DNA from: a virus
Virus record (IMG/VR): IMGVR_UViG_3300032304_000151
Coordinates: 1-29,804 of that record
Direction: 5' to 3' (one strand)
DNA length: 29,804 bases
The notes below the pieces were generated by a model. It worked only from the letters and a program-made list of their open reading frames with translations. It ran no database searches and had not been told where the DNA came from. Positions 1-29,804 of this stretch are shown here, one piece after another. The position numbers and the translations under genes are program-made. Numbering within the stretch: position 1 is the stretch's first letter; every line of letters begins with the position of its first letter.

Positions 1-129
1 ATTCTTGCAAAACAAGAACGCATCAAAGCAGGCAGCGGTGAGAAGATGAGAAAGCCAGGCGATCCAGGCGCACCAACCGCTAAAGACTTCAAAGAATCAG
101 CTAAAACAGCTAAAGACGAGAAGAAATGA
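1..129 (+). CDS. C-terminal end of a phage protein cut by the window edge
   Basis: Frame 1 is open from the first base and ends in TGA at 127-129, giving 42 residues of a lysine- and alanine-rich, very polar tail (ends AKTAKDEKK). The stop overlaps the ATG of the next gene (ATGA), the coupling used throughout this genome, so this is a real gene end rather than chance. The start and main body lie upstream and cannot be seen. Position just before the packaging genes is the only clue to role; function is unknown. Confidence 0.7.
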   Translation: MLAKQERIKAGSGEKMRKPGDPGAPTAKDFKESAKTAKDEKK

Positions 130-410
130 CAGCGGCTTGGCAACGCAAAGAGGGAAAGAACCCTGCTGGCGGTCTAAATGCCAAGGGTCGAGCGAGTGCC
201 AAAGCTGAAGGCATGAACCTCAAGCCACCAGTCAAGTCAGGCGATAACCCACGCCGAGCCAGTTTTCTTGCACGAATGGGCAATATGCCAGGGCCAATGG
301 AAAAAGACGGGAAACCTACTAGGTTAGCCTTAGCCTTAAAAGCATGGGGCGCATCAAGCAAAGAAGATGCAAGGGCAAAAGCCAAAAATATCAGCGAACG
401 GAATAAGTAA
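126..410 (+). CDS. Small basic phage protein upstream of terminase (DUF6321-like)
   Basis: 94 residues, strongly basic and rich in Lys, Ala, Gly and Arg. It has the conserved-looking core NPAGGLNAKGRASAKA followed by KPPVKSGDNPRRASFLARM. I recall this arrangement in many environmental phage genomes immediately before the terminase genes (DUF6321-type); that family name is from memory. There is no membrane segment or recognisable catalytic motif. The start codon overlaps the stop of the preceding gene. The charge would suit nucleic-acid contact, but that is inference. Confidence 0.7.
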   Translation: MTAAWQRKEGKNPAGGLNAKGRASAKAEGMNLKPPVKSGDNPRRASFLARMGNMPGPMEKDGKPTRLALALKAWGASSKEDARAKAKNISERNK

Positions 411-453
411 GCTAAACTTAAAATATCTTAAATCTACGACAATTGAGAAAGAT

Positions 454-753
454 ATGGAACAAGCTAAAGTAGCTAAAAGTAGAAAGAGGGTTGGCGGTAG
501 AGCGCCTGGCACACCTAATAAGTCAACAGCAAAGGCTAGAGAGGCAATTGCAGCGTTCGTTGATGGTAATGCATACCTTTTACAAGGGTGGCTAGAATCA
601 ATTGCTTTGGACGAACGACATGGCCCAAAGACAGCGTTTGACTGTTTTATGGCTGTGGCTGAATACCATGTTCCTAAGTTAGCCAGACAGGAACACGTTG
701 GGGCTGACAATGGCCCGATTGAAATGGTGGTCAAGTGGCAAGACGGGAAGTAA
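454..753 (+). CDS. Probable terminase small subunit
   Basis: The likely start is the ATG at 454, with GAGAAAG a few bases upstream, giving 99 residues. A longer reading from 367 would overlap the previous gene and adds an unlikely N-terminus. The N-terminal part is basic (KSRKRVGGRAPGTPNKST), typical of DNA-binding small terminase or terminase-accessory proteins, followed by a helical alanine-rich segment. It lies directly before the large terminase and overlaps it by 19 nt. Small terminase subunits recognise phage DNA and regulate the packaging motor. The assignment rests on position, size and the basic N-terminus, not on a diagnostic motif. Confidence 0.6.
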   Translation: MEQAKVAKSRKRVGGRAPGTPNKSTAKAREAIAAFVDGNAYLLQGWLESIALDERHGPKTAFDCFMAVAEYHVPKLARQEHVGADNGPIEMVVKWQDGK

Positions 754-2072
754 CGCTGCCCTACTCTCCACGGGGGGCTTTCAAGCCATTCCATAACCGC
801 ACCGAACGTTGGGCTTGCCTTGTTGCACACCGACGAGCCGGCAAGACAGTCGCAGCCATTAACGATATTGTTCGGGCTGCGCTCATGTGCAAAAGCACAA
901 ACCCACTATTTGCATACATTGCGCCATTTCGTAGCCAGGCTAAGTCTGTGGCTTGGGATTATCTCAAACACTTTGCTGCGCCTGTACTTGCGTCATCCAA
1001 CGAGGCCGAACTGACCATTGAGCTTATAACTGGCGGCAAGATACGCTTGTTTGGGGCTGACAACGCAGACGCAATGCGGGGATTAGGCTTTGATGGCGTG
1101 TTTATGGACGAATATGGGGACTTCAGACCTAGCGTTTGGGGTAACGTCATTCGACCTACATTGTCGGACAAGCAGGGTTGGGCTGTGTTTGCTGGTACGC
1201 CGAAAGGGAAAAACCAGTTTTGGCAAATATTTGAGCTAGCTAAGAAAACGCCTGACGAGTGGTTTCATCTTGTCTTAAAGGCTAGTGAGTCTGGACTGCT
1301 ACCCGACACAGAGCTACGGGCAGCTGCCGCACAGATCAGCGATGACCAGTTTCTGCAAGAGTACGAGTGTTCGTTTGAGGCGGCTATCCTTGGCGCTTTC
1401 TATGGCGAGGACTTACGCAAGATTACAGATGCCGGTCAGGTTAGGCGTGTTGATTACGATCCGCACCTACCCACATACACGGCTTGGGACTTAGGCTATC
1501 GTGATGACACGGCTATTTGGTGGTATCAAGTCATCCGCAACGAAATACACATCATTGATTATTTTGCAATAAGTGGTGCAAACATTGCAGAAATAGCTAA
1601 AATAGTCGTAGAAAAGCCGTATAAATACGCAAAACATTACCTACCTCACGATGCAAGGGCAAAAACTCTAGCAGCAGCGGGTAAGTCAGTTATTGAGCAA
1701 TTGAGTGAGTATTTAGGCATCAACAATATGGCTATCGTGCCTGATTTGTCGGTGCAAGATGGGATTCAGGCGGTCAGGCAAATGCTGCCAATGTGTTGGT
1801 TTGATGCTGAACGAACGCATGATGGGCTAGAGGCTTTACGGCAATATCAACGTGAATACGACGAGGACAAGAAAGCATTTAGGCAAACGCCCAGACATGA
1901 TTGGACAAGCCACCCAGCTGACGCATTTAGGATGCTTGCGATTGCTTGGAGGCTAGAACCTAGAGTTAAGCCACCAGACATTGAGAAACCATTAATTGTC
2001 GGGCCAGAGAACACAGTAACTTTGAATGATATGTGGGCAACCCACACAACAAACCGGAGTAGAAGATTATGA
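735..2072 (+). CDS. terL: Terminase large subunit (packaging ATPase/nuclease)
   Basis: 445 residues from a GTG start. It powers DNA translocation into the procapsid through the portal and cuts the concatemer. The ATPase half shows Walker A AHRRAGKT at residues 31-38, Walker B VFMDE at 122-126 and coupling motif AGTPKGKN at about 153-160. The C-terminal RNase H-like nuclease shows acidic residues in AWDLGYRDD (Asp252), LPHDARAK (Asp306) and HPADAF (Asp396). Length is usual for the family. The GTG start overlaps the small-subunit gene; no better in-frame ATG precedes the Walker A motif. The stop overlaps the next start (ATGA). Confidence 0.95.
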   Translation: MARREVTLPYSPRGAFKPFHNRTERWACLVAHRRAGKTVAAINDIVRAALMCKSTNPLFAYIAPFRSQAKSVAWDYLKHFAAPVLASSNEAELTIELITGGKIRLFGADNADAMRGLGFDGVFMDEYGDFRPSVWGNVIRPTLSDKQGWAVFAGTPKGKNQFWQIFELAKKTPDEWFHLVLKASESGLLPDTELRAAAAQISDDQFLQEYECSFEAAILGAFYGEDLRKITDAGQVRRVDYDPHLPTYTAWDLGYRDDTAIWWYQVIRNEIHIIDYFAISGANIAEIAKIVVEKPYKYAKHYLPHDARAKTLAAAGKSVIEQLSEYLGINNMAIVPDLSVQDGIQAVRQMLPMCWFDAERTHDGLEALRQYQREYDEDKKAFRQTPRHDWTSHPADAFRMLAIAWRLEPRVKPPDIEKPLIVGPENTVTLNDMWATHTTNRSRRL

Positions 2073-2380
2073 GCGGCGTACCACAACCTTATGAATATCA
2101 ATACGAACACGTTGCAGCAAGTCAGACCGCACAAGTTTTAGGCGGAACAGGCGCAGTTGGTGACTATTTACATCGTTTAATTTGTACTGTTGCCACAGCG
2201 GCAACAGGTGGCGTTACCATCGTCGATGGCTCATTCTCGCACGTTCTTTTGCCAGCAGTAGCGGGAACAGGCGTTAACGTCTACAACATTGAAGTAAACG
2301 CTATTTCTCGTAGCGGGCCGTGGAAGGTCACAACTGGCGCAGGCGTAGAAGTAATAGCTGTTGGTATTTTTAGCGCATGA
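2069..2380 (+). CDS. Small structural-type protein of unknown function
   Basis: 103 residues, rich in Gly, Val, Ala and Thr with alternating hydrophobic residues, as in beta-sandwich virion proteins. It shares overall composition with the 120-residue protein at 10123-10485 (both look like small decoration or head-fibre domains), though I see no convincing alignment. There are ATGA overlaps on both sides, so it is translationally coupled between terminase and the glycosyltransferase. No catalytic or membrane motif. It could be a capsid-surface protein that neighbouring sugar enzymes act on, which is speculation. Confidence 0.6.
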   Translation: MSGVPQPYEYQYEHVAASQTAQVLGGTGAVGDYLHRLICTVATAATGGVTIVDGSFSHVLLPAVAGTGVNVYNIEVNAISRSGPWKVTTGAGVEVIAVGIFSA

Positions 2381-2967
2381 TCGTAGCGAGCGTATTGCGG
2401 TCAGGCGGTGATTTCAAGCCTGAACACGTTTATGCCTTGCAAAAGATGTGCGCCAAGTATCTGCCACCGCATGAGTTTGTGTGTCTGTCGGACGTTGAGT
2501 TGGAGTGCAAAACCATCCCTTTGATGCATGACTGGGTTGGTTGGTGGGCAAAGATGGAATTGTTCAGGCTACCAAGTGCGCTGTATTTTGATCTCGACAC
2601 GGTGCTAACTGATGACTGTACGGCAATGATTGAAGCGGCAAAGCAGCACGATTTTGTAATTATGCGTGACGTTTATCGGGGTCAGTACAACCCAAAAGCT
2701 ATGCAGAGCAGCATGATGTTTTGGTCTAAACCTGTTGATTTGTACGATAAGTTCGCTGCATTACAGATGTATACGGCGGGTGGCGATCAAAGCTACATTG
2801 AACACTTTATGCGGGACAAAGTGACGTACTGGCAGGACATTTGTGACGGGATTGTGAGCTTTAAGGCTGATGTGCTGCCCAAAGGGTTAGACGATGCCAA
2901 GGTTGTGATATTTCACGGCAAACCTCGTCCGTGGGAACAAACAAGGATACCGTATGAAATTGGTTGA
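2377..2967 (+). CDS. Glycosyltransferase-like protein (GT8-like, DxD motif)
   Basis: 196 residues. The N-terminal VASVLRSGGDF, the acidic DxD-type motif in LYFDLDTVLTDD (Asp72-Leu-Asp74), a GGDQ at 135-138 and a late IFHGKPRPWE (His180) follow the layout of retaining, metal-dependent glycosyltransferases of GT8 type. The DxD binds the divalent metal and nucleotide sugar, and the late His-Gly-Lys contacts the diphosphate. The protein is shorter than typical cellular GT8 enzymes, as is common in phages. It overlaps the FkbM methyltransferase gene by 14 nt, so the two probably act together on a glycan. The acceptor (capsid protein, fibre or host polysaccharide) is unknown. Confidence 0.75.
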   Translation: MIVASVLRSGGDFKPEHVYALQKMCAKYLPPHEFVCLSDVELECKTIPLMHDWVGWWAKMELFRLPSALYFDLDTVLTDDCTAMIEAAKQHDFVIMRDVYRGQYNPKAMQSSMMFWSKPVDLYDKFAALQMYTAGGDQSYIEHFMRDKVTYWQDICDGIVSFKADVLPKGLDDAKVVIFHGKPRPWEQTRIPYEIG

Positions 2968-3565
2968 AGGCTGGCAAGTTCCCGATATTGACGAGTGCTG
3001 CATAAACGCACTCTTGGTCGAGCTACCAGACTTGAATGTCAGCTATACCCACATGAACAAGTTCCGCACAGTTATTCAAGCCGGTGGCAATATCGGTGTT
3101 TATCCCGCAACGATGGCAGGGCAATTTGAGCGTGTTATTACAGTCGAGCCTGACCTGGTCAACTATCAGGCGTTGTTGCTAAACGTTGCAGGCCACGCCA
3201 ACATTGAGCATCATTGGGCTGCATTTGGTGACAAAATTGGCACAGCATCAGTCGATTACCCATACCCTGAAAACATTGGGGCGCACCAATTAAAGGCTGG
3301 CAATGACGTTCGGGTGCTAACCATTGATTCTTTTTGCGTAGATAACTGCGACTTTATCCAGTTAGACATTGAAGGTTACGAGCATCTAGCTTTGCTTGGG
3401 GCAGAAAGAACCATCAAAAAGACACACCCAGTTATCACGCTGGAGCTTAAAGGCTTGGGCAGTCGGTACGGGTACAGCGACGAGGACACAATCAACTTAC
3501 TCCAAGAATGGGGTTACGAGATTGTCGGGCGGGTAAACCGTGACGTAATTTTTGCGAGATACTAA
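2954..3565 (+). CDS. FkbM-family SAM-dependent methyltransferase
   Basis: 203 residues with a class I methyltransferase fold. Motif I is TVIQAGGNIGVYP (about 39-51), where Ala-Gly-Gly replaces the more usual Asp-x-Gly. The acidic ribose-binding residue is in VITVEPD (about 61-67), and the FkbM signature FIQLDIEGYEHLAL spans about 134-147. FkbM enzymes O-methylate sugars or polyketide hydroxyls. The 14-nt overlap with the upstream glycosyltransferase suggests sequential sugar addition and methylation. The substrate cannot be read from sequence. Start ATG at 2954 is chosen because motif I follows at normal distance. Confidence 0.88.
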   Translation: MKLVEGWQVPDIDECCINALLVELPDLNVSYTHMNKFRTVIQAGGNIGVYPATMAGQFERVITVEPDLVNYQALLLNVAGHANIEHHWAAFGDKIGTASVDYPYPENIGAHQLKAGNDVRVLTIDSFCVDNCDFIQLDIEGYEHLALLGAERTIKKTHPVITLELKGLGSRYGYSDEDTINLLQEWGYEIVGRVNRDVIFARY

Positions 3566-3566
3566 G

Positions 3567-5912
3567 ATGGAAGCATTGACCGGTGTTCAGAAGTGGCTAA
3601 ACGTAATCAGCCAGTACGACAATGAGTTCAAAAAGTGGGAAGCTCGCACAAATAAGATTGTGAGGCGCTACCGTGATGACAACCGCAATCAGAACACTAA
3701 CGAAACCGCTAAATTCAACATTCTGTGGTCTAACGTACAGACGTTGATCCCTGCCGTATATGCCAGGTTGCCAAAGGCTGACGTATCTCGACGTTTTGGG
3801 GATAACGACCCAGTTGCCCGTGTTGCTAGCCAATTGATTGAACGTGCCTTGGACTTTGAGATCGAACATTACACCGATTTCAGATCGACCATGAAACACG
3901 CAGTTGAGGACAGGTTCTTGGGTGGTCGAGGCGTGGCATGGGTGCGTTACGAGCCGCACGTTCGGGCGCAAGACATTCCCGAAGATGGGCTGCAAGTGAC
4001 TGAAGATGTTGACGAGGTTGACAGCACAGGTCAGCAAGTCAAGACAGCTATGACGCTTGATGGCGCTATGGGCGAAGAAGTCGAGCCACAAGAAGAAATT
4101 GAGTACGAATGTGCGCCTACCGATTACGTTCATTGGAAGGACTTTGGTCATTCAGTTGCAAGAACATGGGAAGAAGTCACTAGCGTCTGGCGCTGGGTGT
4201 ACATGACGAAAGACAGCCTGATTGAACGATTTGGCGAGGAAATGGCTAAATCTATCCCGTTGGATGCAGGGCCGGAAACTAATAAACAGTATTCAACTCA
4301 ATCCAAAGATTTCACACGGGCTAAGATTTGCGAAATTTGGGACAAAGAAAGCGGCAAAGTTTACTGGATCAGTAAGAGTTGCCCAAACATTCTTGACGAG
4401 CGTGATGATCCGCTTGAGCTTGAGAACTTTTTCCCGTGTGCCAAACCTTTGTACGCCACAATGACGAGCGATACGCTTGTGCCTGTACCTGACTTTGTGC
4501 TGTATCAAGACCAAGCGACAGACCTAGACATTTTGACTGACCGCATTGACGGGTTAGTTAAGGCGTTGCGTGTTCGTGGGGTCTATGACGCATCACAACC
4601 CACATTGCAGCGTCTTTTGACTGAGGGCGATAACAACACACTAATTCCTATTGATAAGTGGATGGCGTTCTCGGAAAAAGGTGGATTAAAAGGGTCGATT
4701 GACTTGTTGCCAATTGATGTGATGGCGGCAACGCTCATGCAATGCTATCGAGCAATGAATGAAATCAAAACCCAAATCTATGAAATCACAGGTATTAGTG
4801 ACATTATTCGGGGACAGGGACAAGCCTCTGAAACCGCTACGGCACAACAGATTAAGGGTCAGTATGCAGGACTGCGCTTGCGCTCGATGCAAGAAGATGT
4901 TGCCTTGTTTGCGAGTGAGCTATTCCAGTTAAAAGCCCAAGTCATTTGCACTAAGTTTCAGCCCACAACAATCCTTATGTACGCTGCCGCACAAGGTATG
5001 CAGCCGGCAGATCAGGCGCTAATCCCGCAGGCGTTGCAACTAATTCAAGATAAACCTCTGCGCTCGTTCCGCATCCAAGTGGATTCAGATAGCCTGGTGC
5101 AGATCGACGAGAATCAGAATAAACGTGAGCGAGTTGAGTTTTTGCAAGCAATGGGTGGGTTCTTGACGCAAGCGTTGCCAATGGGTCAGCAAGCGCCAGA
5201 GTTAGTGCCTATGCTGATTGAATTGGTCAAATTTGGCGTTGGCGCATACAAGAAGGCCGCACCGATTGAGGGTACGATTGACCAGGCTATGCAACAGTTG
5301 CAAATGAAACAGCAGCAAATGGCGCAGCAGCCACCACCGCCAAACCCTGAAGTCATGAAAATGCAGGCAGAGCAGCAATTTGAGCAAATGAAGATGCAAG
5401 CTCAAGCCCAAAACGAGCAGATGAAGATGCAGGCCACGGCGCAGGCTGAACAACTGAGGGCGCAAGCCGATATTCAGGTTGCCCAAGCCAAAGCACAGGC
5501 TGATGTACAGATGGCACAAATGAAACTGCAAGCAGATGCCCAACTTGAGGCGCAAAAACAACAGTATATGCAGGCAATGGAACAAGCCAAGTTGCAAGCT
5601 GCTGAACAGTTAGAGAAATGGAAAACTGAGCTAGAGTCTGCAACCAAGATTATGGTGGCTAGGATTGGGGCGAACCCAGGCTTAGACTTGCCATTGCTTG
5701 AGGCTCAAGAGGCTGCAAGCACCAAGATTGCCGCAGAACTGGGTGACAATGTGACGCAAGCCATGAACCGCATGGTTCAGATGCACGACAACATGAACAA
5801 TATGCACAATATGGCAATGGATAAAATCAACGGCGTGATGACGGTTATTGCAGCGCCTAAGAAGATTATCCGTGGCGCAGACGGGAGAGCCGCTGGGGTT
5901 GAGCTTGCATGA
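3567..5912 (+). CDS. Portal protein, P22-like, with long Q/M/A-rich C-terminus
   Basis: 781 residues from the ATG at 3567; an in-frame TTG at 3552 inside the previous gene is less likely. The N-terminal two thirds has the look of P22-type portal proteins: an early RYRDD segment, aromatic and acidic patches, and EITGISDIIRGQGQASETATAQQIKGQY, here seen in pieces around residues 410-440, which is a hallmark of this portal family. Portals form the dodecameric DNA gate at one capsid vertex. The last 230 residues are an unusual low-complexity coiled coil with repeated QMKMQA/AQAQ units (about residues 570-680). Its size is close to P22 gp1 (725 residues) plus extension. The stop overlaps the next ATG. 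Confidence 0.88.
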   Translation: MEALTGVQKWLNVISQYDNEFKKWEARTNKIVRRYRDDNRNQNTNETAKFNILWSNVQTLIPAVYARLPKADVSRRFGDNDPVARVASQLIERALDFEIEHYTDFRSTMKHAVEDRFLGGRGVAWVRYEPHVRAQDIPEDGLQVTEDVDEVDSTGQQVKTAMTLDGAMGEEVEPQEEIEYECAPTDYVHWKDFGHSVARTWEEVTSVWRWVYMTKDSLIERFGEEMAKSIPLDAGPETNKQYSTQSKDFTRAKICEIWDKESGKVYWISKSCPNILDERDDPLELENFFPCAKPLYATMTSDTLVPVPDFVLYQDQATDLDILTDRIDGLVKALRVRGVYDASQPTLQRLLTEGDNNTLIPIDKWMAFSEKGGLKGSIDLLPIDVMAATLMQCYRAMNEIKTQIYEITGISDIIRGQGQASETATAQQIKGQYAGLRLRSMQEDVALFASELFQLKAQVICTKFQPTTILMYAAAQGMQPADQALIPQALQLIQDKPLRSFRIQVDSDSLVQIDENQNKRERVEFLQAMGGFLTQALPMGQQAPELVPMLIELVKFGVGAYKKAAPIEGTIDQAMQQLQMKQQQMAQQPPPPNPEVMKMQAEQQFEQMKMQAQAQNEQMKMQATAQAEQLRAQADIQVAQAKAQADVQMAQMKLQADAQLEAQKQQYMQAMEQAKLQAAEQLEKWKTELESATKIMVARIGANPGLDLPLLEAQEAASTKIAAELGDNVTQAMNRMVQMHDNMNNMHNMAMDKINGVMTVIAAPKKIIRGADGRAAGVELA

Positions 5913-6268
5913 ACGGGTATTGGGACACCGGAACGTGGGACGATGCGACATGGGACTATGTACCCGTCCTAATTGACGTTGACACCCACGATGGCGTTGA
6001 CCGCAGGAGAAAGGAAGAAGAACACCGTAAGGCAGAGGCAGCAAAGGCAAAAGCAAGACGAGATGAGGTTATTGCATTATTTGAGCAAATAGTAGAGGGT
6101 AAACCAAGGATTGCAGAGGAAATTGCAGAACCGTTTGTTATTGAGGCCACAGCTAAAGCGCCAGCGGTAATCAATTACGATGCGATGTTGGCTGATTTAG
6201 ATCGGGTAAACCGGATTTACAACGAACACATAGAAATGGATGATGAGGACGTTATAGCTCTGTTATGA
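5909..6268 (+). CDS. Hypothetical phage protein between portal and scaffold
   Basis: 119 residues starting with a Trp-rich MNGYWDTGTWDDATWDY, then a charged helical segment rich in Lys, Glu and Ala (about 28-60), and an acidic C-terminus (EMDDEDVIALL). The Trp-Asp-rich opening resembles repeats in head or neck-associated proteins of other phages, but no family is recognised. There are ATGA-type overlaps with the portal and the next gene. No signal peptide or catalytic motif. A structural or assembly role is inferred only from position. Confidence 0.65.
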   Translation: MNGYWDTGTWDDATWDYVPVLIDVDTHDGVDRRRKEEEHRKAEAAKAKARRDEVIALFEQIVEGKPRIAEEIAEPFVIEATAKAPAVINYDAMLADLDRVNRIYNEHIEMDDEDVIALL

Positions 6269-6585
6269 AAAAAACTTACATATACGTTAACGGCGAACTG
6301 GTTGAAAAAGGCTCAAAAGAGCATTACGAGAGCCTTGGTCCTATGGTGATGCCAGACATTCAACCCTACAAATCCATGATTGACGGGTCAATGATTACGA
6401 GCCGGTCAATACATCGGGAACACTTGCGTCAACATAATTGCTTTGAAGTGGGCAATGAGAAGATGGAAACCAAGTTGCCACCACCAAAAGATACACGCAG
6501 GGAAGTCATGCGGCAGCAGCTGGCGAACATGACGCACAAACAGGCAAATCAAGTTCTTTCACAACTTCGCCGTAAATTTACCTAA
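6265..6585 (+). CDS. Conserved hypothetical phage protein upstream of scaffold
   Basis: 106 residues with a basic N-terminal beta-like segment (KKTYIYVNGEL) and a central PYKSMIDGSMITSRSIHREHLR. That core recurs between portal and scaffold genes of many podovirus-like genomes, as I recall. A C-terminal basic helix ends at RRKFT. The gene overlaps the previous stop by 4 nt and is followed 7 nt later by the scaffold start. Function is unknown; the conserved place between portal and scaffold suggests a head-assembly accessory role. Confidence 0.7.
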   Translation: MKKTYIYVNGELVEKGSKEHYESLGPMVMPDIQPYKSMIDGSMITSRSIHREHLRQHNCFEVGNEKMETKLPPPKDTRREVMRQQLANMTHKQANQVLSQLRRKFT

Positions 6586-6591
6586 AGGGGT

Positions 6592-7512
6592 ATGCAATTG
6601 GAAAATACTGAACAGCCAGATCGTCGAGAATTACTGTCACAGCAGTTCGATGAGGTTCAGAATGAAGCACCAGTCGAGGCAGTAAGGACGCAGGAACAAC
6701 TCAATCTTGAGCCACCGGCAGAGCCACCAGTTTGGGAAAGACCGCCAGCATCGTGGAAGAAGGATTATCACGAAGCCTGGACAACCGCTGATCCAAAGTT
6801 AAAAGAATACGCTTGGAAACGTGAAGAAGAAATGAAAGCAGGGGTTCAGCCTTTGCTGTCAAAAGCCCAATTTGCCGATCAAATGCAGCAGGCCATTGAG
6901 CCTTATATGCAGAACATTCGTGGGCTTGGCATTGAAGCACCGCAAGCGGTTAAAGCCTTGATGGAGGCCGACAACGTACTGCGCCACGGCTCACCACAAC
7001 AAAAACAAGCATATTTTGCCCAATTAGCCCAACAATATGGGATCAACATGGGCGAGGTGCAGATTCAACCAACTGATCCTAATTTTTACGCCATTCAAAA
7101 CGAGCTTGCACAAGTTCGTGGCGAGGTGTTAAATTGGAAGCAACAGCAGGAAGCAGCACAGAATCAAGCACTTTTGAATGAAATTAATGAATTTCAGACA
7201 AAAGCAGAGTATTTTGAAGAAGCACGTCCAACAATGATCCAACTGCTTAACAGCGGTGTGGCGAAGGACTTGGATGATGCGTATCAAAAAGCAATACGCC
7301 TAGATAACGACCTGTTTACAAAACATCAGCAAGCCTCACAGGGTCAAGCAGATGCAGCGAAACGGGAAGCATCGAACAGAGCGGCGAAAGCAGCTAGGGC
7401 GGCAGCGGTCAGCGTTAAAAGTTCCACACCAGGGGCGGCAACGGCAACCAAAGCGCAAGATAGGCGTTCATTATTGATGGAACAGTTTGACAATCTTAAT
7501 GAGCGTTTTTGA
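6592..7512 (+). CDS. Scaffolding protein (probable)
   Basis: 306 residues, almost entirely helical and charged, rich in Gln, Glu and Ala with no aromatic core, as expected of an internal scaffold that guides procapsid assembly and then leaves. It begins MQLENTEQPDRRELL and ends MEQFDNLNERF; the basic stretch at about 255-285 (AAKREASNRAAKAARAAA) matches the coat-binding C-terminal region of P22-type scaffolds. Its length is close to P22 gp8 (303 residues). The strong site AAAGGGG lies just before ATG 6592. It is immediately upstream of the major capsid gene, the standard order. No protease motif is seen. Confidence 0.75.
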   Translation: MQLENTEQPDRRELLSQQFDEVQNEAPVEAVRTQEQLNLEPPAEPPVWERPPASWKKDYHEAWTTADPKLKEYAWKREEEMKAGVQPLLSKAQFADQMQQAIEPYMQNIRGLGIEAPQAVKALMEADNVLRHGSPQQKQAYFAQLAQQYGINMGEVQIQPTDPNFYAIQNELAQVRGEVLNWKQQQEAAQNQALLNEINEFQTKAEYFEEARPTMIQLLNSGVAKDLDDAYQKAIRLDNDLFTKHQQASQGQADAAKREASNRAAKAARAAAVSVKSSTPGAATATKAQDRRSLLMEQFDNLNERF

Positions 7513-7532
7513 TAACCTAATCGGAGATTACT

Positions 7533-7780
7533 ATGGCATTTGCCAATAGCTCGATCAGCGACATCATTGCGACTAACATTCAAAGCCGCACGGGTGAACT
7601 TGCTGACAACGTAACAAATAACAACGCTTTACTGCGCCGTTTGAAAGAACGTGGCAACGTAAAGACGTTTTCTGGCGGTAACGTGATTTTGCAAGAGATC
7701 ATGTACAACGACGCTGCAACCGACAACACCAATAGCTATTCAGGCTATGAAGTTTTGAACGTTTCGCAAAACAGTCCCAT
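7533..7780 (+). CDS. Major capsid protein, exon 1 (residues 1-82 plus two bases of codon 83)
   Basis: Starts at ATG 7533 after a CGGAG site. The frame codes for MAFANSSISDIIATNIQSR and continues through NSYSGYEVLNVSQNSP, then reaches a stop at 7800-7802 inside the intron, so the unspliced product is only 89 residues. Joining 7780 to 8041 makes codon 83 ATT (Ile) and continues into exon 2 as SPI-SAAQFSITQYAAA, which reads as one capsid family. The complete spliced gene is 1002 nt (333 residues). Capsid identity rests on the scaffold upstream, length, and the C-terminal part (DRNFVPIGG...QDAIVKLIG). A truncated pseudogene is the alternative, but the intact intron core argues against it. Confidence 0.9.
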
Positions 7781-8040
7781 TGACGAATTAGTGGCTTTGT
7801 AGAGAAATCTGCATCGAAAAACTTTGTGAATTCGGTGAAACTCTGACCATTAAGTTGAAGACAATACCGAGCCAAGCCCAGAGATGGGAAGGTGTAACGA
7901 CTAGGGTGTGACTACCCGTAGAGCCAAGTGGCTCGAAGTGCAAAGAACCCTACGGGGTTGTGAGATAGTCTGCTCTGCATAGAAATATGCAGCAGTCCGA
8001 AAGGGCGGCAAGGGATTAACGAAACCTTGTGAACATTTGG
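7781..8040 (+). ncRNA. Group I self-splicing intron in the major capsid gene
   Basis: 260 nt with no ORF. P1: exon CCAU (7777-7780) pairs with the guide GUGG (7791-7794), with the splice-site U7780-G7791 wobble, extended by UGA/UUA around a CGAA loop. P10: exon 2 UAGU with 7787-7790. P2: 7799-7803/7808-7812, loop GAAA. P4: 7831-7836/7866-7871. P5: 7841-7847/7854-7860 with one C-A mismatch. P6: CCCA/UGGG with GAGA loop (7877-7888). P7: 7899-7903/7966-7970. P8 within 7915-7958, carrying a nested GAGCC/GGCUC hairpin. P9-type hairpins: 7975-7992 (GAAA), 7995-8006 (GAAA) and 8009-8029. Terminal G is 8040. P3 is weakly defined (ACUU 7821-7824 with GGGU 7904-7907). Core strings GAGCCAAGCC and GGUGUAACGACUA match bacterial group I introns as I know them. 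Confidence 0.93.
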
Positions 8041-8794
8041 TAGTGCGGCACAGTTCAGTATCACCCAGTACGCTGCGGCAATTTCGATCAGCGGTCTGGA
8101 GATGATTCAGAACAGCGGTAAAGAAGCAATCATTGACTTGCTAGATGGTCGTATGAGCGTGGCTGAAGCACAATTGGCTAACCGTATTTCGGGTGACATT
8201 TACCTAGACGGTACTGGTAACTCAGGCAAGAACATCACAGGCCTCGGCGCTGCTGTTCCTGACGCACCAAGCACCGGCACTTACGGCGGCATCAATCGTG
8301 CATCGTTCTCGTTTTGGCGTTCGGCTAAGTTCTCAGGCGTGACTGATGGCGGTTCGGCGACTTCAGCATCAAACATCCAATCGTACATGGATGCTCTTGC
8401 TGTTCAACTGATTCGTGGAACAGACAAACCTGATCTGATCGTTTGCGACAACAACTATTACAAGCTGTATTTGCAATCGTTGCAGTCAATTCAACGTATC
8501 TCCGACGGCGGTAATTCGGCAGTTGGCGCAGGCTTTGCATCGTTGAAATACTACGGCGCTGGTATGGCATCAGACGTAATCTTGGACGGTGGTATCGGTA
8601 ACGATGCAACTGCCAATCATATGTGGTTCTTGAACACCAAGTACATGATGTTCCGTCCACACGCTGATCGTAATTTCGTGCCAATCGGCGGCGAACGTCA
8701 AGCTGTTAACCAAGACGCTATCGTCAAGCTCATCGGTTTTGCCGGCAACCTCACATCTTCAGGCCCGCAATTCTGCGGCGTTCTGATCGCCTAA
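8041..8794 (+). CDS. Major capsid protein, exon 2 (end of codon 83 to residue 333)
   Basis: In the correct frame the exon reads T|AGT GCG GCA CAG, giving SAAQFSITQY, then SGLEMIQNSGKEAIIDLLDGR and on to a C-terminus with HADRNFVPIGGERQAVNQDAIVKLIG and GPQFCGVLIA. An upstream in-frame TGA at 8030-8032 shows that this half cannot be read continuously from upstream without splicing. The first ATG inside it (8102) lacks a good ribosome site and would drop a conserved-looking stretch, so it is not taken as a start. Helical NSGKEAIIDLL and the beta-rich remainder fit an HK97-type coat protein, though the fold is inferred. Confidence 0.9.
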
Positions 8795-8805
8795 AGGAAA
8801 CCATC

Positions 8806-9339
8806 ATGGCATATACATTCGACGAACCTCGGATTGGGGTTTTAAATATCGATCAGACGGACTCTGGTGTTACAACCGCAGGCGGCACGACTATTCCTAC
8901 GCCCCCAGCTGTTCTCGGTACTATTGTTCGTGCATTTGATCCAACCTACGGCGAGGGTGAGTTCATCCTGTTGTTAGGCGTGGCATCAACTGTTGTTGGT
9001 TCTGTTGTGCGCTACAACGCTACAACTTACCAAACAACTTTGGTTGTCAACACCGCCGTTCAAGACGTACCAGTTGCAGTCGCTATGTCGGCTTGCACAG
9101 CGGGTCTATACGGTTGGTATCAAATCGCTGGTAATGCAGTCATCAAGAAAACTGCTGTGACCGTTGCACCTAACGTCACTCTGTTCTTGTCGGCTACAGC
9201 CGGTCGTGTGAAAGTCTTGGCATCTGCCGGCTTGCAAGTTGTTGCTGCTCGTTCAGCCAACCTTACAACCGTCACTTCTACGACTTCAACCATTACCGTG
9301 ACAATCAACCGTCCACATCTCCAGTCACAAATCACCTAA
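8806..9339 (+). CDS. Probable capsid decoration or stabilising protein
   Basis: 177 residues, Val-, Thr- and Ala-rich and predicted all-beta by its alternating pattern. It begins MAYTFDEPRIG and ends with a Thr-rich segment and RPHLQSQIT. A clear AAAGGAA site sits before the ATG, only 12 nt after the capsid stop. Small beta-rich proteins in this slot (DUF2190-like in other phages) coat or cement the capsid; this one matches that pattern by position, size and composition rather than by a motif. Stoichiometric expression with the coat protein is likely because both share a transcript. Confidence 0.6.
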   Translation: MAYTFDEPRIGVLNIDQTDSGVTTAGGTTIPTPPAVLGTIVRAFDPTYGEGEFILLLGVASTVVGSVVRYNATTYQTTLVVNTAVQDVPVAVAMSACTAGLYGWYQIAGNAVIKKTAVTVAPNVTLFLSATAGRVKVLASAGLQVVAARSANLTTVTSTTSTITVTINRPHLQSQIT

Positions 9340-10107
9340 ATGATTGAAGCTGTACTTGATGTTGTAGGGAACACAGAGCCTGACGTTTTGTTGGGCAATG
9401 TGCAGCGATCCGTAAAAAGGTCGCTGCCTTGGTTTGATTTTGACGAGTCATCCCAAGGCAGCGTCTGTCTTGTTGGTGGTGGGCCAAGTCTGGTTGACAC
9501 GATTGACCAGTTGCGGTTACGCCACCAAAACGGCGCTAAAGTTTGGGCAATGAATGGCTCTTACGATTATTTGGTTAAGCAAGGCATTGTGCCTGACGCA
9601 ATGGTCATGCTTGACGCTCGACCAGAGAACGTAAGATTTGTTCAAAATCCATACGCAGCAACAACGTTTTATATTGCTAGTCAATGTGACGATTCGGTGT
9701 TTGAGGCTTTAAAGCAAGATCATGTTGTATTGGTTCACGCCAATACGCCTGGCGTTTATGAGTTGCTTGAGCATGAAAAGGCTAGACCAGTTCACCTAAT
9801 GGGTGGGTTTACAACTGTTGGCATTTTGTCGTTGATATTGGCTAAGTTGCAAGGGTTTCAGCGCATCTTTATGTTTGGCATGGATTCAAGCTACCGAAAT
9901 GGCGAACATCATGCCTATAAACAAGAAAGTAATGACGCAGAACGTGTAATTGACGCTATGATTAACGATGTGACGTACAAGTGTGCGCCGTGGATGGCAC
10001 AACAAGTAACAGATTTTCAGAATGTCGTAGCAGGCTTTGACGATGTTACGATTGAAGTATGTGGCGATGGACTTTTGCACGAAATGGCAAAAGCGATGAG
10101 TAACTAA
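9340..10107 (+). CDS. MAF/DUF115-like protein (6-hydroxymethylpterin kinase MptE-like or glycosyltransferase-like fold)
   Basis: 255 residues starting at the first base after the previous stop. The central domain has SVCLVGGGPSLVDTIDQL (about 46-63), a nucleotide-binding-like glycine loop, then VWAMNGSYDYLVKQGIVPDAMVMLDARPE and a late IFMFGMDSSYRNGEHHAY. This order is typical of the DUF115/MAF_flag10 family, whose cellular members are linked to flagellin glycosylation (Maf, pseudaminic acid transfer) or to MptE-type pyrophosphokinases. In a phage between decoration and head-tail genes it more likely serves glycan modification than pterin synthesis. This is the third sugar-related gene in the virion module. 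Confidence 0.75.
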   Translation: MIEAVLDVVGNTEPDVLLGNVQRSVKRSLPWFDFDESSQGSVCLVGGGPSLVDTIDQLRLRHQNGAKVWAMNGSYDYLVKQGIVPDAMVMLDARPENVRFVQNPYAATTFYIASQCDDSVFEALKQDHVVLVHANTPGVYELLEHEKARPVHLMGGFTTVGILSLILAKLQGFQRIFMFGMDSSYRNGEHHAYKQESNDAERVIDAMINDVTYKCAPWMAQQVTDFQNVVAGFDDVTIEVCGDGLLHEMAKAMSN

Positions 10108-10122
10108 ACTTTAAGGATTATC

Positions 10123-10485
10123 ATGGCATTTCCATCTAGAATTATGGGCGCAGGCAATTCATCGTTAACTGCACAAGTAATCTGTGGCGAAGGCGCTGTC
10201 GGCCTAGTCGCTACCGGCACAACCGCAGCAGACGCTTTGCAGCTAAACGTGTCAAACAACACGATCACAACTTCAGCAGCATCGACTGGCGTTAAGTTGC
10301 CACCATGCGAAACTGGCGCTGAAATGATCATTCGTAATGATTCGGGTCAGACAATTACCGTCTATCCTTTCAATACAAGCACTACAATGAACGCAGCTGC
10401 GTCAAGTGTTACGCTTGCAACGGCTAAAACGATGTTGGTAAAAGCAACTTCCGCAACTACATGGGTAACATTAACAGGGGCTTAA
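10123..10485 (+). CDS. Small beta-rich virion-type protein
   Basis: 120 residues, Thr-, Ala- and Ser-rich, with short hydrophobic strands (AEMIIRNDSGQTITVYPF, TWVTLTGA). That TVYP-containing style is common in small phage head-surface or fibre-tip domains. There is an AAGGATTATC ribosome-site region before ATG 10123. No catalytic residues, membrane segment or signal peptide. Placement between the MAF-like gene and the head-tail genes suggests a structural role; a decoration or head-fibre protein is the best guess. Family not recognised with certainty. Confidence 0.6.
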   Translation: MAFPSRIMGAGNSSLTAQVICGEGAVGLVATGTTAADALQLNVSNNTITTSAASTGVKLPPCETGAEMIIRNDSGQTITVYPFNTSTTMNAAASSVTLATAKTMLVKATSATTWVTLTGA

Positions 10486-10486
10486 A

Positions 10487-11023
10487 TTGGCTTTAGACAG
10501 CGATATTCACAGCGCAGACAACCATTTGCACGTTGAATTTTACGTTTACGACAAAGAACCGTATAAAGAAAAGCCGTTTGTTAGAATTACAGTTCCAGGC
10601 GATAAAACGAACATTGTTGACCAGCCCGTTCGGGAAGATCACAAAAGACGTTTTCCACGCCAATGGTTGCACTTTCAGATGCAAAACAACAACGCTGAAG
10701 TTATTGGCGTACCGTTGGAACAATGGGTAAAAGACGATCCTGAGAACTTTAACGATATGCAGATGGCAGAATTGCAAATCTTTAAGTTTCAGACCGTTGA
10801 GCAAGTTGCTACCGCTACCGATAACCAATTGCAGCGTATTGGCATGGGTGCGATGGGTTTGCGAGAGTTGGCAAGGCGTTATTTGCAAGTTAAAAACCAA
10901 TCTTCTAGTCAAACTGAGATTGAACACACCAAGCAGGAACTTGCTCAAGTCAAAGAGCAAATGGCGGCTTTGATGGCTCAGTTGTCGGAAAAGAAGGTTG
11001 GGAGGCCAAAAAAAGAGGAATAA
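10487..11023 (+). CDS. Hypothetical virion-associated protein with C-terminal coiled coil
   Basis: 178 residues from a TTG at 10487, preceded by ACAGGGG; the next in-frame ATG would remove the conserved-looking opening. The N-terminal domain is beta-rich with FVRITVPGDKTNIVDQPVREDHKRRFPRQW, which I have seen in head-region proteins of other phages without assigned function. The C-terminal 60 residues form a coiled coil (EIEHTKQELAQVKEQMAALMA) ending in a basic KKVGRPKKEE. It directly abuts the head-tail gene. A head or neck accessory role is inferred. Confidence 0.65.
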   Translation: MALDSDIHSADNHLHVEFYVYDKEPYKEKPFVRITVPGDKTNIVDQPVREDHKRRFPRQWLHFQMQNNNAEVIGVPLEQWVKDDPENFNDMQMAELQIFKFQTVEQVATATDNQLQRIGMGAMGLRELARRYLQVKNQSSSQTEIEHTKQELAQVKEQMAALMAQLSEKKVGRPKKEE

Positions 11024-11932
11024 ATGTCATCAACGATGCTACAGCTAGTCACCCAAGTTACCAATGAATTGGGTGTATCAACGCCAACTACTGTGGCATC
11101 GAATACGAACCAAGATGTAATTCAAATCTTGGCGTTGATGAACGCTGCCGGCTATGAGTTCTTGCGAAAGCATGACTGGCGAGAATTAACAAAACAACAC
11201 ACATTTACCACAGTCTTTAGCGTAACGACAGGTGATGTGGTTGAAAACACATATACGATTACCAACATCCCATCGACAGCTGGGCTTGATACAACGTATC
11301 AAGTTGTAGGTAATGGCATCTCAAATGCAACTTATATTGAATCGGTTGACTCGGCTACGCAAGTAACGATCAACTTACCCGCTACAGGAACGTATGTAGG
11401 CACTTCAATCACTTTTGAAAAGGTCAAGTACGATCTACCCTCAGATTACGAATCAACCGTTCCTAGAACCCATTGGGACAAATCAAAACATTGGGAAATG
11501 CTTGGGCCTGAAAGCCCACAGCAATGGGAATGGTTGCTCTCAGGCTTTATCGCTACTGGCCCACGGATTCGTTGGCGCTTGTTGGGTAAATACTTTCAGA
11601 TTTGGCCTGGCGTTTCGACTAACGAGTTGTTAGGCTACGAATATCGGTCAAAAGGTTGGGCATTATCGTCAACTGGAACAGTCAAAAATTCATTTACTGC
11701 CGACAGCGACACTTGCATTTATCCTGACCGGCTCATGGTATTAGCTACAAAGCTCAAGTATTTTGAGGCTAAAGGCTTTGATACCACGGCGATGTATCGC
11801 AACTATATCGAGGAATTTGAGATTGTTCGGGCGCAAGATACCTCGGCAGCTAACTTGTCGTTTGCACCACGCCCAGGCACAGTCTTGATCGGCTACGACA
11901 ACATTCCTGATACAGGCTACGGGACAAACTAA
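11024..11932 (+). CDS. Head-tail connector/adaptor-like protein
   Basis: 302 residues after an AGAGGAA site. The first 60 residues are helical (LQLVTQVTNELGV, ALMNAAGYEFLRKHDWRELTKQHTF), a pattern of adaptor proteins that bind under the portal, as in P22 gp4 or T7 gp11 families. A beta-rich middle follows, and then a region with IRWRLLGKYFQIWPG and LGYEYRSKGW that recurs in podovirus connector proteins. It sits immediately before the gp10-like gene, the expected order. Family assignment is by pattern and position; the exact class is uncertain. Confidence 0.6.
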   Translation: MSSTMLQLVTQVTNELGVSTPTTVASNTNQDVIQILALMNAAGYEFLRKHDWRELTKQHTFTTVFSVTTGDVVENTYTITNIPSTAGLDTTYQVVGNGISNATYIESVDSATQVTINLPATGTYVGTSITFEKVKYDLPSDYESTVPRTHWDKSKHWEMLGPESPQQWEWLLSGFIATGPRIRWRLLGKYFQIWPGVSTNELLGYEYRSKGWALSSTGTVKNSFTADSDTCIYPDRLMVLATKLKYFEAKGFDTTAMYRNYIEEFEIVRAQDTSAANLSFAPRPGTVLIGYDNIPDTGYGTN

Positions 11933-13461
11933 TGGCAAGCCGACTTGTTCAAGGTACGGCGGCACGGGTTCAGTCATTGCCAGCGCCTATTGGTGGTTGG
12001 AACGTGCGGGACTCCATTGCAAACATGGATACGCTCGATGCCGTTCAATTAACCAATTTGTTCCCCACGGTCAACAATGTAGTGTTGCGTGGTGGATACA
12101 CTAAATACTCCACCGGCATCCCTGCACAAGTTCAAACGTTGATGGGTTATTCAAGCGGTGCAACTGACAAATTGTTTGCAATTGCAGGAACGTCGATTTA
12201 TGACTGTACTGCTGGCGGTGCGGTTGGCGCAGCGGTCAAAACGGGTTTGAGCAACGCAAGGTGGGAATACACCAACGTCACAACGCCTGCTGGCGGCTAC
12301 TTGTATTTGGTTAATGGCGTAGATGCGCCGTTACTGTATGACGGGTCAGTATGGACAAATCCAACAATTACTGGAGTTGGGGCAAGCAGTTTAAGCAACA
12401 TTGCTATATTTAAAAACCAAGTGTGGTTTACGCAAAACAATTCGCTCAAAGCGTACTATTTGCCAACTTTAAGCATTGCAGGCGCAGCTAACGCAATCGA
12501 CATGAGTTCGGTTGCCCAACTTGGTGGGTTCTTGGTTGCCGTGGGAACGTGGACAATTGATGCAGGCTACGGCGTAGACGATAACCTAGTGTTTATAACG
12601 TCCAATGGCGAGGTTATAGTTTGGGCGGGTACTGATCCATCAAATGCAGATAAATGGGCGCTAGTGGGCGTTTGGCGGGTCGGAAAGCCCGTTGGCAAGC
12701 GATGCCTGCTAAAGTACGGCGGCGATATGTTGATGTTGACTTACAACGGTCTATACCCACTTGCCGCAAGCCTGCAATCATCCAGACTTGATCCCCGTGT
12801 TGCTTTGTCCGACAAAATACAAGGCGCATTTACTGCCGCAACGCAACAATATGGCAGTAGTTTTGGTTGGGATATTATTTTTGACCCACAGCACAACGCT
12901 TTGACGGTCAATGTGCCAGTTGCTCAAGGTCAACAACAGCAATATGTAATGAATAACATTACGAAAGCCTGGTGTAACTTTACAGGTCAAGCTGCTAATT
13001 GTTGGGCAATCTTTGACAACGAGCCGTACTGGGGTGGCAATGGGTTTGTTGCTCATGCGTGGGATGATAATTATGCTGATGACGTTAGCGACATTAATGG
13101 CTATGCGTTGCAAGCGTTTAATTATTTTGATGCCCGTGGGTACAAAAAGTATTTCACTAGAGCTAGACCATCAATATTTACAAACGGTTCACCATCAATA
13201 TTTATTGGTTTAAATATGGATTTTGACTTGGCAGACACGACTGCGGCGCTAAGTTTTAGCCCACAAGTATCTGCGAAGTGGGACGTTGCGTTATGGGATG
13301 TTGGCTATTGGGCAACGGACACGGTAATCACAAACAATTGGCAAGGCGTGACTGGGATCGGTTATTGCGCTGCAACACAGTTTAAATCTGCATCTCAAGG
13401 AACGACAATTCTATGGGCATCGACGGACATTGTTTATCAACAAGGTTGGGGTGGCATATAA
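11932..13461 (+). CDS. P22 gp10-like packaged-DNA stabilisation/tail hub protein
   Basis: 509 residues with repeated beta motifs spread over the length (LFAIAGTSIYDCTAG, YLYLVNGVDAPLLYDG, VFITSNGEVIVWAGTDP, LMLTYNGLYPL), each like a blade of a beta-propeller. This matches gp10-type stopper/hub proteins (P22 gp10, 472 residues) that close the portal after packaging and join the tail. The opening SLPAPIGGWNVRDSIANMD is a familiar start of this family in environmental phages. Its ATG overlaps the previous stop by one base. The C-terminus overlaps the acetyltransferase start in another frame. Confidence 0.7.
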   Translation: MASRLVQGTAARVQSLPAPIGGWNVRDSIANMDTLDAVQLTNLFPTVNNVVLRGGYTKYSTGIPAQVQTLMGYSSGATDKLFAIAGTSIYDCTAGGAVGAAVKTGLSNARWEYTNVTTPAGGYLYLVNGVDAPLLYDGSVWTNPTITGVGASSLSNIAIFKNQVWFTQNNSLKAYYLPTLSIAGAANAIDMSSVAQLGGFLVAVGTWTIDAGYGVDDNLVFITSNGEVIVWAGTDPSNADKWALVGVWRVGKPVGKRCLLKYGGDMLMLTYNGLYPLAASLQSSRLDPRVALSDKIQGAFTAATQQYGSSFGWDIIFDPQHNALTVNVPVAQGQQQQYVMNNITKAWCNFTGQAANCWAIFDNEPYWGGNGFVAHAWDDNYADDVSDINGYALQAFNYFDARGYKKYFTRARPSIFTNGSPSIFIGLNMDFDLADTTAALSFSPQVSAKWDVALWDVGYWATDTVITNNWQGVTGIGYCAATQFKSASQGTTILWASTDIVYQQGWGGI

Positions 13462-13859
13462 CCCAAGGCGCTGAAATAGGCCATTGGGTAGCAGAGCGAG
13501 TGCAGGGTAAGTATTTTGCAGACGGGTCGCAAGCAATTGGCTTAGAGCGTGACGGTCAGATTATTGCAGGCGTAATTTACGAGAATTGGAACAAAGCCTC
13601 GATTGTGTGCCACATAGCAATTGAAGGACGCATTACAAAAGGGTATTTAAAAGCGATATTTAGCTACCCTTTTGAGTTTTGTAAGGTAAAAAAGATTATT
13701 GTTCCGGTGAGCAGTACCCATGCAAAAAGCCTAAAATTAGTTACCAAGATGGGTTTTGTTGAAGAAGCAAGGGTAAAAGATGCAGCACCGGATGGCGATA
13801 TTATATTTTTGACATTGGCACGGAAAAAGTGCCGGTTTCTAGGGGTAGAAAATGGGTAA
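13413..13859 (+). CDS. GNAT-type N-acetyltransferase
   Basis: 148 residues from ATG 13413, with AAGGA about 11 nt upstream inside the previous gene; the TTG at 13446 is an alternative start and would give a more family-like length. The core shows strand IAGVIYENW, a helix region RITKGYLKAIFSYPFEF, KKIIVPVSSTHAKSLKLVTKMGFVEEARVKDA and a closing strand IIFLTLARK: the order of a GNAT fold with the typical AKSLKLVTKMGF acetyl-CoA-side helix. It transfers acetyl from acetyl-CoA to an amine; the target is unknown. Small GNAT genes at this place are common in aquatic phages. The first 49 nt overlap the gp10-like gene. Confidence 0.75.
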   Translation: MGIDGHCLSTRLGWHITQGAEIGHWVAERVQGKYFADGSQAIGLERDGQIIAGVIYENWNKASIVCHIAIEGRITKGYLKAIFSYPFEFCKVKKIIVPVSSTHAKSLKLVTKMGFVEEARVKDAAPDGDIIFLTLARKKCRFLGVENG

Positions 13860-15348
13860 GTCAGCAGCAGCACCACCAACACCGGATTATGTCGGCGCAG
13901 CCAAACAGCAGGGGATTGATAACCTGACGGCGGCTCGGCAATCAAATGTTATGTCCAACCCAAATATGTACACGCCATTTGGGAATCAGACGGTTACTTA
14001 TTCTGCCCCAACGTTTGACCAAAGCGGCTATGATGCAGCGTTGGCAAAATACAACGCTGGCAATATAGATCGGAACAGGTATTACAGACCAGACGAACAA
14101 AGCGGGCAAACATATTTTGACCAAGCAAGTTTTGATGCCGACAACGCAAGACGAGGCGCTGCGCCAACCCGTGAAGGGTTTATGACTGGTGGCGGTCAAC
14201 CAACGGTTACACAAACGTTAACCCCACAAGCTCAACAAACGCTAGATGCACAGCAACGTGTGCAAACTTCATTAGCTAACCTTGGTGAAAGAGGCATTTC
14301 AAATGCTTACGCTACGCTTTCGCAACCTTTTAATCCAACATCTACTGAAATAGTAAAAGATTTTACAGGTTACCAAGCTGCGCCATTAGCCGATCAATAT
14401 GGGTTAGCCCAAGCAAAAACTGCTGCTGACACTTACGGTTTGGCACAACGACAGATTGACACTAGTGGTTTAACTGTCATGCCTACTAATGCAGGCATAA
14501 ACGCTCAACAAGCTATCTTGGCAAGACTTGACCCGACCATTCAGGCTGGTGACGTATCATTTAAGCAATCATTAGCAAACCAAGGTTTAGCACCTGGCAC
14601 AGCTGCCTACGATGCGGCGTATAGAAACCGTCAAATGGGCATTAACGACTTATATAACCAAGCTGCGTTGCAAGGCATCAGCCTTGATATGGCGGCTCGT
14701 CAGCAAGGATTAAACGAGAAACTATCGCAGGCTGGTTTATACAACACCGCAGTCGGTCAAAACTTTGGTCAAGGCGTAACTGCCGATCAACTAGCAAATG
14801 CCGCAATTGGTCAAAACTTTGGTCAGGGTATTACCGCACAAGGTCAACAGTACAACCAAGCACTAGCAAAAGCCCAGTTCCAAAATACTGCACAACAACA
14901 ACAATTGGCGCAAGATTTGGCGTTACGACAACAGCCAATTAACGAGGTCATTGGGTTAATGGGCGGTTCGCAGATTCAATTACCGCAATTCCAAGGCTAT
15001 CAGGGCATGAGCGTTGCACCAGCGCCAACCTTTGCGGGTACACAAGCGCAAGGGCAAGCTGATATGTCACGTTACGGTATTCAGCAAGCGGGTAATAACG
15101 CAATGACGCAAGGTTTGTTTGGTTTAGCGGGTACGGCTGCAATGTTTGCACCAAAATTCTCTGATAGGCGTTTAAAATCAAATATCGTTCAAATTGGCAC
15201 TCACCCACTTGGAATTGGCATTTATGAGTACGATATTTTTGGCAATCGTGAGCGTGGCGTAATGGCAGACGAAGTTGCTACAGTAATGCCAGATGCAATT
15301 GTGCCGCATGAAAGCGGTTATATGATGGTTAATTACGGGAAACTATAA
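13852..15348 (+). CDS. Internal/ejection-type virion protein with C-terminal S74 chaperone-like tail
   Basis: 498 residues. It begins MGKSAAAPPTPDYVGAAKQQG, the usual opening of a class of phage internal proteins, and is Gln-, Ala- and Tyr-rich with tandem GQNFGQGVTADQLANAA-like units near residues 300-330. The last 62 residues start with SDRRLKSN (Ser437, Lys442) and include GVMADEVATVMPDAIV, resembling the intramolecular-chaperone (Peptidase_S74) domain of tailspikes, whose Ser-Lys dyad has this five-residue spacing. The full domain is longer, so this is a short form. It occupies the slot of P22 ejection proteins. The stop overlaps the next start. Confidence 0.65.
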   Translation: MGKSAAAPPTPDYVGAAKQQGIDNLTAARQSNVMSNPNMYTPFGNQTVTYSAPTFDQSGYDAALAKYNAGNIDRNRYYRPDEQSGQTYFDQASFDADNARRGAAPTREGFMTGGGQPTVTQTLTPQAQQTLDAQQRVQTSLANLGERGISNAYATLSQPFNPTSTEIVKDFTGYQAAPLADQYGLAQAKTAADTYGLAQRQIDTSGLTVMPTNAGINAQQAILARLDPTIQAGDVSFKQSLANQGLAPGTAAYDAAYRNRQMGINDLYNQAALQGISLDMAARQQGLNEKLSQAGLYNTAVGQNFGQGVTADQLANAAIGQNFGQGITAQGQQYNQALAKAQFQNTAQQQQLAQDLALRQQPINEVIGLMGGSQIQLPQFQGYQGMSVAPAPTFAGTQAQGQADMSRYGIQQAGNNAMTQGLFGLAGTAAMFAPKFSDRRLKSNIVQIGTHPLGIGIYEYDIFGNRERGVMADEVATVMPDAIVPHESGYMMVNYGKL

Positions 15349-15644
15349 TGCTAAACCAATACGTTAATCTCACGCCACAGCAGAAAATGGCTCAAATGTT
15401 GCAACAACAAGCCCAACCAACTCAATTGCAGGGCGATATGCAACAGCAGATGCCGCAAGCTCAGAACCCGTTTAGTGGCGTTCAAGATGCAATGAAAATG
15501 TATCAGCAAGCTAGCCAAGGCAACCAAATGCAAGATTTTCAAGACTACATGGCCCGATTGAAACTTGGTCAAGCACAAACTGGCGGTATGTTTGATTTAG
15601 CTAATGCTCAAGCACCAAAATATACTGGTGACATGGGGACTTAA
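15348..15644 (+). CDS. Small glutamine-rich internal virion protein
   Basis: 98 residues with about one quarter Gln and many Met, for example KMAQMLQQQAQPTQLQ and QDAMKMYQQASQGNQMQ. It is predicted helical with no membrane segment or active-site motif. It starts on the last base of the previous stop and ends 2 nt before the next gene, so the block is tightly coupled. Composition and place fit a small partner of the ejection-type proteins around it. Function unproven. Confidence 0.65.
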   Translation: MLNQYVNLTPQQKMAQMLQQQAQPTQLQGDMQQQMPQAQNPFSGVQDAMKMYQQASQGNQMQDFQDYMARLKLGQAQTGGMFDLANAQAPKYTGDMGT

Positions 15645-15646
15645 TT

Positions 15647-17251
15647 ATGAATTTGGATTACAACACTAGATTAGCGTCAATTCAGCGCAACGAAAAGTTA
15701 GCTGAGATTATGCGCCAACAGGCGTTTCAGCCCATTGAGGTTCAAAGCTATCAAGGTATCCAAGCGCCTATTTCACCTTTGTCGGGACTTGCCAAAGTGT
15801 TGCAAGCCTACATGGGTGCAAGAGGCACGGGCGATGAAGAACGCATTAAGCTAAATCAAGAAGCCAAGGCAGAAGCGCAACAAATGTTGTCAGGATTGCA
15901 AGACAGGCCAGCTTCACCTGGTCGCGCTGCGGTCATGGGTATGCCTGAAATTCAAGCGCGGCCTGCAACGTCATTTACGCCAATGGGCGCTGACTTTGAG
16001 GACAATCCAAACCTACCCGTTGCACCGTCTGGCAACGTGGAAACGCCTGCTGTGCCGTATCAGCCTGCCGTAGCACCACAAGCAGCGATCCCACCGCAAG
16101 CAGCTGTATCGCTTGACCCAGATCAAAAACGTCAACGATTAGTTGAAATAATGATGGGTCAAAACCCATACGCATCACCAGTTGCTAAGTTAATGTATGA
16201 GAGCTTAGAGAAACAAAACACAGGGCCATTGGCTGAGTACAAACTTTATGCTGAACAAGCTAAAGCCGCAGGTCAAACACCTCTTAGTATTGATGCTTAC
16301 AAAACAAGACAAATACAAGCAGGTCGAGCAGTTAGTAATAACGTAGTTAATATGCCAGCGGGTGCGCCAATTGCAGTTATGCGTAATGGCAAACAAGTTT
16401 TTATTCAAATGGGCAAAGATGGTAAATATGTTGAGGTTGAGGGCATTTCCCCAGTACCGACACAAACACCTCTTGCACAAGAATTAGCTGACGCAGGAAT
16501 TACACCTGACAATCCTAAATTCCAAGAGTTAGCAACAGCGTTTATTAACAAAAAATTAACGCAAGTTGTTGCACCAAGTTCATTAGTTACAGACCCAACA
16601 GGAAAAACTACACAAGCAGCACCACCGCCTGCGGCAGGAACAACTAACGTAATAATTGACGGCAAATTAACAGCAGTTCCAATTGAACGGGCTGCTGAAT
16701 TAAATGCTCAGTTTAGAACAGCGGAAACACTTGGTACTGAAGGCGCAAAAGCAACACTTGATCTTGTAACCATTCCAGACCCAAAAAATCCAGCTAATAA
16801 AATATTAGTTCAAAGGTCGCAAGTAGCAAGTCAGGCTGCATCTGGCTCACCCGCAGTTGTTGAGGTAGATAAAAAAGTAGCACAAGGCGAATCTGCACTT
16901 GATTTGGCTAGACGCGCACAAGCAATATTGCCGCAAGCGACTTCAGGCGCTATTAGCAATTTGTTTACGATGGCAACAGATGCCGCTGGCATACCTACAA
17001 ACAAGTCTGCTGCTGATGCACAATTGCAAGTTATTAGCGCAGGCTTAACTGCTAACGTACCAAGAATGGAAGGGCCACAAAGCAACACAGATTTGCTCGA
17101 ATACAAACGAGCAGCGGCTAACGTAGCAGACAAAAATATTCCGTATCAAACTCGCATGAAAGCACTTGAAACGGTTATTTCTTTAAACGAAAAATATTCT
17201 AAAACTCCAACTGCACCGCCAGGCTCTGTTCGTAGGATTACTCCAAAATGA
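15647..17251 (+). CDS. Internal virion protein, ejection-type (unrecognised family)
   Basis: 534 residues, helical at the N-terminus (RLASIQRNEKLAEIMRQQAF), with a Pro/Ala-rich middle (AVAPQAAIPPQAAV at about 140-155) and a helical C-terminus. It lacks catalytic motifs or transmembrane stretches. The internal style and its position between two other large virion proteins fit the group of proteins stored in podovirus heads and released with DNA. The start follows the previous stop by 2 nt. I cannot name a family; a structural tail-interior protein is the alternative. Confidence 0.6.
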   Translation: MNLDYNTRLASIQRNEKLAEIMRQQAFQPIEVQSYQGIQAPISPLSGLAKVLQAYMGARGTGDEERIKLNQEAKAEAQQMLSGLQDRPASPGRAAVMGMPEIQARPATSFTPMGADFEDNPNLPVAPSGNVETPAVPYQPAVAPQAAIPPQAAVSLDPDQKRQRLVEIMMGQNPYASPVAKLMYESLEKQNTGPLAEYKLYAEQAKAAGQTPLSIDAYKTRQIQAGRAVSNNVVNMPAGAPIAVMRNGKQVFIQMGKDGKYVEVEGISPVPTQTPLAQELADAGITPDNPKFQELATAFINKKLTQVVAPSSLVTDPTGKTTQAAPPPAAGTTNVIIDGKLTAVPIERAAELNAQFRTAETLGTEGAKATLDLVTIPDPKNPANKILVQRSQVASQAASGSPAVVEVDKKVAQGESALDLARRAQAILPQATSGAISNLFTMATDAAGIPTNKSAADAQLQVISAGLTANVPRMEGPQSNTDLLEYKRAAANVADKNIPYQTRMKALETVISLNEKYSKTPTAPPGSVRRITPK

Positions 17252-19518
17252 CAACAGCCACTTTTGAAGTAAAGATCGGCAAAGAAATTTACGAAGTTGA
17301 CGCTAAAGACGAAAACGAAGCGTGGAAACTTGCTAATGAATTTCATGCGTCTAGCCCACCACCGCCACCGCCTGAGAAATCAACCGGCGAAAGCATTATG
17401 TCGGCGGTTAAAGACTTCCCTCGACAGGTTGGGCTGACAGGCCGGTATGCAATTGAAGGCGCAGCGAACACGTTAGGGTTGCCGTTAGAACCTATGCGGA
17501 TGGGTGTTAGCGCAATTTCACAACTTGCCGGCGGGCCACCAGCTGCATCAATGTCAACGTATGGTCAAAAACTAGCTGATCTGCTTGGGTTGCCTAAACC
17601 TAAAGAAACGTCTGTTATGGACACTCGGACAGGTTTGGCTAATGTATTGCCAAGCGAACAGGTTGTTGGCGATGTGGCTACATCAATAGCGTCAACCATT
17701 CCAATGGTATCGGGTGCGGGGGCGCTTGCTAAAAGCACCACCGGCATCACAAGCAACGTTGCTAATCAGTTGGCATCTAACCCCATGTTGCAATACGGTT
17801 CGGCAGCTGGCGCAGGGTACGGTAGCGGGTTAACAAGAGAATCAGGCGGCGATCCGTTACAGCAATTCTTTGCAGGCTTGGCGGGGGGCATTGCTGCGCC
17901 TGCGGGATATAGTGGGGCAAAGTCTTTGCTTACGTCTGCCGGTCAAAAGGTAGCACCTACTTTAACTGGCAAACTAAACCCTGACGCTGCAATTCCAAAC
18001 CCTGCTGAAGTTGATCAGATCATTACTTTAAAGCTCGGTCAGTCAGGCATTGATTTCACCCGATTGCCAGACCAAGTACGCAAGTCGCTGACCGCAGATG
18101 TAGCAAATGCGTTGCGAACTGGCGGTGACTTGGGCGGCGATGCAATGCGTCGATTACTTGATTTCCGCATGGTTGAGGGTACAACGCCGACTAAGGGCAT
18201 GATTACGCTTGACCCACGGCAAATTACTTTAGAGCAAAACCTAGCTAAAACAGGCATGAACTCGCAAGACCCCAATTTGCAAACATTGGGCAACGTTCAG
18301 GCGCAAAACAATCGGGCTTTGATTGAAGCATTAAACAATCAAGGTGCGGGTAACGTACAAGCGCCATATTTGATGGAAGCAGGCGAAGCAAGTGCGGCAA
18401 AGATTGCGGCTGAAGATGCGGCAAAACAAGCGGCGGCTTCTAGTCTGTATAAAAAAGCGGGTGAATTGCCAGGCGGAACTACACCGTTAAACCGTGCAGA
18501 ATTAATTAACAACATTGATACTTTGCTTGCAAAATCAAATGCAAACGCATTTTTGCCTGAAAATATTCGTGGGATGCTGAACGAGTTAAGCGCTGGTCAA
18601 ACAACAATTAACGGTAAAACATTTCCCGTGCCGTTTGATACCAACGCGCTTGATAATTTGATGACTATGGTAGCCAAGGCGCAACGTAGCACACAAGATG
18701 GCAACGTAAAATTTGCTTTAGGTTTGGTTCGCAAGGCCATTGATGACACAGAGATTGCACCGGTTAAAACAGAGTTTGGCGGCAACCAGTTAGTAACTGA
18801 AGCCGGTGGAAAGTTTTTGCAAACGCAAGACGCTCAATCAGCAGATTTGCTAACGGCTTTAAAAGAAGCGCGAGCAAACTTTGCAAATTACAAAAAGTGG
18901 CAAGAATCTAACAAACCAATTGAAGCTACCGTAAACGGGATGCAACCAGACCAATTTGTACGCAAGTTTGTACTTAACGGTGACGTTGCGGATGCTGCTG
19001 CCGTTGCCCAGTCAGGCGATCCAGCAGCCACAAAATCGGCTATTTTGACGCATTTGAAAGATCGAGCATTGGGCGGCAGATCAGACGAGGTTGGTACATT
19101 TGGCGCTGCAACATATAACAAAACGCTAAAAGAAATTGGCGATAAAAAATTGGCTTTGTTCTTTTCACCTGAAGAAATTGACGAGTTAAAGCGTTTAGGC
19201 CGTGTTGCTGAGTACACAACCGTGCAACCAAAAGGCTCGGCGGTCAACAATAGCAATTCAGGTGCTTTAATGCTTGGTGCGGGTATTGATATTTTGGCTA
19301 ATTCTGTTGGGATTGTATCGCCTGGCGTTGCAACTCTTGCTATTCCTTTTGCCAAAAAACAATTGCAAGGTACTTTAAATGCAGCGGAACAAAAGCGAGC
19401 TTTAGACATGGGCAAAGCATTATCAACCAAAGTGCCAGGCTTTTCTCTCGGTGAACGAGCAGTACCGGCATCCATTTATGCGGGGCTTTTGACTAATCCC
19501 CAAGTTGGTCAACAATAA
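17248..19518 (+). CDS. Large internal/ejection-type protein with hydrophobic segments
   Basis: 756 residues. The N-terminal 35 residues form a small beta-alpha unit (FEVKIGKEIYEVDAKDENEA) followed by a Pro stretch. Between about 130 and 235 lie Gly/Ala/Ser-rich hydrophobic segments (TSIASTIPMVSGAGALA, FFAGLAGGIAAPAGY), and near the C-terminus another (GALMLGAGIDILANSVGIV). These could insert in host membrane during DNA entry, as gp16-type ejection proteins do. The middle is long helix rich in Ala, Asn and Lys. The ATG overlaps the preceding stop by 4 nt. Role by position and composition only. Confidence 0.6.
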   Translation: MTTATFEVKIGKEIYEVDAKDENEAWKLANEFHASSPPPPPPEKSTGESIMSAVKDFPRQVGLTGRYAIEGAANTLGLPLEPMRMGVSAISQLAGGPPAASMSTYGQKLADLLGLPKPKETSVMDTRTGLANVLPSEQVVGDVATSIASTIPMVSGAGALAKSTTGITSNVANQLASNPMLQYGSAAGAGYGSGLTRESGGDPLQQFFAGLAGGIAAPAGYSGAKSLLTSAGQKVAPTLTGKLNPDAAIPNPAEVDQIITLKLGQSGIDFTRLPDQVRKSLTADVANALRTGGDLGGDAMRRLLDFRMVEGTTPTKGMITLDPRQITLEQNLAKTGMNSQDPNLQTLGNVQAQNNRALIEALNNQGAGNVQAPYLMEAGEASAAKIAAEDAAKQAAASSLYKKAGELPGGTTPLNRAELINNIDTLLAKSNANAFLPENIRGMLNELSAGQTTINGKTFPVPFDTNALDNLMTMVAKAQRSTQDGNVKFALGLVRKAIDDTEIAPVKTEFGGNQLVTEAGGKFLQTQDAQSADLLTALKEARANFANYKKWQESNKPIEATVNGMQPDQFVRKFVLNGDVADAAAVAQSGDPAATKSAILTHLKDRALGGRSDEVGTFGAATYNKTLKEIGDKKLALFFSPEEIDELKRLGRVAEYTTVQPKGSAVNNSNSGALMLGAGIDILANSVGIVSPGVATLAIPFAKKQLQGTLNAAEQKRALDMGKALSTKVPGFSLGERAVPASIYAGLLTNPQVGQQ

Positions 19519-19528
19519 GAGGTAATCA

Positions 19529-21034
19529 ATGAGCTATAACGGCAGCGGTACATTTGTAATCAACTCAACTGGTCAGCCAGTTGTCACAGGCACAGTCATT
19601 TCATCAACAGCGTTTAATGCGCTGACCGCTGATTTGGCTACCGGCCTATCGACTGCGCTTACCAAAGACGGTCAAACGACACCGACAGCCAATCTTCCCA
19701 TGGGAACTTTTAAGTTCACGGGATTAAGTGCGGGTTCGGCAGCGACTGATTCTGCAAACATTGCACAAGTGCAAAACTCGTTTGGCTCGTTCTTAACAGT
19801 ATCGGGTACAGACACGATTACAGCGACTGTTAGCCCGTCATTGACTGCCTACGCATCTGGTCAAATGTTTGCCTTTGTTGCAGCCAATACAAATACTGGT
19901 GCGGTGACAATTAATATTAGCTCGTTGGGTGCAAAATCAATTACCAAAAATGGCACAACGGCGTTAGCAGCCGGTGATATAAATGCAAACTATTTGTTTG
20001 TCATTGTTTACGACGGTACGCAATTTCAAGTGGTTGGCGTGTCTGCAACGACATTTACAAACTTGACAATTAGTGGTGTTTTAACGCTTTCAGGCGCAGG
20101 CACTCAATTGGTTTCTACGGGTACAGGTGCATGGCAACCTCCTGCGGGTACAACTGGTCAACGTCCTGGCAGTCCATCGGCTGGCGCTCAACGATGGAAC
20201 AGTACGCTATTGGTTTATGAAATTTATAACGGGTTTGTTTGGGAAGCTGTTGCAAGTCAATCTTACGTTGCAAACTATCTTATTGTTGCCGGCGGCGGTA
20301 GTGGTGGCGGCGCAACAGCAGGGTCATTTGCCGGCGGTGGCGGCGGCGCAGGAGGATTATTAAGTTCAACGGCAACCGTAACATCTGGTACTGCATACAC
20401 GGTCACTGTTGGTGCAGGCGGTGCGGCAAGTTCAACGTCATCAAACAGCGGCACTTCTTCATCTGTTAGCACCATTGCCACGGCAACAGCAGGTGGTGGC
20501 GGTGGATTTAATAACGGTAACGGTACAGCTGGTGGATCGGGCGGCGGTGGTAGCTACACATCAAGTACAGGCGGCGCAGGAACGTCAGGACAAGGCTTTG
20601 CAGGCGGTAATGGCGCAACGTCTTATGGCGGCGGCGGTGGTGGTGCGAGTGCGGTAGGCGGCAACGCATCCGGTTCTGGCGGCGCTGGTGGCGTAGGTGC
20701 GGCAAACTCAATATCTGGATCGTCAACGTTTTATGCAGGCGGGGGCGGTGGCGGTGCAGGCGCTTCTTCAGGCGGCGCTGGTGGATCAGGCGGTGGCGGT
20801 GCGGGTGTGGCAACTGGCAACGGAGTTGCTGGGACTGCAAATACTGGCGGCGGCGGCGGTGGCTCATCTCAAGTTGCATTAGCAACAGGTGGCGCAGGCG
20901 GTTCAGGTATTGTTGTAATTTCGTATCTTGGGTCTGTTCAACGAGCAACTGGCGGTACAGTTACAACATACGGCGCAGGGGCTGCCCAAACTTGGGTACA
21001 TACCTTTACGACTAGCGGAACATTTACGGCATAA
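19529..21034 (+). CDS. Tail fibre/adhesin with polyglycine domain
   Basis: 501 residues. The N-terminal part (1-190) is a Thr/Ser/Gly-rich fibre-like region beginning MSYNGSGTFVINSTGQPV. A TGQRPGSPSAGAQRWNSTLLVYEIYNG module follows at about 205-235. Residues 255-465 are tandem glycine-rich runs (GGGGGAGG-like) separated by Ser/Thr loops, as in polyglycine-II adhesins such as S16 gp38, where variable loops bind the host receptor. The C-terminus ends VHTFTTSGTFTA. It is the probable host-recognition protein. An AGAGGTAA ribosome site precedes the start. DNA in the glycine region is strongly repetitive (GGCGGC/GGTGGC). Confidence 0.78.
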   Translation: MSYNGSGTFVINSTGQPVVTGTVISSTAFNALTADLATGLSTALTKDGQTTPTANLPMGTFKFTGLSAGSAATDSANIAQVQNSFGSFLTVSGTDTITATVSPSLTAYASGQMFAFVAANTNTGAVTINISSLGAKSITKNGTTALAAGDINANYLFVIVYDGTQFQVVGVSATTFTNLTISGVLTLSGAGTQLVSTGTGAWQPPAGTTGQRPGSPSAGAQRWNSTLLVYEIYNGFVWEAVASQSYVANYLIVAGGGSGGGATAGSFAGGGGGAGGLLSSTATVTSGTAYTVTVGAGGAASSTSSNSGTSSSVSTIATATAGGGGGFNNGNGTAGGSGGGGSYTSSTGGAGTSGQGFAGGNGATSYGGGGGGASAVGGNASGSGGAGGVGAANSISGSSTFYAGGGGGGAGASSGGAGGSGGGGAGVATGNGVAGTANTGGGGGGSSQVALATGGAGGSGIVVISYLGSVQRATGGTVTTYGAGAAQTWVHTFTTSGTFTA

Positions 21035-21042
21035 GGATAGTC

Positions 21043-21390
21043 ATGGGACATTTTGCAAAAGTATTAGACGGAAAAGTGACGCAAGTTATTGTTGCAGAGC
21101 CTGAGTTTTTTGACACGTTTGTGGACTCAAGCCCTGGCACATGGTTGCAAACCTCTTACAACACATTTGGCAACAAACATTTAAAAGGTGGTACACCTTT
21201 GCGTGGTAATTACGCAGGCGTTGGGTATCACTACGACCCCGTAGCAGACGTTTTTTACGCACCGCAGCCTTACGCATCATGGGTACTCAGCCCACTAACT
21301 TTCTTGTGGGAAGCGCCGGTTGCAATGCCAAAAACTGGTGGCCCTTACAATTGGGACGAGGCAACGCAATCTTGGATAGAAGTTGTTTAA
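21043..21390 (+). CDS. Conserved phage protein downstream of fibre gene
   Basis: 115 residues of a family common in aquatic phages: it opens GHFAKVLDGKVTQVIVAE and has QTSYNTFGN, a NYAGVGYHYD segment, PQPYASWVL and a C-terminal GGPYNWDEATQSWIEV. Many homologues I recall are linked with tail fibres or lie beside them; function is unknown. An AAGGATAG site sits before ATG 21043. It follows the adhesin by 8 nt, so a fibre-accessory or virion role is plausible. Confidence 0.75.
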   Translation: MGHFAKVLDGKVTQVIVAEPEFFDTFVDSSPGTWLQTSYNTFGNKHLKGGTPLRGNYAGVGYHYDPVADVFYAPQPYASWVLSPLTFLWEAPVAMPKTGGPYNWDEATQSWIEVV

Positions 21391-21484
21391 CTTTATTGCC
21401 ATACTGTTTCTTTCGCCATTGATACTGCTTTGCAGCGTGTGGCTTATCCCGTGGGCAATTTTTGCAATGTTTAAGGGTAAATAA
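21383..21484 (+). CDS. 33-residue membrane peptide at the start of the lysis cassette
   Basis: Read from TTG 21383 (overlapping the previous gene's stop) to TAA 21482-21484, whose last base begins the next ATG. It gives a mostly hydrophobic peptide, FNFIAILFLSPLILLCSVW followed by LIPWAIFAMFKGK, with one or two membrane passes and a basic end. The overlaps on both sides are typical of true genes here and fill what would otherwise be a 93-nt gap. It might be a holin-like or antiholin-like peptide. The non-ATG start and small size keep confidence moderate. Confidence 0.5.
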   Translation: MFNFIAILFLSPLILLCSVWLIPWAIFAMFKGK

Positions 21485-21738
21485 TGGATTGGCAAAATCT
21501 CATCAATATAGGTGCTGGCGCTGGTTTAGGCGTTGTGGGTTGGTTCGCTCGCCAGTTGTGGGATTCTGTCAAAGAATTAAAGTCTGACATTGCAGACTTA
21601 AAACTTCATGTGAGCGATGCCTACGTTAAGAAGTCAGAAATGGATACGCTCAAATCAGAGATGGACAAGCGTTTTGATCGTGTTGAAATGTTGCTTGACC
21701 GTTTGTTCGATAAACTTGAATCGAAGGTAGACAAATGA
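21484..21738 (+). CDS. Membrane-anchored coiled-coil protein, lysis cassette (holin/XhlA-like)
   Basis: 84 residues. An N-terminal hydrophobic segment (INIGAGAGLGVVGWFARQLW, about 6-25) precedes a long charged coiled coil (KELKSDIADLKLHV, then SEMDKRFDRVEMLLDRLFDKL). This 'membrane anchor plus coil' form is common beside phage lysis genes; it recalls XhlA-type haemolysins although the order of membrane and coil differs. It starts on the last base of the preceding micro-ORF. Function is likely lysis-related or membrane-associated; not proven. Confidence 0.7.
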   Translation: MDWQNLINIGAGAGLGVVGWFARQLWDSVKELKSDIADLKLHVSDAYVKKSEMDTLKSEMDKRFDRVEMLLDRLFDKLESKVDK

Positions 21739-21806
21739 TTGATTACTTAAAAACAGAGTGGCAAGCCTTTACAGCGTGGTTGTGGCGCATGGTGGCTAAG
21801 TTCTAA
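21735..21806 (+). CDS. 23-residue peptide in the lysis cassette
   Basis: ATG 21735 overlaps the previous TGA (ATGA), and the TAA at 21804-21806 overlaps the next ATG. The product has an acidic/basic start (MIDYLKTEW) and an amphipathic Trp-rich end (FTAWLWRMVAKF), suggesting binding at the membrane surface. Exact coupling on both sides supports translation despite the tiny size. Role unknown; a regulator of the neighbouring holin-like proteins is possible. Confidence 0.5.
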   Translation: MIDYLKTEWQAFTAWLWRMVAKF

Positions 21807-22003
21807 TGGATCGTTGGAAAAATCGACGCAGAATGGCATGGCTATCAATGCTTGCTGCTTTGGTCTTTCCCTTGCTTATTCTTGTGTCTGAGTCCCCTAC
21901 TCTTGGCACTATAGCCATGCCCTTTTACATCTTTGTCAGCGCTGTTGTAGGCTCGTATATGGGCTTTGCAACGATAGATGACAACAACTTTAGAGGGCAT
22001 TGA
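21806..22003 (+). CDS. Two-pass membrane protein, probable holin
   Basis: 65 residues. Basic N-terminus (MDRWKNRRRMAW), then two hydrophobic passes: LSMLAALVFPLLILVS (about 13-28) and IAMPFYIFVSAVVGSYMGF (about 36-54), followed by a polar tail. Small size, two membrane segments and position beside spanins and muramidase match a class II holin or its partner. Holins open the inner membrane at a set time so the endolysin can reach the cell wall. A second such protein lies at 22410-22622. Confidence 0.65.
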   Translation: MDRWKNRRRMAWLSMLAALVFPLLILVSESPTLGTIAMPFYIFVSAVVGSYMGFATIDDNNFRGH

Positions 22004-22413
22004 TGTTCCCAATATTTCCCAGTGCTTTGTGGATGAAAATTGGTGCAATTCTTGCGCTATGTGCGCTAATGTATTTTTTGGGGTGGAACAATGAACACAA
22101 GAAATTCGTTGCTTTTCAGGCTGAGATTGCTGCATTGGGCAAAGCACAGGAAACAATTAACGCTGCAAAGGTGAAAGAGCATGAAACTATATCGGCTTCA
22201 ATCTCAAATCAATATGAAGCTCGTCTGTCTGCTGTTCATAGTTATTACGCTGACAGGGTGCAGCCAAATCCCAGTAGCGGTAACTTGCCCACCATTCCCA
22301 AGCCCACCAACTGCCCTGATGCAGCCTCCACCAACACAGAATTTATTAGACAATGCGCTGAAACAACCTTAATGTTGACCGAATTACAAAACTGGGTGCG
22401 AAGTATCAAATGA
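22003..22413 (+). CDS. Rz: Inner-membrane spanin (Rz-like)
   Basis: 136 residues from ATG 22003 (a TTG just before adds one Met and is ignored). The N-terminus has a single membrane anchor (MKIGAILALCALMYFLGW, about 11-28), then a periplasmic helical region (HKKFVAFQAEIAALGKAQETINAAKVKEHE) and a C-terminal part ending NWVRSIK. This is the i-spanin layout. Together with the outer-membrane lipoprotein encoded inside it, it disrupts the outer membrane in the last step of lysis, which shows a Gram-negative host. The ATG overlaps the previous stop. Confidence 0.85.
   Translation: MFPIFPSALWMKIGAILALCALMYFLGWNNEHKKFVAFQAEIAALGKAQETINAAKVKEHETISASISNQYEARLSAVHSYYADRVQPNPSSGNLPTIPKPTNCPDAASTNTEFIRQCAETTLMLTELQNWVRSIK
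22214..22372 (+). CDS. Rz1: Outer-membrane spanin lipoprotein (Rz1-like), embedded in Rz
   Basis: 52 residues in the +1 frame, wholly inside the Rz gene. Start ATG 22214 gives a lipoprotein signal MKLVCLLFIVITLTGC with lipobox LTGC (Cys16), followed by a Pro-rich short mature chain (CPPFPSPPTALMQPPPTQN), the classic Rz1 form. An upstream in-frame ATG at 22181 would only lengthen the signal and is less likely. Acylation at Cys16 would anchor it in the outer membrane, where it pairs with Rz. Confidence 0.85.
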   Translation: MKLVCLLFIVITLTGCSQIPVAVTCPPFPSPPTALMQPPPTQNLLDNALKQP

Positions 22414-22622
22414 CTGTTGCTGACCGTATAACCATAATTTGTTGCGTGTCCCTCGCTGTTGTATTGTTGTCAACGGTGGTTGTGGTCTTGATTGGATTGT
22501 TCGACCCGTTGGTTGATAACGCTGAAATTTTTAAACTGATTAACCCAGCTTTTAATATGATTGTTGGGGCATTTGTTGGCACGATAGCCGGTATAAAAAT
22601 AGGGAAAGACGATGCAAAGTAA
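22410..22622 (+). CDS. Two-pass membrane protein, holin-like
   Basis: 70 residues with a long first hydrophobic segment (ITIICCVSLAVVLLSTVVVVLIGLF in pieces, about 8-32) and a second, Gly-containing pass (FNMIVGAFVGTIAGIKIG, about 48-65) ending GKDDAK. The start overlaps the Rz stop by 4 nt and the end overlaps the muramidase start by 11 nt. Tight coupling to the endolysin makes a holin or antiholin role likely. With the 21806-22003 protein there are two candidates, and sequence alone does not say which is the main holin. Confidence 0.65.
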   Translation: MTVADRITIICCVSLAVVLLSTVVVVLIGLFDPLVDNAEIFKLINPAFNMIVGAFVGTIAGIKIGKDDAK

Positions 22623-23124
22623 TTGGGACAATTCTTTTAAATTGATGCTGAAGTCGGAAGGCGGGTTTGTAAACCATCCAAGTGATCCAGGCGGCATGAC
22701 TAACTTAGGCGTGACCAAAGCAACTTGGGAGAACTGGGTAGGCCGTGAGTCAGACGAGGCTGAAATGCGTGGGCTGACACCGGAAAAGGTCGAGCCTTTG
22801 TACAAAAAGAAGTATTTCGACGCTGTGCGTGGTGACGAACTGCCAATGGGTCTTGATTACTTAATGTTTGATTTTGCCGTAAACGCTGGTGCAGGCAGAG
22901 CAATCAAAACGTTGCAAACCGCTGTGGGTGTAACGCCAGACGGTGGGTTTGGCCCGATGACAATGGCAGCTGTGCAGGCTGTTGACCCTGTTGATCTAAT
23001 TGAGCGATTTAGCCAAGCCAAAGAGGACTTCTATCGGTCTTTGACTACCTTTGCAACGTTTGGCAAAGGGTGGCTAAATCGGGTCGCTGACGTTAAGGTA
23101 AAGGCTTCTGCGATGTTGGTTTAA
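22612..23124 (+). CDS. Endolysin: GH108 N-acetylmuramidase with PG_binding_3-like C-terminus
   Basis: 170 residues. The catalytic motif of glycoside hydrolase family 108 is clear: KSEGGFVNHPSDPGGMTNLGVTK, read in parts around residues 14-36, with catalytic Glu16 followed by the conserved DPGG...TNLGVT. It cleaves the N-acetylmuramic acid-N-acetylglucosamine bond in peptidoglycan. The C-terminal half (FGPMTMAAVQAVDP and on) resembles the PG_binding_3 region usually joined to GH108. No signal peptide, so export depends on a holin. Its 3' end overlaps the end of the opposite-strand gene by 32 nt. Confidence 0.92.
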   Translation: MQSNWDNSFKLMLKSEGGFVNHPSDPGGMTNLGVTKATWENWVGRESDEAEMRGLTPEKVEPLYKKKYFDAVRGDELPMGLDYLMFDFAVNAGAGRAIKTLQTAVGVTPDGGFGPMTMAAVQAVDPVDLIERFSQAKEDFYRSLTTFATFGKGWLNRVADVKVKASAMLV

Positions 23125-23305
23125 AGTGCCTATCGCAGTAAACACAAAGCCCGTCACGCAACGTTGTACAAACTTGACCGCAACCATCACAAACAAACTC
23201 TTTGGGGTACTTGGTACAACGTGACCAACGATACCAAACGAGTGTGCCAACCGTTGCGGCAGCGGCAGCATAAAACACAAAAATCCAGTCCCATAGCGTC
23301 ATCAC
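23093..23305 (-). CDS. Membrane protein with zinc-ribbon-like cysteines
   Basis: 70 residues. N-terminal membrane segment (WIFVFYAAAAATVGTLVWY, about 7-25), then CDGCGQVC (Cys39, Cys42, Cys46) and CVYC (Cys54, Cys57), two CxxC pairs suited to one zinc ion. It is the last gene of the leftward operon; its start overlaps the upstream gene's stop (ATGA). Its 3' end overlaps the muramidase gene's 3' end by 32 nt, so the two operons converge with no gap. Function unknown. Confidence 0.6.
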   Translation of the reverse strand: MMTLWDWIFVFYAAAAATVGTLVWYRWSRCTKYPKEFVCDGCGQVCTTLRDGLCVYCDRHFKPTSQKPLP

Positions 23306-23580
23306 CAGCCTCCTACACCCATGAGTACCGTTTGCTCTTTTGCGGCTCTCTGTGCGGCTATACGCATGGCTGGCGATAGCTTGTATGCCGGCCTGTCAAA
23401 CTTATCGATCTTCTTTTCAACGTGGGTTAAGAATTTCTCAAGTAACGCACGTTCACCAGTTGGCGCAATACCGCCTAATTCGTGCGAACACATTGCAAGC
23501 GTAGCGGGTCGAGAGTCTGGCAACAAACCCTTATGTCGCAATTTGTCAGCAGCGGCTAGGTATAAATTAGAAAGTGTCAT
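23302..23580 (-). CDS. Hypothetical protein of leftward operon
   Basis: 92 residues, mixed charge and helical: SNLYLAAADKLRHKGLLPDSRPATLAMCSHELGG, then EKFLTHVEKKIDKFDRPAYKLSP and a C-terminus ending LMGVGGW. No transmembrane segment or known motif. It overlaps both neighbours by 4 nt in the same operon. Family not recognised; the gene belongs to the small accessory set between the lysis and regulatory modules. Confidence 0.6.
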   Translation of the reverse strand: MTLSNLYLAAADKLRHKGLLPDSRPATLAMCSHELGGIAPTGERALLEKFLTHVEKKIDKFDRPAYKLSPAMRIAAQRAAKEQTVLMGVGGW

Positions 23581-23951
23581 TTTTTACCCTTTGTTTGTGC
23601 AATTGCAATTTTGGCGCAATCTTTAATGGTTTGCATACTGAATGAAGTTTCTGTTTCGGCTACCGCAATGATTGCCCGAAGTGCAGACAACATATCAGCG
23701 TATGATTTACGTTCTTCATCTTTAATGCGTTCTGCAAGCTCTGTAACATCTACGTTAAACCCAGTTGGGTTATGCAAATCACGGCGCAATTTAACAATTT
23801 CATCTGCATACTTAATCATTCCCTCAGATAAAGCCTGATTAGATGCTTGTAACTGGCGAATGTAGTCAGCTGCCTCAGTCTGCTCTTGATGCGTCATAAA
23901 AAACCCATTCTCAAGGTTTCTCAGAATTTGTTTTGGGCTAAGTGGGTTCAT
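23577..23951 (-). CDS. Hypothetical helical protein of leftward operon
   Basis: 124 residues with predicted coiled-coil stretches (AADYIRQLQASNQALSEGM; VDVTELAERIKDEERKSYADML) and a basic C-terminus (QTKGKK). MNPLSPKQILRNLENGFFMTHQEQ opens it. No catalytic or DNA-binding motif that I can name. 4-nt overlaps with both neighbours support expression from a single transcript started at the promoter near 24450-24478. Confidence 0.6.
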   Translation of the reverse strand: MNPLSPKQILRNLENGFFMTHQEQTEAADYIRQLQASNQALSEGMIKYADEIVKLRRDLHNPTGFNVDVTELAERIKDEERKSYADMLSALRAIIAVAETETSFSMQTIKDCAKIAIAQTKGKK

Positions 23952-24160
23952 TTGTGTGTCTTGTCCAATGCGTAGAGGGCTGTATACAAGTGCGGATGCG
24001 TTGTGTCGTTGAGTAGTACACCTTTATCCCCAATGTATCCTGTAGGCTTTAATTTAGCTAGATTGTCAGCAGCCTGGCGAAACGCACAAGGGTTGTATTC
24101 AGCGTTGCAGCGACCACCGCAAGCCTCTTTAAACAGATGAATATAGTCGGCCTTGTTCAT
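23948..24160 (-). CDS. Hypothetical small protein of leftward operon
   Basis: 70 residues. Contains CGGRCNAEYNPC with three cysteines in the first 25 residues, then a helical AADNLAKLKPTGYIGDKG and a C-terminal LYTALYALDKTHK. The cysteines could bind metal, but the spacing does not match a known ribbon. 4-nt overlap with the next gene and with the HTH gene upstream. Function unknown. Confidence 0.55.
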   Translation of the reverse strand: MNKADYIHLFKEACGGRCNAEYNPCAFRQAADNLAKLKPTGYIGDKGVLLNDTTHPHLYTALYALDKTHK

Positions 24161-24429
24161 GGTCGTAATCCAAACGGGTTGTGGGCGTGTTTAACAACGA
24201 GGTTTTCGTAATTATCTGAAGATTCTGTAGCAGTCGGTGCTTGTCGAATAGTGACATACACACAAGGTGAGCCACGCCTACCATCTCCACGTTTCTCGAT
24301 CTTGTTATTGCGCTGAAGTTTGGCTAGTTGAGTGTAGATGCTGATCTTTTCAAGGCCACAGTAATCGGCAATATCAGCTGTAGTTTTAGGTTCAATGCAA
24401 TACCGCAATATCTTTTGTTCTGTTGACAT
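24157..24429 (-). CDS. Winged-helix DNA-binding protein
   Basis: 90 residues. Residues 1-55 look like a winged helix-turn-helix: KILRYCIEPKTTADIADYCGLEKISIYTQLAKLQRNNKIEKR, in pieces, with the recognition helix around ISIYTQLAKLQ and a wing RGDGRRGSPCVYV. First gene of the leftward operon. It begins after ATGGAGAACAT (site GGAG), only about 14 nt behind the probable transcription start, so the leader is short. As the promoter carries the shared 13-bp motif, this protein may be a regulator in the early network, perhaps acting on the operon itself; that is inference. Confidence 0.7.
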   Translation of the reverse strand: MSTEQKILRYCIEPKTTADIADYCGLEKISIYTQLAKLQRNNKIEKRGDGRRGSPCVYVTIRQAPTATESSDNYENLVVKHAHNPFGLRP

Positions 24430-24449
24430 ATGTTCTCCATAAAAACATC

Positions 24450-24478
24450 ACATTAAGCCATCTAAACACAATGCACAA
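24450..24478 (-). promoter_or_regulatory. Leftward operon promoter with operator copy
   Basis: On the minus strand: -35 TTGTGC (24478-24473), a 17-bp spacer, -10 TAATGT (24455-24450). The spacer and -10 contain TTAGATGGCTTAA (24465-24453), one of four copies of the shared 13-bp motif. Its layout, TTG then 7 bp then TGTTTAG, is identical to the promoters at 25254 and 27303. Transcription would start about 24443 and reach the GGAG/ATG of the winged-helix gene directly. The match to consensus is moderate, and activity is inferred. Confidence 0.6.
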
Positions 24479-24580
24479 GAGGTATTTATCTTAGTGATTA
24501 CCCGTACTTTTATTATTTGGACAATAGTATTCCCAAGGGTGGATAGCGTGTAGTTTCCCTACGCAGTCCAACTCGATCCA

Positions 24581-24603
24581 TATTGTTTTATAACAGAACA
24601 ATA
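24581..24603 (-). promoter_or_regulatory. Palindrome over an extended -10-like sequence
   Basis: On the minus strand TGTTATAAA (24595-24587) fits an extended -10 (TG-n-TATAAT) with no clear -35. It is framed by a perfect 7-bp inverted repeat, TATTGTT at 24581-24587 and AACAATA at 24597-24603, with a 9-bp centre, so it may be a second, repressible start for the leftward operon. A small hairpin (24546-24564) lies downstream. Weak evidence because AT-rich sequence yields such matches by chance. Confidence 0.3.
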
Positions 24604-24783
24604 CCAATCCTACCGGAGTTAATGTTCATTCGATCTAGGGTCTTGTCCCACCGTGTCCCCTAGTCTTGTGTAGTCCCCATTTAAGGCTACGTGGCTTGCT
24701 GTCGGGTGTAGACCAGCCAATCTTTCTTGAGTACCGGCGATTTAACCGTATTAGATAACGCTCTCTGACGGTTATCAAAAGAC

Positions 24784-24876
24784 AAATAAAAAAGCCGTTT
24801 AAATCTGTATCCTGGTGGAAGAATTCACTATCGTTTTCAAGGCGCAAATGAATCAGGCTACAGACTAAAACGGCTT
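24784..24876 (-). terminator. Large intrinsic terminator of the candidate small RNA
   Basis: Arms 24876-24854 and 24814-24792 pair over 23 positions in minus-strand RNA: 20 Watson-Crick, one G-U, with mismatches U-U and G-A. The outer nine pairs (AAGCCGUUU/AAACGGCUU) are perfect. The loop is 39 nt. The stem is followed by UUUUUUAUUU, as expected for Rho-independent termination. In plus-strand RNA the G-U becomes a mismatch and no U-run follows, which supports the minus strand as the transcribed one. Confidence 0.65.
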
Positions 24877-24895
24877 CGTTATCTTCCACGACAAC
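24785..24895 (-). ncRNA. Candidate phage small RNA (about 110 nt)
   Basis: A sigma70-like promoter (24931-24902) predicts a start near 24895, and an intrinsic terminator with U-run ends near 24785. Between them there is no plausible gene. The RNA would contain 5' GUGGAAGA (24889-24882) with a perfect partner UCUUCCAC (24822-24815), and the 23-nt terminator arms. The two pairings interleave (A-B-A'-B'), so the RNA may form a pseudoknot or switch between two shapes. No known RNA family is recognised. Function could be antisense control; nothing in the window identifies a target. Confidence 0.5.
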
Positions 24896-24901
24896 AATTA
24901 A

Positions 24902-24931
24902 ATTATGCCATCGTCTGTTCCGATGTGTCAA
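24902..24931 (-). promoter_or_regulatory. Sigma70-type promoter of the candidate small RNA
   Basis: Minus strand: -35 TTGACA, a perfect consensus (24931-24926), 18-bp spacer, -10 CATAAT (24907-24902), five of six consensus. It is the best promoter match seen in the window and it lacks the 13-bp operator motif found at the other early promoters, so it may be constitutive. Confidence 0.65.
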
Positions 24932-25003
24932 GCCCTAAAGCTAGGCTGATGGAAACACGACCCTTACCAGTAGAGTTTCCTGCTTGCTAAAGGCTTAATC
25001 AGT

Positions 25004-25219
25004 CTAATGCAACTCAGGCCATATTTGTTGCCAGTTGGGGATTTCTTTTCTTGACCATTTGCCATCTGATTTTTTTTCAAGCTCGGCAGCCAGCAACACT
25101 AATTTATCGCTAGGCAAACCATTGTTGCGCCATTGACTTACGGCGGGTGGACTGACACGACATAGCTTGGCTACAGCAAACGTGCCACCTAATGTTTGGA
25201 TGATTTCTGTTGTATTCAT
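25004..25219 (-). CDS. Cro/YdaS-like helix-turn-helix repressor
   Basis: 71 residues. TEIIQTLGGTFAVAKLCRVSPPAVSQW (about 4-30) is a helix-turn-helix with the typical VSPPAVSQWRNNGLP recognition segment of YdaS/Cro-like phage regulators, followed by LVLLAAELEKKSDGKW and a C-terminal PNWQQIWPELH that recurs in this family. It is divergent from the recombination operon, the arrangement of a lambdoid switch. One copy of the 13-bp motif (25221-25233) starts two bases beyond its start codon and others lie in early promoters, so it is the prime candidate to bind that motif. No CI-like partner with a protease domain is visible here. Confidence 0.8.
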   Translation of the reverse strand: MNTTEIIQTLGGTFAVAKLCRVSPPAVSQWRNNGLPSDKLVLLAAELEKKSDGKWSRKEIPNWQQIWPELH

Positions 25220-25220
25220 G

Positions 25221-25233
25221 TTAGATAGCTTAA
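25221..25233 (+). promoter_or_regulatory. Operator-like 13-bp motif at the Cro-like gene start
   Basis: TTAGATAGCTTAA, an imperfect palindrome (TTAGAT against GCTTAA), located just upstream of the start codon of the leftward Cro-like gene. It differs by a single base from the copies at 25267 (TTAGATACCTTAA) and 24465-24453 (TTAGATGGCTTAA). Nearby AACAGAT (25232-25238) is inverted relative to ATCTGTT (25261-25267). Binding here could block expression or translation start of the regulator gene (autoregulation); inferred. Confidence 0.5.
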
Positions 25234-25253
25234 CAGATGAGGTTTTGTATGTG

Positions 25254-25282
25254 TTGACTTATCTGTTTAGATACCTTAATAT
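25254..25282 (+). promoter_or_regulatory. Rightward early promoter (recombination operon) with operator
   Basis: -35 TTGACT (25254-25259), 17-bp spacer, -10 TAATAT (25277-25282); start expected near 25289. Within the spacer is the palindrome TATCT-gttt-AGATA (25260-25273), and the motif TTAGATACCTTAA at 25267-25279 runs into the -10. Bound repressor would cover the polymerase site. It drives the ERF, SSB, 47-residue and nuclease genes. The leader holds a CTGAC/GTCAG hairpin. Confidence 0.7.
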
Positions 25283-25290
25283 CTATCTTA

Positions 25291-25306
25291 CTGACATACC
25301 CGTCAG
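25291..25306 (+). promoter_or_regulatory. Short inverted repeat in the leader of the recombination operon
   Basis: CTGAC-ataccc-GTCAG, a perfect 5-bp inverted repeat just after the expected transcription start and about 20 nt before the ERF start codon. It may be a 5' stabilising hairpin or a protein-binding site. Short length makes chance possible. Confidence 0.35.
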
Positions 25307-25326
25307 GACAACATATAGGTGCATAA

Positions 25327-25893
25327 ATGAAAGAATTAGCAAAAGCATTAGTCACGGCTCAGGCAGCAATGTCACACGCAGCCAAAGATAGTAAAAATCC
25401 CCACTTTAAATCTGCATACTCAAGTCTGGCATCAGTCATTGACGCTGTGCGGCCTGCTCTGTCCGCTAACGGTTTAGCCTTTGTGCAGATGTTGCATACG
25501 GCAGACGGTGGTGTAGCCGTTGAAACAGTTCTTATCCATGAATCAGGTGAGCAGCTGTCTTGTGGCACGTTGTTTATCCCTGCAAGCAAACAAGATGCCC
25601 AAGGCTACGGTTCAGCAATTTCGTATGCAAAACGCTACAGTTTGCAAAGTGCGCTTGGTATTGCGTCAGAAGATGATGACGGTAATGCAGCAACCAAAGC
25701 ACCGCCAGTCAAAGTCATTGAGAAACCAAAAGGCATTGAGTTGGACAACACTATTGCACAAATGGCATCAGCGGTTAGTTACGAAAGTTTAAAAGACATA
25801 TTTAGGGCAGCATGGACTATTTGCTTAAAAGAGCAACAGATTCCGTTGAAGGCTGCATACGATCAATTTAAAGCAAACTGGGAACAACAATAA
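25327..25893 (+). CDS. erf: ERF-family single-strand annealing protein
   Basis: 188 residues. ERF signatures are present: KNPHFKSAYSSLASVIDAVRP (in parts, about 23-43), NGLAFVQML, and QGYGSAISYAKRYSLQSALGI followed by an acidic EDDDGNAA (about 92-122). ERF proteins anneal complementary strands and help circularise or recombine phage DNA. It sits first in the operon with SSB and a nuclease, the usual recombination set. Start: AGGTGCATAAATG, one of the shared initiation sequences. The stop overlaps the SSB start by one base. Confidence 0.93.
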   Translation: MKELAKALVTAQAAMSHAAKDSKNPHFKSAYSSLASVIDAVRPALSANGLAFVQMLHTADGGVAVETVLIHESGEQLSCGTLFIPASKQDAQGYGSAISYAKRYSLQSALGIASEDDDGNAATKAPPVKVIEKPKGIELDNTIAQMASAVSYESLKDIFRAAWTICLKEQQIPLKAAYDQFKANWEQQ

Positions 25894-26327
25894 TGGCAAA
25901 CGATCTTAACCGCTGCGAGTTTATTGGGCGCTTGGGCAAAGACCCTGAAGTACGTTACACCGCTGACTCTAATGCAATCTGTAATTTCTCAATTGCGGTG
26001 GGTTACAAGACCGCAACCAAGGAAACGACAGAATGGGTCAGAATAACGACGTTTGGCAAGTTGGCAGGAATATGTGCCGACTACTTAAAGAAAGGCTCAC
26101 AGGTCTTTGTAGCGGGTCGTATGACTACTCGCAAGTGGCAAAACAAAGATGGCGTGGATCAATACACAACCGAGGTGGTTGCCGATCAAATGCAGATGCT
26201 TGGTGGTCGGTCTGCGGAAGCCAATGAGCCAGCTGCTGTGCCTATACCTAAACTTGATGCATACAGGTCAATCAAAGAAGGCGTAGTTGTGCCTTTTGAA
26301 GATCTGCAAGACGATCCACCGTTCTGA
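25893..26327 (+). CDS. ssb: Single-stranded DNA-binding protein
   Basis: 144 residues. OB-fold pattern of bacterial-type SSB: LNRCEFIGRLGKDPEVRYTADSNAICNFSIAV (in parts, 5-36), WVRITTFGKLA, YLKKGSQVFVAGRMTTRKW and YTTEVVADQMQMLGG. The C-terminal tail ends DDPPF, the acidic tip that binds partner proteins. It protects ssDNA made by the nuclease and cooperates with ERF in annealing. One-base overlap with ERF, and its TGA overlaps the next ATG. Confidence 0.95.
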   Translation: MANDLNRCEFIGRLGKDPEVRYTADSNAICNFSIAVGYKTATKETTEWVRITTFGKLAGICADYLKKGSQVFVAGRMTTRKWQNKDGVDQYTTEVVADQMQMLGGRSAEANEPAAVPIPKLDAYRSIKEGVVVPFEDLQDDPPF

Positions 26328-26470
26328 TGACGCAATCCGAAGAAGCAATATTGATTTCTTGGAGATTGCAGCAATGGTACTCAGGCATGGTTCTAGACGC
26401 TAGAGCCATGCAAGACTTACAGGATGCAATCGAAATGCTTAAACAACTCGCTAAAAAGGTACAAAAATGA
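26327..26470 (+). CDS. 47-residue protein between SSB and nuclease
   Basis: ATG 26327 overlaps the SSB stop, and its TGA (26468-26470) overlaps the nuclease ATG. The sequence MTQSEEAILISWRLQQWYSG then MVLDARAMQDLQDAIEMLKQ is helical and amphipathic with a basic end KKVQK. The double overlap in a recombination operon supports it as real. It may bind SSB or the nuclease; no family recognised. Confidence 0.6.
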   Translation: MTQSEEAILISWRLQQWYSGMVLDARAMQDLQDAIEMLKQLAKKVQK

Positions 26471-27201
26471 TTATTAAATCAGCAGACTCAGAAAGTGGTC
26501 ATTGGTACGCAGCTGACGGTTCACCAGCGTACAAAATTATTGGCAAGAACGGCAAAGAACGCAACACAACTGTTCGGGACGCAAGGGAACTTGGGTTAGT
26601 ACCGTCGGTAACTACGGTTTTGGGATTGGTTGCCAAGCCTGGCTTATCGAACTGGCTGCAACAACAAGTGTTACTGGCTGCGCTGACATTGCCACGCATT
26701 GCTGGCGAAACAGAAGAAAACTGGCTAGAACGGGTTATGTCAGACAGCAAGAGTACAGGTCGTGACGCTATGGATCGTGGCACTCATATGCATGGGGTGC
26801 TTGAGCGTTTTTACCGTGGCGAACAAGACGATTACCCTGTTTATGTTAACCAGGTTGATGCGTCGATCAGAATCCACTTTGGGCATGACCAAACTTGGGA
26901 GGCAGAACGCTCGTTTGCATACGAGGGGTTTGGCGGCAAAGTCGATTTGATTGCTGAAAACATTGTGATCGACTTTAAGAGTAAAGATAAACTTGACAAG
27001 GTTGTGCCGTATCACGAACAACTGATGCAACTGGCGGCGTACCGTGTCGGCCTTGGCAAGCCTACAGCCAGATGCGCCAACGTGTTTTTTACTGCCGAGG
27101 GTGATGTAAAACTGATCGAACATTCAGAGGATGATTTAGCCTCTGCGTGGGATTGCTTTCAGTATTTATTAGCGTTCTATAAACGTAAAAACAACCTATA
27201 A
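26467..27201 (+). CDS. PD-(D/E)XK nuclease (RecB-like exonuclease)
   Basis: 244 residues. The nuclease core is clear: RGTHMHGVLERF (H-containing motif at about 104-115), GGKVDLIAENIVIDFKSK with Asp160 and the Asp169-Phe-Lys171 catalytic pair, and HEQLMQLAAYR carrying the Q-x3-Y motif (Gln188, Tyr192) of RecB/Cas4-like enzymes. It probably resects DNA ends, producing substrate for ERF and SSB. The start, AGGTACAAAAATG, shares the initiation sequence seen in other early genes. It is the last gene of the operon; a structured 27208-27255 stretch follows. Confidence 0.88.
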   Translation: MIIKSADSESGHWYAADGSPAYKIIGKNGKERNTTVRDARELGLVPSVTTVLGLVAKPGLSNWLQQQVLLAALTLPRIAGETEENWLERVMSDSKSTGRDAMDRGTHMHGVLERFYRGEQDDYPVYVNQVDASIRIHFGHDQTWEAERSFAYEGFGGKVDLIAENIVIDFKSKDKLDKVVPYHEQLMQLAAYRVGLGKPTARCANVFFTAEGDVKLIEHSEDDLASAWDCFQYLLAFYKRKNNL

Positions 27202-27207
27202 TAAATT

Positions 27208-27255
27208 GCGGGGAAAGCCGTGTCCCTCACACTCCTTGTTCAGCGAGTACCCGCA
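27208..27255 (+). repeat. Structured intergenic segment after the nuclease gene
   Basis: GCGGG (27208-27212) can pair with CCCGC at its far end (27251-27255), enclosing GTGT-ccctc-ACAC and a GGG/CCC pair. There is no U-run, so it is not a standard terminator. It may stabilise the 3' end of the operon or be an RNA element. Evidence is only base pairing over short arms. Confidence 0.3.
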
Positions 27256-27302
27256 CCTTCAACAAAATTACAACAATTAGGGTTTGTCCTTATAAATAAC
27301 GC

Positions 27303-27331
27303 TTGCATTGATTGTTTAGCTATCTTAATAT
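27303..27331 (+). promoter_or_regulatory. Second rightward early promoter with operator copy
   Basis: -35 TTGCAT (27303-27308), 17-bp spacer, -10 TAATAT (27326-27331). It contains TTAGCTATCTTAA (27316-27328). Aligned without gaps to the promoter at 25254 it matches at 22 of 31 positions, including the whole TGTTTAG and CTTAATAT blocks. It should drive the run of small genes from 27377 on. The upstream 27256-27302 is AT-rich with no other feature. Confidence 0.65.
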
Positions 27332-27366
27332 TTGTACATGGCAATAACGCCATCAACCACGACAAA

Positions 27367-27379
27367 AGGTACATAAATG
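27367..27379 (+). promoter_or_regulatory. Recurrent translation start signal AGGTACATAAATG
   Basis: Copies: AGGTGCATAAATG (25317-25329), AGGTACAAAAATG (26457-26469), AGGTACATAAATG here, AGGTACATAAAATG at 27472-27485 and at 27686-27699. In each the AGGT is the ribosome site 7-8 nt before ATG. The two copies at 27355 and 27462 also share an upstream ACCACGAyAAA block, so part of this is a duplicated leader. They fix the starts of several micro-ORFs. Confidence 0.6.
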
Positions 27380-27451
27380 GACGCTTACTGGTTTTATGAT
27401 GAAGATGCTGACGAGTATGTTCGTATTCCCGCTGCTAAAGAACTTGCTTAA
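27377..27451 (+). CDS. 24-residue acidic peptide, first gene of the small-gene operon
   Basis: ATG 27377 has the recurrent AGGTACATAA ribosome site and lies about 40 nt after the promoter. Product MDAYWFYDEDADEYVRIPAA then KELA, acidic and aromatic-rich. There is no family, but the strong initiation signal shared with proven genes supports translation. Alternatively it is a leader peptide for the next gene, whose leader repeats the same site. Confidence 0.55.
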   Translation: MDAYWFYDEDADEYVRIPAAKELA

Positions 27452-27482
27452 CAAAAAAACACCACGATAAAAGGTACATAAA

Positions 27483-27656
27483 ATGATTAAGAAAATTGAA
27501 GTGTGGTTTGATAAATACAATAAATATTGGAATGTGTCTACTTACAACGAGGAAAATCATCAGTACGATGAAAGTGAAACTTTTCACACCAAATCAGCGG
27601 CGGTTGATTACGCCAAGAGTTTGTTGCCAACACTTGTGATCGAAACACGCAAATAA
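27483..27656 (+). CDS. 57-residue hypothetical early protein
   Basis: ATG 27483 preceded by AGGTACATAAA. Product begins MIKKIEVWFDKYNKYWNVST, continues with YNEENHQYDESETFHTKSAA and ends LPTLVIETRK. It looks like a small beta-strand then helix domain (WFDKYNKYWNV, SAAVDYAKSLL), as in small phage proteins of unknown role. A GGGGC/GCCCC hairpin follows 7 nt after its stop. Confidence 0.65.
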   Translation: MIKKIEVWFDKYNKYWNVSTYNEENHQYDESETFHTKSAAVDYAKSLLPTLVIETRK

Positions 27657-27662
27657 TTTAAC

Positions 27663-27676
27663 GGGGCGAAAGCCCC
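27663..27676 (+). terminator. Stable GNRA hairpin between small genes
   Basis: GGGGC-GAAA-GCCCC, five G-C pairs closed by a GAAA tetraloop. No U-run follows (ATTACAT), so it is not a standard intrinsic terminator. It may lower read-through or protect the upstream mRNA, tuning levels between the genes on each side. Confidence 0.4.
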
Positions 27677-27696
27677 ATTACATACAGGTACATAAA

Positions 27697-27858
27697 ATGA
27701 ACAAAGTAACAAAAGACTTAATGAAATGGTTTCCAACTCTTGATTGCGACCAAGCATTTGATTTGCACATGAAGTTGATGATGGAAGGTGTTGATTTCTC
27801 AGAGATCAGCAACAAAGAACTAAAGTCCGAAGCTGCTCGTTTGTTAGGGGCTGCATAA
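27697..27858 (+). CDS. 53-residue hypothetical early protein
   Basis: ATG 27697 with AGGTACATAAA upstream. Product MNKVTKDLMKWFPTLDCDQA, FDLHMKLMMEGVDFSEISNK, ELKSEAARLLGAA: an all-helical small domain, possibly a three-helix bundle. No motif recognised. It is followed one base later by the next ATG. Confidence 0.65.
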   Translation: MNKVTKDLMKWFPTLDCDQAFDLHMKLMMEGVDFSEISNKELKSEAARLLGAA

Positions 27859-27859
27859 A

Positions 27860-28009
27860 ATGAGCAAACTTATTCAAGCATTTAAAGCAAACCCCAACGA
27901 CAAGACACGAGCCAAATTGCAAGCGTATTTGCAAAAGCACATGATGGCGATTTGCATGGCAAGCCCCGAAGAACAACAATTTTTAAAAGCCAACGGGTTT
28001 AAGGGGTAA
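27860..28009 (+). CDS. 49-residue hypothetical early protein
   Basis: ATG 27860 follows the preceding stop by one base, with GGGGCTGCATAAA upstream. Product MSKLIQAFKANPNDKTRAKL, QAYLQKHMMAICMASPEEQQ, FLKANGFKG: basic helical with a C-terminal LKANGFKG. Ends 3 nt before the next start, with GGGG of its last codons serving as that gene's ribosome site. Function unknown. Confidence 0.65.
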   Translation: MSKLIQAFKANPNDKTRAKLQAYLQKHMMAICMASPEEQQFLKANGFKG

Positions 28010-28012
28010 GCC

Positions 28013-28276
28013 ATGAAATACTCATATATTCAACTTACGGACGAAGGAAAGCGTGAATTGATGCGCCAGTTAACTTATGAGTTAACAGACAAAAAAATTG
28101 CTGAATTGATGGATCAATTCGCAGACGGTGTAAAGCTAGATTCAAACGGCGAACCTTACATCAAAATTGACGCTGAAGATGTTGAAAATTGCGTTTGCCC
28201 AATGTACACACATTTTATTGACATTAACCATATTGAAACCGTTACAGCTAACGAGGAGGATGGCAGCGATGAATAA
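28013..28276 (+). CDS. Hypothetical early protein (87 residues)
   Basis: 87 residues: MKYSYIQLTDEGKRELMRQL, a helical middle (DKKIAELMDQFADGVKL), and an acidic C-terminus (ANEEDGSDE). CVCPMYTHF holds two close cysteines but no complete metal site. AAGGGG precedes its start, and a GAGGAGG site for the next gene lies in its 3' end. No family recognised. Confidence 0.65.
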   Translation: MKYSYIQLTDEGKRELMRQLTYELTDKKIAELMDQFADGVKLDSNGEPYIKIDAEDVENCVCPMYTHFIDINHIETVTANEEDGSDE

Positions 28277-28466
28277 GCGTAACTGGCCTTTTCTGACTGA
28301 CTTAGGCGATCCTAATTGGACAGGCCGCACCACTCGCACAATGCGTAACCAAACACGCTATTCGGCAGCTGACGAACGCATACCGCCTATTGCTTGGGTT
28401 GTTGGCTTGCTTATGCTTGCATTGGTGTTTGGTTTCTTTCCACTTTTAAGTTTGGTGATGCAATGA
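28269..28466 (+). CDS. Small single-pass membrane protein
   Basis: 65 residues from ATG 28269, which has GAGGAGG about 9 nt upstream; a longer reading from 28167 lies inside the previous gene and is rejected. Basic polar first 40 residues (MNKRNWPFLTDLGDPNW...), then a C-terminal membrane segment IAWVVGLLMLALVFGFFPLL (about 42-61). It overlaps the previous gene by 8 nt and the next by 4 nt. Possible role at the host membrane early in infection; unknown. Confidence 0.6.
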   Translation: MNKRNWPFLTDLGDPNWTGRTTRTMRNQTRYSAADERIPPIAWVVGLLMLALVFGFFPLLSLVMQ

Positions 28467-28882
28467 ACGAGAAATTAAAAGAATTTGCTGCACAAGCAGG
28501 TTTTAATTTGTCTTGGGATTATCACTGCGATGAGTACGAACTTGAACGCTTTGCCGAATTAGTACGGGCTGATGAACGTAAATTAATAGATGATTTGTAT
28601 GCTCAAGAAATGGAACAACCTACTCCAAAGCAATCCGGTACGATTTCCATTACTGTAAACACTAGACTTGAAGCAGATATTGATTTGTTGTGGCAAGTTA
28701 ACAGCGCAGACATTGCGGCTTTAGAAGATGCAAAAGCAACATTGAAAGAACTTAAAACAAAAGCTCCAATTAAATATCAATCCATGATTTATCAATCGCT
28801 TGCTTTAATTAGTAAAGCATTAGGCATGAGTCACAGTGACGCATTTCAACGAATCATTGACAAAGCAAGGAGCGATAAATGA
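28463..28882 (+). CDS. Hypothetical helical early protein (139 residues)
   Basis: Start ATG 28463 overlaps the previous stop (ATGCAATGA context); a longer reading from 28394 overlaps a membrane segment in another frame and is rejected. 139 residues: MNEKLKEFAAQAGFNLSWDY, LERFAELVRADERKLIDDLY (a common N-terminal helix in phage early proteins), a middle ITVNTRLEADIDLLWQV, and a helical C-terminus. No catalytic motif. Confidence 0.65.
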   Translation: MNEKLKEFAAQAGFNLSWDYHCDEYELERFAELVRADERKLIDDLYAQEMEQPTPKQSGTISITVNTRLEADIDLLWQVNSADIAALEDAKATLKELKTKAPIKYQSMIYQSLALISKALGMSHSDAFQRIIDKARSDK

Positions 28883-29175
28883 ACCAAGTCGCTCGTAACA
28901 CCGATCCCGCAACCAGTTGGGCTGCTGCTGACTCTGCCAAGTCTTTAGCGGCTCAACACGCCACAATTATCATTCAAGCCTTATGCAAGTATGGCCCGCA
29001 AGGGAAAGACGGTATAGCGCAGATTACGGGACTTGATGGTAACCAGGTTGCCAGGCGCCTAAGTGAGCTACAACGCAATCACGAGATCCTACTAACTGGG
29101 CGCAACGTACAAAGCAAATCTGGTCGGGCCGAAAGGGAATGGAAGGTTATGCCAAAACAGATGGATTTGATATGA
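28879..29175 (+). CDS. Winged-helix DNA-binding early protein
   Basis: 98 residues: an opening ARNTDPATSWAAADSAKSLA common in phage small DNA-binding proteins, then a winged helix: ATIIIQALCKYGPQGKDGIA, QITGLDGNQVARRLSELQRN (recognition helix about 53-66), and a wing region EILLTGRNVQSKSGRAEREW. It may regulate early or late genes or assist replication. It overlaps the previous gene and the following one by 4 nt each. Confidence 0.75.
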   Translation: MNQVARNTDPATSWAAADSAKSLAAQHATIIIQALCKYGPQGKDGIAQITGLDGNQVARRLSELQRNHEILLTGRNVQSKSGRAEREWKVMPKQMDLI

Positions 29176-29804
29176 GCTACATCATTGGAAACTTACCGCC
29201 AATTAAATGCTTTGTGCGGCGAGAGTACTTGTACAACTTTGAAAAAGGCCACGGTGAATTAGAACCTTGCATTTGGGTAAGCATTAAGGCAATTCGTGGG
29301 CAAGTATTCCGCATTGAAAGTTTGCTGCCACGGTACGGCGCTTTGTACGACAAGCTGCCGATCCAAGCCTACGTTTGGAATACTAAACATGGCGATCTAG
29401 ATTTTGACATTCTGCAACTTTGGGATTGCATGGGTTATAGGTTTACCGTGCATGAAAAGATTGGTTTGCGTAACCTTGGGGTTAAATTTTTAGGCAAAGA
29501 CAAAGAATGGCACTTTGGTAAATACTTGTTTACTGTTGATTTTTGTGCCGACGGTATGGATGTTGACACAGGTTTTACTGAAGTTGCTGAAGAACACAAA
29601 TCATTTAACTTTATCCGGTTGGATAATGGTCAGTTTGCAGCGCAGCCCAATAACCGATGCCTTTGGTACGACCAGTCGCTTATTTCATCTGAAACAATGT
29701 TCCCTGATTTTCAGGCATCACGCCACATTTGGACGGTAGACGGGTCACGCAAATGGTCAGCTGGTGACGATTGGTTTTACGACATTGGGGAACGGCATGA
29801 GTGA
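29172..29804 (+). CDS. Conserved phage protein of unknown function (210 residues)
   Basis: Start ATG 29172 overlaps the previous TGA; the longer reading from 29139 lies in the previous gene. 210 residues opening SYIIGNLPPIKCFVRREYLY, then WVSIKAIRGQVFRIESLLPRYGALYDKLPI and a later EEHKSFNFIRLDNGQFAAQPNNR. I recall close relatives in many aquatic phage genomes, always without assigned function. It is soluble, beta-rich and ends exactly at the window edge (TGA 29802-29804); an ATG at 29797 may begin the next gene. Confidence 0.75.
   Translation: MSYIIGNLPPIKCFVRREYLYNFEKGHGELEPCIWVSIKAIRGQVFRIESLLPRYGALYDKLPIQAYVWNTKHGDLDFDILQLWDCMGYRFTVHEKIGLRNLGVKFLGKDKEWHFGKYLFTVDFCADGMDVDTGFTEVAEEHKSFNFIRLDNGQFAAQPNNRCLWYDQSLISSETMFPDFQASRHIWTVDGSRKWSAGDDWFYDIGERHE

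Follow-up and report, generated by a model that had tools for sequence, protein, structure and literature searches.

Nucleotides 7781-8040 of the DNA analysed here are very probably an active, self-splicing intron of group IA, located in the major capsid gene of an uncultured tailed phage, and the intron appears to be a recent arrival by gene conversion. This DNA, hereafter called the window, is a 29,804-base IMG/VR virus record in which the terminase, portal, and capsid genes follow one another as is usual in tailed phages. We infer splicing from conservation of the intron and its exons. The features are listed in Table 1.

The split capsid gene

The capsid frame opens at 7533 and is closed after 89 codons by the TAG at 7800-7802, and the second frame extends as far as 8794. 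The first, unspliced frame matches the PHROG 9953 major head protein with an E-value of 1.4e-16. Excision of 7781-8040 (260 nt) yields a single 333-codon frame, in which codon 83 is split as AT and T (phase 2), the protein reads ...NSPI-SAAQFSITQY..., and the spliced junction is AACAGTCCCAT followed directly by TAGTGCGGCACAG. The spliced frame thus bears out the original prediction, which had placed the break at 7800 and the restored ATT codon at position 83.

The spliced protein is a full-length homologue of PHROG 9953 major capsid proteins. When IMG/VR is searched with it, the best 80 loci are uninterrupted and 88-100% identical, nearly all of these loci over residues 1-333. In these 80 intronless relatives, the 3' exon is the uninterrupted continuation of the 5' exon. 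Named phages are distant, the capsid proteins of Stenotrophomonas phage BUCT555 and Myxococcus phage Mx8 being 53% and 50% identical, respectively. A search of genome contigs returns eight loci, in metagenome-assembled bins from unrelated phyla.

Two metabolic-looking genes lie within the structural block of the window. One encodes an FkbM-type methyltransferase (2954-3565) between terminase and portal, and the other a probable MptE-like protein (9340-10107) 3' of the capsid gene. At 25004-26327 and 26467-27201, genes for ERF, SSB, and a PD-(D/E)XK nuclease stand beside a small opposite-strand Cro-like ORF and make up a phage recombination module.

Identity and boundaries of the intron

The covariance model RF00028 (Intron_gpI) matches positions 7769-7992 on the plus strand with 67.2 bits (E 3e-15 over the window; full model, 1-253), above its curated cut-off of 50 bits. 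This was one of the checks put forward with the original prediction, which had claimed an ORF-less group I intron at 7781-8040 in a capsid gene. The claim is right to the base, given the covariance match, the restored frame, and the intronless homologues. The prediction had named as evidence against itself the lack of a covariance match, or capsid homologues that end near residue 89 or start at 8102; the match is present, and the homologues do neither.

Inserts of 258-261 nt with the same boundaries are present in at least 16 other contigs, which come from many different IMG metagenome ids. Together with the empty sites of the 80 intronless relatives, this recurrence goes far past anything that chance would give. 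All carrier inserts at this site, hereafter site 83, are too short for an endonuclease gene. The source of the window is a metagenomic contig, and an assembly or sequencing artefact (a chimeric contig or indels) might in principle produce such an insert. However, the identical boundaries, together with natural variation and compensatory changes among the contigs, reduce the probability of an artefact to practically nil; as judged from independent assemblies, this reading is in practice already refuted.

Secondary structure

We aligned 14 site-83 introns, comprising 13 distinct sequences, over 71 base pairs. These pairs, in P1-P10 with P6a, P7.1, P7.2, P9.1, and P9.2, are formed in 100% of cells in the 13 distinct sequences. 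Double-sided changes occur at seven pairs (24 cells), located in P2, P5, P7.1, P8, and P9.2; in P5, for example, U-A is replaced by C-G in 6 of the 13 distinct sequences. None of 500 shuffles attains the observed number of pairs or of cells with double change, or the observed covariation score, and pairing falls to only 37-41% when the partners are slid by one to three columns. P3, P4, P7, and P9 are invariant and are therefore uninformative on their own for covariation. Minimum-free-energy folding, with P1 and P10 included, gives a wrong core for the intron (z -2.1), as is usual for a pseudoknotted ribozyme, and is not used as evidence.

P7.1 and P7.2 sit between the 5' strand of P7 and the 3' strand of P3. 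This arrangement is a hallmark of subgroup IA, and we therefore assign the intron to that subgroup. The helices named in the original prediction (P1, P10, P2, and those of P4-P9 type) are correct, and the aligned introns add P3, P7.1, P7.2, P9.1, and P9.2. The wobble pair at the 5' splice site, U7780-G7791, is invariant across all aligned sequences; this pair and the terminal G8040 had likewise been proposed correctly.

Table 1 Features of the capsid gene and its intron in the window.
Feature	Position	Strand	Basis or remark
5' exon, major capsid (major head) gene, codons 1-83	7533-7780	+	Ends after the first two bases of codon 83
Co-conversion tract in exons, codons ~61-120, intron excluded	7713-8152	+	DNA identity profile against L001 and carriers
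P1: 5' exon CCAU (7777-7780) with internal guide GUGG (7791-7794)	7777-7794	+	Invariant in 14 site-83 introns
Group I (IA-type) intron, no open frame, 260 nt, phase 2	7781-8040	+	RF00028, shared boundaries, covariation
P10: 7787-7790 with 3' exon 8041-8044, 4 bp	7787-8044	+	Always paired in 14 introns; two pairs vary one-sidedly
P2 hairpin, GAAA loop, 6 bp	7798-7813	+	One compensatory pair
In-frame UAG within P2, 5' of P3	7800-7802	+	Aligned carriers compared
P3: 7822-7828 with 7939-7945	7822-7945	+	Invariant
P4 (7832-7836/7866-7870) and P5 (7842-7844/7859-7861)	7832-7870	+	
P6 (7871-7873/7891-7893) and P6a (7877-7880/7885-7888)	7871-7893	+	Intron alignment
P7, guanosine-binding helix: GACUA (7899-7903) with UAGUC (7966-7970)	7899-7970	+	Invariant; RF00028 alignment
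P7.1 (7904-7907/7914-7917) and P7.2 (7921-7925/7930-7934)	7904-7934	+	P7.1, two compensatory pairs
P8, UACG loop (GAAA or GCAA in some relatives)	7946-7959	+	Two compensatory pairs
P9 (7975-7981/7986-7992), P9.1 (7995-7998/8003-8006), and P9.2 (8009-8013/8025-8029)	7975-8029	+	P9.2, one compensatory pair
Omega-G, terminal G of the intron, 3' splice site	8040-8040	+	Conserved in all site-83 introns
3' exon, major capsid gene, rest of codon 83 through stop	8041-8794	+	PHROG 9953, E 9.8e-72

The same alignment bears on whether the intron still splices. A splicing-dead remnant would leave either a pseudogene or two polypeptides, one of 89 aa and one of 230 aa from the ATG at 8102, and the two frames of the unspliced gene, closing at 7800 and beginning at 8102, are arranged as this would require. 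However, the product from 8102 lacks residues 84-103, which are present in the uninterrupted homologues; the window protein is matched at 88-100% identity by the exons of the first 11 carrier contigs; and the helices are fully paired, with compensatory changes, in all 13 distinct sequences. We consider a dead remnant very improbable.

Proposed splicing pathway and the stop codon ahead of the core

In the proposed pathway, an exogenous guanosine bound at P7 would attack after U7780 of the U-G pair in P1, and U7780 would next attack after G8040, with the 3' exon aligned by P10. The ligated mRNA would encode the 333-aa capsid protein. The in-frame UAG, which precedes P3, would bar ribosomes from the catalytic core. 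It is known that a stop placed in frame shortly after the start of a group I intron can protect it from entering ribosomes (PMC3073962).

In each of the 14 aligned introns, translation continuing from exon 1 would run into a stop ahead of P3, and since an in-frame stop within about 13 codons is ~46% likely per sequence, only the turnover of the stop is suggestive. In most of the aligned introns the stop is a UGA at intron nucleotide 35. One carrier, L092, has both this UGA and a UAG at nucleotide 20, and only the window and two further carriers, L084 and L087, have the UAG at nucleotide 20 without the UGA. The UAG arose by a C-to-U change in P2, which converts a C-G pair to U-G. In the clade of the window, UAG has taken the place of an older UGA, an exchange that hints at selection.

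Exon identity around the intron

The spliced capsid protein of the window is identical to that of an intronless relative, L001. At the DNA level, compared in 30-nt steps, the two are 67-97% identical over codons 61-120 and 83-100% identical elsewhere. The distal exons are 97.3% identical, and the flanks (60 nt on each side of the site) 80.0%. Against the carrier L084 the values are 93.8% for the distal exons and 100% for the flanks. In general, the flanks of the window are 96-100% identical to those of carriers L084, L085, and L087, and the distal exons of these carriers, at 93-95%, are below L001. Relative to a regression over 152 intronless relatives, the flanks of the three carriers are 3.2-4.0 residual standard deviations high. 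The distant carriers L220, L281, and L294 have no clear excess of flank similarity to the window, so that co-conversion is clear for close carriers only.

The tract is visible in the alignments themselves; from it, we infer a conversion event by which the intron would recently have been gained. The donor would be the capsid gene of another phage, and flanking exon DNA would have come in with the intron. Scattered presence together with co-conversion of flanking exons is the pattern by which a mobile intron is recognized, and both are found here. On an unrooted tree of 165 capsid proteins, the 13 site-83 carriers are scattered and need 11 changes, compared with 12.7 for shuffled labels, in a parsimony count that cannot separate gain from loss. 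The six site-83 introns in a tree of intron cores form one clade (SH-aLRT 99). The introns at this site therefore probably go back to a single origin, although their distribution is scattered.

An old, vertically inherited, non-mobile intron would show the same scatter if it were repeatedly lost, and the parsimony count is blind to the difference. In accordance with such a history, no endonuclease is linked to the intron, and the tract could be mimicked if L001-L004 had undergone reverse conversion by an intronless donor. However, loss alone would not exchange ~180 nt of flanking exon, and in the pair with identical proteins most of the DNA differences are close to the site, in sequence that the window shares with the carriers. 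We therefore regard vertical inheritance as unlikely and favor recent gain by gene conversion.

Other inserts in the capsid gene and the route of movement

Inserts are present in relatives of the capsid gene near codons 27, 53, 83, 146, and 309, and in distant relatives elsewhere; several genes hold two. The 80 nearest relatives were sampled by means of a capsid segment in which no insert is known; four of them carry an insert, in three cases at site 83. Group I introns are confirmed by Rfam at site 83, near codon 146 in L133, and in the distant relatives L224, L302, and L326.

The codon-27 insert is ~660-780 nt long (L131:3464-4122 and L195:4488-5150, and also in L114, L134, L158, L193, L194, L196, and L197). 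In L131 and L195 it contains a GIY-YIG ORF (Pfam, 26.7 and 25.8 bits, respectively), and in L131 it has a sub-threshold Rfam group I match of 27.9 bits. Inserts of ~215-245 nt are located near codon 309 (L093:1258-1502, and in L128, L142, L148, L166, L170, L172, L187, L390, L089, and L294) and near codon 53 (L099:9830-10062, and in L133 and L204). The inserts of L093, L099, and L133, as read, have P7-like GACTA/TAGTC strands, but an Rfam search of the codon-53 insert of L099 and the codon-309 insert of L093 gives no match even at an E-value of 1. We therefore call these inserts group I-like only; possibly they belong to a group I subtype outside the coverage of RF00028. L089 and L294 each hold inserts at both site 83 and site 309, and a relative of the codon-309 insert is located at a P22 coat protein gene in MW202674. 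The distant capsid relatives L269 (3992-5957), L326 (6538-7462), and L224 have one or two inserts each, and in one insert of L269 the opposite strand contains a NUMOD3/HNH_5 ORF.

The 260-nt intron of the window contains no homing endonuclease ORF. Its spread is probably due to a trans-acting nuclease or to ordinary phage recombination during co-infection, perhaps with help from the ERF annealing protein and the single-strand binding protein that the phage itself encodes at 25.3-26.3 kb, near the PD-(D/E)XK nuclease. If movement needs a homing endonuclease encoded elsewhere, as in the collaborative or trans homing of T3/T7-like phages and cyanophages, candidate nucleases exist in the GIY-YIG and HNH genes of inserts at other sites of this capsid gene family. 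Trans-acting endonucleases that move ORF-less introns have been reviewed (PMC3984707, PMC10448857). However, searches for HNH, HNH_3, and GIY-YIG over 33 records, mostly fragments, find no gene common to carriers. Of 17 carrier records, the window counted as one of the 17, two have HNH_3, as do 3 of 14 intronless records. In the window record, which may be incomplete, Pfam scans of the ORFs and domain searches find no HNH, HNH_3, or GIY-YIG. The negatives of the genome-wide GIY-YIG search are soft, because it missed two intron-borne GIY-YIG ORFs that were found by the per-protein scan. On balance, dependence on trans homing is a serious candidate with a little less than an even chance.

Host genes of the intron lineage

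To survey introns with a core like that of the window, we searched IMG/VR for the exact pattern AACGACTA-N40-70-GAGATAGTCTG. Among the matches listed are 119 introns, selected by their likeness to the window intron. The host class with the most members is that of the major head genes, with 44 of the 119 listed introns (within L210-L326): 18 in PHROG 283, 14 in PHROG 1328, and 12 in PHROG 9953. Nine of the listed introns with this core are in psbA. In the core tree, the introns of the three capsid families are in part near each other, where they make up 33 of the 41 rows of one weakly supported group, whereas those inserted at different positions in the PHROG 9953 gene are found in other parts of the tree.

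A second survey used a different IA core, AAGACTA...AGATATAGTC, with 120 introns among the matches listed. The hosts include helicases, NrdD, tape measure proteins, and endonucleases; the 25 best-represented families are all of other kinds than major head proteins. The capsid enrichment is therefore not to be extended to all phage introns. On the sequences surveyed, this intron lineage has a main home in capsid genes, which does not hold for phage introns at large.

The original prediction had described capsid introns as rare compared with those in polymerase, reductase, and thymidylate synthase genes. With capsid introns already published (PMC3706429) and major head genes as the largest class in the 119-intron sample, this description is unsupported here and right at most in part. 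A broader picture is conceivable, and we put it forward tentatively: a small IA lineage with capsid genes as its main home may have entered at least three major head families that have no mutual BLAST match, as well as several positions of one of them, and may spread among co-infecting phages by gene conversion, partly without an endonuclease of its own.

Relation to known phage introns

T4 introns of the td/nrdB type have the P7.1/P7.2 features of subgroup IA and an early in-frame stop, and are located in genes of nucleotide metabolism; the td intron carries I-TevI. The window intron is alike in the IA features and the early stop, and differs in the endonuclease and the host gene. Subgroup IA2 accounts for over half of the group I introns of viruses (PMC11835236), and according to reviews the usual hosts of phage introns are polymerases, reductases, and terminases (PMC3984707).

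The mycobacteriophage LittleE (Cluster J) has a group I-like intron in its major capsid gene, for which splicing was proven by RT-PCR and N-terminal sequencing (PMC3706429). The two cases are alike in the host gene and in having intronless relatives. The LittleE intron is 819 bp long, its opposite strand has a putative LAGLIDADG ORF, and its spliced cDNA and protein have been shown, whereas the window intron is 260 nt long with no ORF, is accompanied by many independent carriers and a conversion tract, and is known from sequence alone. In the lactococcal phage Tuc2009, a capsid subunit gene is interrupted by a group I intron, as cited in PMC3706429; by description, both are capsid-gene introns, in different phages and hosts.

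Several introns in one phage gene have precedents in Twort, with three introns in a gene (Landthaler and Shub 1999, as cited in PMC6669764), and in the tape-measure gene of ICP1, with three introns between which HEGs turn over (PMC10448857). Those are other genes, whereas here the inserts are in the capsid genes of one phage clade, with each site filled in a minority of the phages. The closest named DNA to the window intron comes from Aeromonas phage phiA009 (OM033134), whose gene for the large terminase subunit holds an intron with 75.7% identity over 54% of the window intron; Vibrio phage sequences (OX241423 etc.) are ~80% identical over 75% of it. The host gene thus differs in phiA009 and is unannotated in the Vibrio phages.

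Group I introns are already known, even in capsid genes. As far as our searches of the open-access literature reach, what appears new is the intron-plus/intron-minus pair with identical protein, the conversion tract, the exchange of stops, and the frequency of capsid hosts.

The original prediction reasoned soundly that virions would not be made unless the intron splices. Few late genes are expressed as heavily as the capsid gene, and a ribozyme in it must therefore splice with great efficiency. Major capsid genes of environmental phages that hold such inserts will come out split, or be missed altogether, in capsid marker surveys and gene calling. Intron-plus and intron-minus phages with an identical capsid protein offer a clean natural pair in which the cost of splicing could be measured, and the same pair is suited to testing the spread of an intron that has no endonuclease.

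Follow-up and report, generated by a model that had tools for sequence, protein, structure and literature searches.

The minus strand of the window (the whole stretch of DNA analysed, a 29.8 kb IMG/VR virus record of 29,804 nt) carries a promoter–terminator unit at positions 24931–24786, and this unit is confirmed to be real. It is probably best explained as a small-RNA gene equipped with a promoter and a terminator of its own, one allele of a large phage RNA family. Comparison of relatives shows an arrangement in which the predicted RNA begins at a 5′ hairpin (D) with loop A, which is complementary to a strand (A′) abutting the terminator helix (B). A, A′, B and the inner region C diverge and are swapped between related phages, while the matching of A to A′ is kept.

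The promoter (24931–24902, minus strand) consists of a −35 box TTGACA (24926–24931) that agrees with the consensus at all six positions and is kept in window-like phages, an 18 nt spacer and a −10 box CATAAT (24902–24907) preceded by TG, at a fixed distance from hairpin D. It matches the consensus at 11 of 12 positions and is the top site across the 9.8 kb scanned. The predicted transcription start, judged from the −10-to-D spacing and from the exchange boundary between loci L139 and L140 described below, is the G at 24895, the first base of hairpin D (24878–24895, GUUGU/AUAAC, 5 bp). Covariation identifies the 7 nt loop A (GUGGAAG, 24883–24889) as the partner of A′ (CUUCCAC, 24815–24821). Downstream of D lie the 5′ arm of helix B (B5, 24854–24875), region C with one or two small hairpins (24822–24853, from alignment A2) and A′, which abuts the 3′ arm B3 (24793–24814, assigned through covariation) with a spacer of zero. 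Of the 22 pairs of helix B 20 are standard in the window copy, and the helix is followed by TTTTTTATTTG; the U-run UUUUUAU (24786–24792), read from the sequence as the 3′ end of the RNA, is kept in the aligned homologues. The terminator loop exceeds 8 nt, which is the only reason why a simple terminator scan missed it.

A sequence-only reading had already pointed to this promoter and strong terminator, to a product of about 110 nt and to a location between a regulator gene and the leftward operon. All of these hold: the distance from +1 (24895) to the U-run corresponds to about 106–110 nt, and the unit is flanked by a YdaS/Cro-like gene (25004–25219, minus) and a winged-helix-like ORF (24157–24429, minus). 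The predicted folding energy of the RNA is −41 kcal mol−1, compared with −20.7 ± 3.1 kcal mol−1 for shuffled sequences, none of which (0/200) is equally stable. The minus strand, which had been preferred in that reading as well, is favoured because its fold has a z-score of −6.6 and that of the plus strand only −4.1. The earlier account did not mention the 5′ hairpin, the 7 bp pairing of loop and strand, the existence of a large family or its cassette-like variation.

Its claim that the unit contains no credible ORF stands. A 98-codon ORF with a TTG start does cross the RNA (24635–24931), but a coding reading was rejected: the frame is not conserved, and the check that the sequence-only reading had named as its refutation, a coding type of substitution among homologues, spoke for an RNA instead. 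The ORF is not taken to be a gene because homologue lengths fall into each of the three classes modulo 3 (23/17/17) and because the RNA pairing fixes the bases. The non-coding stretch 24508–24740, which separates the RNA terminator from the leftward ORF, is conserved independently, with 77–80% identity over 24601–24725 in L120, L139 and L146. A short inverted repeat (GATAAC...GTTATC) lies near 24753–24778.

Relatives were gathered through scans for the neighbouring ERF protein and with degenerate terminator-arm patterns, which gave several hundred loci on viral contigs. An initial viral pattern (AAACGGCTTNNTTATTT) proved insufficiently specific, retrieving chance terminators for the most part. 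The relatives share a common plan, with hairpin D, loop A, a helix B of about 22 bp followed by a U-run, region C and A′; between +1 and the last base of helix B the RNA spans 84–134 nt, and the length of region C varies widely. A scan that demands this plan strictly scores 183 hits across the 3.5 Mb of DNA retrieved, compared with zero in reversed-sequence controls; these hits include repeated contigs and do not provide a frequency, because the fetched DNA was pattern-selected. They reduce to 92 distinct sequences, of which at least one is apparently a chance match. The window RNA is one of about 90 variants of an apparently undescribed RNA family. Each phage record carries one copy, except G007, where two copies at opposite ends of the contig are consistent with, and likely reflect, a terminal repeat.

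The family is found almost only in viruses of freshwater bacteria. A blastn search with the intergenic region recovers two named phages, both from Manatee Spring; weak hits to Vibrio phages have an E value of 0.1 and cover 23% of the query. A third subfamily has no match among named phages or plasmids, and the pattern of one subfamily finds in about 85,000 cellular genomes a single chance match, apparently in coding sequence and devoid of the fold. The strict scans list no copy in the cultured Methylophilales phage MEP301, which has a related ERF gene. The covariance models of Rfam 15 give no hit at positions 24430–25003 of the window, either at the gathering score or even at E ≤ 10, and within the RNAs of the divergent L121, L139 and L175 only sub-threshold chance hits such as microRNA-type hairpins. 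In the open-licence literature no description of a phage RNA with the A:A′ terminator-hairpin design was found.

The structure was tested on alignment A2, which contains 57 distinct RNAs with 5 bp in D, 7 bp in A:A′ and 22 bp in B. Pairing is observed in 96.6% of 1,933 cells, versus 83.0 ± 0.5% when the partners are shuffled, and falls to 34.6–45.7% when the partners are slid by 1–3 columns. The covariation score is 0.458 versus 0.205. Compensatory changes, which the sequence-only reading had proposed to look for in related phages, are abundant: 25 of the 34 pairs change on both sides, in 243 cells. Hairpin D is 97.7–99.1% paired (n = 57) and shows double-sided changes, as do 16 of the 22 pairs of helix B, which is 95.4% paired. 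The cleanest helix is A:A′, which is 99.2% paired with six of its seven pairs changed on both sides, at most four pair types per position and not a single G–U.

Because the structure was partly derived from these same 57 sequences, a separate subfamily was used as well. It was retrieved with a pattern consisting only of its B 5′ arm, and two or three of its members had been seen previously. All 36 distinct intact RNAs retain seven out of seven Watson–Crick pairs in A:A′, directly abutting B3, and they do so with nine different A sequences. At the sequence level, loop A is shown to be matched to A′ at the top of helix B and to stay matched while the sequences diverge. About midway along helix B a weak spot recurs (class I, alignment A2 columns 48–49/145–146), consisting of a G–U beside a U–U or C–C, or of two adjacent mismatches in the third subfamily. 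This may perhaps serve to avoid RNase III.

The −10 box of nearly all 57 members stands 6 nt ahead of the base with which D opens. Upstream regions that are dissimilar (less than 60% mutual identity) have a −10 hexamer, defined as TATAAT in at least four of six places, ending exactly 6 nt before D in 24 of 30 cases (other distances, 0–8). Some homologues have TTGACA at −35; others, outside the window-like phages, have in its place only a strong or TG-extended −10 box. Two homologous RNAs start a few bases after a tRNA; in L139 (2446–2678, minus) the RNA promoter directly follows a tRNA gene (72 bits), in sequence shared with L140. The fixed spacing in dissimilar surroundings is good evidence that transcription begins independently at the first base of D and that the RNA is more than a leader or terminator of the upstream gene.

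This bears on an alternative in which the element is a cis-acting attenuator of the leftward operon, where early A:A′ pairing delays formation of terminator B and allows partial read-through into the downstream genes. Such a role would suit the location of the RNA in window-like phages, just downstream of the YdaS/Cro-like gene and on the same strand, as well as the geometric conflict between A:A′ and a full helix B. We nevertheless consider it improbable, given a promoter of its own with a fixed +1 in most contexts, downstream genes that are unrelated in other phages and no obvious sensor domain. A free-standing small-RNA gene, as had been put forward for the window, is supported by the fixed −10 spacing, the terminator, the non-coding lengths, the compensatory changes and the unrelated contexts, all of them features of the sequences.

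In relatives of the window phage the RNA follows directly after the YdaS/Cro-like gene, which matches a PHROG transcriptional repressor family, and lies opposite ERF and SSB. In other phages it adjoins structural, methylase-like or other genes (gene names read by eye). No obligate protein partner is common to all 12 RNA-bearing genomes compared, a comparison that also took in one further genome with a second RNA class. The most widespread protein cluster among the carriers is ERF, which was itself used to find many of them. As the RNA occurs in such unrelated gene contexts, it is very probably expressed and acts in trans.

We also considered a local role as an antisense or immunity RNA, like P4 cI, P1 c4 or OOP, in which the RNA would pair with a neighbouring phage transcript, since the regulator-adjacent position and the diversified complementary segments resemble immunity RNAs. 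In most of the 57 loci neither 1.5 kb flank contains a same-strand complement of at least 10 nt; the few that are found share no position, and the window RNA has none. A local target is thereby largely refuted, and we regard this explanation as very improbable.

The closest complete phage has no annotated integrase, so that a virulent lifestyle is likely. Elsewhere in the window (7769–7992, plus) an Rfam RF00028 group I intron (67 bits) is situated between ORFs 7533–7802 and 8102–8794. The latter ORF corresponds to the C-terminal two thirds of a major head protein family, and the capsid gene is thus apparently interrupted by the intron. In phage ctn9Y15 (MW202674) the coat gene is also annotated in two pieces.

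The RNA itself is hypervariable. L139 and L140 are 99.7% identical over the 1,500 nt upstream and this identity stops exactly at +1; their RNAs are 43% identical (gaps counted as differences), and both A and A′ differ. Among pairs with well matched upstream flanks (mean identity of at least 88% over at least 300 nt), A differs in 27 of 32, although these pairs are not independent. This pattern fits a cassette with exchange points at +1 and downstream of the terminator. Strict structural conservation combined with swapping of alleles usually marks diversifying selection at a locus, while swapping of the RNA cassette may also reflect general phage recombination.

A second RNA class was read by eye in L121, L132, L138, L141, L150, L180 and L215 (for example L121:3880–4000 and L215:686–800, both minus). 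Here a 5′ hairpin loop UUGGNN is matched to NNCCAA inside the loop of a long terminator hairpin, and an extra hairpin is present between A′ and B3. In L121 and L132 this class occupies the genomic position of class I. In L215:60–800 (minus) an HNH-like homing endonuclease ORF separates a class II RNA from a class I RNA; this arrangement suggests that the endonuclease assists the spread of the RNA cassette. In a possible third class (L193:829–990; L173:1233–1400, minus) a segment of about 10 nt (GTTGGAACAAC or TGAACAATGG) that precedes the terminator stem has its complement inside a 27 bp terminator hairpin.

The covariation fits pairing of A:A′ in cis and in trans alike. The geometry was considered using a crude estimate that treats the helices as rigid A-form and stacks D on A:A′. 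The linker between D and B then has to be at least 7 nt long with B complete, at least 4 nt with 2 bp open and at least 2 nt with 3 bp open. It measures 2–4 nt in 47 of 57 members and at least 7 nt in nine. Because most linkers are too short, either B frays, A:A′ alternates with a full B, or the pairing is intermolecular.

If A pairs with A′ of the same molecule, the result is a pseudoknot, a compact and nuclease-resistant trans-acting RNA that would bind a host protein or sequester its own seed loop until activation. The strict complementarity within each molecule speaks for it, and the fold can be reached when roughly 3 bp at the top of B open, and also in members whose linkers measure 7–10 nt. 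With B intact, the linkers of most members fall short (2–4 nt versus at least 7), and the conservation and covariation of the uppermost pairs of B indicate that they are used. We judge this form possible but somewhat doubtful. The A:A′ helix may instead be formed between molecules, giving a loop–strand kissing dimer or chain, a tentative model that follows from the helix lengths and the short D–B linkers, which limit intramolecular reach unless B frays. Such a model is reasonable because in GOLLD and ROOL loop–junction pairs seen by covariation proved to be intermolecular by cryo-EM (PMC12286853).

The like-with-like matching together with the cassette swapping suggests that the RNA could be a specificity element in a conflict, whether the opponent is a co-infecting phage or a host factor, a role that we advance with reserve. 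More speculatively, and on balance unlikely, the RNA would recognize copies of its own allele (A with A′ of another molecule), assemble into dimers or chains and serve as an identity tag, either in the competition of co-infecting phages or to escape a host system able to read the RNA, and this would account for the exchange of alleles. Were it to decide on phage coexistence in a cell, it would constitute an RNA specificity system in virulent phages. The variation could track host range if the RNA were an Hfq-type sRNA that hits host mRNAs via loop A or A′, with alleles fitting different hosts. A terminator with a U-run and an exposed 7 nt loop agree with this, and phage sRNAs such as VpdS and PreS exist (PMC12197685). 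Each candidate seed is, however, matched by its own A′, for which an mRNA target would create no need, and we regard an Hfq-type role as rather less than probable. A′ as an anti-Shine–Dalgarno sequence was rejected: this fits some alleles only (GUGGAAG, GUGAAGG) and fails for UUGGUCG and UUGGCCG.

Compared with known systems, the window RNA resembles λ OOP, P22 sar/sas and BTP1 STnc6030 in being a small RNA from a phage regulatory region; these are antisense to a phage gene (PMC12197685), whereas the window RNA is intergenic, on the operon strand and without a local complementary target. With VpdS and PreS it shares a small size, phage origin and a probable action in trans, and its U-run terminator is compatible with Hfq; a universal loop-to-strand match or cassette-like hypervariation is not described for them in the sections considered of that review (PMC12197685). 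Type III antitoxins such as ToxI are tandem repeats beside a ToxN-like nuclease, unlike this single-copy RNA with no universal protein. Pistol and HDV-like ribozymes have a similar pseudoknot topology, but the window copy has no Rfam match to them at E ≤ 10. The φ29-type pRNA is a phage RNA of about 120 nt in which matched loops covary and pair between molecules, and is known from φ29-like phages only; the A:A′ family differs in its fold, has no Rfam match and occurs in P22-like and other phages. GOLLD and ROOL are likewise phage-associated structured RNAs with conserved pairing of a loop with a joining strand (PMC12286853). GOLLD often exceeds 800 nt and has a different sequence and structure, compared with 84–134 nt and no Rfam match here, and GOLLD and ROOL oligomerize, while for the loop–strand pairing of the A:A′ family an intermolecular nature is suggested only by geometry. 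Few phage-encoded RNAs are known, and this family, common in viral contigs from freshwater, has an unusually simple and clear design. If A:A′ is intermolecular, it would provide a self-assembling RNA of about 100 nt, much more tractable than the giant cages of GOLLD and ROOL.
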